NCBI GenBank assembly: GCA_038880555.1
Contig: JAVZRN010000003.1
Location: 1 to 64,000, forward strand
Source of the DNA: Candidatus Bathyarchaeia archaeon
GTDB taxonomy: Archaea > Thermoproteota > Bathyarchaeia > Bathyarchaeales > Bathycorpusculaceae
Direction: 5' to 3'
Length of the DNA stretch: 64,000 nucleotides
This document shows positions 1 to 64,000 of this stretch, piece by piece. How positions within the stretch are numbered: the first letter of the stretch is position 1; every line of letters starts with the position of its first letter. Position numbers and translations under genes: made by a program. The notes under the pieces were generated by a model. That model had not been told where the DNA came from. It ran no database searches and worked only from the letters and a program-made list of their open reading frames with translations.

Positions 1-1
1 C

Positions 2-256
2 GTCGAGGATTGCGAGGTAACACTAGTGTTTCCGCTGAGCCTATTGTCGAGAGCGTCTGCAATAATTGGCATGACGTCAAGAATTTTTGCCGTAGATCAT
101 GAAGGAAGAGTATGGGTTCATTACCCATTTGAAGATACTCGCCTTGTAAAGGCTCTGCGGGAAGCTTTTGAGGATACTACCGAAGACGAAAGTGATCAAA
201 AAACGCAACTTGCAGGGAACCAGTCTGTGCAATTGCGTGTTCCTTACATAGCTTGA
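2..256 (+). CDS. C-terminal end of a protein cut by the window edge
   Basis: The reading frame is open from the first bases to a TGA at 254-256, so the true start lies outside the window. The visible 84 residues include a predicted beta-rich part around IFAVDHEGRVWVHYP and an acidic, glutamine-rich tail. No family is recognised. The next gene follows immediately, with alternative starts overlapping this stop, so the two may be co-transcribed. Confidence 0.45.
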   Translation, partial: VEDCEVTLVFPLSLLSRASAIIGMTSRIFAVDHEGRVWVHYPFEDTRLVKALREAFEDTTEDESDQKTQLAGNQSVQLRVPYIA

Positions 257-264
257 TAAATGGG

Positions 265-1059
265 ATGAGCATGTCCCAAATATTTTTGCCCTTTATGGAC
301 GGCTGTGAAGATGAGATCTTCAGCAAATTAAAGAAAGAGGTTGACGAAGTGTGTCATCAAATTGCTGAGAAGTATAATGTCTTCGACTCTAAGGGTAGGC
401 CTAAAAAGTCGTTTATTCTTGACGTTTTGGCGAGGAACTTTTGCCCCTACTGTATCATAAAGGAGCTTACGCAGATGCGTAGGGATGAAGATGTCGATGC
501 GATTTATAGAGAGGGGCATAATCTTACCCTAAACCTGCTAATCGAAGCCCTTAGATATGGACTGAATAGTAGCGGCGTCAGCGCTGTGGTTGAGGGCGAA
601 GTTAAAGGCGAGTACGGTCGTGCAGATATCGTTGTTAGAGCGTGTAAACAAGGGATTCTAATAGAGTTGGGGGATCTAGCCATAATAGTAGAGGTTAAAA
701 CTGGCATGAGCATTTCCTTGGCACAGATACTTAAGTACGCTATGGAGAGGCCACAGTCAATCATCGTTGTATGGCGCGTCAAGCTTAGGCAAGTCTTTAT
801 AATCGACATGAAGAGTCACAGCCGCCTGCTTTTGGCATTTATGTTCGCAATAGTCAGCAGAGGGAAAGCTGTATTGAGTTATCCTTTTGGTAGATGCTGT
901 CATAACAACGAAAACATCAGCGAAGGAACTAAAGAAGGCGGTATGGAGAACCCTCAGCAGTACATAGATGAACTATTCTACTCATTGCCCAAAACGTTGC
1001 CTGAAATCGTTGAGGCGGTAATAGGCTTAATTAAAGCGCGACTTTCGCCTGAGGAGTAA
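265..1059 (+). CDS. PD-(D/E)XK nuclease-like protein
   Basis: A protein of about 264 residues whose central part carries a PD-(D/E)XK pattern: GRADIVV near residue 118, then, after a hydrophobic strand, IIVEVKTG near residue 142. This matches the Asp...Glu-x-Lys metal-binding core of restriction-like nucleases. The N-terminal third has a NFCPYC motif and is mostly helical. An in-frame TTG at 253 and an ATG at 271 are alternative starts. The gene ends 6 bases before the transposase gene on the same strand, so the two look like one transcription unit. The substrate is unknown; a role with the transposase is inference from spacing only. Confidence 0.6.
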   Translation: MSMSQIFLPFMDGCEDEIFSKLKKEVDEVCHQIAEKYNVFDSKGRPKKSFILDVLARNFCPYCIIKELTQMRRDEDVDAIYREGHNLTLNLLIEALRYGLNSSGVSAVVEGEVKGEYGRADIVVRACKQGILIELGDLAIIVEVKTGMSISLAQILKYAMERPQSIIVVWRVKLRQVFIIDMKSHSRLLLAFMFAIVSRGKAVLSYPFGRCCHNNENISEGTKEGGMENPQQYIDELFYSLPKTLPEIVEAVIGLIKARLSPEE

Positions 1060-1065
1060 GCTACC

Positions 1066-2139
1066 ATGAAACTTAGCCTCAGAGAACTTCGAGGTCTAAG
1101 TATTGTTGCACTCGGTGGCCAGATTAAAAAAGCTGATGAGAGCACTTTTCTAGTTAGGTCGCAATCCGATCCATCATCTCACCACAAGGTTAAATGGAAT
1201 GATGATGGGTGGGTTTGTGACTGCGCTGATTATGCTAAGAGGAGGAAGCCTTGCAAGCATATATATGCCGTAAACTTCCTCTTAGACTTGCCCAGAATAG
1301 TCTTGCTAAATTCTGAAGCCTTTACCAGAACATGCCCGTACTGCGGATCGGCGGACGTTAGACCTAAGGGTTTCAGATACAACAAGAGCGGGCCAGTTAG
1401 GATGTTTAGGTGTAGGAGATGTAAGAAGAGGTTTAGGGATAATGCGACGCTGGAGCGTGGATGCGCTAGGGTTGCGCTCGCGGTTATAGCGGCAGATCTA
1501 TATTATAAGGGACTTAGCCTAAGAGACATAGCAAATCATTTATGGCAAGTTTATGGCGTAGATGTCTCGCCAGCAACGGTGCACCATTGGGTTATGAAGA
1601 TAACTAATGCCCTAAAAAGAGCGTTCGAGGAATTTAAGCTGGAAGTTGGCGATAAGTGGCTCGCTGACGAAACAGTTGTCAAAGTAAATGGAGAACATAT
1701 GTATTTATGGAATATAATGGATCGTGAAACAAGAGCATACATAGCGTCTTTGCTCACGCCTAGGCGGGATACTGAGGATGCGATTAAAGCTGTAAAAGAG
1801 GCAATTAAAAATGCTGGCAAGATTCCAAAAATGCTTGTAACGGATGGGTTGCAATCTTATCGGAAGGCTTTGGAGCTCTTGGATCTACCAATAGAACATA
1901 TAGGTAACGCTGGCCTAGCGAAGGACGAGAACAATAACATGGTTGAGAGACTACATGGTACAATTAAAGAGTGGATTATGGAGAAGCGAGGGGCAAGAGA
2001 AAAATTTGAGGAGATAGTGAGTGGGTACCGAATATACTACAATTATTTAAGGCCTAACACAGCGCTAAACGAAGAAACACCAACAAATGCTAAAGAAAAA
2101 TGGGTCAAAGTAATATTGCACTCTAGCAATGTAAATTGA
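1066..2139 (+). CDS. IS6/IS240-like DDE transposase with N-terminal SWIM zinc finger
   Basis: A 357-residue transposase. Residues about 48-65 form a SWIM-type CxC...CxH finger (VCDCADY then PCKH). Residues about 90-125 form a Cys4 zinc ribbon (CPYCGS, CRRCKKRF). The C-terminal half is a DDE catalytic domain with acids in LADETVV (about 200), VTDGLQSY (about 258) and NMVERLHG (about 293), the arrangement of IS6/IS240-family enzymes. The frame is intact and all three acids are present, so it may be active. Only 6 bases separate it from the upstream nuclease gene, which leaves no room for a terminal inverted repeat there; the nuclease may be carried with it or the transposase may be immobile. 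Confidence 0.8.
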   Translation: MKLSLRELRGLSIVALGGQIKKADESTFLVRSQSDPSSHHKVKWNDDGWVCDCADYAKRRKPCKHIYAVNFLLDLPRIVLLNSEAFTRTCPYCGSADVRPKGFRYNKSGPVRMFRCRRCKKRFRDNATLERGCARVALAVIAADLYYKGLSLRDIANHLWQVYGVDVSPATVHHWVMKITNALKRAFEEFKLEVGDKWLADETVVKVNGEHMYLWNIMDRETRAYIASLLTPRRDTEDAIKAVKEAIKNAGKIPKMLVTDGLQSYRKALELLDLPIEHIGNAGLAKDENNNMVERLHGTIKEWIMEKRGAREKFEEIVSGYRIYYNYLRPNTALNEETPTNAKEKWVKVILHSSNVN

Positions 2140-2299
2140 TAACCTTTTCAATCAAATGTGTAATCTATTGCCAATAGTTTATATAGTTAAACGCGTACTA
2201 GCTTGTTTTCTGTCGGGCAGGTATAATAAAAATTATGACGCTTTAGAAGAAAGATTTTCATGTAAAATTAACAGTTTTTCAAAAGCCGCAGAATCTCTC

Positions 2300-2523
2300 G
2301 GTCACGATTTTTAAACAGAAGAGATGAAATGCCTCGGTCACGAAGATTAAACAGAATCGATTTGGTCACGGATTTTGAGAAAGAACCTTAACCGGTATTG
2401 TTATAAAAATTGTGACCCTACTGGACTGTTCAATTCGTGACCAATGTTTCTCTTAAGGTTATTGTTATAACTTTTGTGACCACTTTTTCTGGCGGGAATT
2501 ACCTAGCTGTTTAAAACGTGACC
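2300..2523. repeat. Cluster of seven GGTCAC repeats in a 515-bp non-coding stretch
   Basis: The intergenic stretch 2140-2653 has no convincing gene. Inside it GGTCAC occurs forward at 2300, 2336 and 2364 and reversed ending at 2417, 2442, 2481 and 2523. Four copies extend to GGTCACG-N3/5-TTRAACAG (2300 and 2336 forward; 2442 and 2523 reverse; the 2442 copy reads TTGAACAG). The other two reverse copies share a second unit, TATTGTTATAA just beyond GTGACC (2396-2417 and 2460-2481). Forward copies lie left and reverse copies right, giving overall dyad symmetry. It could be a regulator-binding field, an origin-like iteron array, or transposon end structure. Confidence 0.6.
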
Positions 2524-2653
2524 AGAAATCCAATGATTTACGCTTGCATTCTAAAATTCATAAGGCTATCATTTTGGAAGTGAGGTAGAGTTATTTAAAA
2601 GATCTAAGTTTCTCTTCTTCACTTAACTGGTTTTATGGGATAATACAAGAGGC

Positions 2654-4063
2654 CTAGACATTATTACCATTAAGGTTATTCTTTGGGTAAATTATCTCAG
2701 CCTTCGAGATGTCCAGTGTCCTGTATTTGACTCCTAAGCCAATTTTAGGCAGCAGTTCACATAGCGTGGGCTGGTCTATACCGGTTATAGCGGCAGCCTC
2801 CATAATTGTTGCGGGCTTCGCCTTAAGCAGTTTATCAACTATCCTACGTGCGTACCTTTTTGAGAATGCATACTCTGTCGCCGTAATTAACTCAACCTGA
2901 TCAGCCATCCTCTTAATATCGTCAAGTGGGATCTTAGTTACCTTGGAAATCGTCTTCAGATCCACAAAATCCTTAATTCCCTTGGGTATGAGATCAAGTA
3001 TCTGCCTAGCCATGCGCTGGCTATCCCAATAGGAATTAGAACTGTTCTTCCCTTCCAGCTTCTCTTTAATCCTGTAATACCAAAGTGCGTTTATGTATCC
3101 TTGTGCATTCTCCACTTTCTTAAAGTTCCTCATGCGATGTTGCAGTTCCTTAACAAATTCTATACTTCTTTCACAGACGTTATTGTAGGCATATCTTATC
3201 TCACAGCCTAGCGCCGCAAGCTCCCCTAGTGTGTGGTAATATCCCTTTTCCAACCTCTTCCTGAACTCCTCTACAACGCTCCTTTCGTCTTCGCCCATAG
3301 TGCTTAACGAGTTTAGCAAATCATTCATTATCCCCCACCGCTCCTCCACCGTGGAAGCTAGAGCTGCCGAGATAATTTTCACCTTAATCTCACTCCACCA
3401 ACGGCGTTTCTCCGGAGACAATCCTCTACGCCTTACTGGGAGTCTCTCATTAAGCCAGTCTAATAAATGGAATAGGCAGGCTTGTACTGGAACGCCGGGA
3501 AAGACCCTCTCAATAGCTTCCAGCAGGGTGGCTGCCAAATCTGTAACTATTAGCCTTGGCTTATAACCTGCATTGTATATTTCGAGAAGTACCCTCTCGA
3601 CATGGTCCGCGGTCTCCCTCTCTAAAATCTCGTAGGCAAGCGGAGTCCCCGAGGGAATGTCGGCCACGTGAAGGTATATATACTCCCTTCCACCAACTTT
3701 AACCTTCGTCGTGTCAATCCCCATTATTCCACTCCACGTCCGCCTAAGCCTTTCATCATAAAGAAAATCTTTCCACTTCGGAAGTCTACTAAGCCTATGC
3801 TGTATCTCCGCATAGATTGTTAGACGTGAAGCGCACACAATCTGCTTATCAATAAGTTTGTTAATTGAAAGTTCCAAGTGCAACTGCAACAGATTCTCTG
3901 GAAGTTTTGACCCCTTCCACCTGCCGCAATACTTTTCGCGGGGCCGGCGCCTACAAACCTTGCAGCGAAGAAGTCTAACCTGACCCAAGCTTTTTGAATA
4001 AACGTAGCCCTTTGGCCTTATGTCAGTAGAGCCGCAATAGGGGCATTTATACATCTGTTCCAT
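2654..4063 (-). CDS. DDE transposase, MULE/IS256-like
   Basis: About 469 residues. The N-terminus has a Cys4 zinc ribbon (CPYCGSTD, then CKVCRRR). The catalytic core shows GIDTTKVKVGG, then LIVTDLAATLLEAI followed by VPVQACLFHLLDWLNERL, a Mutator/IS256-type signature in which C/H residues follow the second Asp. ATG at 4063 is preferred over the upstream TTG at 4084 because a strong Shine-Dalgarno AGGAGGT lies 8-9 bases before it. The frame is intact. No clear terminal inverted repeats were seen by eye. It faces the IS6-like gene across the GGTCAC repeat field. Confidence 0.75.
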   Translation of the reverse strand: MEQMYKCPYCGSTDIRPKGYVYSKSLGQVRLLRCKVCRRRPREKYCGRWKGSKLPENLLQLHLELSINKLIDKQIVCASRLTIYAEIQHRLSRLPKWKDFLYDERLRRTWSGIMGIDTTKVKVGGREYIYLHVADIPSGTPLAYEILERETADHVERVLLEIYNAGYKPRLIVTDLAATLLEAIERVFPGVPVQACLFHLLDWLNERLPVRRRGLSPEKRRWWSEIKVKIISAALASTVEERWGIMNDLLNSLSTMGEDERSVVEEFRKRLEKGYYHTLGELAALGCEIRYAYNNVCERSIEFVKELQHRMRNFKKVENAQGYINALWYYRIKEKLEGKNSSNSYWDSQRMARQILDLIPKGIKDFVDLKTISKVTKIPLDDIKRMADQVELITATEYAFSKRYARRIVDKLLKAKPATIMEAAAITGIDQPTLCELLPKIGLGVKYRTLDISKAEIIYPKNNLNGNNV

Positions 4064-4232
4064 TTCTGGCGACCTCCTTGGCAAGCCGGAGCCAAAGCGG
4101 AATAAGGGCTAAGAAGCGCGTCAGGTCAATGAAGTCATCCTCTGCCAACAATACTGTGCGCAAAGCGCATTGAGGGAGCTTCCGCGCGAAGCTTTTTAGC
4201 GGCCTAATGTCGATATCGATTGTGCTGGCCAT
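4047..4232 (-). CDS. Small hypothetical protein upstream of the transposase
   Basis: A 61-residue frame from ATG 4232, ending 17 bases inside the transposase start region, so translation could be coupled to it. The product has a hydrophobic stretch (FLALIPLWLRLAKEVA) but no recognised domain. It may be a real leader gene of the insertion element or a chance frame; the only support is position and length. Confidence 0.35.
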   Translation of the reverse strand: MASTIDIDIRPLKSFARKLPQCALRTVLLAEDDFIDLTRFLALIPLWLRLAKEVARNGTDV

Positions 4233-4388
4233 CTCTCCTACACAAGACAGCTAATAAGAGGCAGAACGGATTACCTCGTCGGCTCGTTTTTTCGACATGT
4301 CGATTATGCAGATCGAAAAGTTAATATGTCCTAGCGCTGAGCAACACTCTTCTTATACTTATATTTCTCAATATACAATTATATTGGT

Positions 4389-5763
4389 GTGGGGCGCAAG
4401 TATAGAAGTGAGGTGACTGACGGCATACTTTATTGCCTGGTCTCGCACGATAGGGGTGTTTTTGAGTCGGATTTAGAGGAAGATGTAAGGAATCTAGGGA
4501 AGAAATTGGGTTTTCATGTCGACCACTCCACTTTTCATGACCACCTTAATTCTTTGGAGAGACCTGGTTTTTTAAGTGTGCGTCCGTCTATTGAAGCTGG
4601 CAAGAGAGCCCCTAGAACAGTTATTAAACCTAAGTTCTTAACATATCTCTATGCTCTTTATAGCTTCAAGCATGCTACTGATAAAACTCGTTGGGCCCTC
4701 CTAAACGTGCATCTCGAGAAGTTGCTGGAACTGCTTCGCGGCAGTCTCGCAGACCACTTCGAGAATTATATGGAGTCCATAGCTAAGCTCTATGAGGAAG
4801 ATCCTGACTTAGCAGTGTTGGCGAGGACTCTAGGCCATATATTAACGCATGGCGAGAAAAGATCCATTATACTAAATGATGATTTTCTGGCCGAGCTGGC
4901 GAAGGAGGTTTTCAGTGGAGGTGCTTTTATGCTCGCTGGAGAAACCATGGACCTCGACGATCTTGAGAAAAACTATCCAAAGACTCTGCTAAATCTGTAC
5001 TCCAGCATTTCTAAAGTTTTAATTCAGTTCCTGAGCACCAAAAAAGATCTAAAACCTCTTGTTGATGTTTGGCTCTCGACGCTCAAGGATGTTTTTCCAT
5101 TGCTCCCTTTAGAGAGTAGGGCAGCCCTCGCGGCGTCTATAAAGAGCGAGCTATACCCATATTACGCCAAGATGATGCGAGGGTTGCCACCCGGAGTCGC
5201 ATCTGAATATAAAAGAAAGATTAAAAGCGTTAGCTCTGAAGAAGAGGTGGTTCTGATCTTTCAATGTTCAAAGTGCTCTCGCTTAAATGTCATTGTAAAG
5301 AACGTCTTTGAGTTTATCGAAGAGGGGACGTTTGAGTGTGAGGCATGCGGTTATAAAACGCCTTCTAAACTCGCTGTAGACAAGTATTTTCTTAAATGGG
5401 CTGAAGAAAAGTACATTCCTAAGCACCTGATACCAACATTAGCTACGCTTCTTGCCAAAATGAGTATTGTGACATGCCGAGTCTTGGTTCACAGAAACAT
5501 AGCTATACTTGGCGCGCCTTGCACGATAGAGGGAGAGGTGGAGCCACCCCATCCTGAATGCACCGTCACGTTAATCGCTACTGATCCGGAGGGGCACTGT
5601 CCATACATTTGATACCTTAACCGATGCTGATGGCAAGTATAGATTCACATGCACGTTCGAGAAGTTTGGGGTGTGGAGTTTACGTGTGTCTTGGAATGGT
5701 GACGAGGATCACTTGGGCGCTTACAGCGAAAACGTAGAACTCCTCGTCTACAAGTTCGACTAG
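4389..5763 (+). pseudogene. Winged-helix / zinc-ribbon / Ig-like protein, interrupted by one frameshift
   Basis: From GTG 4389 (probably leaderless; AT-rich TATA-like sequence at about 4355-4385) the frame encodes a winged-helix-like N-terminus, a long helical middle and a Cys4 ribbon (CSKCSRL, CEACGYK, about residues 295-325). It then enters an Ig-like or carboxypeptidase-regulatory-like strand region and stops at 5612. In the next frame the domain continues without a break (TFDTLTDADGKYRFTC onward) to a TAG at 5761. Removing one G from the GGGG run at 5591-5594 restores one 457-residue frame; the total length is 3n+1, as one extra base predicts. Either a sequencing/assembly error or a young pseudogene. 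Function unknown; a DNA-binding or signalling protein is a guess. Confidence 0.65.
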
Positions 5764-7037
5764 CCGGGTTTCTTAACGATCACTCTTCCATCGGGTAGTG
5801 AGGACACGTACAGCCAGCCCATCCGCAGATACCTCTCGACATCCTCTAATTTCACAACCCTATGGATGCAGTCCTCATCTCTATCTCCGCCCAGAAGCTT
5901 CTTCCTAATAATCTCTTGAAATCCCTCGTCGCTTAGGCCTTCCAGATCTAGTTTATTGATCTCCTCAGGCGTGAAGCCCGCCACCAGCAGTAGATGCCTC
6001 CTCAACTCCTCAGCTATGCTTTCTCTGCTGACTTCGCTTACAGTCGTCTGCAGATACTCTTGGCTTCTTCTATATGCTTCGCGCATATCCTCTATCACGT
6101 CTTCAGGCAGCCTAAACTTATTAGTTGTATAGCGGGCTTCTATGTCGCCCTTATGGCCCATCCAGAACTGGCGGTAATCTCGCAGGACCAGTCCCTTCGA
6201 TTCGGCAATCATTAATTGAGTATCAAAATAAGCCCTTAGAACATATGGCCTCCAGCTGAAGCCGGCCCCTCTAACAGCCCCCCTAATCATATCGCCAATA
6301 TTAACCGTCCTTATGAATGGTTTAGGCGCGACTTTAGGCCTTATTACTGGCGAGTTCGGCGTTAGCTTTTCTCCGCCATTAATCCTCTCTTCTAAGTAGT
6401 CTTTTAGGTACTCGCATCCCTCCTCGCTTAGGAATGTGAAGTACTGGTGCCCGGCCTTGCTCAGCTCAGGCCTGACGATAACCATTGTTGGAATCTCGTC
6501 AAATACTACTTGGCCATTTTCAATCCGCATCTCCGGGAAGTCCCTTATCCTCAACCCGTCTGTCCCAGTATAGTTTCCTAGAGTCATTAATCTAAGCCCG
6601 CTATGCGCGACTAGTACGCATGCAACCCTAGCCTTCTTGTCGGCCGAGAGGAATATCCGCCGCAGCTCCTGCTGTGTGGGCACGCGCTCATCACGGAGCG
6701 ACGGAGTGTCGCGGGCGCCCCTAATCTTAATCTTCCTCTTGACCTCGATGCCGTTATGAGCCAGCCAGGACTTAACAGCCTTAAGAGCCGACTCAATATA
6801 GCTGCCGGCGCATCCATTACCCTCAAGAAACGAGACGTAATCCAGGAGCATATTGTATAAGTCGCCCTCAACCATGGCAATAAGCTGCTTAGGCGACACG
6901 TTAAAGTGCTCGCAGAACGAGCCGAGCCTACGAAGATAAACATCAGCAGTAACCCTAGAGCCACGGGCAACATTCTCATACCAACGCCTAACATCAACAT
7001 CATTAAGTAAATAACCATACTTAGCCCGACCGGCCAA
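5760..7037 (-). CDS. Tyrosine recombinase/integrase next to tRNA-Ile
   Basis: An archaeal Xer/phage-type integrase. The catalytic set is visible: Arg in AHSGLRLMTLG, Lys in ELSKAGHQYF, the second Arg in YVLRAYFDTQL (Tyr takes the usual His place), His in FWMGHKGDIEARY and Tyr in the same motif. A TATA-like TATATTTAA (read on the minus strand) at 7070-7078 suggests transcription starts near 7047, so TTG 7037, preceded by GGTGG, is preferred over the most upstream start at 7094. The 5' end lies about 65 bases from the 3' end of tRNA-Ile, the usual place for an integrated element's recombinase. Its stop overlaps the stop of the convergent 4389 gene. Confidence 0.8.
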   Translation of the reverse strand: MAGRAKYGYLLNDVDVRRWYENVARGSRVTADVYLRRLGSFCEHFNVSPKQLIAMVEGDLYNMLLDYVSFLEGNGCAGSYIESALKAVKSWLAHNGIEVKRKIKIRGARDTPSLRDERVPTQQELRRIFLSADKKARVACVLVAHSGLRLMTLGNYTGTDGLRIRDFPEMRIENGQVVFDEIPTMVIVRPELSKAGHQYFTFLSEEGCEYLKDYLEERINGGEKLTPNSPVIRPKVAPKPFIRTVNIGDMIRGAVRGAGFSWRPYVLRAYFDTQLMIAESKGLVLRDYRQFWMGHKGDIEARYTTNKFRLPEDVIEDMREAYRRSQEYLQTTVSEVSRESIAEELRRHLLLVAGFTPEEINKLDLEGLSDEGFQEIIRKKLLGGDRDEDCIHRVVKLEDVERYLRMGWLYVSSLPDGRVIVKKPG

Positions 7038-7101
7038 CCAACAACCACCAAAATAAAACAATAAAGAGGTTATATTTAAGAGACTCGAACCCAAAAGGTG
7101 G

Positions 7102-7176
7102 TGGGCCGGGCCGGATTTGAACCGGCGACCTTTCGGTTATCAGCCGAACGCTCCAACCAAGCTGAGCTACCGGCCC
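7102..7176 (-). tRNA. tRNA-Ile (anticodon GAU)
   Basis: Read on the minus strand, a 7-bp acceptor stem GGGCCGG pairs with CCGGCCC, followed by discriminator A at 7102. The anticodon stem TTCGG/CCGAA encloses loop CTGATAA, so the anticodon is GAU. The T arm is GCCGG-TTCAAAT-CCGGC. No intron and no encoded CCA. Its 3' end abuts the integrase gene on the same strand and is the likely attachment site. Confidence 0.93.
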
Positions 7177-7268
7177 ACGCAACACTAAACAGTTAATAAC
7201 AAACCAACATTTTTAAGGTTTTCAGAACCCTTTTAACCCTTTAAAAGCATATTCCTACGCAGAGAAAG

Positions 7269-7344
7269 GGGCCCGTGGCCAAGAATGGATTAAGGCGCCG
7301 GCCTTCGGAGCCGGAGAACGTGGGTTCAAATCCCACCGGGCCCG
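7269..7344 (+). tRNA. tRNA-Arg (anticodon UCG)
   Basis: Acceptor stem GGGCCCG pairs with CGGGCCC, discriminator G at 7344. The anticodon stem CCGGC/GCCGG encloses loop CTTCGGA, giving anticodon UCG. The T arm is GTGGG-TTCAAAT-CCCAC. A TTTAAAAGC box about 25-30 bases upstream may be its promoter. The 3' end leads directly into an SSV/pNOB8-like integrase gene, so this tRNA is the probable attB of the following island. I did not find a second copy of the tRNA 3' end by eye. Confidence 0.93.
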
Positions 7345-7352
7345 CCTTTAAA

Positions 7353-8510
7353 ATGCCGCTTTCGGCGGAAGCAGCCTTTATTTGGCTGCTCTGTTCATCG
7401 GCCTTTGGGACGGTCCCGGGACGGTCCCGGGCATGGTGGGAGGACGGTCCTTTGGCCGGAGAAAGCTTGAAGCGCCTTGAAGAGTTGAAAAAGCGGTTGG
7501 AGGAGCAGGCTAGGGCTTTGGATTCTTTAGCGTCCAGCGTCGAGGGCGGCGGTGGCGGGCTAGGCGAGTTGATGAGGCGTGTTGAGAAGCCTTGTGAAGC
7601 TTTGGGCGGTTTGGCTTCTGAAGCTAGTGTAAGCGAGAGTCTAAGCGGTGTCGGTGTTCGCGTTGAGAAGCCTAAATTTGTTTTAGTTTGGCCTGAGACG
7701 CGAGAACTGTTCTTGCAGTATTTGGAGTTTAAGCGTTATGAGCCTGCTAATGCGCGGAACATGCTTAGCTACTTGGACAGGTTTGTTAGAGCGCCAATTG
7801 CTGCGCCCTTGGATGTTATGCGGATTTTCTCGCCATTATCTGTTGGGCAGCGTCACCACTTGAACAGGGCTATGAGGGCTTGGTTCAAATGCCTTGAAAT
7901 CAACAGCCCCAGCAGGGAGTTTAGGGAGTTTCTCAACGACTTGAGGAGGGCTATTCCTAAAGATGAGGTTGGCATAGACGTCCACGTGCCAGAAGAGGAG
8001 CAGATAATCTCAGATTTAAGGCGGATTAAATACGAGCCCATAGAATTTCAGGCGGCCTACAACCTTCTACTAGATTCAGGGCTAAGGGTTGTGGAAGTTG
8101 AAAGGCTCCTAAACAACTTTCCAGAGGCCGAGCGATTGAGGGGCTTCTACCGCTGTCCAGTAGGCTTCTTCAGAGGCACAAAGCAGGCCTACTACTGCTA
8201 CCTGACAGAATACACGTTCCAACTTATAAAACGGTGCACTAGGCCAGTCAACAGGCTCCTGATAAGTAAGTGGTTCCAAAACCACGATTATACACGCGCG
8301 AAGTATCTGAGGAAATTTGCCAATGACATCATGACAAGCGAGAGGCTGAACATTCCTGAAAGCGTTGCAGACTTCATTCAGGGCAGGGTTCCAAAAAGCA
8401 TCGGGGCAAAGCATTACATGAAGCTTAAACGTAAAGCAGACCAGTTCTACCCAAGATACGCACAATATATAACAGACTTGCGGAAAAAGGCTGGAGTATT
8501 AAGGGTCTAA
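7353..8510 (+). CDS. SSV/pNOB8-type integrase next to tRNA-Arg
   Basis: The C-terminal half has the archaeal spindle-virus integrase pattern: Arg in LDSGLRVVEVERLL, Lys in FRGTKQAYYCYL, K-x-x-R in AKYLRKFANDIM, and the closing QGRVPKSIGAKHYM with His-Tyr. The open frame runs back into the tRNA, but those codons are tRNA sequence. ATG 7353 is the first start outside the tRNA. TTG 7467, preceded by GGAG, is an attractive alternative because the DNA between consists of hairpins and repeats, and the product from TTG begins with a normal coiled coil (KRLEELKKRLEEQARALDS). The gene is intact, unlike the split integrase left by SSV-type integration. Confidence 0.8.
   Translation: MPLSAEAAFIWLLCSSAFGTVPGRSRAWWEDGPLAGESLKRLEELKKRLEEQARALDSLASSVEGGGGGLGELMRRVEKPCEALGGLASEASVSESLSGVGVRVEKPKFVLVWPETRELFLQYLEFKRYEPANARNMLSYLDRFVRAPIAAPLDVMRIFSPLSVGQRHHLNRAMRAWFKCLEINSPSREFREFLNDLRRAIPKDEVGIDVHVPEEEQIISDLRRIKYEPIEFQAAYNLLLDSGLRVVEVERLLNNFPEAERLRGFYRCPVGFFRGTKQAYYCYLTEYTFQLIKRCTRPVNRLLISKWFQNHDYTRAKYLRKFANDIMTSERLNIPESVADFIQGRVPKSIGAKHYMKLKRKADQFYPRYAQYITDLRKKAGVLRV
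7370..7450. repeat. Hairpin and tandem GGGACGGTCCC repeats before the integrase body
   Basis: A perfect 7-bp hairpin AGCAGCC-TTTATTT-GGCTGCT lies at 7370-7390. Two exact tandem copies of GGGACGGTCCC (a near palindrome) follow at 7407-7417 and 7418-7428, and a third core GGACGGTCC at 7442-7450. They sit between the tRNA attachment site and the likely integrase start, where arm-type binding sites or integrase control elements would be expected. The role is inferred. Confidence 0.55.
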
Positions 8511-8594
8511 AACTTTCTTTTTTATTTGTGAAAAAGTTAAGTGAAAGCCCCAGGACGGTTATTTGGCCCATCCTATTATAAAATATGCAAAGCG

Positions 8595-8723
8595 TTAGAG
8601 GATCGGCTTCTGTTTCTTTTTGTTAATTTCCATCGCAAAACATTTTGAGCATACTCCATTATATCGCAGCAATTCCCATAACGAAGTTTTACGACCGCAG
8701 TATGCGCACTTACCTACTTTCAT
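8595..8723 (-). CDS. 42-residue zinc-ribbon protein
   Basis: A short frame starting ATG at 8723 and ending TAA at 8595. It encodes CAYCGRKT near residues 6-13 and CSKCFAMEI near residues 25-33, that is CxxC-x15-CxxC, a typical small zinc ribbon, with a Lys-rich tail. It lies 56 bases downstream of the restriction endonuclease gene on the same strand and could belong to that operon or to the island at large. The spaced Cys pairs make a chance frame unlikely. Confidence 0.6.
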   Translation of the reverse strand: MKVGKCAYCGRKTSLWELLRYNGVCSKCFAMEINKKKQKPIL

Positions 8724-8778
8724 GTCAAGCATCAATTAAATTCGCTAAGACCTTAATATTTTTGTAAACAGCGCAAAC

Positions 8779-10602
8779 CTAACAAGTTTGCTTTGCTCGC
8801 CAATCAACCCACTTCTCGAGCGAAAAGCTTTCAGTTACATCTTGTACATCGTAAGTTTTAGGAACACTAACTATGCCTTGATTTATTCTAAACATATTGT
8901 CCTCACCAGTTCGCCATATTTTCCACTGTTTCATATCACGTGTTATGTAAACAAAATAATCTAGCTCCTTTAGGTCTAACTCCTTGATATGATTAAGAGT
9001 AAATGCGTTGCTTGCCCAAAATCCTACCCCTATCTTTGTCACCGTATTGACGGATACTGGCGCGAAAATTTTCTTGAAGTCGTTAAGACCTTGAATGTAT
9101 TCTTGTTCTGTCTTAAACAATGATAACTTATCTATTCTCTCTTGGACATCACGTCGAGCATACTCACCTGTGTTTTCCACAAGATTTGTTACTTTTCCAG
9201 GCAAAAATGAAATTATATCAATGTATATTCTTGGTTGGCGGCGTCCTGTTTTTGGCTGAACAAGAATTCTTCGGTCTCCTTGGGCTCCTGGATAACTCAC
9301 TGCAATTATTTTGTATCCGTTAGGCTTAAGTATGTTATGAATCACTATGTAAGTTACATCGTCTTCATCAAGCTTCTTTCTTTCTGTGATCGGTGTTACT
9401 TCAGGGTGATCTTCATAAGCATGAAGCTCATGATATGGCTCCCATTTAAATATAACTTTCCTTTGACCAGTATCGTCTTCAATGACGAAAAGTTTTGAAA
9501 AAATAAATATTGTTTTTAACGGCTTGCTCAAGCTATGTAAATTCTTTTTAATAAATTCTGTAAGGTCAATTACAACGTTATCTGCGTCATAATTTTCATA
9601 TGCAGCTACAACGTCCATAAATTCTTCATTTGCATACAGACCTGATCCAAGAGCGAAGCAATACAAGAAGTCATATACGCTAACAAGACCTTCATTAACA
9701 AGCTGCCTTATTTCATCCTCCTTTGGTATGTCCTTATACCATGCATCAGTAAAACGGCTAAACACCATCTTAGATATAACATTCGACGTCAAAGTTCCAT
9801 AATAAGCTAACATTCCTCTTTCGGGATCCATCGCATGTCCAAATCTATTTAGTTTAACCTCTAATGCCTCTGAGTTTAATATAGGGTCTCTCTTAATGTA
9901 ACGCGTTCTGGAAGTGTTTAGTTTAGATACATCTATTTGGGGGCTATTTCTAAGTTTACTTAACCACTTCTTAAAAAAGTCGATTCGTTGCAGCACATTA
10001 CAGACATTATCAATCCATTCCTTTGAATATCCATTATTTGTAATTTCCCTAATTATTGCTGAAAGCAAAACTTCAAATTCAGGTATTGGTTCAGGACATG
10101 AACAGTATTCCTGATCTGTTATTGCCATTCCTTTCTCGTCACATTTCCATTCAAAGTGGAAATAGGGTTTACGATATTTCAAGTAAATTAATCGGAATGG
10201 TTGTGTATAATCAAATTCAATGTTCCCTCCATGTTCATAAGGGGACATTTTTTCCGTAGGAGATATTTTTGCGTATAGGGCGTTATTCTTTGCTGCTGCA
10301 ATCATTCCATCAAAACGTTGAAGTTCATGATCTTCTGTAAAAACAGCGGTTGAAAATTCTACAAGAATCAGCGGGTATTCTTCATTGCCATCCACTACGC
10401 TTATTAGTATATCGGGCTCTTTCCAAAAGATTATAGGAGCTAACTTTTTGCTATAACTTTTGTAGTTTCCAGTTAACTTAATTAGCTTAATATCGACGTT
10501 TCGAGCTTCTCTCAGCGCCTTCTGTAATATTGGAATGATATAGTGGTAGGCTTGTTCTATAGATTCATAATACACCCTAAATTCCTTAATCATGATCACC
10601 AT
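8779..10602 (-). CDS. Putative type II restriction endonuclease
   Basis: About 607 residues. The N-terminal part holds a PD-(D/E)XK-like core: PDILISVVDG near residue 65, then ILVEFSTAVF about 17 residues on, with Ser where Lys is usual, followed by EDHELQRFDG. The middle and C-terminal parts are not recognised. The gene follows two DNA methyltransferase genes and overlaps the stop of the nearer one (TGATG), so an endonuclease role is mostly from context. GTG 10605 and ATG 10593 are other possible starts. The segment is clearly more AT-rich than its surroundings, a sign of transfer. Confidence 0.6.
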   Translation of the reverse strand: MVIMIKEFRVYYESIEQAYHYIIPILQKALREARNVDIKLIKLTGNYKSYSKKLAPIIFWKEPDILISVVDGNEEYPLILVEFSTAVFTEDHELQRFDGMIAAAKNNALYAKISPTEKMSPYEHGGNIEFDYTQPFRLIYLKYRKPYFHFEWKCDEKGMAITDQEYCSCPEPIPEFEVLLSAIIREITNNGYSKEWIDNVCNVLQRIDFFKKWLSKLRNSPQIDVSKLNTSRTRYIKRDPILNSEALEVKLNRFGHAMDPERGMLAYYGTLTSNVISKMVFSRFTDAWYKDIPKEDEIRQLVNEGLVSVYDFLYCFALGSGLYANEEFMDVVAAYENYDADNVVIDLTEFIKKNLHSLSKPLKTIFIFSKLFVIEDDTGQRKVIFKWEPYHELHAYEDHPEVTPITERKKLDEDDVTYIVIHNILKPNGYKIIAVSYPGAQGDRRILVQPKTGRRQPRIYIDIISFLPGKVTNLVENTGEYARRDVQERIDKLSLFKTEQEYIQGLNDFKKIFAPVSVNTVTKIGVGFWASNAFTLNHIKELDLKELDYFVYITRDMKQWKIWRTGEDNMFRINQGIVSVPKTYDVQDVTESFSLEKWVDWRAKQTC

Positions 10603-11789
10603 CACTTTTCGTTTTTAAGGAGAATAATGTGTTCGTTCTTAGTTTTATTTCTGAATGCTGGATTGAACGTTTTGCTTGCGTAACTGAGATTATAATCAAC
10701 TTTATCAACAACCTTAAAGCCGGATCTGTCGGCTAGTTCAGAAACCACATCATCACCCTTCCATAATTCCTTTCGGATAATTGAATCGCCAATAACTATT
10801 ACAAAAAACTTTTGCGGTTTTAAAATTCGGCGAAAATGTTCAAAACATTGGGTCATGTCTTTTATATATGTATCAATTGGTTCCCTATGACTAGAGTGTC
10901 TAAGTCTGGAACCTATTTCATTAAACTTCGCTTTTTCCCAATCCATGTCCAACCAAAACATTCTAAGTTTATGATAAAGATAATAATCATATGTATTAGG
11001 ATACGGCGGGGACGTTATAATGAAGTCAGCAATATTTTCATCAATAAAATCAAGTTTCCTTGAATCAGCAAGATACACCTTAGCCTCACAATCACTCGCT
11101 TCCCGATTGAAAAGCTTGACCCTATTTACCATATCCAGCACTTTTTCCTTGAAAAGCGAAAAGGGTTGTTTTGGTGAAATCTCCTTTTTGACGGCCGCAT
11201 ATCGTGTTTCGCTATCTTGATTCGAAACTGGAACTATTATACATGAAAATGCTAAAAGAAGAAGGTCCCGTAAATCGGGATTTAAATCATCCTTCACTAA
11301 TGAAGATTTTATGATTGCAAGTTCGTGCAAAACATGTTCTTGAAACCAATGATTTCTTCTGGGGAAGTTTGGAAGTGTATAGTTCAAATCCTCATTTTCC
11401 GCTTTTTCGGTAAAAGAAAGAAGGGTTTTATAATGTTTCCCAATAAATACGTCTATCTTTATTTCTATCGCTTTTAGAAGGTCAGGCACTTTTTTTAAAC
11501 ATTCCTCAGGTATCTTAGTTGTTTTAACTTTTGCCATAAAAACTCCTAAAGGGTGAATATCGACACCTATGCTATTCCTTCCTAGAAGCTTTGCTTCAAC
11601 AAGGGTGGTTCCGCTACCGCAAAAAGGGTCAAATATGCATTCGTTTCTCTGACTAAACAGCCTTATCATCAAATTTGGAATTTGAGGTATAAACTTGGCT
11701 GGAAATGGATGGAAGTTATGAGTTAGATAAGTAGTATCTTGAGCATTCAGTATTACATTTAATATTTCTTCTTTACTCGGAAATTTCAT
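10602..11789 (-). CDS. DNA methyltransferase (TSPPY type)
   Basis: A 395-residue S-adenosylmethionine-dependent DNA methyltransferase. The cofactor motif is DPFCGSGTTLVEAKLLGR near residues 50-70 and the catalytic motif is ITSPPYPNTYDYYLYHKL near residue 265. The Ser-Pro-Pro-Tyr form fits N4-cytosine or N6-adenine methylation. It overlaps the partner methyltransferase gene by 17 bases and the endonuclease by a TGATG junction. Two methyltransferases with one endonuclease is the usual arrangement for an asymmetric recognition site, one enzyme per strand; that is inference here. Confidence 0.85.
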   Translation of the reverse strand: MKFPSKEEILNVILNAQDTTYLTHNFHPFPAKFIPQIPNLMIRLFSQRNECIFDPFCGSGTTLVEAKLLGRNSIGVDIHPLGVFMAKVKTTKIPEECLKKVPDLLKAIEIKIDVFIGKHYKTLLSFTEKAENEDLNYTLPNFPRRNHWFQEHVLHELAIIKSSLVKDDLNPDLRDLLLLAFSCIIVPVSNQDSETRYAAVKKEISPKQPFSLFKEKVLDMVNRVKLFNREASDCEAKVYLADSRKLDFIDENIADFIITSPPYPNTYDYYLYHKLRMFWLDMDWEKAKFNEIGSRLRHSSHREPIDTYIKDMTQCFEHFRRILKPQKFFVIVIGDSIIRKELWKGDDVVSELADRSGFKVVDKVDYNLSYASKTFNPAFRNKTKNEHIILLKNEK

Positions 11790-12648
11790 AAGATTTCCTT
11801 CTATTTTCCGTAAGAGGTTTCCTTAATACTACTAGAAAGGTATGGTTTATGTTTACGTAGAAAACTGATGGATAACCTAACAGAACTAGACTTCGCTGTT
11901 CATTTTGGTCCCAAATTATAAGATCATGATAAAGAAAACCTGCCCTCTCACCGGCATGTGCTATATCAGAGTGAACATCTATAAATGGTCGTCCATTTTG
12001 CGGATCTCTATGGTCTTTGACCACCCAAATGTTATAACCCCCAGGCTTTGTAACTATATACAATTTTTCCATAAGACCTTGAATCTCTTTTATGAAAGCA
12101 TCATATGGGAGATTGCCAAAATCTCTCGGATCATCTCCATAAGGCTTTACTACAGACTTATTATCCAATACAAGCCTTGAAGTTTTGTGGGTCTTTGCTC
12201 TATCTTCAACTGAGCGATGGATAAAGTTTGCATAAGGCGGAGAAGTAAACATCAGTTGCACGCTATTTGGCTCTATCCACTGCAAAAGATCCCTGCAGTC
12301 ACCTTGAATAATCTTCTGCTCTGGGCTTTCAACCAGTGTCTGTTGACTTAGAACCTGCCTCGCAAGTTCTACAAATTTTGGGTATAGTTCTATCCCTATG
12401 CCTCGCCTACCAAGTTTTTTAGCCGCAACTAATGTTGTTCCAACACCAAGGAAAGGATCTAACACTAAGTCGCCTTTTTTAGTATATATCTTTATGACTC
12501 TCTCCGCTAGGGCTACCGAAAAGGTTGCGCCGTGTTCAAGATGATACCATTCCCTAGGAGAGCTAACCTCCCGTGCAGTCCAAACACTTTTGCTTAAGCG
12601 CGTCCATTCTGTTGGCGTGAGTCCATTAAAGCCAACTTTTTCACTCAT
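11773..12648 (-). CDS. DNA methyltransferase (TSPPY type), partner enzyme
   Basis: A 291-residue methyltransferase with cofactor motif DPFLGVGTTLVAAKKLGRRG near residue 75 and catalytic motif MFTSPPYANFIHRS near residue 130. It differs clearly from the neighbouring methyltransferase outside these motifs, so it is not a recent duplicate. It starts one base after the winged-helix gene ends and overlaps the next gene, so all five frames from 13215 to 8779 look like one leftward operon. Confidence 0.85.
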   Translation of the reverse strand: MSEKVGFNGLTPTEWTRLSKSVWTAREVSSPREWYHLEHGATFSVALAERVIKIYTKKGDLVLDPFLGVGTTLVAAKKLGRRGIGIELYPKFVELARQVLSQQTLVESPEQKIIQGDCRDLLQWIEPNSVQLMFTSPPYANFIHRSVEDRAKTHKTSRLVLDNKSVVKPYGDDPRDFGNLPYDAFIKEIQGLMEKLYIVTKPGGYNIWVVKDHRDPQNGRPFIDVHSDIAHAGERAGFLYHDLIIWDQNEQRSLVLLGYPSVFYVNINHTFLVVLRKPLTENRRKSYEISE

Positions 12649-12936
12649 TTATCTCTTCACCTCATTGTTAAAATATATTCTTGCAGGCCCGACTTTCCTT
12701 GAACAAATCTCTCCACTTTCTTCCATAGCTGTTAGAAAACCAGCCATAAATTGGCGGTTAACATCAACTGCCTTCGCAATTTCTTTTATGCTGAGTCCTG
12801 GACTTTCAGATAATATTCTCTTAACTTTCTGAGATAGGAATGAAGATGTGTTAGCATTATTCTTTGCAACCATATAGGTTATCCCTTGTGCTAACACTAT
12901 TGATATCTCATCGCTTATATAAACGTAATCGTGCAC
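12649..12936 (-). CDS. Winged-helix protein of the restriction-modification operon
   Basis: A 95-residue product whose C-terminal two thirds form a winged helix: KVKRILSESPGLSIKEIAKA, then VNRQFMAGFLTAMEESGEIC and a basic wing ending RIYFNNEVKR. This resembles MarR/PadR-like or controller folds. Lying directly before the methyltransferase genes, it may act as the controller that delays endonuclease expression. The start is GTG 12936; an internal ATG 12870 would also leave the domain whole. Confidence 0.55.
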   Translation of the reverse strand: MHDYVYISDEISIVLAQGITYMVAKNNANTSSFLSQKVKRILSESPGLSIKEIAKAVDVNRQFMAGFLTAMEESGEICSRKVGPARIYFNNEVKR

Positions 12937-12939
12937 TTA

Positions 12940-13215
12940 TTATTTTCGTATGGCAAAGATAAGAACACATCGGAAGACATCTCTCGGTTTTTTAACTATG
13001 CTGCCCTTGGACCACCACTCTATTAATCCAATAGCTCCCGTGTTTTCAACTAGTTTTTGTAGAAAATTGGCACGTTCTTCTCTGTTTGAAAATTGTGAAC
13101 TTATTTCTATAAGCTGATAAATTCTATTGTTAACAATCTTAGCGCTTATTACTTTATAATCATATGTCTCATACACACGCTGTTTTTGTTTCACGTAATT
13201 CCCTTTTCTTATCAT
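12940..13215 (-). CDS. Hypothetical protein at the head of the restriction-modification operon
   Basis: A 91-residue frame from ATG 13215, three bases before the winged-helix gene. The sequence is basic and mixed alpha/beta (YDYKVISAKIVNNRIYQLIE) with a conserved-looking GAIGLIEWWSKGSIV segment. No family recognised. Tight spacing with the next four genes is the main evidence that it is real. Confidence 0.5.
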   Translation of the reverse strand: MIRKGNYVKQKQRVYETYDYKVISAKIVNNRIYQLIEISSQFSNREERANFLQKLVENTGAIGLIEWWSKGSIVKKPRDVFRCVLIFAIRK

Positions 13216-13272
13216 TTATTGTAATTTGCTTGCACTCTTTTTTGTTTATTGAACTCATTTTAGTTGATATTT

Positions 13273-13692
13273 TCAATATTCTCCTTTTTCTTTTAGCCAT
13301 TTTTCGTATTGGTCTAGGATTCTGTCTATTTGGTCGTCTATGAAATCTTCTGCGTTGAAGTAAGGCGTGTTCATTTGTTTTACTGCCTTGTTTAGTTTGT
13401 CGTATTTTTGTTTTGGGATTTCTATGTATTCGTATTCTTCTGATTCCCATTTTAGGAAGAAGCGTATGGCTTGGCGTATGAACTCTTCTTTTCTTGTGTA
13501 GCCTTTATGCTTGTTTTTGGTTATGAATTCTTCTACTTCACGGAGTAGCTCTGGCGGGACTATTACTGATTGGGTTAGGAGGGCTTTTATGGCGTCTTGG
13601 TAGGTTTGCATTTTCATTGTTTGGGCTGTTAACTCGCCTAAGAGGGCGGTTAGCTTTTGGTGAACGTCGTCCGATATTTTAAGGGTTTTCAT
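13273..13692 (-). CDS. RHH-type DNA-binding protein
   Basis: A 139-residue protein opening with a ribbon-helix-helix-like strand (MKTLKISDDVHQKLTALLGE), then a second similar unit around residues 47-80 (PPELLREVEEFI, EFIRQAIRFFLKWE). It is probably a transcription factor or antitoxin-like regulator; no toxin partner is seen next to it. It is transcribed away from the RHH operon that begins at 13800, and the 107-bp gap between must hold both promoters. Confidence 0.55.
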   Translation of the reverse strand: MKTLKISDDVHQKLTALLGELTAQTMKMQTYQDAIKALLTQSVIVPPELLREVEEFITKNKHKGYTRKEEFIRQAIRFFLKWESEEYEYIEIPKQKYDKLNKAVKQMNTPYFNAEDFIDDQIDRILDQYEKWLKEKGEY

Positions 13693-13799
13693 CTTCAGTT
13701 TTCCCAGCTTTTGGGTATTACTAGTATGATTAGTGGAATTAGATTTATAAATTCTTCGTTGTATACTAAGTATCCAAAGAACCCTGAGGAGAACATCAC

Positions 13800-13985
13800 A
13801 TGAAGGTGAAAATTGGATTCACCATCGAGCCTGAGCTGCTGAGGAGGATAGACGAACTTCGAGGCATTACAAAGCGGAGCACCTTCATGGAGCTTCTGCT
13901 GAAGCTTGGACTTGAAGCCTACATGCGAGAAAACAACATCAGGCCTTCAGAGAAATGGAAGAGGATGATGCAAAATGGAAGTTGA
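13800..13985 (+). CDS. Ribbon-helix-helix protein 1
   Basis: A 61-residue RHH (MetJ/Arc type) DNA-binding protein: basic beta strand MKVKIGFTIEPELLRRIDEL, then helices through KRSTFMELLLKLGLEAYM. First gene of a seven-gene rightward operon ending at the RHH-like gene at 17133. It overlaps the next RHH gene by 11 bases; the two are clear paralogs and could form heterodimers. Likely autoregulator of the operon. Confidence 0.75.
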   Translation: MKVKIGFTIEPELLRRIDELRGITKRSTFMELLLKLGLEAYMRENNIRPSEKWKRMMQNGS

Positions 13986-14190
13986 GGGAGCCCCTTCTAG
14001 GCGAAAGCCTAAAAGGGTTAAGATGGATGTGACGGTTGACCCGGAGCTCTTCAAGCTAATTGAGGAGCAGCGGGGCAGGGAGAAACGGAGCACGTTTGTT
14101 GAGCACCTCATCAGGCTAGGACTTGATGCCTATAAACGGGAAAGTTTGAATCGCGGCCAGATTGTGCAAAAGGAGGGTTTTCAGAGGTGA
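13975..14190 (+). CDS. Ribbon-helix-helix protein 2
   Basis: 71 residues with a basic N-terminal tail (SRRKPKRVKM) followed by the same RHH core as its upstream neighbour (VTVDPELFKLIEEQRG, KRSTFVEHLIRLGLDAYKRE). The tandem pair points to duplication. It overlaps both neighbours by a few bases, so translation is probably coupled. Confidence 0.75.
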   Translation: MEVEGAPSRRKPKRVKMDVTVDPELFKLIEEQRGREKRSTFVEHLIRLGLDAYKRESLNRGQIVQKEGFQR

Positions 14191-14372
14191 AGCCCGAAAT
14201 GGAGGGCGCTTCTGATTTTCGGGTTCTGGCTATTCACGCCCGAGATTTGGCTTTCAGCCTGAGGGACGCCGTCAGCTATTTGATGGATCACGAGGAGAGG
14301 ATTAAGCGCATTGAGAGGGCGCTTGGATTAACAACAGATTTTCAAAATGAAAAGGCCGATGGTAGGTGTTAG
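14187..14372 (+). CDS. Small helical protein of the RHH/ATPase operon
   Basis: 61 residues from GTG 14187, four bases overlapping the RHH gene before it. Predicted helical throughout (HARDLAFSLRDAVSYLMDHE, then ERIKRIERALGL). No family recognised. Retained because of the coupled arrangement and codon usage like its neighbours. Confidence 0.5.
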   Translation: MKPEMEGASDFRVLAIHARDLAFSLRDAVSYLMDHEERIKRIERALGLTTDFQNEKADGRC

Positions 14373-14380
14373 CGGTGAGG

Positions 14381-14635
14381 ATGCAGCTTATAGCGAAGGT
14401 TGCAGATGCCGACCTTCTCCGCAAAAGTATGCATGAGCTCGGGACTGTTGTTTATCTAACCGATGAAAACGATAACATCGTAAGGGTTGTGTACTTTAGC
14501 AGCTCCCGTATTGTGGAGTATTTTGGTAAGGTTGACGAAGCTCTAGCCAAGTGTATTAAAGCCATTGGCCATAAAGTGAATTCCATTGAAATAGACGAGG
14601 TTCAGGGATTTATTCGCATAGAGCAGCAAGGATGA
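14381..14635 (+). CDS. Hypothetical small alpha/beta protein
   Basis: 84 residues from ATG 14381 (GTG 14366 is an upstream alternative that overlaps the preceding gene). Alternating strands and helices (VVYLTDENDNIVRVVYFSSS, SIEIDEVQGFIRIEQ) suggest a compact fold. No domain recognised. Same strand and operon as the RHH genes and the ATPase. Confidence 0.5.
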   Translation: MQLIAKVADADLLRKSMHELGTVVYLTDENDNIVRVVYFSSSRIVEYFGKVDEALAKCIKAIGHKVNSIEIDEVQGFIRIEQQG

Positions 14636-14708
14636 GCTCCTTCATGCGGATAAAGGTGACTAGTAGTGGGCTGTCATCGGGTTAACCAAGATTATCCGAC
14701 TTTGCGAG

Positions 14709-15056
14709 TTGAGTTTGAAGGAAATTCTGCAGAGACTTCTAGCCTGCTTAGAGCGCAAAGCAATGGAGCCAGCCCAACAACATCGAGGAGCATGTAAGTT
14801 AGTGCCATTTAGGTTTATTTGCAGTAAATGCGGCTCCATTCTATTTGAGGCTGGAGAAGAAATTTTACGTTACCAAACAACTAGGAACGCTTGTAGGCAT
14901 GGCCAAAACACGCCGGCCGTGGAGGTATTCATTGCACGGAAAATTGGCAGATCATGTCCCTTTTGCGGACATAAACTTGCAACTAGGCCATTGAATATTG
15001 AAGTTTATCCCATTAAAAGACAGAGGATGGTCGAGGCAAGATCAAATGGGCGCTGA
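14709..15056 (+). CDS. Zinc-ribbon protein preceding the ATPase
   Basis: 115 residues from a TTG start. Two Cys pairs, FICSKCGSILFEAGEEI and SCPFCGHKL, enclose a 50-residue segment with an additional Cys-His (CRHGQ), a typical zinc-binding layout. The last 11 bases overlap the ATPase start. Possibly a nucleic-acid-binding subunit of the ATPase complex; that is inferred from adjacency. Confidence 0.6.
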   Translation: MSLKEILQRLLACLERKAMEPAQQHRGACKLVPFRFICSKCGSILFEAGEEILRYQTTRNACRHGQNTPAVEVFIARKIGRSCPFCGHKLATRPLNIEVYPIKRQRMVEARSNGR

Positions 15057-16608
15057 GAAGAAGGTCCTTTTGGGCTTTGAGGTTGGCACTGGACAGCCAG
15101 TCTACATGCCAATACATCACCTCGCCGTTTTTGGCATTACCCAGTTGTCAGGGAAGACGACGGCCCTTGAAGCCATAATAACCCGTAGTGGGCTGAGGGC
15201 AGTAGCCTTCATCACAAAGAGGGGTGAAAGTGGCTTCACGAAGTTCAGGTTTATTCCTCCCTTCTACAGGGTTCGGGTGGACTGGCAGTTTGTCGAGGGC
15301 CTAGTTAACGTCGCCTTGGGCGAAAAAGTGAAATACGAGCCTGGAATGCGATGGGCAATTATTAAGGTAAGCCGAGGAGCCAAAAACCTAAGAGAGGTTA
15401 GGAACAAAGCCGAGGAAATGCTTGCTGAAGCCAGAAGGGACTTTCATAGGCAAGTTTTCGAGAAACTTGTAACATACCTGGATGCTGTTGTTCCCGAGCT
15501 TGAGCGTTGGCGATTCTCAAGTAGCCTTGAGTTGGCTGACGGCGTCAACGTAATGGACTTGTGCGCCATGCAGCCCGAAACCCAACAAATAATCATCGCT
15601 AGTACCATTGAATACATTTTTCAGAACATGGACCACGTTATAGTCGTCATACCTGAAGCATGGGAAACGCTGCCCGAACACAAAATGACGCCTGTCAAAT
15701 GGATTGTCGAGCGCTTCATACGGAAAGGCGCAGCCGTCGGAAACTACGTATTCCTAGACAGCCAAGATATAGGCGGAATCTCAAAGGTTCCGTTAAGGCA
15801 ATGTGATAACTGGCTTTTGGGCCGAATGAGAGAGGCCCACGAAGTCGAACGGATTCTGAAACAGCTTTTGGGAAGGAGAGTGCCATACGAAGAGATACAA
15901 ACATTACCTCTCGGACATTTCTACGCCGTTTTTAGAAACGAGGTTAGGAAGGTTTACGTTTTGCCAGCTGGCGTTCCAGAGGAAGTTGGAAGGGACGTCG
16001 CGTTAGGCAAACTCACGCCGGAATACGTCAGAGACAATTTTTTGGCGGCTACTGGAGGCATAGCTGCCAATGACAGTTCATTAGACGAGAAACTGCGATT
16101 TCTCAGAGGAGAGATTGGAAAGCTGCAACATGAAAAAGCGAAGCTTGAAGCAGAACTAAAGGCGCTTGAACCCCTAAAAGCCCTGAAAGAGGCCTTGACT
16201 AGGCTTTTTCAAGAAGCACAATGGCAAGAAGCTCAAATGGCGTCAAATGTGATTGTCCGTCATCATACGCCTTTTTTAACGGTTCGGATAGAACGGAAAC
16301 CCCTCATTTTATCCACTAAGAACACGCTTGGAAGGATTGCTTTGCTCTACGCTGAGGCTTACTTCGACGAGAAAGAGAGAACCATAAGCGAGATTCAAAA
16401 AGAGCTGGTAAGTCGAGGCTGGCCTAAAGATCCAAGGTTAAGCGCCTTCTTGGACGAGCTGTGTTCATGGGGCTATTTGCGGAAAAGGCGGACGGACAGA
16501 TGGTTATACTTTTCAGCAATAAAAAGCGTTGATGCCAAATCAAAAGGCCTACTAAAAGAGGTTGAAGTGGTTGAATGTAACGCCCACGTAGGGGTTAAAA
16601 GGGAGTAA
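15046..16608 (+). CDS. HerA/FtsK-superfamily P-loop ATPase
   Basis: About 520 residues from ATG 15046. The Walker A-like loop is FGITQLSGKTTALEAI near residues 30-45; the Walker B-like strand HVIVVIPEAWETLP lies near residue 205. A coiled coil (residues about 345-390) links to a C-terminal winged-helix-like region. This resembles DNA-pumping or mobilisation ATPases of archaeal plasmids and integrated elements rather than the cellular HerA encoded at 18505. With RHH proteins on both sides it probably forms the DNA-handling core of the island integrated at tRNA-Arg. Confidence 0.7.
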   Translation: MGAEKKVLLGFEVGTGQPVYMPIHHLAVFGITQLSGKTTALEAIITRSGLRAVAFITKRGESGFTKFRFIPPFYRVRVDWQFVEGLVNVALGEKVKYEPGMRWAIIKVSRGAKNLREVRNKAEEMLAEARRDFHRQVFEKLVTYLDAVVPELERWRFSSSLELADGVNVMDLCAMQPETQQIIIASTIEYIFQNMDHVIVVIPEAWETLPEHKMTPVKWIVERFIRKGAAVGNYVFLDSQDIGGISKVPLRQCDNWLLGRMREAHEVERILKQLLGRRVPYEEIQTLPLGHFYAVFRNEVRKVYVLPAGVPEEVGRDVALGKLTPEYVRDNFLAATGGIAANDSSLDEKLRFLRGEIGKLQHEKAKLEAELKALEPLKALKEALTRLFQEAQWQEAQMASNVIVRHHTPFLTVRIERKPLILSTKNTLGRIALLYAEAYFDEKERTISEIQKELVSRGWPKDPRLSAFLDELCSWGYLRKRRTDRWLYFSAIKSVDAKSKGLLKEVEVVECNAHVGVKRE

Positions 16609-17133
16609 ATGAACAGCTTCGACGAAAGCGAGGTTAATGTTAAAGGCCTCCAAACAAAATTACTTAATTACTTACATAATTACATAACAAGTTCACATAA
16701 GAGGGAAGATAGGTATAATCTCACAATCCGCGTCAGCAAGGAAGTTTACGAAACATTTGTTGACGTTTGCCGAAGGCTAAGATTAACTCCTGGAAAAAGT
16801 AGGGGAAACCTTGTGATAGAGGGTTTCATGCAATTTTTTAACGACCTCTTCAAAGCTTCGCCTACATACGTCCAAACAACACTCTTCTACAAACCGCAAA
16901 TCAGCCTTCAACAAAAAGTTGAAGTGAACATAGCGCAAAAAATTGAGCTCAAATTGATCAAAGAAGACTTTAAAAGGGTCTTGGAATCTCTGGAAAAAGG
17001 AAAAGGAAACCGCGAGTTCTACATAGCACGGCTAAGGGAGCTTCTGCCAAAGGCCATTCGCCTATACCAGCGCTCAGCGGACGAAGAGATAAAAAAGCTT
17101 TTTGAAAAAGTGGAGAAAATGGATTTGATTTAA
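16609..17133 (+). CDS. RHH-like DNA-binding protein, end of the ATPase operon
   Basis: 174 residues starting directly after the ATPase stop. The segment YNLTIRVSKEVYETFVDVCR followed by GNLVIEGFMQFFNDLF resembles a ribbon-helix-helix unit; the C-terminus is helical (KEDFKRVLESLEKGKG). It could be a DNA-recognition partner for the ATPase. The following 106 bp hold no gene and separate the island from nurA. Confidence 0.5.
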   Translation: MNSFDESEVNVKGLQTKLLNYLHNYITSSHKREDRYNLTIRVSKEVYETFVDVCRRLRLTPGKSRGNLVIEGFMQFFNDLFKASPTYVQTTLFYKPQISLQQKVEVNIAQKIELKLIKEDFKRVLESLEKGKGNREFYIARLRELLPKAIRLYQRSADEEIKKLFEKVEKMDLI

Positions 17134-17239
17134 ATTCAAAACAGGGTTTAGCAGATTGACTTATTCCGAAATTTTCATAACGATCCTCAAGGAAAATAAA
17201 ATCTCTGAGATGAAATTTTAGTGTAGGGGGATGTGACGA

Positions 17240-18505
17240 ATGGCCGAAGATGGTTTTTTGCCGCGTTATTTGGATGCACTTTCTAAAATTGGCCGTTTAA
17301 AAATGTCTTTTGCAGAAAGCTTCAGGAACATATATCTAGCTTATTGGCACGTTTTTAATGGAGTAAGCGACGGTGTTCCAAGTTTTGCTGTAGCGGACGG
17401 CAGTAGAGCTTCCACGGTCTTTAGGGGTGGAGTTAGGGCTATTTGTATAAGGGCACTTGCAAACGTGTATGATGGTAAAAACCTCGTCGACAGTTTTATA
17501 GAGGTCGACATCAAAGTGGGCCACAGGCTTAGGAAAGGCTCTTTTTACATGAAAAGCCTCGAGCTAAAGTGTTTGAAAAAGGCTCTAGAAAATTATCCAA
17601 ATGTTGCTTTTGCTATTTGTGACGGGGATTTATACCCTGCAATACACCCTGTCATGGTAAGGCTGACGAACCAAGAAGTTGAAGCTTATGTCGAATATTT
17701 GACCGCCTTTTACGATCTCTATGAGTTTGCCAAAAAACATAATATTTTGCTCATAGGGGTCACGAAGGACAGCTTTGTAAATTATCTTAGAGCGAGAATT
17801 ATCGCAACACAGATCTCGCTTGAAGATGAGAAGCTAGGTCAAGCCCTCGGGCGGGAGCGGAGCATTAAGAGAATTGAAAGAAGGCTTGCGGGTTTTAAAG
17901 AGAAGACGGATATCGTCCAGCGATACCTAAATGAAGCCTCTAAAGCGACATCAGATGAGGAGATATATGATGAATGCGCTTCAGATCCGGGCTTTACGAA
18001 GCCTATGGTTTTGGCCCCACAGCCCATCTATTTAAGCGAAGAGATAAAGGCTGGGACAAAAAGCTGGCGCGGTTCAAAGATAAGAAAACGTCTTCAGTCA
18101 GCAGAGTCGCCTCTTTGCGATGTTTCACAAGCCCTTGACAAGATTTACGATTTACCTCCGGTTGTTTTGTCCTACTGGAGGCCATGGCATAGAATTGGAG
18201 TGTATAGGGTTGACGTTGGAGGGTGGAGTCTGGGTGTGAACATACGTTGGGATGACGTTGAAAGCGACTATTTCTTACCTCAAGAAAATTATGACGCTTG
18301 TGAGAAGATCTTCTCGATCCTCAACGGATTAAGCCCTGAACCCTTCACCATTAAGCCCCTTTTGGACGCGGATGACCTTGTAAGGTTCAGTGCAAAAACG
18401 TATAAGGAGTGTTATGAGCCCCTCCTAATAGAGGCCATGCGAAAAGCTGGATTTAAAGCACTTTTAACTAAACGGGATATTAGAGAATTAATGGTGAGAA
18501 TGTAA
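17240..18505 (+). CDS. nurA: NurA 5'-3' nuclease
   Basis: 421 residues with the NurA fold. The metal-binding region starts SFAVADGSRAS near residue 50 and continues with AICDGDLYPAI near residue 128; a third acidic cluster is near EVDIKVGH. NurA works with HerA, Mre11 and Rad50 in archaeal DNA end resection to make 3' single strands for RadA. The stop overlaps the herA start by one base, and the four genes follow without gaps. GTG/ATG choices upstream are limited; ATG 17240 has a GGGG-rich Shine-Dalgarno region. Confidence 0.88.
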   Translation: MAEDGFLPRYLDALSKIGRLKMSFAESFRNIYLAYWHVFNGVSDGVPSFAVADGSRASTVFRGGVRAICIRALANVYDGKNLVDSFIEVDIKVGHRLRKGSFYMKSLELKCLKKALENYPNVAFAICDGDLYPAIHPVMVRLTNQEVEAYVEYLTAFYDLYEFAKKHNILLIGVTKDSFVNYLRARIIATQISLEDEKLGQALGRERSIKRIERRLAGFKEKTDIVQRYLNEASKATSDEEIYDECASDPGFTKPMVLAPQPIYLSEEIKAGTKSWRGSKIRKRLQSAESPLCDVSQALDKIYDLPPVVLSYWRPWHRIGVYRVDVGGWSLGVNIRWDDVESDYFLPQENYDACEKIFSILNGLSPEPFTIKPLLDADDLVRFSAKTYKECYEPLLIEAMRKAGFKALLTKRDIRELMVRM

Positions 18506-20037
18506 TGTCGGCACAAAAACAAGTTGGCACGGTCCTTGACGGAGCATCTCCGCTTGAATTCCCCTTTAAGGTGGCAAAGGACGAAACAATACCCCTCCAC
18601 GAATACGTAACAGTGGATGTTGGTAAAAGGAAGGTTTTAGCAGAAGTCGTCGGAGTAGGCGCCAGAAACCCGCTTGTAAGAGAAAGGATAGCTGAGCTCG
18701 GAATAAGCGGTTTAGAAAGGTTCGGTTATGAAGTAGCCGTCGCCGAAGTTCTAGGATATCTTGAGGAAGGCAAAGTTTTAAGGCCTAAATATGCGCCGAA
18801 GCCTAATACTCCGGTTTATTTAGCCGACAGCCAAACCCTTCAAGCCTTTTACGGAGGTGACGAGAGACGAATTCCGATTTTCATTGGATCCCTCCTTCAC
18901 AGGGATGACGTTTCAGTTCCAATTCATCTGCAGGATCTTTCATTTCACCTCGGCATCTTCGCCCAAACGAGGGGTGGCAAATCATACCTGGCCGGCGCAA
19001 TAATTGAGAAAATACTGGAAAACACAAACTTTCCAGTTATCGTGGTAGATATTCACGGCGACTACATTATGATGGATAGAGCGTCTGCCAACGACAAGAA
19101 ACACGACAAATTTAATGTCGTCGTTTATTATCCGCCTAAAGCCCCTAGAGTAGGTGGCGTCACGGCTGAGGTTAAAGAACTTAAGATTAGCCCAAAACAA
19201 ATGGGTTTTGAAGCCTTCTTCGAACTTTTAGGAGGACTTGGAGAGCTTCAAACCATCAGATTAAGGAACATTATCAAGGATTTAGCAAATCAGAGTAAGC
19301 CATTTAGCCTTAAAGATGTAGTGTCACGAATAAAGGAAATACTCGAAACTGAAGAAAATCTGTCAGCTGAAGAAAGAAAGCGGCTATCTTCGATTCTCAT
19401 GAGGCTTGAGGACTTAGGCGAAGAAATAGAATTACCTGCAGAAGAAACATCCGTTAGGGAGTTTTTGAGGCCGAAAACGCTCAGCGTAATATGTTTAAGA
19501 GGCTTAAGGTCGAGAATCCAAGACGCATATACAGGTCTAATTGTGGATCTGATTTTCAGAAATCAAGTTGCAAATTTCGGCGAATTAAAAAAGGCCCCTC
19601 CGACTTTTGTCTTCATAGAAGAAGCTCATAGGGTGGCGGCTAAAGAGGGCGGTAAATACGCTTCAAAAATAATATCTACCGCTATCAGAGAAGGGGCGAA
19701 GTTCGGCCTATTCCTTGCTTTGATTAGTCAGAGGCCTAGAAACATTAACCCGGATATTATGGCAAACATTGGAAACTACGCTGTTTTGCGCATCACGAAC
19801 ATGCAGGATCAAAACATGATTGAAAGCGCCAGCGAAAGCTTTAGCCACAGGCTTGTCGAAGACCTTCCAGCTCTCAACCAAGGAGAGGCTGTCTTAGTTG
19901 GCCCCTTTGTGCCTCTACCGGCCATAGTTAAGGTTTCTAGGAGAGAAACGGTCCATTATGGGGTAACACCGGATTTGGCCGCTATAAATAGTAAGTTATC
20001 AGAGATGATTAAGGAGGCCGTTTCTGAAAAATGGTAA
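18505..20037 (+). CDS. herA: HerA DNA translocase/helicase
   Basis: 510 residues: an N-terminal HAS barrel, then the HerA/FtsK ATPase domain with Walker A FAQTRGGKSYLAGAIIEK near residue 155 and Walker B TFVFIEEAHRVAAKEGG near residue 370, plus the arginine-finger region SQRPRNINPDIMAN. It forms a hexameric ring that drives DNA through NurA. Start overlaps nurA and the stop overlaps mre11, the classic archaeal gene order. Confidence 0.93.
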   Translation: MSAQKQVGTVLDGASPLEFPFKVAKDETIPLHEYVTVDVGKRKVLAEVVGVGARNPLVRERIAELGISGLERFGYEVAVAEVLGYLEEGKVLRPKYAPKPNTPVYLADSQTLQAFYGGDERRIPIFIGSLLHRDDVSVPIHLQDLSFHLGIFAQTRGGKSYLAGAIIEKILENTNFPVIVVDIHGDYIMMDRASANDKKHDKFNVVVYYPPKAPRVGGVTAEVKELKISPKQMGFEAFFELLGGLGELQTIRLRNIIKDLANQSKPFSLKDVVSRIKEILETEENLSAEERKRLSSILMRLEDLGEEIELPAEETSVREFLRPKTLSVICLRGLRSRIQDAYTGLIVDLIFRNQVANFGELKKAPPTFVFIEEAHRVAAKEGGKYASKIISTAIREGAKFGLFLALISQRPRNINPDIMANIGNYAVLRITNMQDQNMIESASESFSHRLVEDLPALNQGEAVLVGPFVPLPAIVKVSRRETVHYGVTPDLAAINSKLSEMIKEAVSEKW

Positions 20038-21302
20038 AGCTTGGAGTTTTTGCAGATACTCATGTTGGCAGGTCTATACCAAACGTTATAAGCGAGCATA
20101 GACGTCAAGCTTTTAGACACGCTTTCTCCCAAGCCGTAAACATTTTCATCAAAGAAAGAGTCGAGTATGTTATTCACGCTGGCGACTTGTTTGAGAGAAG
20201 AAGCATGACGCCATCTGACTCGCTTTTCGTTAAAGAGGAGCTCCAGAGGCTGGTAGACTCGCTTGGCGAGAAAGTGAAGATAATATTAGTTAGAGGAAAC
20301 CACGATGGGACACCTGAAAATAACGCCCTCAATTATGTGGAGCATCCTCTGGCAAGGTACCTAAAAATTGTCGGCGAGAAAATCCTTAAAGGAGACCCAG
20401 AATCATTCGAAGAGGGAGACTTTGCGATTATCGGTTTCGGTTATACTCCGTATGTGTCAACAAAGCTGGCTGAGTTGAAAGATATTCTAAAGGGCAGTTT
20501 TGAAAAATTAGGAGCACGCCATAAAATCTTTTTAGCCCACATGTTTGTAGAAGGACAGGAGATACCGCCTAACGTTCCCGAGTATCAAATAGCCACCATA
20601 AGCTTGATGAAAGATTTGGGTGCAACCTTAATTATTGCGGGCCACTATCACAAGTATCTACCACTAAGAGAAAGGGATGGAGTTTTTCTTCTGTGTCCTG
20701 GCGCAACGGAAGCGATAGATCTCTCAGATGAGGGCCCCTTTGGAGTTTGCATTTTGAAGTTAAACGATAAAGTGGAATGTAATTTCGTTCCATTAAAGCC
20801 TCTACACAAGATAAAAAGTGAAACCATCGATAGTAAAGGAGCAGCCCAAAAGCCAAACTGGTTCGTGGAGAAAGCCATAGAAGCTGCAAACAAGTTTTCA
20901 AAAGAAATCCAAAGCGAGGAGATCGAGGGTATATTCAGAATCGCACTACGTGGAGTAGTTGATGGAAGCCGGTTTGACCTAGAAGCAGACATTGAAGCCC
21001 AAATGCAAGAAATACGTAGAAACAATCCAAAGCTTCTCCACGTTGAAATTGATAATGGATTAAGTGAACTATCGTCTGGAGTGATAAGTGTTCCAGAGCA
21101 CATGAGCAGAGACGAGTTTCTCCGAGAAGTGTTCAGTGTTCTAGGCGAAAAGGGATTGGCCCAAGCCCTTAGCCTAGCTGAAGAGGTGCGAATGGCCCTA
21201 GAAGAAAAAGCAAGCTCACAGACAGGCCTGTTGAAGGAGTCAGATAGAAGGCCCTTTATTGAAAAGTGGCTGAAAATTCTGGAGGACCTAGATGTATGCT
21301 AA
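20031..21302 (+). CDS. mre11: Mre11 nuclease
   Basis: 423 residues with the calcineurin-like phosphoesterase motifs in order: FADTHVGRS (residue 7), IHAGDLFERRS (near 47), VRGNHDGTPE (near 86), LAHMFVEG (near 168) and IAGHYHKY (near 202). The manganese-dependent nuclease partners Rad50 at double-strand breaks. A coiled capping region and a C-terminal Rad50-binding helix follow. It overlaps herA by 7 bases and rad50 by 7 bases. Confidence 0.93.
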   Translation: MVKLGVFADTHVGRSIPNVISEHRRQAFRHAFSQAVNIFIKERVEYVIHAGDLFERRSMTPSDSLFVKEELQRLVDSLGEKVKIILVRGNHDGTPENNALNYVEHPLARYLKIVGEKILKGDPESFEEGDFAIIGFGYTPYVSTKLAELKDILKGSFEKLGARHKIFLAHMFVEGQEIPPNVPEYQIATISLMKDLGATLIIAGHYHKYLPLRERDGVFLLCPGATEAIDLSDEGPFGVCILKLNDKVECNFVPLKPLHKIKSETIDSKGAAQKPNWFVEKAIEAANKFSKEIQSEEIEGIFRIALRGVVDGSRFDLEADIEAQMQEIRRNNPKLLHVEIDNGLSELSSGVISVPEHMSRDEFLREVFSVLGEKGLAQALSLAEEVRMALEEKASSQTGLLKESDRRPFIEKWLKILEDLDVC

Positions 21303-23620
21303 TTGAACGGCTTGAACTGCGGAATTTTGAGGGATATAAACAGGCCGAAATAGACTTTACAAAAGGCTTAAACATCATTACTGGGCGAAACTCCACGGGA
21401 AAAACAACGATCCTCGAAGCGATACTCTTTGCCCTCTACGGCGGGGGACCGGGCCTCGAGAAAAAACTCCTTGTTTCAAGACTTCAAGGCAGTGCTGGCT
21501 TAATGTCTGTAAAGATAACGGCGAACATGCAAGGAAAACGTGTCGAAATAATAAGAGAAGGCAGGCTCGTTGGAAAGGAGGATGAGTCTAAAAGGTTCAG
21601 AACCGAAAGGCTTGACTTAATGGTTGACGGCAAGACTGTGCCAATTCACGGCGAAGAAGAACTTAATAAAAAAATTAGCGAGCTTACCGGCATGGGCGTC
21701 AAGATGTTTACAACCCTCATTTATTCACGGCAAGGTGAACTCACAAGCATACTTGAGCCTAAAAAGGAAGACATGGACCTTATTCTCGGAATATCCATCA
21801 TGAAGGAGCTCACCGAACAACTTGACTCGGCCAAGAAATCCCTCGAGAAATATGAGGGAAGAGACGCAAAAACCGTGCTCGATATGTATTTGCAGCAGCT
21901 TCCCAAAACAATGAGCCAAATAGATCAGCTTGCAGGGCAAGTAAATAGGCTTTCACGCGAGGTGGAAGAACTAGAAGAGGTGGTGACCAAAGCGAAATCA
22001 AAAGAGCTGCTGGAGCTAATTGGGAATATTGAAAAAAGAGACAGCATACTTCGGAAAATGCAGGAAAAGGAAACGGCAATAATTAGCATATTAGCGGGAA
22101 GAGGTGTCAAAAGCATAGAAGAGCTCAACGAACTTACCAAACATGTAATTCAAAAAGGAGAAGAGCTTAAATCAGAACTACAGCAGCTAATCGAAGAGGA
22201 AAAAGGAATTGAAAATATTTTTAATGATTTGAGTTCAAAGCTTAATAAAATTGAAGCTTTCTTAAAAAGTCAAAACGTCTCGTCACTACGGGAGCTGGAG
22301 CAACAGATAGCATCTCTAAAAAACGAATGCCAACAATTAAATGGCAAATTGAGGGAGGAGGAAGGAAGGCTAACTGACATAGAAAATACAAGAAACCAAT
22401 TAAATGGAAAATACGCAACACTGACTGAAGAGGTAAAATCCCACGAGGACCTCTTATCGAAAGGCCTTGCAAACTGCCCAACATGCGGACAAGAAATAGA
22501 TCCAACGGTGCTCGAACAAATCATAGAAGATAAAAAGGAGCTGATGGGTCAGCTAGCTCAAAGATTGCAGGAAGTAGATAGAGAATACCAGAATAGAAGG
22601 GAAACCGTTCAACGCCTTCGACAATCACTTACTGAAAGGTCGTTAAGACTAAATCAGTCCCAAAAAATACACGATGAAATAACCACAATTCTTGATGGAA
22701 AAACCATTGAAGAGCTAGAAAAGAGTAAGGCCGCAGCGGAAAAGGATCTCAATGGAATCCGAGAAACGATTAAAGAGCAAAATGAAAAATTGGCTAAATT
22801 ACTGCTGGAGAAGGAAGCTCTTGAAAAAGACAAAAATACTGTGAACACGATGATTGAAGAAAGAAGAAGCCTTGAACAGGAACTTTCAGAAAGTTATAAA
22901 ATCATTCAAGAGAACTTACGAGTTTTAGGTCTTCCATTTCAGCCTGAAGACGCTGACCTAAAGGCCAAGATAGCTGAACATCTCCCCCTAAGCCTCGAAG
23001 AACTCTCTAAAAAGGAGGAAGAACTTGAACAGAAAAAAGACGATCTTAAACGGTTGACGTCAACCCTTGATGGCTTGCAGAAAGAAGAAAGAGAGATGAA
23101 AGAGAAGGTTGCCCTACTTCAAAAAAGACTTAGTAAAGTTAAGATTTGCGATGAACTGCTAGCGAAGATAAAGGGCGGAATAGAAAGCCAGAGAGAAAGG
23201 AGGCTAAGACGAATAGCAGACGAGGCCTTAAGGATTTATGAAACTCTTACAGACCAACGAATTTATAAGGCCTTCAGAATAAACAGAGATGACTATACGG
23301 TTGAAGTTTTTCCATCGAGACTTGAAGGATATATTCCCGCAAAAAGGACTGGTGGAGGTCACCAAACATTAATTGCGTTAGCGTTTAGGATAGCCCTACT
23401 GCATGTGTTAAATCAGCGCAGCCTCCTAATTTTAGACGAGCCTACCTACGGAGTTGACTCTGAAAACCTCCCACAACTCATGAGCTATTTCTCCGAAGCC
23501 GCCAAGAAACTGGGCCAAACGATCCTCGTAACACATTATGGACTAGGGGAAGAGGAAGCCGCAAACATAATTAAGGTCGGTATCGCCCCAGATGGATCTT
23601 CGACAGCGAGTAAAACCTAA
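21296..23620 (+). CDS. rad50: Rad50 SMC-like ATPase
   Basis: 774 residues from ATG 21296 (an upstream frame to 21266 would lie within mre11). Walker A is GRNSTGKTTILEAI (near residue 31), the zinc hook is CPTCGQEID (near 394) between long coiled coils, the signature motif is RTGGGHQTLIALAFR (near 685) and Walker B is LLILDEPTYGVDS (near 710). This is about 100 residues shorter than the well-known hyperthermophile Rad50 proteins, mainly in the coiled coils. Last gene of the resection operon. Confidence 0.94.
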   Translation: MLIERLELRNFEGYKQAEIDFTKGLNIITGRNSTGKTTILEAILFALYGGGPGLEKKLLVSRLQGSAGLMSVKITANMQGKRVEIIREGRLVGKEDESKRFRTERLDLMVDGKTVPIHGEEELNKKISELTGMGVKMFTTLIYSRQGELTSILEPKKEDMDLILGISIMKELTEQLDSAKKSLEKYEGRDAKTVLDMYLQQLPKTMSQIDQLAGQVNRLSREVEELEEVVTKAKSKELLELIGNIEKRDSILRKMQEKETAIISILAGRGVKSIEELNELTKHVIQKGEELKSELQQLIEEEKGIENIFNDLSSKLNKIEAFLKSQNVSSLRELEQQIASLKNECQQLNGKLREEEGRLTDIENTRNQLNGKYATLTEEVKSHEDLLSKGLANCPTCGQEIDPTVLEQIIEDKKELMGQLAQRLQEVDREYQNRRETVQRLRQSLTERSLRLNQSQKIHDEITTILDGKTIEELEKSKAAAEKDLNGIRETIKEQNEKLAKLLLEKEALEKDKNTVNTMIEERRSLEQELSESYKIIQENLRVLGLPFQPEDADLKAKIAEHLPLSLEELSKKEEELEQKKDDLKRLTSTLDGLQKEEREMKEKVALLQKRLSKVKICDELLAKIKGGIESQRERRLRRIADEALRIYETLTDQRIYKAFRINRDDYTVEVFPSRLEGYIPAKRTGGGHQTLIALAFRIALLHVLNQRSLLILDEPTYGVDSENLPQLMSYFSEAAKKLGQTILVTHYGLGEEEAANIIKVGIAPDGSSTASKT

Positions 23621-23777
23621 AATTTTCGTTGCCTTCTACAACGTCGTTCCTAACTCTTGAATTTTTGAGAAGCGCCCTGGTGGTTTGATCGCATCTAAAT
23701 ATGCTTTCTTTAGATTGTTTTCGCCTCTATATTATTGCTCCATAATGGTTATTGGTTTTACTGTTTGAATTGTTGTT

Positions 23778-24239
23778 ATGCATCCGGTTCGCAAGTCGGT
23801 GGAGTTAACGACCTTATTTATCATGCTTTTATTTATGCTTGTTCAGTTGGCGTTGGCTGCTACGGAAACTTTTGGAGTGCATGGCGGGGAAGAAGCCACA
23901 AGAGTTTTGAAGCTTAGAGTTGATGATCACGTTGTAATAACTATCTCGGTTACTGGAGGGGATAATGCGATACGCTTTTATTTTTCTTTTCCGAATGGAA
24001 CGGTTCGTGATTTTGGGGATGTAGGTTATTTCCGCTACTCTTTTGTTTGCGATTTGGAGGGCGATTATGTTTTGCGCTTCTCCAACACTGGCTCCCAGCA
24101 AGATAACATCGTCGCCCTGAATTATGAAGTTGAGCATTACATCTTTGGAGTCCCACAGATGCTCTTCCTCACGGTTGTGATTGCTGTTGTATGCGTGGCT
24201 ATGGTTGCCGCCTTTATCCTAATGGGTAAGCCTCGCTAA
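23778..24239 (+). CDS. GOLD-domain-like single-pass membrane protein
   Basis: 153 residues: a signal-type hydrophobic segment (TTLFIMLLFMLVQLALA), a beta-rich ectodomain of about 90 residues (VTGGDNAIRFYFSFPNG, GDYVLRFSNTGS) and a C-terminal membrane helix (MLFLTVVIAVVCVAMVAAFI) with a short basic tail. This layout matches p24/emp24 proteins, and archaeal proteins of this shape are often annotated emp24/gp25L/p24-like. Homology is a judgement from layout and strand pattern. The cargo is unknown; it stands alone, 157 bp after rad50. Confidence 0.55.
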   Translation: MHPVRKSVELTTLFIMLLFMLVQLALAATETFGVHGGEEATRVLKLRVDDHVVITISVTGGDNAIRFYFSFPNGTVRDFGDVGYFRYSFVCDLEGDYVLRFSNTGSQQDNIVALNYEVEHYIFGVPQMLFLTVVIAVVCVAMVAAFILMGKPR

Positions 24240-24270
24240 GATGAAAACTAAGATTTCAAATCCTTGCACT

Positions 24271-24504
24271 TTATTCTATTGGAATTGTTTCCCAGGCGCC
24301 TCCTCGCCTTCTTGGAAACCTGATCCTTATTTGGCCTTCCCTAAATTCTACCTTGATGTCCTCTTTTTTAACATCCTTTGGAATCCTTAAAGTCATGATT
24401 ACCTCGTCAGCCGTCTTATCCACATCCAACAAGCCAAACTCCCACCACTCAGGATGCCAAAAACCAAAGCCAAAAGGTCCAAACCTATAATAATGATGGG
24501 GCAA
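24271..24504 (-). CDS. Short Hsp20/alpha-crystallin-like protein
   Basis: 77 residues: an aromatic-rich N-terminus (YYRFGPFGFGFWHPEWWEFG) followed by a short Hsp20/p23-like beta sandwich (DEVIMTLRIPKDVKKEDIKV, QIRIRFPRRRGGAWETIPIE). It is much shorter than usual Hsp20 proteins and lacks the C-terminal I-x-I tail, apart from the terminal TIPIE. TTG 24504 is favoured by GAGGTGAT just upstream. Likely a small chaperone-like domain. Confidence 0.6.
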   Translation of the reverse strand: MPHHYYRFGPFGFGFWHPEWWEFGLLDVDKTADEVIMTLRIPKDVKKEDIKVEFREGQIRIRFPRRRGGAWETIPIE

Positions 24505-24606
24505 GCCATCATCACCTCAAAAGAACAAAAAATAATGAAGAATAAAAACTTCCTGCTCAAAAATTGGAGCATTTAAAAGTGAAAATTAGGTAACGAAAGA
24601 TCGCCT

Positions 24607-25004
24607 TTACTGTTTAAGTTTCATGTTAAGCGTTGGCGCCAATATGGCTGTGGCAAAATGCTCTAATCTAATTCTCTCTAACGGGTCCGCTATCTCTTTA
24701 AATTTAAACTTGCATCGATCAACATAATTGGAAATTTGCTCTTCGCTTGCAAAGCCATAATTCTGCATCAGAGCCTTCCTAAACTGGCTTCCCTAATATT
24801 CCCTCTCTTATGATCTCCCAACAAACGTCTACGAAGGTTTTTAGTTCTTCCAACATAAATTATTTCATCCCGTTCATTAAAAATCACGTAAACTCCGGGC
24901 TCATTGGGAACCTCGCTTGAAACAACGTTTCTAAAATTAAAGCTTCTGCCACCTAAAAGCTCCTTAACCTTTCCAACATACTCTAACGCAATACCCTCAA
25001 TCAA
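24607..25004 (-). pseudogene. GIY-YIG domain nuclease, interrupted by one frameshift
   Basis: The first frame (25004-24768) encodes the GIY-YIG start: PGVYVIFNERDEIIYVGRTK then NLRRRLLGDHKRGNI, and stops. In the next frame the C-terminal half continues cleanly (QFRKALMQNYGFASEE, then DPLERIRLEHFATAILAPTL) to a TAA at 24607. Adding one base in the CCC run at 24790-24792 (GGG on the coding strand) joins the halves as ...NIRGSQFRKAL..., giving 132 residues; the span is 3n+2, as one missing base predicts. Probably a sequencing error or recent loss. Confidence 0.75.
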
Positions 25005-25127
25005 CTTACCAGCTCCAAAGTAAAAAATGAAGGTTACGATAAAAGAATATCGTTAACCATGGACTTTTATGTTAATGCTTTTTCTCCATATTATACGATT
25101 GTCATGTATGAAAAACTAAGGCTTTTA

Positions 25128-25361
25128 TCAGCGCTTCAACAGCGATATAAAAGCTACCGCTATGAATGCCAAGCCGGCCAAGAAAAGGCTGCCAGTAATA
25201 AGCCAGACCACGACAGCGATTATGGCGGCGGGAAGGATGAAGAGCAGAATTTTGACAACTAAAATAATGATGACAATTCCTATAATGAGCAGCAACAAAA
25301 GCAATGCCAACTCATATATAGAAGGAAGCTGAAACGGTAATTCAAACAAGTAATTCACCAA
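25128..25361 (-). CDS. Small membrane protein, two helices
   Basis: 77 residues, almost entirely hydrophobic: helix one ELALLLLLLIIGIVIIILVV, helix two beginning AAIIAVVVWLITGSLFLAGL, ending with a basic SLLKR tail. No family recognised. An opposite-strand frame (25059-25262) overlaps it but encodes a low-quality polar peptide and is treated as a shadow. Confidence 0.55.
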   Translation of the reverse strand: MVNYLFELPFQLPSIYELALLLLLLIIGIVIIILVVKILLFILPAAIIAVVVWLITGSLFLAGLAFIAVAFISLLKR

Positions 25362-25495
25362 TCCATTTCCTCGATTTATCTGTTTAAGTATTTAACAAGA
25401 CTTTGCTTATAGCTTATTCCAAAGAAACTGATGCTTTACCGAATCAATTAAGCGACGAGTTTGAGTGCCCATAAACAGCATCTTCAAAAATGTAA

Positions 25496-27793
25496 TCAAC
25501 TTAACACCAGCTGCTTTTCATGACGTAACGATAAGTCCCGTATAGTTGCCGAGTTGTATCCTAAAACTCCTAAGAGTGTTTCTCCAGCTTCAAATAGAAG
25601 CATCAGATACTTTTGTGCGTCGTATTTTAGTTTTGAACCGATTAATGGAAATGCCTTAACCCGGTTGTAGGGACTTTTGTTGTCTTCGTCTACAATTATA
25701 TATTGTATTGTTTGGCCCGGATATACGTCGAAGCCTGCGGCCATAAGTTGTTTCGCGGCTATGGCTTGGAATACTTCATGGGTGTATTCTTGTGGATGTT
25801 TCGACAATCTTTTTGTTATCAGCATATCTTCAGCCGTAACTCTTCCCTCTAAAATTTTCCCTGCATACTTTGTGATGACTTTTAGGCTTTCCGGGATTCT
25901 TTTAAGAAACTCTTCAAAGTTTTTAGCCGTGCTTAGGGATTCTATCATTTCAAGCTGGGCTTGTTTTATTATGCGTGGAGTGTCTGATCTTCTGGCTTCA
26001 ATTCCCCTCATTTTTATCCGGCCGTCCTCAAAGACGCCATAGTATCTGTTTAACACTGGTGTTTCCGGGTGAATCTTTGACGGCAGGAAGACTATCCAAC
26101 GGTATTTGCCCTCAACATTTAATGGAACATTCACCATCCTCTCCGCTTCGCGGCAAAAGTCTACAACTTCCCTTGGATTTACTCCAGGCTTTTTAATCCA
26201 CAACGAATCAACTATTCCGTGGACAACTTCGAAGCCATGTTCCTCAGCCAATCTCGCGGTTTTCAAAAGCGCATCTCGTGCGAAGGCACAGACAGCTATG
26301 TGGGCGTCTACCTTGCCAAAGCGAGCGTTCCTATAGCCCAAATACCCGAAGCACGTGACAAGAATCCATTTTAATGCAGACTGCCTCATGTCAAAAATTT
26401 TTCCAAGACTGGGATCAGAAGTTTCTTTGACCATGCGTTTGTATTCTAATCGTTTCCGCAAGAGGAGGTCCAGTGTTTTCGGCACGATCCCCCTCCTTTT
26501 TTCACATATGTGGTAGCCAAGCTCAGGAACCCTCAACCTGGAGTCAGGGCAGCATTTGCACAGCACAGTTTCGGCGGATATGTTTCGCGTAAGCATGAGC
26601 ATTGGAAACATGGAAGTAAAGTCTACTTCCACTACATCGGTGTGAAAGCCCAGCTTTGGTTCGAAGATGAAGCCTCCCCTATCGGCAACCAGCAGCTCCC
26701 ATCCTGTTTTGAAGGATTCCGGCTCCCTCTTCTTCCAGGGTATTAGGATTTCATCCTTCCAAGCCGTGTAAAGCTGGAGAGACGTCATTATGCTGCCTAT
26801 GGACGCCCTAGCTGCCCTATGAAGCGGAACACGACATGTCCTTGAAACCTCTATTAGACCTTCAAGTCCGCTGGCGGAGTAGATGAAAGTGTTGTTGACG
26901 TCTATGTGAATTCGGCCGTAAAGCCTTCTTAAAGGGGCTTTGTAATAAACGCGGCCATATGAGAAGTAGCTTCTACCCCTCACCTTTTTCGCTTTGAGGG
27001 GTATTTCCTCTCTACTTAAAATGAACTCGTTTAGAACACCGTTCACAAAAGCCCTGTAGGCCATGTATGGGAATACGAAGGAATCCCCTCCCTCAGTGTA
27101 GATTATATCGGGGTCTATCAGTCGAACTGTTTCAACCGTTTTTAGGATTATGTCAGCTTCGTCTCCGTCTAAATTTAATGACTGGCCGTTAAACTGTAGG
27201 GTAACATTTCTAATCTTGTCTTGAAAACTAACAACGGGAGACTCTTTCTTAACGTTCATTCTAAGCCACATGGAGCGTAAAGGCGGCAGTTCATACTGGC
27301 AACTTTCAACGGAATCTAATAGCTCATAGCCGATTTGCCCGCCCTTCTCGTAGGCCAAAACTTTAGCTAATGGGAAAATGTCCCTTTCGTAGAGGTATGC
27401 TTGGGCTATCGGGACGTCAACATTATAAAGTTGGTATTTTACGTATCCGCCCAAACGGAGAAGTTTCCTTGCAAAATGTGGTGTCCGACCATAATCAGTC
27501 ATGTCGATCTCTAAAACCGTCTTTTTAGAGGCTTCCATGAAGTCTGCATATTTTTCCACAAAGCGAAAGTCGGCCACGGATCCGCTGCCAATTATTTTTC
27601 TTGTTATCTCTTTCAAGGCAGCGTGGTCGCCAGCAACGTAGATCCTATGCACATATTTGTCGACCAGCTTGACGCGTTCCCCGTTTTCGCTTATGATCCA
27701 TACAGTTATCTGATTCGGCCCTGAGGGGTAGACGTCTAGAATCCAGCCTTTAACCGCTTTAAGCCTTCTGAAGCTGTTTTTCCAGTCGTTCAA
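25496..27793 (-). CDS. Divergent family B DNA polymerase
   Basis: 765 residues. Motif A is intact (VVEVDFTSMFPMLMLT, near residue 388), motif B is recognisable (SALKWILVTCFGYLGYRNAR, near 474), and motif C reads HGIVDSLWI (near 527) where replicative enzymes have YGDTDS: the first Asp is lost, the catalytically essential second Asp is kept. In the exonuclease domain ExoI reads LEIDMTDYG without the second acid, and ExoII reads IYTEGGDSFVFPYM. So proofreading is probably lost and polymerisation may be retained, as in PolB2-like archaeal enzymes linked to translesion synthesis. It is last in an operon with a RadA paralog. Confidence 0.82.
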   Translation of the reverse strand: MNDWKNSFRRLKAVKGWILDVYPSGPNQITVWIISENGERVKLVDKYVHRIYVAGDHAALKEITRKIIGSGSVADFRFVEKYADFMEASKKTVLEIDMTDYGRTPHFARKLLRLGGYVKYQLYNVDVPIAQAYLYERDIFPLAKVLAYEKGGQIGYELLDSVESCQYELPPLRSMWLRMNVKKESPVVSFQDKIRNVTLQFNGQSLNLDGDEADIILKTVETVRLIDPDIIYTEGGDSFVFPYMAYRAFVNGVLNEFILSREEIPLKAKKVRGRSYFSYGRVYYKAPLRRLYGRIHIDVNNTFIYSASGLEGLIEVSRTCRVPLHRAARASIGSIMTSLQLYTAWKDEILIPWKKREPESFKTGWELLVADRGGFIFEPKLGFHTDVVEVDFTSMFPMLMLTRNISAETVLCKCCPDSRLRVPELGYHICEKRRGIVPKTLDLLLRKRLEYKRMVKETSDPSLGKIFDMRQSALKWILVTCFGYLGYRNARFGKVDAHIAVCAFARDALLKTARLAEEHGFEVVHGIVDSLWIKKPGVNPREVVDFCREAERMVNVPLNVEGKYRWIVFLPSKIHPETPVLNRYYGVFEDGRIKMRGIEARRSDTPRIIKQAQLEMIESLSTAKNFEEFLKRIPESLKVITKYAGKILEGRVTAEDMLITKRLSKHPQEYTHEVFQAIAAKQLMAAGFDVYPGQTIQYIIVDEDNKSPYNRVKAFPLIGSKLKYDAQKYLMLLFEAGETLLGVLGYNSATIRDLSLRHEKQLVLS

Positions 27794-28028
27794 GGTCTTC
27801 CTTAATCTCCATAATTTCCCTCTGCAAGCTTAACAGAATACACATGAACATGGCTTCTGAAAGAACTGGTCGTGCCGCCATTCCGCCTGCGGAAGCGTAG
27901 GCCCGACAAGCATTTATCATCTTGTCGAAGGCTTCAAGGTCTTTGCCCCTCAAAGCTTTTCTAAAGCCCTCCCAGTTTGCGATCTCGGCCTCTATAGCGT
28001 GACGGTAAGATGGAACGGTTCTTCCCAA
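27759..28028 (-). CDS. Small helical protein between RadA paralog and polymerase
   Basis: 89 residues, helical, ending in a leucine-heptad coiled coil (REIMEIKEDLERLEKQLQKA). It overlaps the polymerase start by 35 bases and follows the RadA paralog by 2 bases. The middle (EAFDKMINACRAYASAGGMA) may bind a partner. Likely an accessory subunit or adaptor of the polymerase; function unknown. Confidence 0.6.
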   Translation of the reverse strand: MGRTVPSYRHAIEAEIANWEGFRKALRGKDLEAFDKMINACRAYASAGGMAARPVLSEAMFMCILLSLQREIMEIKEDLERLEKQLQKA

Positions 28029-28030
28029 AA

Positions 28031-28735
28031 CTACACCTCCAAAAACTTCGTTAAAAGCAGGTTTTCTGTGGGGATTTCAAGCTCGAAAGGCTTGATTTTC
28101 GGGTGATCCTGCAAGGCGAAGCGCAAAATCTTATTTTTCCTGTCAAACTTGATTATGATGCTGGTTTGGCTGAACAAGGCTGCATCAAAAAACACTCCGC
28201 GCCTGGAACTTCTGTCGGGATGGTATGTTGCCAAAATTATTTTTTGCCTTTTCTTAGATGTTTCGGCCAGTTTATGGCAGACTTTCAGAAAAAGGTCATG
28301 GGCCTCAGTTTTCGGTATGTCTCTATCCATAAAGAGCGAGGCTATGTCCGAAACTAGGACGAGAGCAACGTTATGGCCGTCGAGGAACTTTTCTAACTTT
28401 TCAAGGATTAGGGCGGAAAGCTGGTAGGCTGTGAAGGCTCTGGAAACGTGGATCCTCTCTAAAACAGCCTTTGGGTTAAGCCCTAAAATTCTTGAATAGT
28501 CGGCTATAATGTAGGGGTTGAAGCAGTTCCCTCCATCAATAAAAGCGACGTCTTGGCCTAAGCCTCCTCGTTCATGGGCTGAAATGCAGCGAACACAGAG
28601 AATAAAGCCTAATAATTGCGCGTCGTTGCCGTGTATAGCGGCGAAATCGCCGGGCTGAAATCCCGGAAAAACGTCATCGATAGTTGGAATGCCTATTTTG
28701 AGACTCTGCAAGCCTTCAGCCCTTAAAACACACAA
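28031..28735 (-). CDS. RadA/RecA-like paralog with degenerate Walker A
   Basis: 234 residues with the RecA core: GIPTIDDVFPGFQPGDFAAI leads to the P-loop position, which reads HGNDAQLLGFIL instead of GxxxxGKT, so ATP hydrolysis there is unlikely. The Walker B strand VALVLVSDIASLF and later core strands remain. Inactive RecA paralogs act as mediators, and ImuA in bacterial mutasomes is a RecA-like protein encoded with a translesion polymerase. By analogy this may recruit the divergent PolB to RadA filaments or lesions. Confidence 0.7.
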   Translation of the reverse strand: MCVLRAEGLQSLKIGIPTIDDVFPGFQPGDFAAIHGNDAQLLGFILCVRCISAHERGGLGQDVAFIDGGNCFNPYIIADYSRILGLNPKAVLERIHVSRAFTAYQLSALILEKLEKFLDGHNVALVLVSDIASLFMDRDIPKTEAHDLFLKVCHKLAETSKKRQKIILATYHPDRSSRRGVFFDAALFSQTSIIIKFDRKNKILRFALQDHPKIKPFELEIPTENLLLTKFLEV

Positions 28736-28737
28736 TT

Positions 28738-28947
28738 TTAAGATCCACCAGACGCAAGTGACTTTACCCTTAACGGTGTTAGGATTTTAATCTTTTCTCC
28801 TTCCTTCCTACGCTTAAAGAAACTACATTTCAACGGTGTTCCAGGGTTATCGATATAACGCCTCCACCCTGGACGAGTGCACTCCCATTTCCCCATAACC
28901 GTATTAAACTGTAAATAAGCACATCCTAGACATACAGCGAATTTCAT
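28738..28947 (-). CDS. Small Cys-rich protein at the head of the polymerase operon
   Basis: 69 residues with four Cys (CLGCAYLQF, WECTRPGW, KCSFFKRRK), probably one zinc site, and a basic C-terminus. ATG 28947 stands 66 bases from the divergent RHH gene, and a minus-strand TATA (CTTATAAAA, 28973-28981) lies about 26-34 bases upstream. First gene of the leftward four-gene unit leading to the polymerase. Confidence 0.6.
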   Translation of the reverse strand: MKFAVCLGCAYLQFNTVMGKWECTRPGWRRYIDNPGTPLKCSFFKRRKEGEKIKILTPLRVKSLASGGS

Positions 28948-28972
28948 GGTGAGATTGAACGTGCACCGGAAG

Positions 28973-29003
28973 TTTTATAAGTTTACTTGTTTACTAGTAA
29001 ACA
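28973..29003. promoter_or_regulatory. Two-way TATA box and perfect 16-bp palindromic operator
   Basis: TTTTATAAG at 28973-28981 reads as a TATA box on both strands, serving the divergent genes that start at 28947 and 29013. TGTTTACTAGTAAACA at 28988-29003 is a perfect palindrome, partly echoed by GTTTAC at 28981 and GTTAAC at 29005. It covers the expected start of rightward transcription, ideal for repression by the RHH protein encoded next to it. Confidence 0.7.
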
Positions 29004-29012
29004 TGTTAACAA

Positions 29013-29426
29013 ATGTCACATGTAACTGCCGTTAGGGGCCTGGACAAAGAATTATACCAAAGAATATATACGTTAGCAAAACAGAGCGGAAAAAGAGTAT
29101 CTGACCTCATAAATGAAGCCCTGAAAAATTACCTACACAGCGCGGACGATCCGGTCAACCCTAATCAGCAAAATCCCGTAATAGAGAATGCAGGTTCATT
29201 AACCCTTACAAAAAGCGTTATCCTCAACCTCCACCAGGAGCTACAGAAAGAGTTCATAATCCGAAACGATGGAAAACTACTAATAGACCAAGACGTGACA
29301 AAGGAAACCCTACAACACATCAAATCCATCGTAAATACAAGCTCCGGAGTGGTAAAAGCTCCAAAACACATCTACCACCTAATCATTTTAAAGTCTAAGA
29401 ATTACGGCTCTCTAGAAATGTATTAA
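29013..29426 (+). CDS. RHH transcription regulator, likely repressor of the repair operons
   Basis: 137 residues: N-terminal RHH domain (SHVTAVRGLDKELYQRIYTL, then RVSDLINEALKNYLHS, residues 2-45), a linker, and a C-terminal alpha/beta domain from about residue 65 (SVILNLHQELQKEF, LLIDQDVTKETLQHIKSIV) that might sense a signal. The palindrome 10 bases upstream of its start is the expected autoregulatory site. Followed after 51 bases by the Nei-like glycosylase gene. Confidence 0.7.
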   Translation: MSHVTAVRGLDKELYQRIYTLAKQSGKRVSDLINEALKNYLHSADDPVNPNQQNPVIENAGSLTLTKSVILNLHQELQKEFIIRNDGKLLIDQDVTKETLQHIKSIVNTSSGVVKAPKHIYHLIILKSKNYGSLEMY

Positions 29427-29477
29427 AAAAATAACTGAAAGGGAAACATTAAACGTTTCAACATGAACTTATAAAAT

Positions 29478-30254
29478 GTGGTTGAGGGACCTACAGCCAA
29501 AGCCTACGCCATCAAAATTAGCAATGGATTTCGCAATGAAATTGTTAGGGACATTTATATAAAATCGAGAAAAGTTTTCGTTCCGGAAAAGGGGATAGTT
29601 GGAAAGAAATTCCGTGGATCCGACTCCATCGGCAAAAACATTCTACTATTCTTCGATAACAAAATTATCATCAGGATTCACCTAATGATGTTTGGAGCCA
29701 TCCATATCTACAACATTAATGACCCATTGCTTAAACCAAAAGAAAGGGTAAGGCTCATAGTTACAGGCGACCAAAAGAAGATTGTAGTTTACAACGCGCC
29801 CATCGTGGAGTTGGATGAGGAAAGCAAAATTCTCGGAAGATTAAAGATGGAACTAGGCCCTGATCCACTGAGCAATGAATGGGACAGAACGAAAGCTTTT
29901 GAAAACATTGTTAAATTTCCAGAAGAAAAAATCGGCGCGGTAATGCTAAACCAGTCAGTTATAGCTGGCATCGGCAACATTTTAAGGAATGAAATCCTTT
30001 TTAGAGCTGGTGTTAACCCGGAGAGAAAGATTAAGGACCTTTCCACCGATGAAATAGAAAGAATTGTTGATTTTGCCAAAAAATTAAGCGACGAGTTCCT
30101 AGAGCGCAAACTACACGGCAAACAAATTAAGGACTTACTTTTTGTCTACAACATGTTCAGCGGGTTCTGCAAGGTTTGCGCGCATCCCATCAAGTTTTAT
30201 ATGCAGAAACCAATAAATAGGAAGACGTTTGTATGCGAAAACTGCCAAAAATAA
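29478..30254 (+). CDS. Fpg/Nei-family DNA glycosylase
   Basis: 258 residues from GTG 29478. The N-terminus is MVEGPTAKAYA: the usual catalytic Pro after Met is Val here, as in NEIL3-type enzymes, while the following Glu is kept. The helix-two-turn-helix region reads LNQSVIAGIGNILRNEILFR (near residue 155). The C-terminal zinc finger is CKVCAHPI...CENC, close to the end. It excises oxidised bases in base-excision repair. Possibly an operon with the upstream RHH gene; an AACTTATAAAA sequence just before the start might be its own TATA but sits unusually close. Confidence 0.85.
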   Translation: MVEGPTAKAYAIKISNGFRNEIVRDIYIKSRKVFVPEKGIVGKKFRGSDSIGKNILLFFDNKIIIRIHLMMFGAIHIYNINDPLLKPKERVRLIVTGDQKKIVVYNAPIVELDEESKILGRLKMELGPDPLSNEWDRTKAFENIVKFPEEKIGAVMLNQSVIAGIGNILRNEILFRAGVNPERKIKDLSTDEIERIVDFAKKLSDEFLERKLHGKQIKDLLFVYNMFSGFCKVCAHPIKFYMQKPINRKTFVCENCQK

Positions 30255-30311
30255 TCACATAGCAATTGCAATCCTAATTTGCCAAGCTCTCCAGGCGAAG
30301 TTACGACCTCT

Positions 30312-30497
30312 TCAATCGTTTCTAGTTCTTAAGTCTTTCAACAATTGCAGTTTCTCAGCGTAGTTTACAAGAGCCAAGCGTAGAGCCTCACTTTCACTGG
30401 TTCCAAGAACTTCACATAATTTTTCAAGTATTTGCTTTTGCCTTTGTGTTAAGTATACCTTTATTTTCACATTTCTAACCAATTTTTGTTCTTTCAT
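30312..30497 (-). CDS. RHH-type small regulator
   Basis: 61 residues from ATG 30497: a basic start (KEQKLVRNVKIKVYL) then TQRQKQILEKLCEVLGTSES and EALRLALVNYAEKLQ, an RHH-like fold. It is transcribed away from the ParB-like gene and lies at the left border of the GC-rich element. The sequence between 30255 and 30311 holds nothing recognised. Confidence 0.55.
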   Translation of the reverse strand: MKEQKLVRNVKIKVYLTQRQKQILEKLCEVLGTSESEALRLALVNYAEKLQLLKDLRTRND

Positions 30498-30592
30498 GCG
30501 TGAGGCCCCCAAATTAGGCCCAATATGGTCCCGCTCACCTTTTAGATTCTATTTGCAGATTTTTCCTTAAAAAAGCTCGCTTCGTTTTCAGG

Positions 30593-31726
30593 GTGAATGA
30601 TTTGGAGCATGTCAAAGAAAGTTCGAGGGTCGAGGATTTGGAGATTGAAAGGCTTACGCTTACCCCTTTGACCGTGAGGGTGAACGTTGGCGATCTTGAA
30701 CCGCTTGCTGAATCCTTCAAGCTTAGCGGTGTTTTGGAGCCTCTGCTGGTGCGCCCCTCAAAGTCTGAACCTGGCAAGTTTGAGGTTGTCTGCGGAATGC
30801 GCAGGTTTTTGGCTGCCCAAAGGGTTGGTTTGAGGGCTGTTCCATGCATAGTGAAAGACATGGATGACCGCGAAGCCATGGAAGCCACGCTTACCGAAAA
30901 CCTTCAGCGGGAAAATTTGACGGACTTCGAGGTTGGCAGATGGTTTAAGCTTTTAATGGAGAAGTTTCCAGGCGAATATCCATCACAGCAAGCGTTAGCG
31001 AACAAGTTTAAAGTTACACAGCGAATGGTTTCGTATCTCGTAAGCCACTACGAATTTATTGAACAAATTAAGGGTCGGCTTCCGCCAAACATTAGAACTC
31101 GAGTTCTAATGTTGCCTGAAGCTATGATTCGCGAGGTTAAACGTGCCCCCGAACAAATTCAAGATAAGCTTGTCCATGCTATTGTAAGAACCTTTGAAAA
31201 GTTTGAGCGGGGCGAACATCCGTATCCGCCAAGTGTCCGGGATATAGCCGCGATGGTGGACAGCTACGTCCAGAGCTGGAAACGGAGAGCTGAACCCCCT
31301 GCGGAAAAGTTGGAAGGCGAGAAGTGCGCCGAAACGCCTGAAAAGCCACCAGAACCTGAGGCTGCGGAGTCAAAAGTTCCTGTTAAGCCCGAACCCGTTA
31401 AACCCCAAAAGGAGATAGCTTCAGCCCCCATGACTCTTCCGCCGCCGGTTCCGCCCCTGTCCGAGCGCGAAGTGGAGGCTACCTTGGAGGAAACGATCAT
31501 AAAGCGGAGAGAGGCGAGGCTTAAGCGGGAGGAGGAGGCTGTCGTAGCCCTCTACAAGTATTATCCGGAAAGCTTCATAAAAGATCTGGAAAGCTTCTGC
31601 GGCGCTGGAACACCTATCGAGAGCATCCAGAAGCTCGCATACTACACTGTCGAGGTGGCATGGGATAGGTTAAGCGACGCGGAAAAGCTGGACATTATAC
31701 GTGAGGCAAGGAGTTGGATGGATTAA
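30593..31726 (+). CDS. ParB/Noc-like partition protein
   Basis: 377 residues. The N-terminal ParB-type CTPase/nuclease domain shows ESFKLSGVLEPLLVRPSK, VVCGMRRFLAAQRVGLRAVP and TENLQRENLTDFEVGRW (residues about 40-120). A helix-turn-helix follows (PSQQALANKFKVTQRMVSYL, about 128-150). A Pro/Glu-rich linker (about 240-300) leads to a helical C-terminus. No ParA gene is seen. The start is GTG 30593; an ATTTTTC element lies at 30559. The four TTTTCAyAGCTrTGAAAA palindromes in the element are candidate binding sites. Confidence 0.78.
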   Translation: MNDLEHVKESSRVEDLEIERLTLTPLTVRVNVGDLEPLAESFKLSGVLEPLLVRPSKSEPGKFEVVCGMRRFLAAQRVGLRAVPCIVKDMDDREAMEATLTENLQRENLTDFEVGRWFKLLMEKFPGEYPSQQALANKFKVTQRMVSYLVSHYEFIEQIKGRLPPNIRTRVLMLPEAMIREVKRAPEQIQDKLVHAIVRTFEKFERGEHPYPPSVRDIAAMVDSYVQSWKRRAEPPAEKLEGEKCAETPEKPPEPEAAESKVPVKPEPVKPQKEIASAPMTLPPPVPPLSEREVEATLEETIIKRREARLKREEEAVVALYKYYPESFIKDLESFCGAGTPIESIQKLAYYTVEVAWDRLSDAEKLDIIREARSWMD

Positions 31727-32580
31727 ACCGGCTCCGTCCAACGCTTAAGCTGTTCCTAAAAGTTTTGTTCAGGTTGAAGTATCTCGAAGGTTTCGGCGAG
31801 CAGGAGATCTTAGACATACTTGGCCTTCCACCCTTTATCATGGAAAGGTTTTCAAGGAAGCTTGACGAATATCTCAGGTCCAAGCTTGGCGAGGTGTCGC
31901 CGGAAACCCTGAAAAGCGTTTGTCCCGAGTGTCTCGAGGCGCGCGTTTTCTTCGACCATGAATCCGGCGAGAACGTGTGCGTAAACTGCGGGCTCGTCAT
32001 AGATGTGGAAGGCTACGACTTCAGCCTTTCTTTTGACACAACTTATGCCTTGACCAGCGAGCTTGCCTACGGCAAAAGCTTAGGCGGAACCTTAGGCTAT
32101 CAGGGCATCGTAAGAGTTTTAGCCAAAAGCCCATCCACCACCGAGCTAGCTAAGGCGGGAAACGCCCACTTAGGCACGAGGGCGAGGATAGCCCGGCTTA
32201 TAACGGAGGTCGTCGAGCCCACGTCCCTCCGCCTCGCCTTGAGAAAGGCAAGGGACCTCGCGTATAGGTACGGGCTTCAAAGCGACTACGTCTTCAACAA
32301 CTTCGTCGGCATCCTCGTAAAGCGAGCACACTACTTCAGCCACATCATAGCCGAAGGCCACGCGTTCGCCCAGAAGCTGCCTGAAACGTGCTTCTGGATG
32401 GCGTTGAGGCGGTTCGGCAAGGAAAACCTCGTCTGCCGATTCCTTCAGGAAAACAAGGTCAACCACGGGCTCGCCGTGGCAATGGAAGAACTGCAATCCT
32501 TCCTCGAGGACGTAAGGCGTAGAGGAAGATTGCGAGCGAAGGTGTTGCAAGCACATCCCATGCTGGCGGCGGTTCCGTGA
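31714..32580 (+). CDS. TFIIB-like zinc-ribbon protein
   Basis: 288 residues from TTG 31714, overlapping the ParB-like gene. Residues about 70-95 form a TFB-type ribbon: CPECLEARVFFDHESGENVC then CVNCGLVID. The N-terminal 60 residues look like a helix-turn-helix (EGFGEQEILDILGLPPFIME) and the C-terminal 180 residues are helical with no clear cyclin repeats. TFB recruits RNA polymerase via this ribbon. An element-encoded version could direct transcription to the element's own leader motif; this is inference. Confidence 0.6.
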   Translation: MDGLNRLRPTLKLFLKVLFRLKYLEGFGEQEILDILGLPPFIMERFSRKLDEYLRSKLGEVSPETLKSVCPECLEARVFFDHESGENVCVNCGLVIDVEGYDFSLSFDTTYALTSELAYGKSLGGTLGYQGIVRVLAKSPSTTELAKAGNAHLGTRARIARLITEVVEPTSLRLALRKARDLAYRYGLQSDYVFNNFVGILVKRAHYFSHIIAEGHAFAQKLPETCFWMALRRFGKENLVCRFLQENKVNHGLAVAMEELQSFLEDVRRRGRLRAKVLQAHPMLAAVP

Positions 32581-32768
32581 TGGGCTTCTCGGACCATGAA
32601 TGCGAGCACGCCTTACGGTGCGAGTGGCTGTCCAAGGGGCGAGTATGCGCCTTAGACGGGCTCATCTGCCACAACTACGATAAGCCCGAGGCCGTCGCAA
32701 AATGCCCAGCCATAAAAGCCCTGCGGAGAGCCGTCGGAGCCCCACCCAAACCTCCGCCCTACACCTGA
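32580..32768 (+). CDS. Small Cys-rich protein
   Basis: 62 residues from ATG 32580, overlapping the preceding stop (TGATG). Cys residues (ECEHALRCEW, VCALDGLICHNY, KCPAI) suggest one or two zinc sites; the tail is Pro-rich (GAPPKPPPYT). No family recognised. Coupled to the TFB-like gene. Confidence 0.55.
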   Translation: MGFSDHECEHALRCEWLSKGRVCALDGLICHNYDKPEAVAKCPAIKALRRAVGAPPKPPPYT

Positions 32769-32804
32769 ACTCTCCTCCGAGTCCGATGGCCCCGCAAACG
32801 GGCG

Positions 32805-32915
32805 ATGGAAGAATTGATGGCCTATGAGCCAAGAGATTACCCGAATCTCGAGGATGCGCTGGGACGGGCAGACCCGTCTGCATACCAAGATTTCCGACCA
32901 TTTGCTAGCACATAA
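32805..32915 (+). CDS. Possible 36-residue peptide
   Basis: A short frame from ATG 32805 to TAA 32915, in the same frame as the Cys-rich gene that stops at 32768. Product acidic with ordered composition (EPRDYPNLEDALGRADPSAY). No Shine-Dalgarno seen. Could be a small gene, or the remnant of a longer C-terminus beyond the upstream TGA. The rest of 32769-32987 shows only the leader motif at its end. Confidence 0.25.
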   Translation: MEELMAYEPRDYPNLEDALGRADPSAYQDFRPFAST

Positions 32916-32987
32916 TCGAAAATCTTCGGCTTCTGGATTTCCAGGCCCCCAGATTTCCAGACTATTTTTCTTATAGGGGAGGCCCTC

Positions 32988-33365
32988 TTGGGCAAGGTCC
33001 AAATAACCATTGACGTTTCAGACAGCCCCGAGCTTCGGAAAGCCTTCCGCATGGCCTCAGACCAGCTCGAGGTTGGACGCTCGAAGCTTGGCAAGTTTCT
33101 GCTCGGCTTTGGGCTTTGGCTGACAACCAAGCTTTGGCTCACTACTAAGCTCTGGCTCACTACCAAGCTCAGCCTGGCGGAGGCCATGGAAGTCACACGC
33201 TATGCCGAGAGGTATTATCCGCTGTTAAGCCTGACTGCTGCCATAATCCAGCTCAAGGAGATGGGCTTTCCGGAGGTCGGGGAGCTCGAGCGCTTGTTGG
33301 AAAATGTGAGGGCCTTCCTCGAGAAAAGGAGGGTTGAAAAGGATGAAAATGGTTCAAGTTCCTAG
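32988..33365 (+). CDS. RHH-like/helical protein with LWLTTK repeats
   Basis: 125 residues from TTG 32988, preceded by the leader motif at 32964 and GGGGAGG. The start (KVQITIDVSDSPELRKAF) suggests a strand-helix DNA-binding or oligomerisation unit. Residues about 42-60 are three copies of LWLTTK from an 18-bp tandem repeat. The rest is helical (ELERLLENVRAFLEKRRVEK). It overlaps the next gene. Leads a run of closely packed rightward genes up to 39036. Confidence 0.55.
   Translation: MGKVQITIDVSDSPELRKAFRMASDQLEVGRSKLGKFLLGFGLWLTTKLWLTTKLWLTTKLSLAEAMEVTRYAERYYPLLSLTAAIIQLKEMGFPEVGELERLLENVRAFLEKRRVEKDENGSSS
33114..33167 (+). repeat. Three 18-bp tandem repeats within a gene
   Basis: Units at 33114-33131, 33132-33149 and 33150-33167, starting CTTTGGCTGACAACCAAG; later units differ by two to four bases. 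They are in frame and encode LWLTTK three times. Synonymous or near-synonymous differences show the repeat is not brand new. Confidence 0.8.
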
Positions 33366-33753
33366 ATGGGTAGCCGCGTTCCTTGTGATTGCGACGATGT
33401 CATCGCTTATGCTGGCAGCCTTCGCCATCACCAGCTACACGCTTGTAAAGCCCTTCACCGTGTCCATAACGACCGCCCCGTGCCCGCTCTCTATAACTTC
33501 CATGAGTTTCGCCTACGACCCAGACCTAAACCGATGGACGAGCTGCACCGTGCAAATAAACAACCCGACGACATCACCTGTCACGGCCACGGTTTACGTC
33601 TACCTCAAGAACGCCACAGCCAACACCATCGCCTCGGGACAACACGCTCAAACCTTCCCGGCGGGCAACACGGTCATCACGATCGCCCTCAACTGGGCTG
33701 AAGGCGCCACGGCCGACGACGTCGCGGGCGGCTATGCAGTCATCCAGCCGTAA
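33343..33753 (+). CDS. Secreted or membrane-anchored protein
   Basis: 136 residues from ATG 33343. A basic start and hydrophobic segment (WVAAFLVIATMSSLMLAAFA) precede a beta-rich domain with paired Cys (ITTAPCPLSI, WTSCTVQI) and an Ig-like pattern (TATVYVYLKNATANTIASGQ). Likely a surface or virion protein. Overlaps the preceding gene by 23 bases. Confidence 0.6.
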   Translation: MKMVQVPRWVAAFLVIATMSSLMLAAFAITSYTLVKPFTVSITTAPCPLSITSMSFAYDPDLNRWTSCTVQINNPTTSPVTATVYVYLKNATANTIASGQHAQTFPAGNTVITIALNWAEGATADDVAGGYAVIQP

Positions 33754-33776
33754 AGGGAGGTTAGGGGGAAGGCTGT

Positions 33777-34256
33777 ATGGAAGGTTTGGCTTGGCTTCTC
33801 CAGGTCGCCCTCGTGGCGCTCGCCTTCGGATGCGGGATTCCAGCGCTCGTCTACTTGGCGTATAAAGGGAACCTGCGGGAGCCAAAGAAGAGGGAAGAAG
33901 CGCCCATCATCGAGGGCTTTCCCGAAACACCATTTTTCACAGCTATGAAAAAAGGCGAGGAAGCCCAAAGGCTTTCCGCCGAAGTTTTCACAGCTATGAA
34001 AAGCAGACGCTCGACTGACGAGGACGTGGAGAGGCTCTCGGAGCTCGATAAGCCGGGCTGGGAGAGGATTTACGACCAAGTGGCCATCAAGGGCTTCTGC
34101 TACATTCCGAAGCCCGTGTTGAGGCGGATAGTCCGCGAGATCCTCGAGGAGCAGAGGGCTCTTGAAGAGGCGAAGGCTAAAAGCGAGGCTCAAGGCGACT
34201 TGGAGAAGCCGGTCAAACCGAAGCCCAGCGACAGGCTTGAGGTAAGGAGGGGTTGA
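33777..34256 (+). CDS. Membrane-anchored protein with repeated FTAMK
   Basis: 159 residues: one N-terminal membrane helix (WLLQVALVALAFGCGIPALV), then a charged helical cytoplasmic-type domain. FTAMK occurs twice (near residues 54 and 70); the underlying DNA is a repeated 18-bp palindrome matching two intergenic copies near 50.2 kb, so the DNA itself, not only the protein, seems selected. Confidence 0.6.
   Translation: MEGLAWLLQVALVALAFGCGIPALVYLAYKGNLREPKKREEAPIIEGFPETPFFTAMKKGEEAQRLSAEVFTAMKSRRSTDEDVERLSELDKPGWERIYDQVAIKGFCYIPKPVLRRIVREILEEQRALEEAKAKSEAQGDLEKPVKPKPSDRLEVRRG
33933..34002. promoter_or_regulatory. Two copies of the parS-like palindrome inside a gene
   Basis: TTTTTCACAGCTATGAAAAA at 33933-33952 and TTTTCACAGCTATGAAAA at 33985-34002. 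Each is a palindrome around AGCT with a single mismatched pair. Two further copies occur at 50188 and 50273. ParB sites in bacteria are often inside genes near the par locus, and these lie 2-3 kb from the ParB-like gene. Confidence 0.55.
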
Positions 34257-34259
34257 ATC

Positions 34260-34916
34260 TTGCGAAGGGCTTTCAAACACGCGTTCCTCATAATTCCCCT
34301 TTTCTTTATGTTCGCCGTGCAAAGCGTCGGGGCTCAATATCTCAACATCTCACGCTTCAGGCTTCCAAGCTACGAGCTTTACGCCCCAGCCCAGATAATC
34401 GTCAGCTTCGTCTACACCAACAACGTGAGCGTGAACGTCCGCACGTTGGGAACCAGCCTCTACAAGGTCACGACGAGCCCGGTCCAGATAATTTTCGAGG
34501 CTGACGCCTTCGACGTCTACTTCATAGACGCCGTCATCGCCTACTCCATACCCGTCAACCAGACCATCATCATAGGCTTGTACGAGGGCGGAAGGGCGAC
34601 GAAGGGCATAGAGTTCGACACCAACGCGGACCGCATAGAGATAAGCATTAAGGTAAGCGTCGTGGAGGCTCCGCGTTATCCGACAGCCGAGGAAATAGCC
34701 AACTCCATGTGGAGCTGGCTCCAAGCCCAACTGAGCGAGTTCATGGGACGCCAGGAGAACCTCGTCGAGGGCATAGGGAAGACGTCGCTGACGGTCGGCG
34801 TGTTGGGGGCCATAAGCTTCGCCGTCTGCTGCGTGCTCATCCTCGCGGTCTTCTACATCTATCGGCGGGTAGCCGAGCTTAACGAGTGGAGGCTCCACCA
34901 AGTGGAGGGTTCATGA
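34260..34916 (+). CDS. Exported protein with C-terminal membrane helix
   Basis: 218 residues from TTG 34260: signal peptide (HAFLIIPLFFMFAVQSVGAQ), beta-rich ectodomain (residues about 22-145), short helical stalk (MWSWLQAQLSEFMGRQENLV) and membrane helix (VGVLGAISFAVCCVLILAVF) with a basic tail. Likely a surface or virion envelope protein. Its stop overlaps the next start (ATGATGG). Confidence 0.6.
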   Translation: MRRAFKHAFLIIPLFFMFAVQSVGAQYLNISRFRLPSYELYAPAQIIVSFVYTNNVSVNVRTLGTSLYKVTTSPVQIIFEADAFDVYFIDAVIAYSIPVNQTIIIGLYEGGRATKGIEFDTNADRIEISIKVSVVEAPRYPTAEEIANSMWSWLQAQLSEFMGRQENLVEGIGKTSLTVGVLGAISFAVCCVLILAVFYIYRRVAELNEWRLHQVEGS

Positions 34917-35899
34917 TGGATTGGACGGACATCCTTCAATACCTTCCAAACCTCGCGTTAGGGCTCTTGGCGCTCATAATAATATTGGTTGTATGGGCTG
35001 TCTGGAGGGCGATAGCCCCAGCGGCCCCAGGGTTAAGCCTAGGCTACTACGAGATCGTGGGACGCCACTACGGAAGCAAGGTCATAAGGCGCATAAAGGG
35101 AACGCTTGTGGACTCAACGGAGTTCTTCCTATCGAGGGTCGAGGACCAATTCTTCCGCTTCATCAAAGAGGACCTCGAGGCGCTTATGAAAAAGCAGTCA
35201 AACCCTGACCAAAGCCTGAAAGAGCTCGTTGAAAAGCTCGAAAAGAGCGGAGAGCTTAGAATTTCAAACTTCATACGCATCGTCTTCACGCGTGAAAAGC
35301 TGTTCACGAAACACGCCATCATCCAATACAAGCACGTGGACAAGCCCCTGAACGCTTACGCCTCCTACGATCCCCAAGCCAAGTTCAGCTTGGGCTTCGG
35401 CTTCCTAACCCAAGGCGTCATAACCGGCACGATATACTCCATCCCAGTCCCATACACGATAGCCAAGCTTGGAAAGGTCCACGCCCACATCTTCATCCCA
35501 GACGCTCCTGAAGGGGAGCCCGAAAAGGAAATCCCCGAGCAATTGGCGAAGCTCGCCCTATACGCCCCGGCCTACGTCGAGCTGACCCAGCAGCTCAAGT
35601 CCAAGGACGAGATGATTAGGGAGCTTAGAAGGGATAGGGAGAAGACGAACAAGCAATTGGCCATCCACGCGGCGGCTTTGGACAGCGCCGCTACGGCGGT
35701 TCAAGGCTTCACTACGAAGGCTAAGCTCGGGCAGATGCTTATGGAGAGGGGCTTCGACCTGATGGACTTCATAACCGTTGCCTTTCCGACGGTCATCGGA
35801 TGCCTCGTGGCCGAAGCGGTCAACGTCCCGGCAGTCGCGGGCTCCCTGATTGGGCTCCTCATCGGCGGCTTCTTCGTCTTTAGGAGGCTGGGCAGATGA
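34913..35899 (+). CDS. Membrane protein with cytoplasmic coiled coil
   Basis: About 328 residues from ATG 34913. One N-terminal helix (NLALGLLALIIILVVWAVWR), a soluble alpha/beta domain, a coiled coil (QQLKSKDEMIRELRRDREKT), and a C-terminal hairpin of hydrophobic helices (DFITVAFPTVIGCLVAEA, AGSLIGLLIGGFFVF). No family recognised. The coupled position before the ATPase gene suggests a membrane part of the same apparatus. Confidence 0.55.
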   Translation: MMDWTDILQYLPNLALGLLALIIILVVWAVWRAIAPAAPGLSLGYYEIVGRHYGSKVIRRIKGTLVDSTEFFLSRVEDQFFRFIKEDLEALMKKQSNPDQSLKELVEKLEKSGELRISNFIRIVFTREKLFTKHAIIQYKHVDKPLNAYASYDPQAKFSLGFGFLTQGVITGTIYSIPVPYTIAKLGKVHAHIFIPDAPEGEPEKEIPEQLAKLALYAPAYVELTQQLKSKDEMIRELRRDREKTNKQLAIHAAALDSAATAVQGFTTKAKLGQMLMERGFDLMDFITVAFPTVIGCLVAEAVNVPAVAGSLIGLLIGGFFVFRRLGR

Positions 35900-36126
35900 T
35901 CGAGAGGCGGTTTCCCCTATCGTTGAGGCCCCTCATCTACAAGTGCGACACCTTCATGGAGGAAGACGACAGCTACGACTCCGTAACCGTCATAATCGTA
36001 CCCGTCAAGTTTTCGGACTACGGCAACTATTGGACGGTGAAGTGGAGCTGCAACAGGGGGGAAAGCTGCAAGAACGAGTCGTGCGTCTACGCGGTGAGGA
36101 GGCAGAGGGAGGGACCTAACAGGTGA
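35896..36126 (+). CDS. Small hypothetical protein with Cys cluster
   Basis: 76 residues from ATG 35896, overlapping both neighbours by 4 bases. Contains WSCNRGESCKNESCVYAV, three closely spaced Cys, and an acidic stretch (MEEDDSYDSVTVIIVPVKF). No family recognised; coupled translation supports it. Confidence 0.55.
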   Translation: MIERRFPLSLRPLIYKCDTFMEEDDSYDSVTVIIVPVKFSDYGNYWTVKWSCNRGESCKNESCVYAVRRQREGPNR

Positions 36127-36917
36127 GCCTCGAGTCTGTCACGCTTCGCAACGAGCTAAAGCAAATCGCCAAAGCAAGGCGAAGGCTCATGAAACGGGTC
36201 AAAGCCTTCAGGGAGTTCATCCTATCGGACGAAGCCTTCGACGACGACCGCGAGTTCGAGAGGAGGCTGTCGGCTGTTCAGGACAGCGTGATCACGCTGG
36301 CCGAGCTCACGGTTCCCCCTACCGAGTACACGGCGGCGGCGATGGAAAGGGCGAAGGAAGCGCCTGAGAAAGCCGAGAAACAGCTCACGCTGGAACAATA
36401 CACGGAAAAGGCGTTCACGCTTCCCAAGGCCCTCGTGTCGGCCGTTGTCGCTTTCGGCACGTTTGTTTTGGCTGAGAAAAGCATCATCCCGCCCATCGCA
36501 GTTTTCGGGGTCGTCGCCGCAATTTTGGCCTTCGCCTTCGCCCCTCAGCTAAAGGAGCTCATCCGAGCCTTCCAAGAGAAGAAGCCCGAGGCGATCGAGG
36601 AAGAGGAGCTCACGCTTGAGGAAATCGAGAAGATAAGCGAGATGTTCTCCGAAATCCGCAACAAATACGTCAGCGCCTACTTTCTGATTCGCTGGCAAGG
36701 CCGTCCCGACGAGCCCATCCCAGAGGCCTTCGAGGGGCTGGGCTGGGCAAAGGAATTGCTCATTAGGGGGGAGCAGATGAAACGCACGCTTCCTCACGAG
36801 TTCGTGGGCAAGATAGGCAAAATAGTGAACGCTTGCGAGAGGAGCATCTGGCAGAGGAAGCAGTTCATCGTTTCAGCCATGGTTCAGTCGATGGCGTCCC
36901 TAGCTGTCCAGAGGTGA
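36123..36917 (+). CDS. Helical membrane protein next to the ATPase
   Basis: 264 residues from GTG 36123. Long amphipathic helices (RNELKQIAKARRRLMKRVKA) are followed by two membrane helices (PKALVSAVVAFGTFVLAE, IPPIAVFGVVAAILAFAFAP) and an acidic helical domain (EEEELTLEEIEKISEMFSEI). The ATPase gene follows after 4 bases, so this may anchor it at the membrane. Confidence 0.55.
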   Translation: MSLESVTLRNELKQIAKARRRLMKRVKAFREFILSDEAFDDDREFERRLSAVQDSVITLAELTVPPTEYTAAAMERAKEAPEKAEKQLTLEQYTEKAFTLPKALVSAVVAFGTFVLAEKSIIPPIAVFGVVAAILAFAFAPQLKELIRAFQEKKPEAIEEEELTLEEIEKISEMFSEIRNKYVSAYFLIRWQGRPDEPIPEAFEGLGWAKELLIRGEQMKRTLPHEFVGKIGKIVNACERSIWQRKQFIVSAMVQSMASLAVQR

Positions 36918-36921
36918 CCGT

Positions 36922-39036
36922 ATGGAGGAGCCCAGCCAAGCCAGGGGCATAGTGGGCGTTCACGCTCAGATGCTGATAGACAGCATCAACAAGAGGCTCT
37001 CCGAGGCCCACGCTGGAAGGGGTGGCCTCGAGGCCTTAAGTCAATTCCTCGACCAAGTGGACTGGGTAGAGGAGATCCGCCCGCTGAAGGCACGGCTAAA
37101 GAGCCTCACTCTCCTCTTCGAGCGGGCCCTCGGACAATGCAGCAAGGAGATGATGGCTAGACCGCTCGGGAAACGCTACTTCGAGATCACAGAGCAGATG
37201 GGGTTCATCTGCCCAAAGTGTCGCAAGCTCGTGAGCACCGTGCTGGCCGACCATTTAAAAGAAAGGTGCCCTGATTGTCAGACGAAGCTCAAGTCGGCCT
37301 ACACTTACTCGCTCATGTCGCTTGTAAAGGATGGCGTCTTCCCACGCCAGCTACCTGAAGCCGTGATGATGAATTTCGCCTACGACGCCCTTGCCGACGC
37401 CTACGTCGACGCTTACAAGGCCTTCGGGCTGGCCATGCAGGAAACCGCCAAAAGGCTCGGCTGGGAGTTTTTCTCCCTCGACCCGAGGACCGACTTTTAC
37501 CTCGACGGCCTGTTCTACGGAAGGTTCGCGGGCGAGCAGAAAATCCCTAAGGAGGAGAAGGAGTGCCTGCAATTCTTGGCAAGGGGCAACCTGGCGATGG
37601 TCCCCTTTGAAAAGGCCGAGAAGCTCATCAGGCTCGCCATAAACGTCGTCAAGTTCGGCTACCTCGCCGAGGTCTTACGGATTCCAGGCGCGGAACAGAA
37701 GTACCGCGACTTGGTCGAAGAATACAGCGCACTCTACGACGAAATCAACTCCTACATAAGGAAGGTCAAGCCCGAGCTTTTCATGCCAAAGAAGCCTGTC
37801 TGGAAGTTTAAGCGTGGAGGCGGATACTATGCCCCTTGCTTCAGGCTCAACAAGGCGAGCTGGACGTCCGGGCAGATTGCGGGCCTCGCTGTTCTCGAGC
37901 CCCTCTACAAGCTTCCCGTTTTCTCCAAGGCCGACATGGGAGCCGTCCAAACGGTTTACGGGCGTTTCGGAAGCGGCAAAACCTTCCTCTTAAGCTCGCT
38001 GATATGCTACGCCTTCTACAAGCGCTACGAAACCGCCCTCATCCCGCTCAACGACAAGACCAACAGTTACAGCCTCGCGGCCCTTCCCATGTTCGGATAC
38101 AGCCGCAACACGACCAAGCTGCTGAAGCTTTTGGACGTCTTGGACGTCGAGCCCAAAGGCATCCCGACTATAACCGTGACGGTTCTGCGGAAGGGCGAGG
38201 AGATAGAGGACCTAGCGAGCCATCCGCCCACGATCTTCGACAGGGTCATCGAGGTCGAAAGCTACCGCAACTTCACCCCCGACTTCAATATATTAATGTC
38301 CGAGCTGAAGGCGGAGGCGGAGAAGCACGGGTTGAGCGTCCCAGCGGGCATAATCGCCTTCAGAAACCTCCGCAGGGAAATAAGCGACAAGGTCTACGTA
38401 GACGTCCAAGTGGCAACCCGCGTTATAGAGGCGTTTGACGACTGGCGAAAGGGCCACATGAGCCGACCCATGCGCTTGGTGCTGGACGAGGTCAGCTACA
38501 TGGCGACAAGCTACGCCGTCAAGCACGCCATGGACAAGCTCGTGGCCGGAGCCACCATAACCGACTTCTTAAAAGAGGCTAGGCGAAACAACGTAAGCGT
38601 AGACGCAGCCACCCAGTTGCCCGTTGAAATCATGAGAGGCTTGAGGGGAGCCGCCACAAACATCTTCTTCCGCGACCTCCAAGCCGAACGCTCAAGGCTA
38701 AAAAGCCCCATAGACGTGCTCCTCGAGCAGCTCCAGCTAAAGGACGAGCCGCTCAAGCCCATAATCCGCGATATGAACGTTCGGGGCGCGTTGCCGAAGG
38801 GCCTATGGTTCTGGTATCACCAGCCGAAATACGACATCCAAGTAGTCAGGCCCGCCCCGCCTACGTTCTGCATCTACGACCCTGAAGCCAAAATGTCGCC
38901 CCTTGAGATAATCAGGGCATACGAGAGGGAAACCCACCAGAAAATCCTCCTTAAAAGCTGGAACGAGGTCAAGAGGCTCGAAGCCAAAAGCGGCGGAAGA
39001 CGAGGCGAGCTGCCTAGCACCTTCCTCTACGGCTGA
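36922..39036 (+). CDS. Zinc-finger P-loop ATPase, possible DNA packaging or transfer motor
   Basis: 704 residues. A zinc ribbon (GFICPKCRKLVSTVLADHLK, then CPDCQTKL, about residues 95-125) precedes an ATPase domain: Walker A YGRFGSGKTFLLSSLICY near residue 350 and Walker B MRLVLDEVSYMAT near residue 517, with DAATQLPVEIMRG as a sensor-like segment. It belongs to the broad HerA/FtsK/VirD4-like group by these motifs, though homology was not tested. In archaeal viruses and plasmids such motors package or transfer DNA. Last of the rightward block starting at 32988. Confidence 0.65.
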   Translation: MEEPSQARGIVGVHAQMLIDSINKRLSEAHAGRGGLEALSQFLDQVDWVEEIRPLKARLKSLTLLFERALGQCSKEMMARPLGKRYFEITEQMGFICPKCRKLVSTVLADHLKERCPDCQTKLKSAYTYSLMSLVKDGVFPRQLPEAVMMNFAYDALADAYVDAYKAFGLAMQETAKRLGWEFFSLDPRTDFYLDGLFYGRFAGEQKIPKEEKECLQFLARGNLAMVPFEKAEKLIRLAINVVKFGYLAEVLRIPGAEQKYRDLVEEYSALYDEINSYIRKVKPELFMPKKPVWKFKRGGGYYAPCFRLNKASWTSGQIAGLAVLEPLYKLPVFSKADMGAVQTVYGRFGSGKTFLLSSLICYAFYKRYETALIPLNDKTNSYSLAALPMFGYSRNTTKLLKLLDVLDVEPKGIPTITVTVLRKGEEIEDLASHPPTIFDRVIEVESYRNFTPDFNILMSELKAEAEKHGLSVPAGIIAFRNLRREISDKVYVDVQVATRVIEAFDDWRKGHMSRPMRLVLDEVSYMATSYAVKHAMDKLVAGATITDFLKEARRNNVSVDAATQLPVEIMRGLRGAATNIFFRDLQAERSRLKSPIDVLLEQLQLKDEPLKPIIRDMNVRGALPKGLWFWYHQPKYDIQVVRPAPPTFCIYDPEAKMSPLEIIRAYERETHQKILLKSWNEVKRLEAKSGGRRGELPSTFLYG

Positions 39037-39048
39037 AATTTTAAAGCC

Positions 39049-39720
39049 TTAGCCTCTCAAGGCCGACGTTTGGATGTCCACGAGCATGGCCTTCAATCCT
39101 GCGGCCACTATCTGAACCTCTATGCCCGCCTGAACCGCGGCGCTTTTTGTGGACGTGACGCCCGTTGAGAACGTGGCTATGGCCGTCACGTTCGCCGTCG
39201 CCACTATCCGATAGGTTCCGCTTCCCAGGGCAGCCTCAATATCGACGTCGTCAAGCCACATCCTCCACATCTCAAAGTAGCTTGCCTTTTTAACGTTGGA
39301 CATCTGCATATTCACGCCCGTCTTTTTCCACATATTCTCCGTCCGTAGGGTCACGCTTCCAGCGGTCGCCTTTATTGGACCTTTAAGCTCGAGGCACGTG
39401 AGCTCGCCGTCCCAGTCAAGGTAGACGTAGACGACCCACGTAACCCTCTTGATGGGTTCGCCGGAACAATAAACCGTCAGCGGGAAAAGCGTAAATTGGA
39501 TCTGGCTTGGGTCAACCGCTTGAACCCGTCCATCGGCATACTCTACGATTACGCCTAACCCGACCTTTCCTGAGGATGCGACGTTGCCCGTGCCTTCCCC
39601 GCTTGGCGCTTCTACGCCGCCGTAATGAACCTCATGCGTCGCAACATAAAAGACGACGCCTATGATGAGCATCAACGCAAGAAAGAGGACAGCTACAACC
39701 CATCCGGTGACCTTCCTCAT
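39049..39720 (-). CDS. Membrane-anchored surface protein, paralog of the 54410 gene
   Basis: 223 residues: N-terminal anchor (WVVAVLFLALMLIIGVVFYV) then a beta-rich exterior domain. The pattern VEYADGRVQAVDPSQIQF followed by PLTVYCSGEPI matches VRFKDGTTQTFE and PLSLYVGGREI in the protein encoded at 54410, so the two are distant paralogs. Leader motif at 39738-39744, 17 bases before ATG. Confidence 0.55.
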   Translation of the reverse strand: MRKVTGWVVAVLFLALMLIIGVVFYVATHEVHYGGVEAPSGEGTGNVASSGKVGLGVIVEYADGRVQAVDPSQIQFTLFPLTVYCSGEPIKRVTWVVYVYLDWDGELTCLELKGPIKATAGSVTLRTENMWKKTGVNMQMSNVKKASYFEMWRMWLDDVDIEAALGSGTYRIVATANVTAIATFSTGVTSTKSAAVQAGIEVQIVAAGLKAMLVDIQTSALRG

Positions 39721-39749
39721 AGGAACCCCTCACATTAGAAAAATTGAGG

Positions 39750-40925
39750 CTAAGACCTCGCTCCACCCGCTCCGATCAAAATCGTGGCGGCGGCCCTCTT
39801 TGGCAAGGTGAGGACGAAGACGATGATGGCTATTACGGCTAGGGCTATCACCAGAATCCAGAACCAATTCTTTCCGAACCAGTCGCCCACGGCCTTGAAG
39901 AAGTCGCTAATCGGGTCCCTCGTCCAAGTCGGAGGCGTGTGAGGCGTCAACTGTGGCACCTCGTCGGAAGCCAGGTAAACGGTCCATCGCCCGACGACGA
40001 AGGCGTAAACGACGAACTTCAGATACACGCTTGGAAACTTCCACTTGTGCCAAATCTGCCAGTCGAACCATGTCTTAACCGGGAAGTTTAGGAGCGTTAT
40101 CCGCGTCCAATACTCGTTTCTGAAGATAGCTGGATCGAGCTCCGCGCCTTGGTAGGCGAGGAGCCTCTGCTCAAGGTTTATCGGCGTCCCACCCCTCTGG
40201 TAATAGATGCCCAGAGCTTCCCCTGGAGCCTTCGGAAATAGGTCCACGAGGGCTTGGATGTCCGGGTCGTTCTTGATTTCCCGCTTGTCCTGGTCGAAGG
40301 CTGCGAAGGCGATGTTTTCCAGCCCTATGTAGGCTGGGGCCAGAAAGAGCTGGTCCGGGTTGTCCTTGAAGTATGGATAGTTTTTGGGCATTATCTTGAT
40401 CCACAGGGTCGTGTCAGCGTAGTTCGGATACCACGTGATGATGTTGAAGGCCGTCGTGTCGCACGTTTCAGCCTCCGTGCCGCTCATCCAAATGTTGACC
40501 GCCCATGTCATGCGATAGCGCCACATCTCAAACTGGTAGACCTTCTTCACCTTCGTCCCGTTGGAGAGCGTAACGGTTCCCTTGTCCACGGTCCACGCGT
40601 AATGCTTCGGCTCGACCTCCGTGTCAACGGTGAAGGGCTGCTGGCTGGCGCACAGGTCGGGCCAGCCGTCGTATTGGTCGTCAGGGTCAAAGGTCATGGT
40701 GAAGCCAAACTGCCTCATCGAAGGCTTTTTCCCAGAAGGGCACTCCGTCGTGCTATACCAATTGCGCTCCCAGTAGAGGCTGTGGAATTGGGCTTCGAGC
40801 CCTTGGGCACCCGTCAAGAAGCCAGGCGTTTCCATCAAGGGAAACACGCCGCCTTTAATGAGCGCGAACAAGGCGACAAGCGTGATGAGGGCTATCGCCA
40901 AAGCTCCCTTTCGCTTCTTCCCCAA
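39750..40925 (-). CDS. Large exported protein with C-terminal membrane helix
   Basis: About 391 residues. TTG 40925 is preferred because GGTGA lies correctly before it and the leader motif (40940-40946) would almost touch the upstream TTG 40937. Signal-type helix (ALAIALITLVALFALIKGGV), Trp/Tyr-rich exterior domain of about 320 residues with paired Cys, and C-terminal helix (NWFWILVIALAVIAIIVFVL). Unknown family; envelope or spike protein is a guess. Confidence 0.55.
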   Translation of the reverse strand: MGKKRKGALAIALITLVALFALIKGGVFPLMETPGFLTGAQGLEAQFHSLYWERNWYSTTECPSGKKPSMRQFGFTMTFDPDDQYDGWPDLCASQQPFTVDTEVEPKHYAWTVDKGTVTLSNGTKVKKVYQFEMWRYRMTWAVNIWMSGTEAETCDTTAFNIITWYPNYADTTLWIKIMPKNYPYFKDNPDQLFLAPAYIGLENIAFAAFDQDKREIKNDPDIQALVDLFPKAPGEALGIYYQRGGTPINLEQRLLAYQGAELDPAIFRNEYWTRITLLNFPVKTWFDWQIWHKWKFPSVYLKFVVYAFVVGRWTVYLASDEVPQLTPHTPPTWTRDPISDFFKAVGDWFGKNWFWILVIALAVIAIIVFVLTLPKRAAATILIGAGGARS

Positions 40926-40955
40926 GCTTTTCACCAAAAGAAAAATAGGGGTTAG

Positions 40956-41390
40956 TTAGCGCTTCTGCACAGCTCCGACGACGATAAAAGCCAACCCGAT
41001 GAAGCCTAGCGCTAAACCGAACAGCAGCACGGGGCCTCTCTCGCCCGTAAGCCTGAAGCCTATCAGACCGATAAGCGATAAGCCCTCGCCAAAGTAGACC
41101 TTGATGGCGTTGAGGTCGTAGTCGTCTATCAAGCCGTCCTGGTTGAAGTCCAAACGGGCGTTGTAACGGTCGTCGCCTGCGGAGCTCCCGTAGGCCCTCG
41201 CGACCAAAACAATATCCAGCATATCCACTTTCCCGTCGTTGTTCACGTCGTAGTCGCGCCAGTCTACCTCGCCGTCGCCGTTCATGTCCTTGATGTCGTA
41301 GGGGAAGGACCAGCCCGCGTAAACCATTATCGCCCCGATGATGAGCAACGCCAAGCCGCCTAGCATCAACTTCCTTTTGTTAAGCGCCAC
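40956..41390 (-). CDS. Dockerin-like calcium-binding membrane protein
   Basis: About 144 residues from GTG 41390. First membrane helix (LMLGGLALLIIGAIMVYAGW), then loops of dockerin/EF-hand type: DMNGDGEVDWRDYDVNNDGK, VDMLDIVLVARAYG, DFNQDGLIDDYDLNAIKVYF; then a second membrane helix (GPVLLFGLALGFIGLAFIVV). Type I dockerins bind cohesin domains through such Ca-loaded repeats. Here the module is held between two membrane segments, which is unusual. Confidence 0.7.
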   Translation of the reverse strand: MALNKRKLMLGGLALLIIGAIMVYAGWSFPYDIKDMNGDGEVDWRDYDVNNDGKVDMLDIVLVARAYGSSAGDDRYNARLDFNQDGLIDDYDLNAIKVYFGEGLSLIGLIGFRLTGERGPVLLFGLALGFIGLAFIVVGAVQKR

Positions 41391-41404
41391 GGCCCACACC
41401 AAAG

Positions 41405-41422
41405 GAAAAATGCGGATTTTTC
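41405..41422. promoter_or_regulatory. Divergent leader palindrome GAAAAAT-GCGG-ATTTTTC
   Basis: The 39-base gap between the divergent starts (41390 leftward and 41430 rightward) contains one leader motif per strand, joined tail to tail by a 4-base spacer. The same design recurs at 50648-50665. No usual TATA box is visible in the gap. No transcript enters here from either side, so the T tracts cannot be terminators of upstream genes; a promoter or operator function is favoured. Confidence 0.65.
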
Positions 41423-41429
41423 AAGCGGA

Positions 41430-42029
41430 ATGTCGCAGACGAGCGAAGTCGGCCTCTTCACGTTTTACGCTTACATCGGGAGGCACGGCTCCAAGATACC
41501 CATCCAGCCCAGCTTGGACCATCTTCCCCACGATTGGCCCGAGTTGAAGGAGCACCTGCTCGACAAGGTAAGGAAAGCCTACTTGACGTACAACGTCGTG
41601 GAAGCTCAATGGAGCTTTGAAAGGCACGTGTCGAGCAGGATGAAGGTTTACAGGCAGACCATCCGCAGCTACCGCCCGAGGGCGTTCCATTGGGCTAGGA
41701 ATGCCCTTGCCTACTTCGTTATCGAGTATATTGAGCATTCAGACACAATAAGGATAAAGCAAGCCTCCTTCTCGCCTGCCCTGAGCCGAATAGCCCAAGA
41801 ATACCGCGAGGAGGAGAAGGGCGAGAGGTACGCCGTCAAACCAGTCGTCCCGCAGACCTACAAGTCCCTGGCAGAGGACCCGCTCGCAATCATCCGTGAG
41901 CTATCGGCTTTAAGGTATCCCGACTACTCCAAAACACAGCGCCCAAAATATGGGAAGGAGCCTAGAGAGTTCCACTCATCGCTAGGAAGCTACGTTCCCT
42001 TCGGCCAGAGGCTCAAGGAGTCCCGCTAG
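41430..42029 (+). CDS. Hypothetical basic protein
   Basis: 199 residues from ATG 41430, eight bases after an ATTTTTC element. Rich in Tyr, Arg and His (RRSYRPRAF-like segments, LREL/ALRYPDYSKTQRPKY near the C-terminus). Mostly helical, soluble, no domain recognised. It is convergent with the 42463 gene, overlapping its end by 4 bases. Confidence 0.5.
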   Translation: MSQTSEVGLFTFYAYIGRHGSKIPIQPSLDHLPHDWPELKEHLLDKVRKAYLTYNVVEAQWSFERHVSSRMKVYRQTIRSYRPRAFHWARNALAYFVIEYIEHSDTIRIKQASFSPALSRIAQEYREEEKGERYAVKPVVPQTYKSLAEDPLAIIRELSALRYPDYSKTQRPKYGKEPREFHSSLGSYVPFGQRLKESR

Positions 42030-42463
42030 CCAACCGCCGATACTATAATGTCGAAGGCGAAGCTGTCGATGTTTTGAACGTCGCCCGACAAGTGGAGGCT
42101 GAAGGTCACGGGAATCACGGCCATCGGGGCGAGCCATTGCCCATCGTAGTCCCACGTGAGCTCTATGAAGGCGCCTGCCTCGGGCGGACGCCAGTTCTCC
42201 GTCCTCATAGCCAGGGTTGCCATCGAGTTGCCCTCGTTTCTGATGTAAACCGTGACGTTCTTGGTTTCTCCAGGCTCAAGGACCCCCCAGGCAATGCTTG
42301 AAACGGGGCTTGTGCAGGCGGCGTCCCAATAGACCCCTACGCCTATCGCTTTAACCGAGCCAACGTTTCCGAAGCGGTAGCTCGAGGAAAGAATCCCTTG
42401 AGCCAGCATGGCAGATGCCACTAACAGCAACGCTGCAAACAAGCCTATCTTAAGGCTGTTCAC
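42026..42463 (-). CDS. Small secreted protein
   Basis: 145 residues from GTG 42463: signal peptide (IGLFAALLLVASAMLAQGIL), then a beta-sandwich-like domain (VGVYWDAACTSPVSSIAWGV, PGETKNVTVYIRNEGNSMAT). Similar small exported proteins with a VYWD..C start and W-G-x-L-E-P-G are common in Bathyarchaeia-type genomes, in my recollection. A weak form of the leader motif (AAATTTCTC) lies upstream. Confidence 0.55.
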   Translation of the reverse strand: MNSLKIGLFAALLLVASAMLAQGILSSSYRFGNVGSVKAIGVGVYWDAACTSPVSSIAWGVLEPGETKNVTVYIRNEGNSMATLAMRTENWRPPEAGAFIELTWDYDGQWLAPMAVIPVTFSLHLSGDVQNIDSFAFDIIVSAVG

Positions 42464-42660
42464 CGCCCTTCACCACCAGAGAAATTTTCCGCCCATATCA
42501 ACAATAACTCGAAAACCGCCTTGACGAAGCATACGAGGCAGTTAGGGCTGTAATAACATTGCTTGGTGTTCCTCCCGTGATACAACCACTCGAGCATTCC
42601 TCTCCCTCAATTGATAAATGCGTGCCGTTAGTTTCGCTATTTTTCCTTCGGGATGCCTCG

Positions 42661-43605
42661 ATGGAGATAACCCTTGGACCGGAGGCGACGGAGTTCCTTG
42701 GGGCTCTGAGGACGGAGAGCACGCGACGCCAGTACGCGGAAGCCCTGGAACACTTCTCGCGTTACCTCTTCAACACCTTCGGCTTAACCATCAGCGACTT
42801 TCTCGCAGAGGCCGAGGCTGATTTGGCGAGGCCGAGCCTTCAGAAGACGCGTTTCGCCCGCAAGGCCTTGACTGGGTTCAGCGAGTACCTGACGCTCATG
42901 GGGAAGGCCCCGAAGACGGTGAACTGCTACGTCAGCGTAATCCAATCTCTTGCGAAATACTACGACATCCCGATAAGCCTCAAATTCGTCCCACGTCCGC
43001 CAGTAAGGCCCGTCAACAAGAAGCACGATTGGACCATCCACGAAATCGGAAGGTTCGTAGAGCTCATGCCAGACGTCCAGTCCAAGTGCATAGCCGCCAT
43101 CATCGTCCAGAGCGGGCTGAGCATCTCCGACGTCCTCGCCCTCAAATACGGCGACATCCGAGAGGAGTACGAGGGAGGGAAGTGTCCCCTATGCATCGCC
43201 ATATCTCGCCAGAAGACAAACGTCCAATTCTTGACCTTCATAGGGGAGTGGGCTTTGTCGCTTCTCCGACGCCACCTAAAGGGCAGAAGGCTCTCCGACG
43301 ACGACCCCATCTTCACCCTAGCCCGCACGACCGTCGATAAATACTTCCGGAAGGCTGGAAGGAAGTTCGGCTCTTTCAAGGGACGCAACCCGTACAGCCC
43401 GCACTCCCTCAGGGCAGCCTTCAGCACCATTTTAAGGGATCACCAGGTGAACGACATCTACGTCGAGTTTTGGCTGGGACACAAGCTTCCAGAACAGCAG
43501 CTCGCCTACATCAGCAAGAGCCGAGAGAGCTGGAGGGAAACATACCGCACGTTGGCGGAGCCTTGGCTTACCCCGCCGAACTTCAAGACCGCGTTACACG
43601 TGTAA
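42661..43605 (+). CDS. Tyrosine recombinase with Arg I replaced by Ser
   Basis: 314 residues. ATG 42661 is chosen because the leader motif (42639-42645) and a GGG stretch precede it. SAM-like N-terminal domain to about residue 110, then the catalytic domain: QSGLSISDVLALKYGD where the first catalytic Arg is expected (GLR in the 5760-7037 homolog), ISRQKTNVQFLTF with Lys, PHSLRAAFSTIL with HxxR, and FWLGHKLPEQQLAYIS with His and Tyr. Only Arg I is missing (AGC codon). It may be impaired, may use another residue, or need a partner. Confidence 0.75.
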   Translation: MEITLGPEATEFLGALRTESTRRQYAEALEHFSRYLFNTFGLTISDFLAEAEADLARPSLQKTRFARKALTGFSEYLTLMGKAPKTVNCYVSVIQSLAKYYDIPISLKFVPRPPVRPVNKKHDWTIHEIGRFVELMPDVQSKCIAAIIVQSGLSISDVLALKYGDIREEYEGGKCPLCIAISRQKTNVQFLTFIGEWALSLLRRHLKGRRLSDDDPIFTLARTTVDKYFRKAGRKFGSFKGRNPYSPHSLRAAFSTILRDHQVNDIYVEFWLGHKLPEQQLAYISKSRESWRETYRTLAEPWLTPPNFKTALHV

Positions 43606-43933
43606 TGCGTCCGCATCAAAATTGCAGTGCATCATCGGTGCACTCCGCCAAAGGGCTTCTATAATGGCGCGTTTTTTGGGCTTTTTTGAAAAACGGTCGC
43701 AACCATTTTGATGTGCCGTTAGCAACGACTAACGATACCATCGATTTCCATGACGCATTTTCGGGAGGGGCGATTTTACACCGTTTTCTGCGTTTCCGAG
43801 CCCAAAATGCAGGCGTAGAGAGAGTTAATTAATAGAAGATAATTCTAGAACTTTTTCCTCAATTTTTATTGAGTAGCGATATAGCCGATTCAATGATTAG
43901 GTGTTCGTGATTTTTCATTCGGGAGGTTCCTTT
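43606..43933. other. Non-coding 328-bp region with several dyads after the integrase
   Basis: No gene seen. Inverted repeats: AGTGCA/TGCACT (43626-43644), CGTTAG/CTAACG (43717-43734) and CATCAAAAT (43614-43622) with ATTTTGATG (43705-43713), the last pair bracketing the first hairpin. A leader motif closes the region at 43910-43916. Position next to the integrase and dyad density suit an attachment site or origin. Confidence 0.45.
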
Positions 43934-44488
43934 ATGAGGCCGAGGACGAAGGCGCCTCTCCACGTCTACATCCCGGTCTGGCTCTACGATAACATTAGGC
44001 AAATCTGCGAATCTCAAGGCTTTAAGATGAGCCGGTTCGTCAGCGAGATACTCGAGGGCTGGGCGAAGACGGCGAAAGTGACCGAGGAATTGAGCTACGA
44101 GCCTCTTAAGAGGCAGTATCGCCACGCCGTTCGCGAGTTTAGAAAGTTCAAGAAGCTCATGCAAAAGGTTGACTCAGACGCAGAGATGCAGAACCTGGCG
44201 TTGAAGCTGGGGCTTGACACGGAATCTCTCAGCAACGTGGACGAAGTAATCGCAAAGCTGCTCGCCGAAAGCAACCACATCGACGAGAGGCTGCACTTCT
44301 TCATAGACTACCTCGAGGCCGCCAAACACATGGTGGACGTGGGGAGAAAGCTGACCGAGATGCGCAAGAAAAGGTATTTATCAAGTGGGGGTGTTGGCAA
44401 CGCCGAGGCCAGACCCGATACACATCCCGTTCGAGCATCTGAAGGCGTGTCCCAAGTGCGGGAGCACGAAACTGAAGATAATACATGA
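43934..44488 (+). CDS. RHH-like DNA-binding protein
   Basis: 184 residues from ATG 43934 (GGGAGG before it). The N-terminus APLHVYIPVWLYDNIRQICE with FKMSRFVSEILEGWAK is an RHH-like strand-helix-helix. The rest is helical. It begins the long rightward run containing the MoxR/VWA genes and the tagged proteins, and could regulate it. Confidence 0.6.
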   Translation: MRPRTKAPLHVYIPVWLYDNIRQICESQGFKMSRFVSEILEGWAKTAKVTEELSYEPLKRQYRHAVREFRKFKKLMQKVDSDAEMQNLALKLGLDTESLSNVDEVIAKLLAESNHIDERLHFFIDYLEAAKHMVDVGRKLTEMRKKRYLSSGGVGNAEARPDTHPVRASEGVSQVREHETEDNT

Positions 44489-44612
44489 TGAGAAGTTCCC
44501 ATCCGAGGAAGGCATTACCCGCCTTGTAATTTACCGTTGCCATAAGAACCATGAGTTTCGCAAACGGCAACCTGTCGTCCGCCAGTTCAATATGCCCCCC
44601 GTATGGAAGTGA
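44385..44612 (+). CDS. Small zinc-ribbon protein
   Basis: 75 residues, overlapping the RHH-like gene by about 100 bases unless a later start (TTG 44394) is used. Contains HLKACPKCGSTKLKIIHDEK and YRCHKNHEFRKR, that is CxxC plus C-x-x-x-H/H-type ligands, a likely zinc ribbon. Stop overlaps the MoxR start (TGATG). Confidence 0.5.
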   Translation: MGVLATPRPDPIHIPFEHLKACPKCGSTKLKIIHDEKFPSEEGITRLVIYRCHKNHEFRKRQPVVRQFNMPPVWK

Positions 44613-45964
44613 TGGGCGTGACCAAGCTAACCTATTCGCCCAGGGCTGTCGCTGTTTTTACCTATTCGCGTAAGCCCAAGAACCTCAAGCCCGGGAAGGT
44701 CAGGGTTTTAAGCTATCGCGGAAAGCGTGTCAGGGTTATGCTGGACCCTACCGGAAGACGACTCAAGGTTTTGGAAGCGCCCAAGGACTTGATCCCCGTC
44801 ATCAAGAAGGCTGAAACCCTCCAGGTATCGGACGGCTCATTAAGGGTAGTCTTGAAGGAAAAAGCCGAGCCCAAGCACAAACCGAAAAAGCCGGAGCCAG
44901 CCCCGCCAGAGCCTCCGAAGGAAGAGGAGCCTCCAAAGGATGAGAAGCCGAAGAAGCCGACGCCGAAGGTAGAGGAGAGAGTGGTGAGCGCCCTCTCCGA
45001 AGAGCAAAGGCGTAAGGCTATGTTCGTGCCCGTGCCCGATAAAGGCCCTATACCGACGCCGTACATCGATTGGAGCCAGATCCCAGATTACTGCAAGGTT
45101 TCCGACGTAATCTACGTGGATTATCCAATTCCAACAGCCCCGAAAGGCTTGCTGCCGGAGCTACGAGAAATGTTCCGCAGAAGCCGACGCTACCAGCATA
45201 AGGCGCCCGTCAACATATTGATCTGGGGACCGAAAGGGACGGGCAAAAGCGAGGTTGTTAAGGCCTTCGCGGCTGAAACCGGGCTTCCGTATTGGCACGT
45301 GATAGGTGAGGAAGGCTTATCGTCGGACGAGCTCATAGGCCATTGGGAGCTGAAGGACGGCAAAAGCGTCTGGGTTGAGGGCATCATCCCGAAGGCCGTC
45401 AGGCTCGGCGGAATACTTCACTTCGACGAGGCAAACGTCATAGACCCCGAGGTTCTGACTCGCCTGGACGAGCTCCTCGACAGCAAACGCCAGCTAACCA
45501 TCAAGGAAACCGGCGAGGTCATCAAGGCGCATCCAGACTTGTTCATAGTTTTCACCATGAACCCGCCCATCTACGAGGGCTTGAAGAACCTGCCTGAGCA
45601 CATCCGTAACAGAATCACAAAGCGGTATTGGCTTGACTACCCGCCCCTGGATGTTGAGCTCAAAATACTCAAGGAGAAGTTGGGACTTTCGGACGACGAC
45701 TTGAAGCTTCCGACGAAGACCGAGCCAATAGCGGGAAAGCTCGCTCGCGACGTCATGGACGTGATGAAGATAGTCAGTAACCTCCGCAAGCAAACGGACT
45801 TAAGCTACACGCCTTCAATCCGCGACGTCCAAGCCTTCGTTCAAGACCTACTCGAGGGCGACGACTTCTTCACAGCCTTCGACCGCAACATCAAAGGCGC
45901 CTATTATGGCGAGGAAGTTGACCGTATTGAGGAAGCGTTGAGGGCTGTGAGGCGGAGAGAATGA
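44612..45964 (+). CDS. MoxR-type AAA+ ATPase
   Basis: 450 residues from ATG 44612. A basic N-terminal region and a Pro/Glu/Lys-rich linker (about residues 85-125) lead to the AAA+ core: Walker A ILIWGPKGTGKSEVVKAFAA near residue 205, Walker B GGILHFDEANVIDPEVLTRL near 270, sensor 1 FTMNPP near 315, and arginine-finger region HIRNRITKRYW. MoxR proteins pair with VWA proteins as metal-insertion or assembly chaperones, and the VWA gene follows with a 4-base overlap. The N-terminus (TKLTYSPRAVAVFTY) is only loosely like the Y-x7-Y tag. Confidence 0.82.
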   Translation: MGVTKLTYSPRAVAVFTYSRKPKNLKPGKVRVLSYRGKRVRVMLDPTGRRLKVLEAPKDLIPVIKKAETLQVSDGSLRVVLKEKAEPKHKPKKPEPAPPEPPKEEEPPKDEKPKKPTPKVEERVVSALSEEQRRKAMFVPVPDKGPIPTPYIDWSQIPDYCKVSDVIYVDYPIPTAPKGLLPELREMFRRSRRYQHKAPVNILIWGPKGTGKSEVVKAFAAETGLPYWHVIGEEGLSSDELIGHWELKDGKSVWVEGIIPKAVRLGGILHFDEANVIDPEVLTRLDELLDSKRQLTIKETGEVIKAHPDLFIVFTMNPPIYEGLKNLPEHIRNRITKRYWLDYPPLDVELKILKEKLGLSDDDLKLPTKTEPIAGKLARDVMDVMKIVSNLRKQTDLSYTPSIRDVQAFVQDLLEGDDFFTAFDRNIKGAYYGEEVDRIEEALRAVRRRE

Positions 45965-47751
45965 GCTATCGCCCTAAAACCGAAATAAGCTATTCGGTTA
46001 GGCGACCCAAAGCCTTCAAGCCCATGCTCAAGGCGAAGGCCATCTCCGCGAGGGCTAAATCCGTTGCGGTCCCGAAGGTGAGCAGCTCAACCGTCGCAAA
46101 CGTCATAGACGTCGCCAACTTCCTATCGCGTTACATCAGCGGCGAGCAAAACATCGTCCTGGCTCCTGGATTGTATAGCGGGTTTTCGGCGTCCAAAATG
46201 CAAACGCCACAAGGGAGAACCTACTTCAAAATCAACGTTCCTTCGTGGGATAAGTTTGAAATAGGGGTCAAGGGCTTCGACCGTTACAGAATATACCGCT
46301 ATGGGGTCTTCCACGAGGCGTGCCACGTCAGATATACGCCGCCAATCCTCTACGCGGTTAGCGACCCGGTCGTGCACGATTTAGTCAACATAATCGAGGA
46401 CAGGCGAATCGAGGAGAACGGAGTCAAGGAGTGGCCGGGCTACCTTCCCGAGCGGATATACGCGACGGCCTACGGTTACGCACTCCGCCCGCCCGTCGAT
46501 CAGATAGGCGACAGGGACCAGAGGCTCACCGAGGCTTTTATGCAGAAATACCTTACGGGGAAAATTAAGGGGAAGCTCGACCCATCCGAGAGGAAGCTCG
46601 TCGATGAAGCCGTAAAGATAGCCGAAGATGTCCTCAAGGAGTTCGAGGGCGACATGGAAAGGGGCGGTTACGGCATGGGAGCACGCATCATACGCGCCGC
46701 AGAAGAGATCAAACGTCTGCTCAACTTACAAAACCCGATGCAGAAGAAGACAAACAGCCACTCGCCGTGGGAGGACACTTTCACGCCCGATTATTATAAG
46801 TCGGGCCAGCACCCCATGAGCGAAGACGACGTCCAAAAGGCCGTTGAGGAGTTCGTCAGGGAGCTGAAGCGCGAGGCGAAGAAGTGCAAGGACGAAAAGA
46901 AGTCGCCGCTGGAGATCACAGAGGAAGACGTGGAGAAAAGCCTTGAAGGAACAGCCGAGGTCAAGGACGAATACGAGAGGATACAAAAGGAGGAGAAGGT
47001 GGACCCAACTCTTGTTCAATGGAGCCGAGCGGCCACTCAGGGACCGCTAATCGGGTACAGGGATGAGAGGTTCATCCAAGCCATGAACACCTACTTGCAG
47101 GCGTGGCGGGAAGGCTACCTCCGAATAGTCGGTAAGACGGGCACGACCTTCAGCGTCAAGGAGTACGTCAAGCACAAGGACGAGCCCTTCGTCACCAAGC
47201 TCAAGCAGACCGTCAAGCGCAAGAAGATTCTGATCCTCGCAGACTTCTCAGGGAGTATGCGAGATAACGAGGATGCGTATAAGAAGGCGATAATAAGCAG
47301 CCTAGTTGTCCTCGACGGCATAGGATGCAACATAGGCTTCTTCACATTCGCGAGTGACCCGGCCCTAGGAAGCGGGTACTACCGCATCAAGACCTTCGAG
47401 GAGCCCAAGCTGACCAAGACGCATCTTGCCAAGATCGCGGGATTGGAAGCCCGTTATCCATGCACTCCGACGGCGACGGCGTACAGCGGTTTGCTTAGCT
47501 ATACGGTAAAGCACAAGCCCGACGTCTTCATAACCATAACGGACGGCGACCCCGACAACGTTCAAAGGACGTATGAAATGGTTAGGATGCTGAAGCGACA
47601 CACTCGCATGGTCGCCTACGGCATAGCCAATGACCAGGGCATCAGGGAAAAGATGGAGAAGGACTTGAAAGGCTTCGGCTACCACAAGTCCTTCGCCGTC
47701 ACAGACGTCCGCGAGATCCCGCCTAAACTCGTGCAGCTCATAATCTCATGA
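45961..47751 (+). CDS. VWA-domain protein with N-terminal tag and HEACH motif
   Basis: 596 residues. It opens with the shared tag (MSYRPKTEISYSVRR). Near residue 117 is GVFHEACHVRYT, an HExxH-like zinc site followed downstream by HDLVNIIEDRRIEENG, the pattern of a metallopeptidase-like fold also seen in VWA/CobT-type proteins. The C-terminal VWA domain has the MIDAS motif LADFSGSMRDN near residue 427 and FITITDGDPDN near 525. It probably acts with the MoxR ATPase on element proteins; target unknown. Confidence 0.78.
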   Translation: MSYRPKTEISYSVRRPKAFKPMLKAKAISARAKSVAVPKVSSSTVANVIDVANFLSRYISGEQNIVLAPGLYSGFSASKMQTPQGRTYFKINVPSWDKFEIGVKGFDRYRIYRYGVFHEACHVRYTPPILYAVSDPVVHDLVNIIEDRRIEENGVKEWPGYLPERIYATAYGYALRPPVDQIGDRDQRLTEAFMQKYLTGKIKGKLDPSERKLVDEAVKIAEDVLKEFEGDMERGGYGMGARIIRAAEEIKRLLNLQNPMQKKTNSHSPWEDTFTPDYYKSGQHPMSEDDVQKAVEEFVRELKREAKKCKDEKKSPLEITEEDVEKSLEGTAEVKDEYERIQKEEKVDPTLVQWSRAATQGPLIGYRDERFIQAMNTYLQAWREGYLRIVGKTGTTFSVKEYVKHKDEPFVTKLKQTVKRKKILILADFSGSMRDNEDAYKKAIISSLVVLDGIGCNIGFFTFASDPALGSGYYRIKTFEEPKLTKTHLAKIAGLEARYPCTPTATAYSGLLSYTVKHKPDVFITITDGDPDNVQRTYEMVRMLKRHTRMVAYGIANDQGIREKMEKDLKGFGYHKSFAVTDVREIPPKLVQLIIS

Positions 47752-47761
47752 GGTGAGTTGA

Positions 47762-48649
47762 ATGAGCTACGCGCCCAGACCCCGCCAACCTTACCACGTG
47801 AGAAGGGTGAGGCAGATGATTTCAGCCTCTCCCCAGCACCACCTCGCCTTCAGAAACGAGTGGGAGTCAAACTTCGACAAGGCCTACCAACAAGCCCTCG
47901 CCCTCAAAAGCCAGGGCTACTTGGTCGATGAAGGGCTCCGCCGCGGGGCCATCATGGAGAGCGAAGCCAAGAGGCTGGCCGCAGCCTACAAGAGGGGAGG
48001 CTGCGAGGTCCAGCTTATCCCGATCGCCAGGTGGGGCAACGAGCGGGTGGTCTTCCTCGTCCACAAGCCGCCCAAAGGGGCGGAGCCTTCGCCAACCACG
48101 CCGAGCAAGCCCAAGGAACCAACAGTAAAGGAGGTCGAGCATCCGCCGGAGAAAGTGATGGAGATGTTCGTGGCGTCCTTCCAGGCGGCGCCGAACCAGC
48201 TAGACAACCCCCAGAAGCTCCACGACCGCGGGTATTTGATCGACAAAGACCGCTTCATAGGGCTGATAGACCCAGACTCGCCGTGCACCGAGCCGTTGGT
48301 CGAGATGGCGAGAGAGGCCCGCACTAGAACGGCGACCGCGATAATCATACCGAACACGCCGAGCTTCAGGAAACTCCTGGTGTCAAAGGCGAGGGACTAT
48401 CCCGTGGTGACCATCGACCAGGCTGGGAACAAGGGCCTCAACGTGCAGAGGCTCGTGAAGGCGTTGAAGGTATTGGGCGACGGCTACGTGAAGCTCGAGC
48501 CCTTCAGCGACCAAGTCCTCAAGCCAGCCTATCTTTTCAAGGATAAGGGCTACGCGATTTCGATAGCGCCCATCGCGGATCCGTCTGATCCAAAGCTTCC
48601 GATGGACACCGTGATTTCCGAGTTTAAAGGTCAAGCTGGGACATCATGA
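47762..48649 (+). CDS. Tagged hypothetical protein (Y-x7-Y)
   Basis: 295 residues with GAGGTGA before ATG 47762. N-terminus MSYAPRPRQPYHVRR is the shared tag. Two similar halves may exist (KSQGYLVDEGLRRGAIMESE and HDRGYLIDKDRFIGLIDPDS), separated by a Pro/Glu/Lys linker (PSPTTPSKPKEPTVKEVEHP), suggesting an internal duplication of a small alpha/beta unit. No known family. Confidence 0.55.
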   Translation: MSYAPRPRQPYHVRRVRQMISASPQHHLAFRNEWESNFDKAYQQALALKSQGYLVDEGLRRGAIMESEAKRLAAAYKRGGCEVQLIPIARWGNERVVFLVHKPPKGAEPSPTTPSKPKEPTVKEVEHPPEKVMEMFVASFQAAPNQLDNPQKLHDRGYLIDKDRFIGLIDPDSPCTEPLVEMAREARTRTATAIIIPNTPSFRKLLVSKARDYPVVTIDQAGNKGLNVQRLVKALKVLGDGYVKLEPFSDQVLKPAYLFKDKGYAISIAPIADPSDPKLPMDTVISEFKGQAGTS

Positions 48650-49068
48650 GCTACAAGCCCCGCAGACGGCCGATTTACGTGCCGCTGACGAGGTTCACGA
48701 GGCCCAATTACTTTTTTGGAATCTCTAAAAAAGTCAAGATTCCCGTTGCGAAAGCGGACGCCCTCATCACCGACGACTCTCTAGAGGCTTTTAAGCAAAA
48801 CGTGGCCGCTCGCGGAACCCCAAAAGAGGTCGAGCAGATTTGGCTCCACGACATCAGCGAGGCCGTAATCGTCAAGTGGCCCGATGGATGGCGGACCGTC
48901 TATGGCGTGAAGAAGACAAAATCCGTCTACTATTGCCCCAAATGCGTGGATGAGCAGAAGGGGTGCCCCTATTACTTCAGCCCCGGTTACTGCCCGAAGC
49001 ACCCTGACACCGAGCTGATCCGCGACGAGGAGCTGACGGAGAGGCTCCGCAGAGAGGGACTCCTCTAG
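48646..49068 (+). CDS. Tagged zinc-finger protein (Y-x7-Y)
   Basis: 140 residues from ATG 48646, overlapping the preceding stop. N-terminus MSYKPRRRPIYVPLTRF carries the tag; the PLTRFT extension is shared with the protein encoded at 49861. The C-terminal part has YYCPKCVDEQKGCPYYF and GYCPKHPDTEL, a multi-Cys zinc-binding module. Possibly nucleic-acid or partner binding. Confidence 0.6.
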   Translation: MSYKPRRRPIYVPLTRFTRPNYFFGISKKVKIPVAKADALITDDSLEAFKQNVAARGTPKEVEQIWLHDISEAVIVKWPDGWRTVYGVKKTKSVYYCPKCVDEQKGCPYYFSPGYCPKHPDTELIRDEELTERLRREGLL

Positions 49069-49090
49069 CCCCTCATTTTTCCTTTAGGTG

Positions 49091-49567
49091 ATGCCTCTGC
49101 CGCGTTATAGGGCGTCAGCCGAAGGAACGTACGGCGTCCGTGCCAGGATTTTTGTGCCGAAGGGCTTGTCGCCGAAGGAGAGGAAGCTCTACAAGGCTTT
49201 AGCCATCAGGCCAGCGGGCGAGTGGAGCCGCGACCTGCTCGAGAACACGGAGGGCGGGAAGCTGCTGGCTGTCGGCCACTTCGTCCACGTTAAGAAGGTT
49301 CTAGCCAAGGAGAAGCCCAAGAGCAAGAGGGAGCTCGAGGCCGCCCTTAAGAAGGCGATGATGTCGCCTCAGCAACGCCTCGTCATACTATACGAGAAAG
49401 GCTTGAGGATGCCCCTCTCGGACAAGGAGTTCCGCGAGTACCTCGAGCTCTTCAAGGAGTGTTTCCCGAACGCCTACGAGAGCCTCTACGGCAATAAGAG
49501 CCCGAAGCAAGTGGTCGCCGAAGCATTAGGACCGTCGCTAATTAGGCGTAAAGGGTGGCCTATATGA
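49091..49567 (+). CDS. Tagged hypothetical protein (Y-x7-Y)
   Basis: 158 residues from ATG 49091, after a leader motif (49075-49081) and AGGTG. N-terminus MPLPRYRASAEGTYGVRARI keeps the seven-residue Tyr spacing but shifted by three residues. The rest is basic and helical (SPKERKLYKALAIRPAGEWS, ELEAALKKAMMSPQQRLVIL). No family recognised. Confidence 0.55.
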   Translation: MPLPRYRASAEGTYGVRARIFVPKGLSPKERKLYKALAIRPAGEWSRDLLENTEGGKLLAVGHFVHVKKVLAKEKPKSKRELEAALKKAMMSPQQRLVILYEKGLRMPLSDKEFREYLELFKECFPNAYESLYGNKSPKQVVAEALGPSLIRRKGWPI

Positions 49568-49851
49568 AGTATAGGTCTAGGTCCAGACCTAACTATTCGC
49601 CCGTGGAAAGATGGCGAGCAAGGGCGTTTAGGACGGCTAGGCCCCGCACCAAACGCTACGTCGTGCAGTATGAGGCGATCGTGGACGGGCAAAGCGTCAC
49701 GGATATGCTCTACGTTTTAGGCTCGTCGGAGAAGGAGGCCCTCATGAAGGCGAGAAACTTCGTCAAGAGCCTCCATCCCAAGGCGAAGGGCATAGCCGTC
49801 GCCATCCGCGAGGAACACTCGATTCCATGGCCGCCAAAGAAGCCTAAATAG
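49564..49851 (+). CDS. Tagged small protein (Y-x7-Y)
   Basis: 95 residues from ATG 49564, overlapping the preceding stop. Tag MKYRSRSRPNYSPVERW, then an Arg-rich linker and an alpha/beta domain (RYVVQYEAIVDGQSVTDMLY, EALMKARNFVKSLHPKAKGI). The domain looks like a small ferredoxin-like fold; no specific family. Confidence 0.55.
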   Translation: MKYRSRSRPNYSPVERWRARAFRTARPRTKRYVVQYEAIVDGQSVTDMLYVLGSSEKEALMKARNFVKSLHPKAKGIAVAIREEHSIPWPPKKPK

Positions 49852-49860
49852 GCGAGGGGC

Positions 49861-50139
49861 ATGAAGTACCGCCAAACTCGGAAGCCCAAGTATCAGCCCC
49901 TGACGCGGTTCACCTTCGCCCGCTCGCCCCAAGGCTTCCCGCCGAAGGTCAGACGCCTCCTCTCCCGCAAGGACGTGAAGTTCGGGTATGTTAGCGAATG
50001 CCCGTTCTGCGAGAAGGAGTCCATGATAGTTTTCCACGTCGAGGACCCTGAGAACCCCGGAAACTTTTACGTGTGCGGAAACCCCGAATGCGGAAAATAC
50101 GCGGAAGTCGAGTGGTACCCGCTTAAGGGAGGACCATGA
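49861..50139 (+). CDS. Tagged zinc-ribbon protein (Y-x7-Y)
   Basis: 92 residues from ATG 49861. Tag MKYRQTRKPKYQPLTRFTF, closely like the 48646 protein. The C-terminal half is a zinc ribbon: SECPFCEKESMIVFHVED, then YVCGNPECGKYAEVEWY. Last gene of the 43934-50139 run; the convergent gene 50282 follows across the palindrome region. Confidence 0.6.
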   Translation: MKYRQTRKPKYQPLTRFTFARSPQGFPPKVRRLLSRKDVKFGYVSECPFCEKESMIVFHVEDPENPGNFYVCGNPECGKYAEVEWYPLKGGP

Positions 50140-50187
50140 TAGACGCGTCACACGTTTGACGCGGGCACTCATTACGGTTTTTATTGG

Positions 50188-50290
50188 TTTTCATAGCTGT
50201 GAAAACGAGCTTTATACGGTTTTCCGCTATATTGTGTTGCGAGGGTTAGAATCGCAATATTGCAGTTCCGAATTTTCATAGCTATGAAAA
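50188..50290. promoter_or_regulatory. Candidate partition centromere: two palindromes plus dyads
   Basis: TTTTCATAGCTGTGAAAA (50188-50205) and the perfect palindrome TTTTCATAGCTATGAAAA (50273-50290) flank an inverted repeat TTGCGA-N9-TCGCAA (50237-50257) that runs into the palindrome GCAATATTGC (50254-50263). The region lies between the 3' ends of convergent genes, so promoter control is unlikely; terminator or ParB-binding (parS) use is more plausible. Same 18-bp site as at 33933 and 33985. Confidence 0.55.
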
Positions 50291-50635
50291 ATATGAGCGG
50301 ATGATGAGGTAGTTTCTCACGCCCAAGACCAAGTGAGCAAGCCCGAAGCAGGCGATTGTCATCAGCGCCACTTGGTAGTGGGTTGTGCCACGTGGCACAA
50401 TTCTGGGAGCATACAACGTGAGCGCTATCAAAGTCGCCGTCACCAAGACGTAAACCGCAACGAAGCGTTCATGCTCTAGGATTTGAAATAGCGGGTTCGA
50501 TTCGGCAAAGCCTATGATGGTGTCGCCAACCCTAATTTCGCCGACGCTTAAAAGGACCTCTGTGGTCGCAAGATCCAAGGCTGAACCCACAACTAAGAGG
50601 ATCAACGTCGCCTTCTGTAAAGCGTCGAGCCTCAC
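50282..50635 (-). CDS. DUF5658-like membrane protein
   Basis: 117 residues with about three membrane helices (KATLILLVVGSALDLATTEV, VAVYVLVTATLIALTLYA, VALMTIACFGLAHLVLGV). The pair SALDLATTEVLL and FAESNPLFQILE is the pattern of DUF5658-type integral membrane proteins. Its stop codon is inside the 50273-50290 palindrome. Divergent leader palindrome at 50648-50665 lies 12 bases upstream. Confidence 0.6.
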   Translation of the reverse strand: MRLDALQKATLILLVVGSALDLATTEVLLSVGEIRVGDTIIGFAESNPLFQILEHERFVAVYVLVTATLIALTLYAPRIVPRGTTHYQVALMTIACFGLAHLVLGVRNYLIIRSYFS

Positions 50636-50647
50636 GTCGCCCCGTTT

Positions 50648-50665
50648 GAAAAATCGCTATTTTTC
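50648..50665. promoter_or_regulatory. Divergent leader palindrome GAAAAAT-CGCT-ATTTTTC
   Basis: Second instance of two leader motifs facing away from each other with a 4-base spacer, between starts at 50635 (leftward) and 50681 (rightward). The spacer sequence differs from the copy at 41405, so only the arms are conserved. Confidence 0.65.
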
Positions 50666-50680
50666 TATTGGTGAAACGCC

Positions 50681-50854
50681 TTGGGAAGGCGCTACAAGGT
50701 TAAGGGACGCCCTGGACACTACGTGGTGCGGGACAAACGCGGGCGATTCAAAAGGTGGGCCAGCATTCACAGAAGCATAAAGGTCGATGCCAGAAGAAAA
50801 GTGGGGATGAAAAGGCGACAGTCGGGATACGGGCACATCCAGGACTACGGCTAG
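50681..50854 (+). CDS. 57-residue basic tagged protein
   Basis: A short frame from TTG 50681, with GGTGA eight bases before it and the leader motif at 50659-50665. N-terminus MGRRYKVKGRPGHYVVRDKR resembles the tag, with an eight-residue rather than seven-residue Tyr spacing. The whole product is strongly basic (RGRFKRWASIHRSIKV, ARRKVGMKRRQSGYG), suggesting nucleic-acid binding. Followed by another tagged gene after 15 bases. Confidence 0.6.
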   Translation: MGRRYKVKGRPGHYVVRDKRGRFKRWASIHRSIKVDARRKVGMKRRQSGYGHIQDYG

Positions 50855-50869
50855 GCGGGGTGTTGCCTC

Positions 50870-51268
50870 ATGGCGAGGTATGGGCGTCAAAGGCAGTCCA
50901 GCTACGACCGCACAATCCTCGTCCACGTGAAGCCGACCGCTTATAGGCGAGGCGGCAAGGTCATTAAGCGGAAGGGCTACACGTACAGGCGCAAGGACGT
51001 GGGCAAGCCTGGAAAGGGACCGAAGCTCATCGTCATAAAGGAGAAGGGAGCCCTCCGCAAGCACGGGTACAGCGTCAAGAAAAGCGAGGCCGCCAGACAT
51101 AGAGCCCTAGCCTCGGCCGTGGACGAGTATGGAGCGTTAAGCGTTTTCCGAAAGCTCATGGCCCAATACGTGTTCAGGAAACGCTACGACCCCAAAACTG
51201 CCGAAGTCTTCAGGCAAGACGCCGAGTGGGTCCGCGACCGCTATAAGATGAACGGCTTCGTAAGCTGA
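50870..51268 (+). CDS. Tagged basic protein (Y-x7-Y)
   Basis: 132 residues from ATG 50870. Tag MARYGRQRQSSYDRTILVHV with seven residues between the Tyr residues. Very basic first half (RRGGKVIKRKGYTYRRKDVG) then a helical C-terminus. Likely nucleic-acid binding; possibly a virion or nucleoid protein. After it, 51269-51370 holds no gene except a T-rich stretch and the next leader motif. Confidence 0.55.
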   Translation: MARYGRQRQSSYDRTILVHVKPTAYRRGGKVIKRKGYTYRRKDVGKPGKGPKLIVIKEKGALRKHGYSVKKSEAARHRALASAVDEYGALSVFRKLMAQYVFRKRYDPKTAEVFRQDAEWVRDRYKMNGFVS

Positions 51269-51370
51269 CATCCCCCTTTTTCTTTAAGAGCATCCGAGGG
51301 AAGCCTTCAAGGAACAATACATCAAGGGCTCCGAATGCGTGTTCAAGAGGTTTTTCCTTCGGGGTAGATG

Positions 51371-51631
51371 ATGGCTGGCGCTGTCGGCGTAATTGAGCAG
51401 ATAATCCGTGGCTTGTCGATCGTAGGCAACGCCATAACCCAGGGCATAAAGATGCTGTTCGGCTACCTCGGAGTAACGCTCCCTGACTACGCCATAACCG
51501 TCGCCACGATAATTTTCCTAATACTCTTGCTTTACAAGTTTGGAAACGCCATAAACAAGATCATCCTAATCGTCCTGATCTTCCTTTTGCTGTCTAGCTG
51601 TGCTGGCCTCTTGACGCCGCTTTTCGGATGA
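51371..51631 (+). CDS. Small two-helix membrane protein, candidate coat protein
   Basis: 86 residues from ATG 51371 (ATG 51368 also possible), leader motif GTTTTTC at 51350-51356. An amphipathic N-terminal region (AVGVIEQIIRGLSIVGNAIT) is followed by two hydrophobic helices (AITVATIIFLILLLYKFG, KIILIVLIFLLLSSCAGLL). Size and layout resemble major coat proteins of spindle-shaped archaeal viruses, but such small membrane proteins are common; the assignment is a guess from context. Confidence 0.5.
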   Translation: MAGAVGVIEQIIRGLSIVGNAITQGIKMLFGYLGVTLPDYAITVATIIFLILLLYKFGNAINKIILIVLIFLLLSSCAGLLTPLFG

Positions 51632-51653
51632 TTTTTCCTTTGGGAGAGCGAGT

Positions 51654-51860
51654 ATGCGTTATAGGAGTAGAGCTTCCCAACCGTATAAGCCACGGCGATT
51701 GTCGAGGAAAAAGGTCATTTTCAAGGCGAAGCTGCTGAAGCATCTGGGTGACAGCCACGAGGCCCGCGAGCTCACGGGAGAGGATTTGGACGCGTTGTTC
51801 GAGGATTACAAGAAAAGCGGAAAGTCCTTCAAAGATTGGGTAAAACAATTCCGCGACTAA
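51654..51860 (+). CDS. Tagged small protein (Y-x7-Y)
   Basis: 68 residues from ATG 51654, leader motif at 51631-51637 starting at the last base of the previous stop. Tag MRYRSRASQPYKPRRLSRKK; then a short helical domain (AKLLKHLGDSHEARELTGED, FEDYKKSGKSFKDWVKQFRD). It sits between two membrane protein genes, the last tagged gene seen. Confidence 0.55.
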   Translation: MRYRSRASQPYKPRRLSRKKVIFKAKLLKHLGDSHEARELTGEDLDALFEDYKKSGKSFKDWVKQFRD

Positions 51861-51876
51861 AAGGCGGCGATGTGCC

Positions 51877-52686
51877 ATGAAGATGACGAAGAAAGAGCGC
51901 AACCTTCTGATAGTGCTGCTTTTCATCGTCGCGGCGGTCGTGGCCTTCCTCTTCGTGCCGGCTGACGCGGCTGCCACTTGGAGGGCGAAGGCTTCGGGCA
52001 ACGGGCTAACCATCAACGTCAGCGGGAGGACGGAGCTCCTTGGCGCTGGCGGGAACACCATCCAGCTAAGGTTTCTGGCGAAGATGGCAATGCTTCCCTT
52101 GGAGTTCGTTTATCAGGGGCAAGCGGTTCAAGGGTTGAGGGTCCACTTCTCCTATACGATTGAAGGCGACGACGTGGACTGGAACACGCTCGTCGTTACC
52201 GCTTCTGCGTCTGGAACGGGCGGCTTCAGCCAAAGCAAAACGTTCACGTCGAGGACGGGCTCGCACATCTTCACCTTGCCCATATCGGCCATACAACTTG
52301 GGCGTCAGCCAAGCGAGGGCGAAGAGATGGCGTGGACGCTGACGGTCACCTTGAGGGCTGAAGCCCGCGCCACGCAAGGCGCACCGTTGTCGGTCGAGGC
52401 GAGGCCGATAACGTCTTCGGTGACGACCGTTTGGAAGGACGGCGCCTTACAGCCTGAAACCACGCCGAGCACGCAAGTTCCAGAGGAAACTGGGGGCGGG
52501 ACGACCACGGTCGGAGGCGGGTGCGGTCCGCCTGGGCATCACTTGGTCTGGGTTGCGGGCGTTGAGCCAGTATCCTTCCTCGAGGAGTACGGCTGGCAGA
52601 TGGCTGTCGTGGCCGCCGAGTTCGGGTTGGCGGCTGGCGCGTCCTATGCTTTAGGAAGACTCAATAAGCGGAAAGAGGACGCGTAA
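51877..52686 (+). CDS. Exported protein with beta-rich domain
   Basis: 269 residues: signal or anchor helix (NLLIVLLFIVAAVVAFLFVP), long beta-rich domain (residues about 30-190), Thr/Pro/Gly-rich linker (PETTPSTQVPEETGGGTTTV), then a weakly hydrophobic helix near the C-terminus (AVVAAEFGLAAGASYAL). Surface or virion protein; no family. Confidence 0.55.
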   Translation: MKMTKKERNLLIVLLFIVAAVVAFLFVPADAAATWRAKASGNGLTINVSGRTELLGAGGNTIQLRFLAKMAMLPLEFVYQGQAVQGLRVHFSYTIEGDDVDWNTLVVTASASGTGGFSQSKTFTSRTGSHIFTLPISAIQLGRQPSEGEEMAWTLTVTLRAEARATQGAPLSVEARPITSSVTTVWKDGALQPETTPSTQVPEETGGGTTTVGGGCGPPGHHLVWVAGVEPVSFLEEYGWQMAVVAAEFGLAAGASYALGRLNKRKEDA

Positions 52687-52706
52687 GCCTAGCTCCTATT
52701 TTTCTT

Positions 52707-53348
52707 ATGGTGAAAGGGCGTAAGCCCGAAAGCGGAGGAAAAGGTCAAGTGAGCATGAAAAGCATCGAGAATTGGCCTTGGTTCGCCATACTGGGCGTTC
52801 TGGTGATACTCAATATGCTCCTTGTCCAGCAGAGCTCGGACTTCATGTCCGCGGTTGTTCCAGCCTACCTGTCGCAAGCGTTCCTCTTCATCGCCTTGGG
52901 CTACGGCTTCTACCGGGAGCACACAACTCAGGGGTTCGCCGTCTTCCTAATGGGCTTGATCTGGCTTTTGCAGAACGTGTTGCTCTGGAGCAACGCCGAG
53001 GTAACGGCTTGGCTCTGGCTAACCTTCCTCGTCCAGCTACTGATGATCTACTTCTTCTTCACGGGCAAGAAGCTGAGGTTCGCGGGTGAATCGGGCCTGC
53101 CTTGGACCTACGCAGCCCTCTGGGTTGTGTTCATAACGGGCTTGGCGAAGTTCCTAATCGGCCTGTCAGCGGGCATGACTATGGCGCAGGTCCCGCTCTG
53201 GGGATTGGGCGTTCTGCTGGTGAGCTTCGGCTACATCATAAAGCCCGTCGAGCAGTCGTGGTCCGCTCCCTTCAAGCTCATCGGAACGCTGCTGTGCCTC
53301 ATTTCAGCGTTCACGCTGACGACTCCAGGGCTCAACCTACTGCCATGA
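52707..53348 (+). CDS. Polytopic membrane protein
   Basis: About 213 residues with roughly seven membrane helices (for example WFAILGVLVILNMLLV, LIWLLQNVLLW, WTYAALWVVFITGLAKFLIG). Start uncertain: ATG 52707 and GTG 52710 lie only 2-5 bases after the leader motif (52698-52704), while ATG 52755 would leave all helices. No family recognised. Confidence 0.5.
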   Translation: MVKGRKPESGGKGQVSMKSIENWPWFAILGVLVILNMLLVQQSSDFMSAVVPAYLSQAFLFIALGYGFYREHTTQGFAVFLMGLIWLLQNVLLWSNAEVTAWLWLTFLVQLLMIYFFFTGKKLRFAGESGLPWTYAALWVVFITGLAKFLIGLSAGMTMAQVPLWGLGVLLVSFGYIIKPVEQSWSAPFKLIGTLLCLISAFTLTTPGLNLLP

Positions 53349-53379
53349 TTTATCATATGAGCACGAGAGTGATGGAGCC

Positions 53380-54354
53380 ATGAAGGACTCCGAGAAAGTG
53401 ATCGCGTTCGTAGTCGTCGCCTACATAGTGCTGGCGTTCATCGGCGGAAGCCTTCTCCCGTGGGAGTGGAGCTTCGTAGCGAGGAGAGAGGGACTTCCAT
53501 CGCCTGTTGGCGTCGTCGGAATGTTCGACGTGGATGCCAAGGGCTACAACACTCTGGACATATCGACCACTTACGTGGAGAACACCGCCTTCCATTGCTA
53601 CTGGTACGGCTACCGCGGCGGCTGGATTATGCTGGGCAAGGGCCAGACAACCGTCGAGCTCATTGAGCAGGACGGGGGCTACTTATACGCCGTCGTGAAG
53701 CCAATAGCCGGGCAAGCGCTCTACGTGGACTGGTCTGAAACGAAGGCTAAGAACCCACGCGTCGAGAGCGTGAGCTTCGAGGACGTGGACAACGACGGCT
53801 ACAAGGACTTCATATTCAAGCTTAACATGGCGAACATTCCAAAGCCCGCCACCGGCAACCCGAAGATGCTCTTCTACCCGTACTTCCTAGCCTACGAGAA
53901 GCCGAGCATCAACACGCCCTCCGACTTGACTGGCTGCGGGACCGCAAAAGTCATCAAATACGTCGAGTGGTACCTATACTTCACCAACCCAAGAAAGGCC
54001 TTCGCCATATCAAAGATTGAGATAACCATCAACACGACCGACGTCACCAAGGTGACCATCAAGTCCGTGGCTGTTCCAGGCGGCGGCACATTATCCGGCG
54101 ATATGCTTGGCGCTCCCCTGAGGGGAGTCAACAGCCTAACCTACACTTACACGTTCGGCACCAACCTCTACAACGCCTTATACCTCAAGTATCCGGCCAA
54201 CGTTTTGAACAAGTTCTACGCAACCAACGAGCTCGAACTCGACCTTGAATCCGGCGACGTCCTCTCATACACGATAACCTTCACGGGCATAACGGTTGAT
54301 GGAAGCGTAACGACCATAACGGACACCGTCCTGATCAAGGCTGCTAGCTCGTAG
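53380..54354 (+). CDS. Membrane-anchored exterior protein
   Basis: 324 residues: N-terminal helix (VIAFVVVAYIVLAFIGGSLL), then about 295 residues of exterior beta-rich domain with a calcium-loop-like DVDNDGYKDFIFKLN (near residue 130) as in FG-GAP-type repeats. C-terminal part resembles a second sandwich (LELDLESGDVLSYTITFTGI). No membrane helix at the end. Surface protein of unknown role. Confidence 0.5.
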   Translation: MKDSEKVIAFVVVAYIVLAFIGGSLLPWEWSFVARREGLPSPVGVVGMFDVDAKGYNTLDISTTYVENTAFHCYWYGYRGGWIMLGKGQTTVELIEQDGGYLYAVVKPIAGQALYVDWSETKAKNPRVESVSFEDVDNDGYKDFIFKLNMANIPKPATGNPKMLFYPYFLAYEKPSINTPSDLTGCGTAKVIKYVEWYLYFTNPRKAFAISKIEITINTTDVTKVTIKSVAVPGGGTLSGDMLGAPLRGVNSLTYTYTFGTNLYNALYLKYPANVLNKFYATNELELDLESGDVLSYTITFTGITVDGSVTTITDTVLIKAASS

Positions 54355-54409
54355 ACGCCTTCCCCTTAACCTCCCCTCTTTTTCTGTCGATTTTTCTCTC
54401 GGTGTGCCA

Positions 54410-55075
54410 ATGGCTAGAGCTATCTCGGTCGCCATCTTAATCGGCGTGTTCGTCGTAGGCGCGGTTCTCCTCTACGCTTGGACGAGTGGGCTGATAGGCG
54501 GAGGCGTTGTTCACGGGCAAGGCGGAGCAGCTACATTGGCCTTTACTGTGAGGTTTAAAGATGGAACGACGCAGACGTTTGAAACGACCAACATCTACTC
54601 TGGAAAGCTCAGCGTTGTGCCGCTCTCGCTCTACGTCGGCGGAAGGGAAATCGCGGGAATCGATACGGATGTGAAGGTCAGGCTTAATACTGGCGGGAGA
54701 AGCGTCGCCCAATGGACCGCTAAAATCGCCCAGCGTATAGAAATCTACAAAAGCGGACAGAACACTCCCTTGACCAGCAGCACGGGGAGATATGAAAAGT
54801 CTGGCATAGGCTGGGATGACGGCGAAATCAAAACCGTTTTATCCACGCCATTGACGTCTGAAACCATAGAGAGCGCCATCCGACAATACAGCGGCGACGG
54901 TGATTTCTACTTTCAAGTCGTCGCCCAGATAGCCTTGAACGTCGTAGCGGACGGGGAGGAGCATCAGCTCACGGGCTCCGGCGTCGGGGGCATAACCATA
55001 ACCATGAAAGGCTATCAAGCCATGAGTATGTCGGCGATCGTTTCAGTATCCCCGTTGATGCTTACAAAACCGTAA
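54410..55075 (+). CDS. Membrane-anchored surface protein, paralog of the 39049 gene
   Basis: 221 residues from ATG 54410, 13 bases after the leader motif at 54390-54396. Anchor helix (ISVAILIGVFVVGAVLLYAW), then exterior domain with VRFKDGTTQTFE and PLSLYVGGREI, matching the protein encoded on the opposite strand at 39049. Equal length (221 and 223) supports common origin. Confidence 0.55.
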   Translation: MARAISVAILIGVFVVGAVLLYAWTSGLIGGGVVHGQGGAATLAFTVRFKDGTTQTFETTNIYSGKLSVVPLSLYVGGREIAGIDTDVKVRLNTGGRSVAQWTAKIAQRIEIYKSGQNTPLTSSTGRYEKSGIGWDDGEIKTVLSTPLTSETIESAIRQYSGDGDFYFQVVAQIALNVVADGEEHQLTGSGVGGITITMKGYQAMSMSAIVSVSPLMLTKP

Positions 55076-55113
55076 GCCCCTCTTTTCTCCCTATTTTTCT
55101 CATGGGCGTAGCC

Positions 55114-55593
55114 ATGCAGTTGACGTCCAAAGAGGTGATGTTGGCGATAGCCTTCGCCCTGCTCGGCTTCGCCTTGAGCAGCCGCCAATGGATACTGTTC
55201 TTGGACAGCCTTAACCCCCTGCAAGGGCTTATCGTTTATTACGTCATCATATTCACGTCAATCTTCGTCCTCAGCCGCATGGACCTCGTCGTCTTAGGCT
55301 TCAAAATAAGAGGCGTAAAGCAGACGTTGGGGCTGACGCTGATAACCTTCGCCTTCTTCATAATAGTGGACTGGGAGAGCCCCTACATCCAGGCGGTCAC
55401 GGGGCGATCCGTAGAGGCCGTTAGCCCCGTCTACTTCCAATGCGAGGACGGAGCCGTCTGGTACGCTTGGAGCCAGCTTTTGCCAATGGCTCCCGTAGAA
55501 ACGCTTAGGCTGTTGACGTACGTGTTCACGCCCCTTCTGCTCGCCCTCCTGGGCGGGTTCCTCGTAAGCGAGAAGGTGAAGTTGGGATGGTGA
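55114..55593 (+). CDS. Four-helix membrane protein
   Basis: 159 residues from ATG 55114 (leader motif 55093-55099). Helices around VMLAIAFALLGFALS, LIVYYVIIFTSIFVLS, LGLTLITFAFFIIV and LLTYVFTPLLLALLGGFLV. The exterior loop holds VYFQCEDGAVWYAW. It overlaps the CPBP-like gene by 7 bases, suggesting joint function. Confidence 0.5.
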   Translation: MQLTSKEVMLAIAFALLGFALSSRQWILFLDSLNPLQGLIVYYVIIFTSIFVLSRMDLVVLGFKIRGVKQTLGLTLITFAFFIIVDWESPYIQAVTGRSVEAVSPVYFQCEDGAVWYAWSQLLPMAPVETLRLLTYVFTPLLLALLGGFLVSEKVKLGW

Positions 55594-56366
55594 AGTCTAA
55601 ACGCCTCGACATATCCATATTCCTAATCGTCTTCGCCATCAGCATAACCTACTTCATACTGAAAACCTACAAGGACCCGAGCCTCTTCAGCGCCACGCTT
55701 GCCTTCAGCATAATGGCGAGCGTGAGCCTCTTCGCGGCGCTTTACAGCAAGGCGGACGAGCCCTACTACGAGAACTTGACGCTTGCGGGGCTCCTCTACA
55801 CCTTGGCGGCCGTTTTCGGCATGATAGCGGTCAGCACCTTCTTCGTCGGGCTTTTCGGCGCCAGCGTCCTATACTTCCCGACGGTTTTCTCGAGCCTCGC
55901 GGTTGTGGGCGGGGCGTCCAGCATCTTCACGGCCATAATGGGTGAGCTGGTCTTCCAGTTCGCGGCCGTAGCCACAGCCGAAGAGCTTCTCAAGTTCGTG
56001 GCCTACACGGAGCTTAAGGACAGATATAGGAGCGTGGCCTTCGCCATAGCCATTGCCGTGGGCTTCTGGGCGGGCTTCCACGCGCTTCAGGCCTACAAGA
56101 ACCTCTACTACATAGTGCCAGCCTTCATCTGCGGGGTCATCCTCATCATTCTGCTGGAGTACACGAAGTGCGTCATAGCGCCCATAATCGCCCACGGAGC
56201 ATACAACACCGTCTGCGTTCTGCTCACCTATATGCAGTCGGCCGTGCCCGTCGAGGTGCCGTGGTTCCCGACCGTCTGGACAAGCGAGGACGTCCTGTTG
56301 ATGGGCTTGGCGGCCATGTGGATAGCCTTCATCCTCCTTCCCATACTCACGAGGGGTAGGAAATGA
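55587..56366 (+). CDS. CPBP-family intramembrane protease-like protein
   Basis: 259 residues, about eight membrane helices. CPBP motifs in order: AEELLKFVAYTEL (EE pair, near residue 133, Lys where Arg is usual), GFWAGFHALQAY (F-x3-H type, near 160) and IAPIIAHGAYNTVCV (H-x3-N, near 205). These residues form the metalloprotease site of the Rce1/CAAX-type family. Possible roles are processing of the element's many membrane proteins, or immunity or exclusion functions. Overlaps both neighbours. Confidence 0.7.
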   Translation: MVKSKRLDISIFLIVFAISITYFILKTYKDPSLFSATLAFSIMASVSLFAALYSKADEPYYENLTLAGLLYTLAAVFGMIAVSTFFVGLFGASVLYFPTVFSSLAVVGGASSIFTAIMGELVFQFAAVATAEELLKFVAYTELKDRYRSVAFAIAIAVGFWAGFHALQAYKNLYYIVPAFICGVILIILLEYTKCVIAPIIAHGAYNTVCVLLTYMQSAVPVEVPWFPTVWTSEDVLLMGLAAMWIAFILLPILTRGRK

Positions 56367-57091
56367 AGCGGCTACTGGCAATAGCCTTATCCCTGCTACT
56401 TGTTTTAGGCGTCACCTTGAAGGCCAGCGCCTACGAGAACATCATCGTCAACGGGGGATTTGAAACGGGGGACTTCACGGGGTGGACCCTGGCCGCCGCA
56501 TCCATCAGCGACGTCTACCATCACACGGGCAACTATTCATGCTTCCTCTACGGCGCGAGCTACATCCAGCAAAACTTCTCACGGCCCGTAAGGAGAGGTA
56601 TACTCGTTGTCTGGGCTTACGGCCCGTCTGCAAGCAGGTATAAGCCCATCTACCTCGTCTGCGAGGACATCATAGTCGCGGGCGACAGCCTATACGCCTC
56701 TAGCTCCGACTGGTATAACAACACGATAACGGTAGAGGCCTACGTGGATGAGAATTTAATCGAGCACCCGATAGTCGGAATACGCTTTGAGGGGGACTCG
56801 AACAATCCCTACGTCATAGACGACATCGCCTTCTACGTCCTCGAGTATGTAGAAGGACCGCAAGACGAGGGACCGCAAGACGAGGGACAAACAACTCCGC
56901 CCAACTGGCCTCCAAAGCCTCAGCCACAACCCCAACCTTCGCCAGGAGATGGTGCAGGCGGCGGCTGGGCTGATCAAATCGTGGAAGCGGTAAGGGAGCT
57001 TATCAGAAGGCTTCTGGGCAACCCGACGATACTGCTTCTGCTGCTGATCTTCGCTGCGATCATGGCTTACTACACGTTGAGAAGGCATTAA
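56363..57091 (+). CDS. Exported carbohydrate-binding-like protein with GNP membrane anchor
   Basis: 242 residues: signal peptide (LLAIALSLLLVLGVTLKASA), a CBM-like jelly-roll start (ENIIVNGGFETGDFTGWTLA) extending to about residue 165 with IDDIAFYVLEYV, then a duplicated GPQDE and Pro/Gln-rich spacer, and a C-terminal anchor (RRLLGNPTILLLLLIFAAIM). The anchor resembles that of the 61211 protein. Probably binds cell-surface glycans. Confidence 0.65.
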   Translation: MKRLLAIALSLLLVLGVTLKASAYENIIVNGGFETGDFTGWTLAAASISDVYHHTGNYSCFLYGASYIQQNFSRPVRRGILVVWAYGPSASRYKPIYLVCEDIIVAGDSLYASSSDWYNNTITVEAYVDENLIEHPIVGIRFEGDSNNPYVIDDIAFYVLEYVEGPQDEGPQDEGQTTPPNWPPKPQPQPQPSPGDGAGGGWADQIVEAVRELIRRLLGNPTILLLLLIFAAIMAYYTLRRH

Positions 57092-57111
57092 GCTCCCAAA
57101 TTTTTCCCTCG

Positions 57112-60100
57112 ATGAAGCCTAAAACGCTCTTGATAGCCATAGCGCTTTCCATAGCCCTCGCAGCCCTCGCCATAATGGCGCCTCAAGAGCCTGTCAAAGC
57201 ATCTGGCGAGGGGTGGCTTCAGAGCTGGCTCTACCGCAAAAGCCACGTCATAAACAGCGCTTCAAACGCGGGGACAAACTATCCGATTCGCATCAAAGTT
57301 TACTATGGAAGCGGAACAGACAGCGGGGAAAACGTGTATCTGGGCGGAAAATGCAGAACCGACTTCGGCGATGTTAGATTTACCGATGATGATGGCACTA
57401 CGCTTTTGGACTATTGGATGGAAAGCAAAGTTGACGGCGATTATGCAATATTTCGGGTTGAAGTGGCTGATGATTTAAGTTCAAACTCGGCAACCATTTA
57501 CGTTTACTACGGCAATTCGCAAGCCACAAGGGCAGATCATCCTGAAAACTTAGATGTTTTTTCCGTTAGAGAACATCAAACCAGCACTTCTTACTATCCC
57601 AACTTCCGTTTCTCCAAACCAAGCGCAAGCGTTATCCGCGTAGACAGCTATACGGGGGGCTCCTCCAGTCTTGGAGAAGGTTACGTTTTCATTATTGTTC
57701 CGAAAAGCTACTTGCATGGTAAAAAGGTTAGGGTTTATTGGAACCAATATTATTCGTATAGTGATTCCAGAGATCTAGCTATAAGCAGAGTGCTTGTTCT
57801 CGACACCGAGCTTTTAAGAAGTCAAACGTTAAGCATAGCTGATATTACGAGTCTTTTTCCTTATATAGAGCTAACGCATTATCCCGGACCGCTTGGAACT
57901 TCTGGCTGGAAAGGTTGGAGGACTGACACTTCAAGCGTTATAAACCTAACCACTTTCACAAGCGAATATGTTACTCTTTTAATAAGAGTTAGGGACGGTT
58001 GGACAGGACAAACAGTCATGACGGATGTTGACTGGTTGAAAATTTTGGATTCATCTGACAACGTGCTTATTACATACGATTTTTCGGAAAGCGTTGTAAT
58101 GGAACAAACAGGAACATACGAGGATTACGGTTTATATAGAAAATACGTTAGTCCAGAGCCCGGTCATGGCGAATGGGGGAGCGAGGAAATTCAGCCGTCA
58201 GGCGCGGGTCCACTTCCGCCGACCTTAACTTCGCCAGCCAACAACACCCGCTTCAACCCAGGAGCCAGCGTCGTCTTCACGTGGATTTTCAGCCATGTGA
58301 ACCAGAGCGAGAGCCAAAGCGCCTACCAGTTCCAGCTCGACGACGACAGCGACTTCAGCTCGCCCGTTATAAACACGGGCAAGGTGACGTCTTCGGCCAC
58401 TCAGACCCAGCAGACGCTGCCGAACACCGTGGGGCTCTATTATTGGCGGGTCCGCGTCTGGGACACGCAGAACATCCCGAGCAACTACTCCGACCCTCGC
58501 CAGATAATAGTGGACAGGCTCGAGGTTTACGGGGCTTGGGTCAGCGACTCGAGGGCGGATGTAGGCTCTACGCAGTATTGCTATTGGCAGTTGCGCTACG
58601 ACTACGACGACGTGGTCTTCGACAGCTCCAAGGGATCTGTTAAGGTGAACGGAGAATCCGCCACTTGGAACAGCCAGGAAAGCCGTTGGGAGTATGCGTC
58701 CACTAAATATAGTGTGGGCTTATACACCTACACGCTAACCTTTGTGGACGATACCTACGGCTTGACGGCCATAACTGGCACTACGGAGCTCACGATCGTT
58801 TTCGACAGGCTGGAAGTTTACGCCTACGGCGTTTCCGACGGGCGGGTGAACGTGGGCGACTCGGTTGTCGCGTGGGTTAAGATACGCTACGCCTATGACG
58901 TCGTGGAGCTCGACGGCTCAAAGGGCTCCGTGAGCATAGGCGGGATAAGCGCCCTCTGGAGCACGCAGAACAGCCGATGGGAGATAAGCGTTTCCCAGTC
59001 CAGCGTATGCCACGTGGACTACGCGACGCCCTCTGCGGTAACCGACAGCCTATACGGCTTGACGGCGATCAGCGGCTCAACGGTCCAGCGCGTGGTCTGG
59101 GACCGCGTTTTGGTTTCGCATTCCGGCGTTACTGATGGACGCGTGAACGTGGGCGACCAATCGACAGTTTATTTTGTCTTAAGATACGAGTATGACAATG
59201 CGCCTATAACCGACGGCGTTGTCTACGTGAACGGCTCCGCGGCTTCCTATTCGCCTCAGAGCGGGCGATGGGAGATAAGCGTATCCCAGTCAAGCGTCTG
59301 CTCCAAAGCCTACTACGTGAGCGGCGTGAGCGGAAACGCCTACGGCATCACGGCAATCAACCATCAAGCGTCCTACCCAATCGTGGTTTGGGACAAGGTC
59401 CTCGTGGTGAGCGGGGGCGTAGCCAAGCAGAGGGCCGACGTCGGCTCGCCGGTGAAGGTCTATTTTGTCTTGAGATACGCTTATGACGATGGGCTTGTGA
59501 CCTCGGGCACAGTCCAGATTAACGGGACCTCTGCAAGTTACAACGGCACGGTTGAGCGTTGGGAGGCCTTGGTTAGCCGGCAAGCTGTCGGAAGGTTCGG
59601 CTTCGCAGTATCAAGCGTTGTGGATGGAGCCTACGGCTTGACCGCTTTAGAGGACGCGGCTGGACCGCAATACTGCATCTGGGACAGAATCCAAATCTAC
59701 GACGGCGGAGTTTCCGACACGAGGCACAACGTGGGCGGAACCGTCTACGTCTGGTTTAAGGCCCGCTACGAGTACGACAATGCGACGTTTGACGGGTCTA
59801 AGGGCTCGCTCCTTATTAATGGAACGGCTGCCTCGTGGGATGTTGTGAGGTGGCTCATAACCTACTCGTCCAACAGCGTTGGCAGATACGCCTTCACGGT
59901 TTCAGCCGTCCAGGACAGCCAATACGGCTTGACGGCGTTTAGCATGGCCGTTGACACGCCCTACGCGGTCCTCGACAAGGTGCTCGTGACGATTTCGGCC
60001 GCCAATACGCGCATCAACATAGGCTCTCAGGCCCAGATAAGCTTGGACGCCGTTTACGCCTACGACGGCACGCGCTTTCAGGGCTACGTTAGACTAAACG

Positions 60101-61197
60101 ATACTGAAACGGCTAAAAGGTCTGCTGGAAGGTGGGGCTTCACGGTTCTGGCGATAAGCGACGACCTCTACGGGCTCACGGTCTTCGAGAGCAACGCCGT
60201 TTCAATCGTCTGGGACGGCTTGGCCGTTTACGCCCAGAGCGTTGACTTGGAAAGGGGGCTTGTGGCCGTGAGGGTGAAGTACGCCTACGACGGCTTGCCC
60301 GTCGAGGGGGCTCGGGTCAGCTATGCTGGCTTGACGGCTTACACCAACGCGTCGGGCTGGGCTGTCTTCAACGCTTGGAACATTACTCGCGTCCCCTACG
60401 GAACCGCCGCCTACGCCTTGTCGGAGCCCCTGTATGGGCTGACGCTTTGTGCTCAAAGCTTGTCCGTTCAGTTTGCCAAAGAAAGCGCCGACACGATTTC
60501 CGTTTCAGCCAAGGCGCCCATATCCAACTTCGTCTTCGACGTGGTTAACCGCAAGCTTTCCTTCCACACGTCTGGGACGGCGGTGTGCCACTTGGACGGG
60601 ATGGGCAGGCCTCAGAAGGTCGAGGTGAACCGGGCTGTTTGGGAGGACTGGGTTTACAGGGATGAGGGCAACATCCTCATCATCTACGGGCTCTCGAGCT
60701 ACGTGGTTGTTTCTTGGCCTCTTCCGCCAGCCCAGCCAGAGCAGCCCCAGCAACCGCCCCAATACATCGCCATGGTTTCGCTCAGCGTTAGAAGCGTGGA
60801 CCTGGGCGTGCTCGCCCCTGGACAAACGGTCAACTTCACAATAAGCGTGTCGTGTAACGGCTCGGCTTCCATCGTCGGCTTGGAGTTCCTGCTCAAGCCC
60901 GAGTGGTTCGCGTTGAAGACCAAACTGCCCGTCACGGCGTCCAAGGGAACCGTGGAATTGGCTGTTGAGCTGGCCGTCCCGTCCAACGTGCAAGGCAAGT
61001 TCAGCGTCCCGTTCAAGCTGACGGCGGCGATTGAGGGCTCGACCATCTCCGCCAACGGGCTCGTAAACTTCACGGTGAGGAAGCCCTCTGAAGGAGTTGA
61101 GGGCGCCATCCTCGCCTATATGGCTGACCCCATCACCATCATCATCGTTCTGCTCACGGTTTTGGTCTTGGCTGCGGCTCTGAGGAGAAGGCGTTGA
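57112..61197 (+). CDS. Giant DUF2341 surface protein with seven Ig-like repeats
   Basis: 1361 residues. Signal peptide (1-31); DUF2341 domain about 35-135 (SWLYRKSHVINSASN, FGDVRFTDDDGTTLLDYWME, IYVYYGNSQATR); an insert about 140-365; a fibronectin-like unit about 366-465; seven repeats of 80-100 residues about 467-1120, each starting near W-D-[RK]-V and ending YGLTA; a C-terminal sandwich (LSVRSVDLGVLAPGQTVNFT) shared with the next gene; and a membrane helix (ITIIIVLLTVLVLAAAL) with RRRR. The DNA at about 57290-58170 is clearly more AT-rich than the rest, as if this head domain was exchanged. Probable adhesin or receptor-binding fibre. Confidence 0.8.
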   Translation: MKPKTLLIAIALSIALAALAIMAPQEPVKASGEGWLQSWLYRKSHVINSASNAGTNYPIRIKVYYGSGTDSGENVYLGGKCRTDFGDVRFTDDDGTTLLDYWMESKVDGDYAIFRVEVADDLSSNSATIYVYYGNSQATRADHPENLDVFSVREHQTSTSYYPNFRFSKPSASVIRVDSYTGGSSSLGEGYVFIIVPKSYLHGKKVRVYWNQYYSYSDSRDLAISRVLVLDTELLRSQTLSIADITSLFPYIELTHYPGPLGTSGWKGWRTDTSSVINLTTFTSEYVTLLIRVRDGWTGQTVMTDVDWLKILDSSDNVLITYDFSESVVMEQTGTYEDYGLYRKYVSPEPGHGEWGSEEIQPSGAGPLPPTLTSPANNTRFNPGASVVFTWIFSHVNQSESQSAYQFQLDDDSDFSSPVINTGKVTSSATQTQQTLPNTVGLYYWRVRVWDTQNIPSNYSDPRQIIVDRLEVYGAWVSDSRADVGSTQYCYWQLRYDYDDVVFDSSKGSVKVNGESATWNSQESRWEYASTKYSVGLYTYTLTFVDDTYGLTAITGTTELTIVFDRLEVYAYGVSDGRVNVGDSVVAWVKIRYAYDVVELDGSKGSVSIGGISALWSTQNSRWEISVSQSSVCHVDYATPSAVTDSLYGLTAISGSTVQRVVWDRVLVSHSGVTDGRVNVGDQSTVYFVLRYEYDNAPITDGVVYVNGSAASYSPQSGRWEISVSQSSVCSKAYYVSGVSGNAYGITAINHQASYPIVVWDKVLVVSGGVAKQRADVGSPVKVYFVLRYAYDDGLVTSGTVQINGTSASYNGTVERWEALVSRQAVGRFGFAVSSVVDGAYGLTALEDAAGPQYCIWDRIQIYDGGVSDTRHNVGGTVYVWFKARYEYDNATFDGSKGSLLINGTAASWDVVRWLITYSSNSVGRYAFTVSAVQDSQYGLTAFSMAVDTPYAVLDKVLVTISAANTRINIGSQAQISLDAVYAYDGTRFQGYVRLNDTETAKRSAGRWGFTVLAISDDLYGLTVFESNAVSIVWDGLAVYAQSVDLERGLVAVRVKYAYDGLPVEGARVSYAGLTAYTNASGWAVFNAWNITRVPYGTAAYALSEPLYGLTLCAQSLSVQFAKESADTISVSAKAPISNFVFDVVNRKLSFHTSGTAVCHLDGMGRPQKVEVNRAVWEDWVYRDEGNILIIYGLSSYVVVSWPLPPAQPEQPQQPPQYIAMVSLSVRSVDLGVLAPGQTVNFTISVSCNGSASIVGLEFLLKPEWFALKTKLPVTASKGTVELAVELAVPSNVQGKFSVPFKLTAAIEGSTISANGLVNFTVRKPSEGVEGAILAYMADPITIIIVLLTVLVLAAALRRRR

Positions 61198-61210
61198 TTT
61201 TTCTCTTGGA

Positions 61211-63328
61211 ATGGAAGCCTACGCACGCGTGTCCACGCTTCTTTTCATCGTCCTTTTAGGACTGGCCATGCTTCACGTTGAGCCCGTTGCGGCGTCTGAC
61301 GGCGAGCTTCCGCCCGGATGGGTTCCGGGCTACACTTATCGGAAGAAACACCTCATCGTCGGCGCCCCAAACGCCGGCGTCGGCTACCAGATGATGTTCA
61401 TCGTGCGAAGGGCGTCTGGAACGGACACCAACAACACGGTATACGTCAGCGCCAAGTGTAAGGAGGACTTCAGTGACGTGCGGTTCGCGGACGCGGATGG
61501 AAACGTTTTCCCCTACGCGATAACCTTCAAAAGCGCTGACGAGGCGTGGTTCTGGATCAAGCCCACCGTGGACCTAAGCACCAACCAATACATATACGTT
61601 TACTACGGAAACCCAGACGCTATGGACGAATCAAACATCGATAACACTTTCGTGTACGCCGAATCTTGGGACAACAGCACGCTGAACAGCCGCTGGACCG
61701 TAGATAACCAGGGAAACGGATACCAGATTGACACAGGTCAGAGGCGTTTGAAGCTGTTGCAAAATTGTAGGATAAAGTCGTCCAGGACAATATATTTCCC
61801 GAGCAGTTACGTCGTGGAAGGCTTTTACGCAGCCCAATACGATTCGCAGGACAACCGCAAATTCAAGATTGGCACGTGGGGCGAAGGAAGCGACGAGAAG
61901 AAAACGCTTTTCTGCATCCACAACGCACCTTGGAACGACGATCCCGGCGTAGCGTCTGTCGGCTTTAAAGCAGAGGTTTGGCTGTCAGGCCAGCAAATAC
62001 ACCACTACGCGGCCATTGGACATACAACCGTCGTAGACGGGGGCTCGGGATGGGGGTCGTATATAGAAACAACCGCAATGATAACCAGAAACAGCACCAA
62101 CCACATTACGGTGTGGATAGGCGGATACACGGCAACCCGTTCAAACACAGAGAGCCCTGACAGAATTTTCCTCGTATGCCAACTTATAAATTACGCTTAC
62201 ATCTACAACTTTAAAATCCGTAAATACGTGAATCCCGAGCCGAGCCATGGAACGTGGTTTGACGAGGAAAGCATAACGGTCACGCACGCGAGGCTCAACG
62301 TCAACGTGGAGCCGAGCTTCTTAAGCTACGTGGCCTTCACGTTGGACTATCCGACGAACGTCCTGTTTGCGCCTTGGAGCGGCATACTGACCACGGGAAG
62401 CCACACGCTTACGGTCCTAGACACAAAAATCCAAGTTAACGCCACACACGTCTACGGCTTCAAATGTTGGAAGAAGGGCGACGAGATCGTCAGCTTCGAC
62501 AAGAGCTACACGGTCCAGCTTCAGGCTGGAACCACAAACGTGGCATTGGTCTTCGTGGCCCACAACGTTTCGATAGTGAGCGACCCGGAGATGTACGTGC
62601 GCCTAGAGGTGGACGGCTGGCAAGTCCAGACGCCGACCAACATATTCCGCGGGACGGGCTACTACAACTTCCGCGTCCTGGACACCCAGCTATACTACAA
62701 CGCGACGCACATACTCCGCTTCTACGGCTGGTACGTGGACAACGTCTACATAGGCGGGTCCGACGAGGTCAACATCTACATAAGCTACAACACCCGCATA
62801 AAGCTGGCATACCGATACGTCGAGATACCAGCGCCTCCGCCCATGACCTTCAAAGCCCAAATCGTTGAGCTTGGCACAATACTGGCGGGCACAAGCAGGG
62901 ACTTCGCCATAACAGTAATCTTCGACGCCAACAGCCTATCAATCCAAAGCGTCGAGTTCACAGCCAAAGCCGAATGGCTCCAAGTGTTAGACCCGCTCCC
63001 AGCCTACGCCACAAAGGGCGTGGAAGCCGTCGGCACATTCACCATAAACTGCCGGCTAACGCTTCCACAGAACGTGCAAGGCTACTACACCATACCCTTC
63101 AAAATAACAGCCAAGACTAGCGGCGACGTGACCATAACCACGGCAAGCTACATAACATTCACGGCGACAACGACGCCAACGGCCGTGGAAGCCGTATCCG
63201 CCCAGCCCACATCAATTGTCGCCGGATACACGGAAACCATAATCCGCATAATAGGCAACCCCATAATCCTAATCCTACTCATAGCCCTAACAATATGGCT
63301 GGCAACATACACAATCAAAAAACGCTAA
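61211..63328 (+). CDS. DUF2341 surface protein, second copy
   Basis: 705 residues: signal peptide (VSTLLFIVLLGLAMLHVEPV), DUF2341 domain (GYTYRKKHLIVGAPNAGVGY, FSDVRFADADGN, IYVYYGNPDAMDE), a lectin/LamG-like segment about 155-345, two PEGA-like repeats about 355-535, and a C-terminal sandwich homologous to the previous protein (VQGYYTIPFKITA). It ends in an anchor (RIIGNPIILILLIALTIWLA) like that of the 56363 protein. The 61640-62230 part is more AT-rich than its flanks. Leader motif 61197-61203, 7 bases before ATG. Confidence 0.8.
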   Translation: MEAYARVSTLLFIVLLGLAMLHVEPVAASDGELPPGWVPGYTYRKKHLIVGAPNAGVGYQMMFIVRRASGTDTNNTVYVSAKCKEDFSDVRFADADGNVFPYAITFKSADEAWFWIKPTVDLSTNQYIYVYYGNPDAMDESNIDNTFVYAESWDNSTLNSRWTVDNQGNGYQIDTGQRRLKLLQNCRIKSSRTIYFPSSYVVEGFYAAQYDSQDNRKFKIGTWGEGSDEKKTLFCIHNAPWNDDPGVASVGFKAEVWLSGQQIHHYAAIGHTTVVDGGSGWGSYIETTAMITRNSTNHITVWIGGYTATRSNTESPDRIFLVCQLINYAYIYNFKIRKYVNPEPSHGTWFDEESITVTHARLNVNVEPSFLSYVAFTLDYPTNVLFAPWSGILTTGSHTLTVLDTKIQVNATHVYGFKCWKKGDEIVSFDKSYTVQLQAGTTNVALVFVAHNVSIVSDPEMYVRLEVDGWQVQTPTNIFRGTGYYNFRVLDTQLYYNATHILRFYGWYVDNVYIGGSDEVNIYISYNTRIKLAYRYVEIPAPPPMTFKAQIVELGTILAGTSRDFAITVIFDANSLSIQSVEFTAKAEWLQVLDPLPAYATKGVEAVGTFTINCRLTLPQNVQGYYTIPFKITAKTSGDVTITTASYITFTATTTPTAVEAVSAQPTSIVAGYTETIIRIIGNPIILILLIALTIWLATYTIKKR

Positions 63329-63372
63329 AACAATATTATTCCGTTAAACGTTACTAACAGAACATGAAAAAT

Positions 63373-63392
63373 TTTACCATCACAATGGTAAA
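63373..63392. terminator. Perfect hairpin after the last element gene
   Basis: TTTACCAT-CACA-ATGGTAAA: an 8-bp perfect stem with a 4-base loop, 45 bases after the DUF2341 stop and between convergent genes. AT-rich sequence follows. Archaeal terminators seldom need hairpins, so it might instead mark the element's border. The rest of 63329-63409 shows nothing else. Confidence 0.4.
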
Positions 63393-63409
63393 GGATTGAA
63401 TATAAAATT

Positions 63410-63938
63410 CTAAGTGTTTTTACCTAATTTCTGTTTCTTTAATAGGATATTTCCTACTTCTCTGTATTCTCCAAGCCAATACATTAACGCTTTATCCCTT
63501 GAGTATTTTTTCTCAATATGCACCGCCTCTTTTGTCCAATGAACCAAGTGTGGCTTCCAGGATATTGAATCTGATGCACCACACAGCACTCCAAATTAAC
63601 AGGGCACTCCTTAATGAGAAAGCTTCTGATAACTTCACCTCTTTGAGGGGTTAACCGCGTCTTTTCGAATTTATCTTCCTTTCTTGAAACTGAACCGCAA
63701 ATGCAAACAATATCCAGTTGATCTTTGGTGGGTATATTAATTCCAAATTCGCGGTCTTGTAATATCAACTCATATGTAAGGTTCTCCGGCCTGATCCCCA
63801 CCATAACGCATGGTGGATTAAAAGAATAAAAATGGAATGCTGCAGCCGTCATAATGTTTCGGCGAACGTCACCAAAACAACCGGAAAAGATGGCAAAGCA
63901 TAAATCCCTTGATATGCATCTTTCCTAAATTTTGCCAT
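63410..63938 (-). pseudogene. Flavin reductase-like FMN-binding protein, two frameshifts
   Basis: Three frame segments line up as one flavin-reductase domain protein of about 176 residues. Segment one from ATG 63938 (MAKFRKDAYQGIYALPSFPV); segment two (TAAAFHFYSFNPPCVMVGIR, then EFGINIPTKDQLDIV and ECPVNLECCVVHQI); segment three (EAVHIEKKYSRDKALMYWLG) to TAG at 63410. Breaks lie at the AAA/TTT run 63856-63858 and near TTTT 63530-63533. The span is 529 bases; two missing bases give 531, an exact codon multiple. Chromosomal gene flanking the element; decayed or mis-assembled. Confidence 0.75.
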
Positions 63939-64000
63939 ACGATAACACTGAATGTGTAGATGACTTAAGGTAGAGTTAAATTTTTTGAACACTAAAGAAT

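Follow-up and report, generated by a model that had tools for sequence, protein, structure and literature searches.

The closest described relative of the locus studied here is the archaeal PolB2-iRadA-PPB2 mutasome (Timinskas, Timinskas and Venclovas, 2025; PMC11791011). According to the sections of that paper drawn on here, the first Asp of the DxD motif of PolB2 is usually replaced and its exonuclease domain has decayed, iRadA lacks the ATPase residues and carries a clamp-binding motif, PPB2 has an MGRT arm, and the three genes are adjacent and co-directional. The same sections present the complex, a heteropentamer with a PPB2 trimer, as models only, for relatives of the proteins treated here, and compare it with Pol V (UmuD'2C-RecA). 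Enriched neighbours of PolB2 are given there as orc1/cdc6, lexA, SRAP and DUF72, and Orc1/Cdc6 homologs of Sulfolobales are cited as linked to the damage response. Outside Sulfolobales, the switching of translesion polymerases in archaea without LexA is largely an open question.

The window analysed here is a stretch of 64,000 nucleotides from a Candidatus Bathyarchaeia archaeon (contig JAVZRN010000003.1). The six-gene layout that an earlier note had read from this DNA was recovered in full among the open reading frames of the window. A minus-strand operon (28947-25496) runs from orf69 through iRadA and PPB2 to PolB2; opposite it lie genes for an RHH (ribbon-helix-helix) regulator and a Nei-like glycosylase. 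We assign the operon to the PolB2 mutasome because its GIVDS motif, the loss of exonuclease motifs, the MGRT arm of PPB2 and the absence of Walker A from iRadA match the published definition. Its iRadA, PPB2 and PolB2 genes, co-directional at 28735-25496(-) and in the same order as in relatives, are thus recognisable as a system that is already known, which supports the earlier proposal of an archaeal translesion unit. The parallel with bacterial ImuA-ImuB-DnaE2 was the earlier note's own, whereas the published authors chose Pol V. Both bacterial mutasomes resemble the archaeal one in joining a translesion polymerase to a RecA-family subunit, but they use other polymerase families and other small subunits, and the likeness is an analogy of architecture, not membership.

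A PolB matching the window PolB2 at E <= 1e-40 was found in 117 of the 256 genomes of the class, a set in which some of the weaker matches may belong to other PolB groups. Among the 31 PolB2 loci fetched from Bathyarchaeia (window excluded), 27 keep the order iRadA-PPB2-PolB2, and PPB2 orthologs occupy the same place in nearly all of them. One or two DUF72 genes, a neighbour also enriched in the sections of PMC11791011 drawn on here, diverge from the PolB2 operon in 15 of the 31. Hence, the synteny anticipated by the earlier note holds across Bathyarchaeia for a core of three genes, but not for the four-gene unit that it had proposed; orf69, RHH and Nei join this core only in the window's genus.

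Compared to the published mutasome, with which it shares the three genes, their order, the motif losses, the MGRT arm and a possible clamp motif at the C-terminus of iRadA, the window adds orf69 ahead of the core, the divergent RHH-Nei pair and an operator-like repeat array. Neither RHH nor Nei is mentioned among the PolB2 neighbours in the sections drawn on here. Literature searches on archaeal NEIL3-like enzymes and on PolB2 in Bathyarchaeota returned no paper that contained all of the terms. The mutasome itself is already known, and it is the arrangement of repressor, operator and glycosylase that appears to be new.

The subunits of the window fit the published description closely. The RadA-like protein (28031..28735(-), 234 aa) matches Rad51 in Pfam (E 6.7e-09), reads GNDAQLLG at the P-loop position, and is aligned by RadA proteins only past Walker A. 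It is a RadA paralog that lacks the ATPase residues, including Walker A and the Walker B Asp, as well as the N-terminal domain, which bears out the earlier description of a RecA-fold protein without Walker A. Its C-terminus, NLLLTKFL(EV), with PLTDFMEV and similar endings in relatives, resembles by eye a PCNA-binding (PIP) motif. The small subunit PPB2 (27759..28028(-); arCOG07300 kind; sequence MGRTVPSYRHAI) starts with MGRTVPSY and thus carries the conserved N-terminal MGRT arm.

The polymerase (25496..27793(-)) matches the B-family model DNA_pol_B in Pfam (E 5.7e-35), in agreement with NCBIfam. It had been described from the sequence as divergent, with GIVDS as motif C and degraded exonuclease motifs, and alignment with the genome's other two PolBs agrees: motif C is HGIVDS vs YGDTDS (IVD for DTD), the D.E of ExoI is gone (RMN vs DIE), and ExoII is altered (GGDSFVF vs NGDDFD). 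The window PolB2 is 77% identical to its same-genus ortholog and 45-70% to others. In a PolB tree of 35 rows, from which a curated PolB1/PolB3 reference set was left out, it joins its genus mate with support of 100/100, within a set of ten, including eight further relatives from the family, order and class, that is likewise supported at 100/100. A branch of 3.6 changes lies between the PolB2 set and the other PolBs of the genome. The earlier note had asked whether this polymerase might fall with the main replicative enzyme; it groups apart from the genome's other PolBs.

Replacement of the first Asp of motif C, together with the vanished exonuclease motifs, might mean that the polymerase has degenerated or become inactive and serves a structural purpose alone. 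We consider this highly improbable. The motif A Asp (VDFTSMFP) and the second Asp of motif C are retained, and the reading frame is intact in many genomes. Furthermore, activity is compatible with a substituted motif C, because Dpo2 (PolB2) of S. islandicus, with the same kind of substitution (noted as IID in PMC11791011), is reported in the consulted part of PMC8764526 to be active as an extender polymerase and to lack exonuclease activity. The window PolB2 belongs to the same polymerase group and is likely a primer-terminus extender in translesion synthesis. It differs from Dpo2 in that activity has been demonstrated for the latter, whereas the window enzyme is known from sequence; a local RHH repressor is absent from the consulted part of the Dpo2 description.

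The Nei-like protein (29478..30254(+), 258 aa) matches the H2TH domain (E 8.1e-18) and also Fapy_DNA_glyco in Pfam, again in agreement with NCBIfam. It falls in a compact subfamily with 60-84% identity, present in 10 of the 256 class genomes. All nine aligned members start with MVEG, and eight of the nine with MVEGP. V2, E3, K53 and N167 (the H2TH Asn) are invariant, with Val, not Pro, at the N-terminus, and the C-terminal zinc finger with its RKT loop is retained in every aligned row except one truncated sequence (L072). The protein thus has the features of an Fpg/Nei superfamily glycosylase: the catalytic N-terminal residue, E3, the Lys, the H2TH Asn and the zinc finger with RKT. In NEIL3, the mature enzyme begins with Val, and vertebrate NEIL3 starts with MVEGP, including E3. 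This start is the one feature that suggests a NEIL3-like enzyme, as chain scores were best to Fpg/MutM chains and lower to NEIL3 chains. H2TH, the zinc finger and the Val after Met with E3 are shared with NEIL3/Nei, but the window enzyme is archaeal, has 258 aa, and is without the C-terminal NEIL3 domains. Close members of the subfamily adjoin PolB2 only in the window's genus and lie in unrelated places in other genomes. We therefore rejected RHH-Nei as a general PolB2 neighbour.

The full cassette, with orf69 leading the operon and RHH-Nei divergent from it, recurs in a second genome of the genus (contig JAGTQI010000035.1, a Bathyarchaeota MAG), so that the mutasome operon diverges from RHH-Nei in two of the three genomes of this genus. 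In the third, PolB2 sits at a contig end.

Upstream of the glycosylase gene lies that of the proposed autorepressor (29013..29426(+)). Its protein gave weak, below-cut-off matches to RHH_3 (0.0086) and RHH_1 (0.066) in Pfam and matched PHROG families annotated as 'Arc-like repressor' (7.8e-4); full-length homologs were found, which share a conserved C-terminal domain. The start codons of orf69 (28947) and RHH (29013) are separated by 65 bp. A single TATA-like element was seen between the two operons, the near-palindromic TTTTATAAG (28973..28981), and it is possibly read in both directions. After it come four GTWWAC units whose starts lie exactly 8 bp apart, (GTWWACWW) x 3 + GTWWAC (28981..29010; GTTTACTT GTTTACTA GTAAACAT GTTAAC). 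A three-unit array was absent from 100 shuffles of the window (0 expected by chance), and the array is unique within the 1.75-Mb genome. Elsewhere in the genome, two units in tandem matched only once, within a gene for a P-type ATPase. On contigs C1 and C3, four sites beyond the array match with two mismatches; three of them fall within coding sequences, and the other, C1:476990, is intergenic and without the TATA-array form. From these sites, we rejected a wider RHH regulon in this genome. A further match lies on contig C4 (16323).

We scanned the 256 class genomes for three consecutive units, allowing one mismatch at most, and detected the array in 31. In 29 of these, an orthologous RHH gene lies immediately downstream of it; the reversed pattern, used as a control, gave only a few scattered matches. 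A TTATAA element stands at a similar place before most of the RHH homologs, and the array starts right after it. In PolB2 loci without RHH, the array occurred in none of those read. Between the window and its genus mate, the TATA-array stretch differs by 1 change in 40 positions (W to W), and the adjoining stretch by 5 in 25. Hence, short tandem operator-like repeats lie at the RHH gene's own putative promoter region and are conserved in orthologs. The local repressor control postulated in the earlier note thereby gains strong support at the sequence level, since the operator-like array is unique and is conserved along with members of the RHH family.

Small RHH repressors with short tandem operators over their promoters offer a parallel. 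The omega protein of pSM19035, for example, is an RHH autoregulator with an operator of 7-bp heptads. The window differs in the 8-bp GTWWAC period, the archaeal TATA element, the conserved C-terminal domain and the repair-gene neighbours.

We consider it probable that a dedicated RHH autorepressor controls both the PolB2 mutasome and the lesion-removal enzyme. The RHH protein would bind the four 8-bp units beside the TATA-like element and repress its own operon, RHH-Nei, whose promoter would have its start region under the array. With the TATA/BRE side covered and the same TATA read the other way, the orf69-mutasome operon would be repressed too. Release of repression, by a signal that is presumably damage-linked, would lead to co-expression of the glycosylase and the polymerase complex. 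The glycosylase would then remove oxidised or abasic-type lesions, while the polymerase complex would bypass those left, with PolB2 extending primers past lesions, iRadA serving as a non-catalytic RadA-like subunit and possible clamp tether, and PPB2 as the small arm subunit. If true, control of a mutasome by one repressor at one sequence-defined operator would amount to a small archaeal damage switch that lends itself to direct tests, and would link base repair by a glycosylase with lesion bypass within one regulatory unit.

The whole array is on the RHH side of the TATA-like element, and the mutasome side would therefore be repressed only if this element is shared. An alternative explanation might be that RHH regulates the RHH-Nei operon only, with the mutasome controlled separately and the divergent layout incidental. 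The position of the array would suit this explanation, as would the RHH-array units that have no mutasome on the contig (genome G198, of a second family) or nearby (many other genomes). However, only 65 bp and one visible TATA-like element lie between the start codons. Moreover, the orf69 start is ~30 nt from this element, the distance of a leaderless transcript, which we therefore expect orf69 probably to have, and the divergent orf69-RHH pair is kept in the second family. Control of RHH-Nei alone thus seems unlikely to us, though it deserves to be taken seriously. Divergent genes need not be co-regulated, and the full cassette comes from two genomes of a single genus.

The first gene of the minus-strand operon, orf69 (28738..28947(-)), encodes a small protein with four Cys residues (C6, C9, C23, C41) that are invariant in homologs 81% and 63% identical to it. 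The orf69 family has no more than three clear members, counting the one in the window, and we rejected orf69 as a general mutasome subunit. In G198, orf69 diverges from RHH on a contig without the mutasome, and neither Endo_dU nor Nei lies by RHH. This pairing would be compatible with RHH and orf69 as a toxin-antitoxin-like or selfish regulatory pair that captured repair genes, with RHH as antitoxin-type autorepressor and orf69 as its partner. Likewise, the best NCBIfam match of RHH is a RelB-like antitoxin model, albeit far under the cut-off (21.8 of 50 bits), and the two array genomes without an orthologous RHH gene behind the array (G070 and G071) have GTATAC arrays; the one in G071 directly precedes a gene for an RHH antitoxin-like protein that is unrelated. 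Yet, orf69 has no toxin-family match in Pfam, NCBIfam or PHROG searches, is transcribed away from RHH, and is missing at most RHH loci, where other genes diverge from RHH. We regard such a pair as a very unlikely explanation, and return to control of repair genes by RHH.

In families f25-f27, the gene directly downstream of RHH, on the same strand, encodes Endo_dU (PF01949; one example with E 3.9e-46), as seen in 13 of the 14 such loci that were checked. Endo_dU proteins cleave DNA at deoxyuridine (PMC11585767). The same RHH regulator thus heads a base-lesion enzyme in two settings, since Endo_dU lies downstream in f25-f27 and Nei in the window's genus. Tentatively, the conserved RHH family of Bathyarchaeia may comprise dedicated one-site controllers of DNA-lesion handling, small SOS-like switches that would join removal and bypass through a shared operator and promoter, a reading that we put forward as possible rather than probable. 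Its settings would be RHH-Endo_dU in several families, and RHH-Nei with the PolB2 mutasome in the window's genus. The connection with repair is suggestive and not general: in the loci read, no repair neighbours were obvious for distant RHH homologs from the phylum's other classes, and the Endo_dU neighbourhood may reflect a single inherited event. The window's genome has Endo_dU genes elsewhere, none of them beside RHH. At the f25-f27 loci, a gene for the PolD small subunit follows Endo_dU, and a gene for an HTH protein is divergent.

The cluster of an HTH-protein gene, RHH-Endo_dU and the PolD small subunit, in which Endo_dU is a base-lesion enzyme (PF01949), was conserved in families f25-f27 of the class Bathyarchaeia (L124-L132 and L136-L140). 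In these clusters, the RHH regulator gene is preceded by the operator-like GTWWAC array or a near variant of it. At two loci of family f15, GTATAC-type repeats replace GTTTAC/GTTAAC, and small two-CxxC zinc-finger proteins are encoded divergently from RHH (L134:5761-5988 and L135:6066-6260). An intact homolog of orf69, the four-cysteine protein encoded first in the window operon, also lies divergent from RHH at L123:2953-3144(+); iRadA, PPB2 and PolB2 are absent from the 5.4-kb contig that carries this pair.

PolB2 of the genus mate G133 is followed directly downstream by a convergent DUF72 gene (L074:9066-9779, minus strand), and no DUF72 gene was seen at the corresponding place in the window. 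A Rad50/SMC-like ATPase is encoded ~2 kb past the PolB2 end of the window operon (21266-23620; AAA_23, E = 1.1e-22). The PolB2 genes of two relatives are apparently broken near the 3' end, each giving two tblastn pieces (L079:4701-6996 and L081:5090-7386), which could reflect assembly error or decay.

Directly right of the Nei gene, the window encodes a second small RHH protein (30312-30512, minus strand) and a ParB_N protein (PF02195, E = 7e-18) overlapping a TFIIB-type zinc-ribbon protein (30593-32580). This group resembles the boundary of a plasmid- or virus-like segment.

Follow-up and report, generated by a model that had tools for sequence, protein, structure and literature searches.

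In bacteriophage T4, a conserved N-terminal segment, the capsid targeting sequence (CTS), is carried by highly diverse internal proteins that belong to one compartment (PMC3012670). The Acidianus two-tailed virus (ATV) has a MoxR ATPase, p618, that is a major virion protein and binds the VWA protein p892 as well as virion proteins (PMC4124505), and the LPD29 domain is found in proteins thought to be injected along with the DNA of mobile elements (PMC5512222). The known virus families of Bathyarchaeia, for example the Huangdiviridae, have coat proteins of the fusellovirus VP1 and VP3 type (PMC10848311). MoxR/VWA pairs are virus-encoded in many phages and archaeal viruses.

The window, a stretch of 64,000 nucleotides, is from the Bathyarchaeota-type genome of an uncultivated archaeon and contains an integrated, GC-rich mobile element of about 33 kb (30500-63330, no strand assigned), here called W, which stands out by composition (GC about 55% versus about 42%); its borders were set from GC only and no att repeats or att sites were found at them. 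Pfam and PHROGs identify ParB (30593), a TFIIB-type zinc ribbon protein (31714), a P-loop ATPase (36922-39036) and an integrase (42559) within W. The block of genes with tagged products (44603-51860) is located ahead of genes for membrane and large surface proteins. None of 50,697 phage records matches the structural genes of W, and the short protein 51368, with two hydrophobic segments, gave no match in PHROGs. No virion, capsid protein or receptor was identified for W.

To judge from the sequence, at least seven proteins of W whose other parts are unrelated have the same short, basic head. Six of them start with a strict M-x-Y-x7-Y, as the preliminary description had claimed with coordinates that all proved correct: the VWA protein, which by sequence comparison has an N-terminal, zincin-like HExxH domain (45961-47751; tag MSYRPKTEISYSVRRPK, 45961-46011, recognised by profile against host N-termini), a protein of 295 amino acids (47762-48649; MSYAPRPRQPYHVRRVR, 47762-47812), two cysteine-rich proteins of 140 (48646-49068; MSYKPRRRPIYVPLTRF, 48646-48696) and 92 amino acids (49861-50139; MKYRQTRKPKYQPLTRF, 49861-49911) and two further proteins of 95 (49564-49851; MKYRSRSRPNYSPVERW, 49564-49614) and 68 amino acids (51654-51860; MRYRSRASQPYKPRRLS, 51654-51704), all on the forward strand. 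This pattern occurs in 6 of the 38 curated W genes and in none of the 485 open reading frames of at least 60 amino acids in the host control, which consists of stretches of this genome totalling 439 kb (Fisher P = 1e-7), nor at any of 1947 alternative host starts. All six strict tags score above every host N-terminus with a leave-one-out profile. When soluble N-termini with unrelated bodies were compared all against all without supervision, 53 similar pairs per 1000 were seen in W versus 0.9 per 1000 in the host, and all similar W pairs fall among the tagged genes plus MoxR. The concern that such N-termini might be equally common in host proteins is thus not borne out.

The preliminary description had counted nine tagged proteins, and the three that lack the strict pattern fare differently. 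The 158-amino acid protein at 49091-49567 (+) likely carries a shifted copy (PRYRASAEGTYGVRAR, 49100-49147): with shifts allowed, one of 485 host N-termini scores as high. The basic protein at 50870-51268 (+), with a C-terminal DUF5771 (E 8.8e-16), starts with MARYGRQRQSSYDRT and its homologue in G228:C25 with MTRRRVRKRRSSKRV; its N-terminus, weak when taken alone (63 of 485 host N-termini reach its score), is a tentative tag variant. The look-alike at 50681-50854 (+; RYKVKGRPGHYVV) scores well as a tag and was rejected: it is a member of a conserved family of small proteins, and its homologue in the related element B (5594, 67% identity) holds the same residues inside the protein and has no B-type tag, indicating plain homology. 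MoxR (44603-45964, +), absent from the earlier list, may bear a degenerate copy at residues 10-24 (TYSPRAVAVFTYSRK), which by itself falls short of significance (20 of 485 host N-termini reach its score) and aligns with the N-terminus of a relative, MSYKKTAIASFNYAKR. Our count for W is six sure tags, one likely and two tentative ones (50870 and MoxR), with one candidate rejected.

W was compared with the elements A (G087), B (G228) and D and with parts of the elements C and E. In A, the VWA protein is split across two genes, VWA-N and VWA-C, that correspond to the halves of the one W protein, and the second half starts with its own tag; a profile trained only on W places three A proteins, MoxR, VWA-N and VWA-C, above all other N-termini of this contig. 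The A cassette is surrounded by apparently chromosomal genes, and no other element genes were recognised on this 25-kb contig. B has another, stronger tag (GFYxDE..RPITK) that is common to MoxR, the VWA protein, 9709, 10674 and an ATP-dependent DNA ligase; the heads are alike by blastp (E 1e-5 to 1e-13) and the MoxR module is internal, at about residues 80-138. Among 257 genomes of the class this tag was seen only in G228; searches for its DNA pattern in viral contigs, for B and W tags in phage records and with the B profile in PDB found none. It may resemble bacterial GYYRKDGTYVRPHYR motifs. C has an Arg-rich head (MxRRRVR), and the B heads are Arg-rich too.

The body of the 9709 family carries the B tag in B and a window-like head in E, and in G206, G002 and G210 it is untagged. 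Its head in E matches that of the W VWA protein (blastp E 0.01; none of 485 host N-termini reaches this level) and the neighbouring E protein 14687 starts with MPGYKKSGKKQY and contains LPD29 (E 5e-12); the evidence from E is moderate and its contig stops inside the ligase gene. No LPD or other polyvalent domains were found among the tagged proteins of W. Scans of viral contigs, by single protein and by two sequences, with the MoxR, VWA, 50681 and 9709 families found no tagged relative. 9709 is the partner of the B ligase; one member of its family matches the Ku beta-barrel domain with an E of 0.015, which is below the cut-off, and hhalign to genuine Ku was negative, so that an identity of the partner with Ku is not confirmed. 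Orthologous bodies bear different tags across elements and host-type homologues none. A tag that acts as a swappable unit is well supported by these sequences: the split VWA gene of A, the other tag shared in B and the exchange between elements all agree with the earlier proposal of a portable head on varied bodies.

When the bodies of the tagged W proteins are compared with each other, there is no similarity at E<0.2; they are unrelated, as the preliminary description had it, and not one diverged family, the case in which it would have taken the head for plain homology. Shared ancestry, with diverged duplicates that keep the head as a functionless conserved remnant, is very improbable and already largely refuted: 48646 and 49861 do share 38 residues, each ending cysteine-rich, and 9709 and 10674 are alike beyond the tag, but the remaining bodies, which include AAA+, VWA/zincin and (in B) DNA ligase, have no similarity, headless homologues exist and, where splitting gave a half its new N-terminus, the tag found there cannot be ancestral. 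Even less probable, and also largely refuted, is a translation-level signal, in which the first codons would act in the mRNA, in initiation or in the coupling of tightly packed genes. The tagged genes of W do abut or overlap, but the untagged genes of the same block are packed just as tightly, the MoxR module of B is internal and the codons vary freely: identical tag residues share a codon in just 28 of 81 pairs, with a nucleotide identity of 39%, indicating that selection acts on the protein.

The 44603 protein is an AAA_5-type MoxR ATPase with Walker A (E 5.5e-23) whose relatives are annotated as CbbQ/NirQ/NorQ/GvpN. An untagged zinc-ribbon protein is encoded 5' of it (44385-44612, +), and A (1087) and B (7405) have similar ones next to MoxR/VWA. 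The VWA protein adjoins MoxR and its MIDAS (DxSxS) reads DFSGS in W, A and B. A search of the phylum with the VWA protein found mostly chromosomal pairs of Nitrososphaeria, usable as untagged controls; these relatives begin near residue 46-57 of the W protein. A search of viral contigs by VWA profile had a sole match, the untagged tailed-phage pair L085.

That the tag is recognised by the MoxR/VWA pair, as suggested before, is possible: the VWA protein (or its zincin domain) would bind the head, and MoxR would remodel or the zincin cleave whatever protein is tagged, comparable to activation by NorQ/NorD or CbbQ/CbbO or to a maturation protease. Shared heads are present in W, A and B, which are all elements with an identified MoxR/VWA, and absent among the soluble N-termini of D, which lacks the pair, a co-occurrence based on very few elements. 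The element VWA proteins keep HExxH...E, where the chromosomal Nitrososphaeria relatives have WYEAM, and Foldseek finds NorQ-NorD VWA complexes as best matches (NorD VWA E 1e-4), for an AlphaFold model of low confidence (pLDDT 48) that is too poor to judge the tag. However, no tagged neighbours were found for the phage pairs Gray, S-CAM3 and L085, and MoxR and VWA, including both VWA halves in A, are tagged themselves, although the subunits of a machine do not require the label. Their tags fit co-localisation better than a client label, which we consider less likely.

Binding of the tag to DNA, also suggested before, is possible as well: the first 20 residues of the tagged proteins have a net charge of +5 to +9, versus a host mean of +1, the heads of B and C are likewise Arg-rich and several bodies are DNA-related. 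An Arg/Lys- and Tyr-rich tail that recruits proteins to the DNA of the element with no protein receptor is nevertheless unlikely as the full explanation, as charge alone calls neither for a pair of tyrosines a set distance apart nor for so exact a module as GFYxDE..RPITK on five proteins; DNA binding is compatible with an address tag, as its physical mechanism.

We favour, with a probability of roughly 0.45, a cargo-loading address tag: an exchangeable, element-specific N-terminal head that would bring MoxR and the VWA/zincin protein together in one assembly with proteins that handle DNA (the DNA ligase with its partner, the LPD29 protein, and basic as well as zinc-ribbon proteins). A partner encoded by the element would read the tag and diverge with it, as lock and key. 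The assembly would most likely be a nucleoprotein particle that is passed on to the next cell, either a virion or a similar complex for DNA delivery, in which MoxR and VWA may act as remodelling machine; the loading into a virion or compartment proposed earlier is consistent with this. The functions of ligase, MoxR and LPD29 could also be intracellular, which counts against a particle, as do the apparently chromosomal surroundings of the A cassette and the small number of elements known (W, A, B and part of C and E). Only tentatively can this be extended to a family of archaeal elements, whose fast-evolving tags, exchangeable on the same bodies, would with a matching MoxR/VWA or particle receptor supply the delivered particle with a custom set of proteins: chaperone ATPase, VWA/zincin, DNA ligase and proteins of LPD type. 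As the tag marks proteins that belong with the MoxR/VWA pair, a pull-down with tag peptide could name the receptor, and element-specific tags offer a natural test of tag-receptor co-evolution. Should the tag prove to be a loading signal, archaea would have a portable cargo tag analogous to the CTS of T4, and from it one could read which proteins travel together in an element that is not yet characterised.

An AAA_5 ATPase adjoins a VWA protein in CobS/CobT, NorQ/NorD, CbbQ/CbbO and phage CobS/peptidase pairs, as in W, and in Gray and L085 the partner has HExxH, like the W VWA protein; the checked pairs differ in having no N-terminal tag in common with their neighbours. ATV is, like W, an archaeal element with MoxR ATPase, VWA, ParB and integrase, but the N-termini of p618 and p892 are dissimilar, and ATV was rejected as a second tagged system: p653, p387 and p362 are homologous over their whole bodies, not via a tag. 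The W VWA protein, ATPase and 53380 protein have no tblastn match in phage records including ATV, and no homologous structural proteins place W with ATV or the Bicaudaviridae. Polyvalent/LPD proteins of phages and conjugative elements, proposed to travel with DNA, resemble the present system in the LPD29 of the tagged E protein 14687, but are fusions of effector domains, whereas here separate proteins have a short head in common. In T4 and W alike, one genome encodes unrelated proteins that have a short conserved segment at the N-terminus. The CTS motif is of the MKT[YF]-x-EF type; the heads described here (M-x-Y-x7-Y or GFYxDE..RPITK) are by inspection not of this type, nor homologous, and because of this dissimilarity we do not file them as CTS members. 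The CTS places proteins in one compartment, the prohead core, and is cut off by a prohead protease, while particle loading is here proposed from sequence. Unlike in T4, the elements are archaeal and not T4-related, the remodelling machine is itself tagged and the tags differ between elements.

The tag of the window, a short basic head with the pattern M-x-Y-x7-Y, is a portable, basic and element-specific N-terminal module. The preliminary description, whose proteins and coordinates read as given, had placed it on nine otherwise unrelated proteins. It is certain on six of these (genes starting at 45961, 47762, 48646, 49564, 49861 and 51654; the first, 45961-47751, encodes the VWA protein), likely on 49091, where it is shifted by three residues, and tentative on 50870; MoxR (44603), the AAA+ ATPase encoded beside VWA, is a further tentative copy, and neither of the latter two is significant alone. 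The ninth protein, 50681, was rejected: its motif residues are part of a conserved small protein that is 67% identical to protein 5594 of the related element B, in which the same residues are internal. The bodies are indeed unrelated, with no mutual similarity at E<0.2.

The tagged block lies on contig C3 of a 1.75-Mb genome, within a GC-rich element that spans some 33 kb (from about 30.5 to about 63.3 kb; 55% GC versus about 42% outside) whose borders are set by GC content only. Its other products include a ParB, a zinc-ribbon protein of the TFIIB type, a P-loop ATPase that gives a weak match to terminase, an intact tyrosine integrase (42559-43605) and many membrane or surface proteins; its structural genes have no match among phage records. 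The integrase lies well inside the GC-defined borders, at which no att repeat was detected; the stretch may consist of two adjoining elements. An 87-aa protein with two hydrophobic segments (51368-51631), encoded inside the tagged block, recalls spindle-virus coat proteins and has no database match.

The host control comprised 439 kb of the same genome with 485 ORFs of at least 60 aa, called by a simple rule on a MAG whose binning is fallible. The strict motif is present in 6 of 38 element genes, but in 0/485 host ORFs and 0/1947 alternative starts, which speaks against such N-termini being equally common in the host, and in a leave-one-out profile each tested protein outranks all host N-termini. 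The tag set was initially chosen by eye; this is countered by an unsupervised, motif-free test and by two independent contigs, of elements A and B. When all soluble N-termini with unrelated bodies were compared pairwise, 9 of 171 element pairs were similar, every one among tagged genes or MoxR (53 per 1000, versus 0.9 in the host). Identical tag residues share the same codon in just 28 of 81 pairs, indicating that the tag is conserved as protein and not via recent DNA copying.

Element A (G087 contig C151, PLSP01000011.1) groups a zinc-ribbon protein, MoxR and VWA, and its VWA is split into two genes with one base between them. The first VWA half starts MAYRPAANKAYGQ, the second half MAYNRKTSSSGSYMQ and MoxR MSYKKTAIASFNY. 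A window profile built without any G087 sequence ranked these three highest among the N-termini of the contig (12.0, 5.2 and 1.7; next -5.1). The unsplit window VWA has no tag at the internal site matching the start of the second half, and it is difficult to account for a tag at this newly created N-terminus unless function requires it. At the same locus (L021/L022, reverse-complement positions 2883-5625), the first half ends in a CxxC pair and the second has another early on, as if a zinc ribbon bridged the two chains.

Element B (G228 contig C45) has a different head, [EV]V[IV][GA]FY[KT][DE]E..R.RPITK, common to MoxR, VWA, 9709, 10674 and an ATP-dependent DNA ligase identified by Pfam (blastp E 1e-5 to 1e-13 among carriers); in MoxR it is internal, preceded by a zinc finger. 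When 257 genomes of the class were searched with an HMM of the B tag, only G228 matched (five times on C45, plus a single remnant on C25). Thus, the elements differ in their tag but have homologous MoxR and VWA in every case (36-37% identity between the window and B).

The same bodies also occur with other heads or none. Element E (G089:C28) encodes an ATPase of the window type (41% identity), and its homologues of the B ligase, 10436 and 9709 lie next to one another. In place of the B tag, the 9709 homologue of E has the start MKKPKTTQQYVVKRK, resembling the window VWA head (blastp E 0.01; 0/485 host N-termini as high); its neighbour 14687, with an LPD29 domain (E 5e-12), starts MPGYKKSGKKQYDQRQ, with Y-x7-Y (8/485 host N-termini as high). 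The 9709 family is untagged in G206, G002 and G210; in the first two its gene adjoins the ligase, whose start is likewise untagged in G206. Window 50870 (50870-51268) and its homologue on G228:C25 (8471-9019) have differing basic heads, and M-x-RRRVR starts three proteins of that contig, which is suggestive only. The C-terminal domain of 50870 is DUF5771 (E 8.8e-16), unexpected for an archaeal element and familiar from large eukaryotic DNA viruses. Nitrososphaeria chromosomal VWA relatives start where the tag ends. Next to an ATP-dependent DNA ligase, several Bathyarchaeia elements or chromosomes (L090:13136-15700, L098:11276-13014, L100:1478-3150, G228:C45) encode members of a protein family with a length of about 260 aa; it is perhaps a very diverged Ku (sub-threshold match only, E 0.015; hhalign negative).

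Tags and MoxR/VWA are all present in the window element, A and B. Element D (G032:C117), which has a structural gene in common with the window element, has no detectable MoxR and no shared soluble N-termini; no MoxR was found in G089, and E, whose contig ends within the ligase, is left out of this comparison. The association is suggestive, with few independent cases, and the tailed-phage MoxR/VWA pairs Gray, S-CAM3 and L085 have no comparable tags. The pair is of the NorQ/NorD-CobS/CobT kind. VWA proteins of the elements keep HExxH...E, as do those of Gray and L085, and Nitrososphaeria chromosomal relatives have WYEAM instead; the mobile versions are possibly active peptidases. The structure model of VWA is poor (mean pLDDT 48). 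The kept motif permits a processing role. That the tag marks clients or cleavage substrates of MoxR/VWA is the second-ranked and rather less likely explanation, as MoxR and VWA are themselves tagged.

Since the machine itself is tagged along with other proteins, co-localisation explains the pattern better than a label for clients alone, and the tag would serve as an address. The proteins so marked are the DNA ligase and its partner, the LPD29 protein, the basic DUF5771 protein and the zinc ribbons, a set consistent with proteins that accompany incoming DNA or work on it. LPD domains were described in proteins for which injection along with the DNA of mobile elements has been proposed (PMC5512222). 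In ATV, the MoxR protein p618 is among the major proteins of the virion and binds a VWA protein as well as further proteins of the particle (PMC4124505). For these reasons we favour, with a probability of roughly 0.45, that the tag loads proteins into a delivered nucleoprotein particle; that the basic head is a DNA-binding tail ranks third and appears improbable.

A search of open-access papers, which was not exhaustive, found no published reports of such tags. The likeness to the capsid targeting sequence of T4, where diverse internal proteins have only a short head in common and this head encapsidates them (PMC3012670), is one of logic: the window and B tags are not members by sequence, and encapsidation of their carriers is a prediction. 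In ATV (NC_007409), two virion-protein pairs, gp48/gp50 and gp32/gp33, have short N-terminal identities (MSSNYxxPDVxR and MSTTF) on largely different bodies, which could be a similar, weaker phenomenon.
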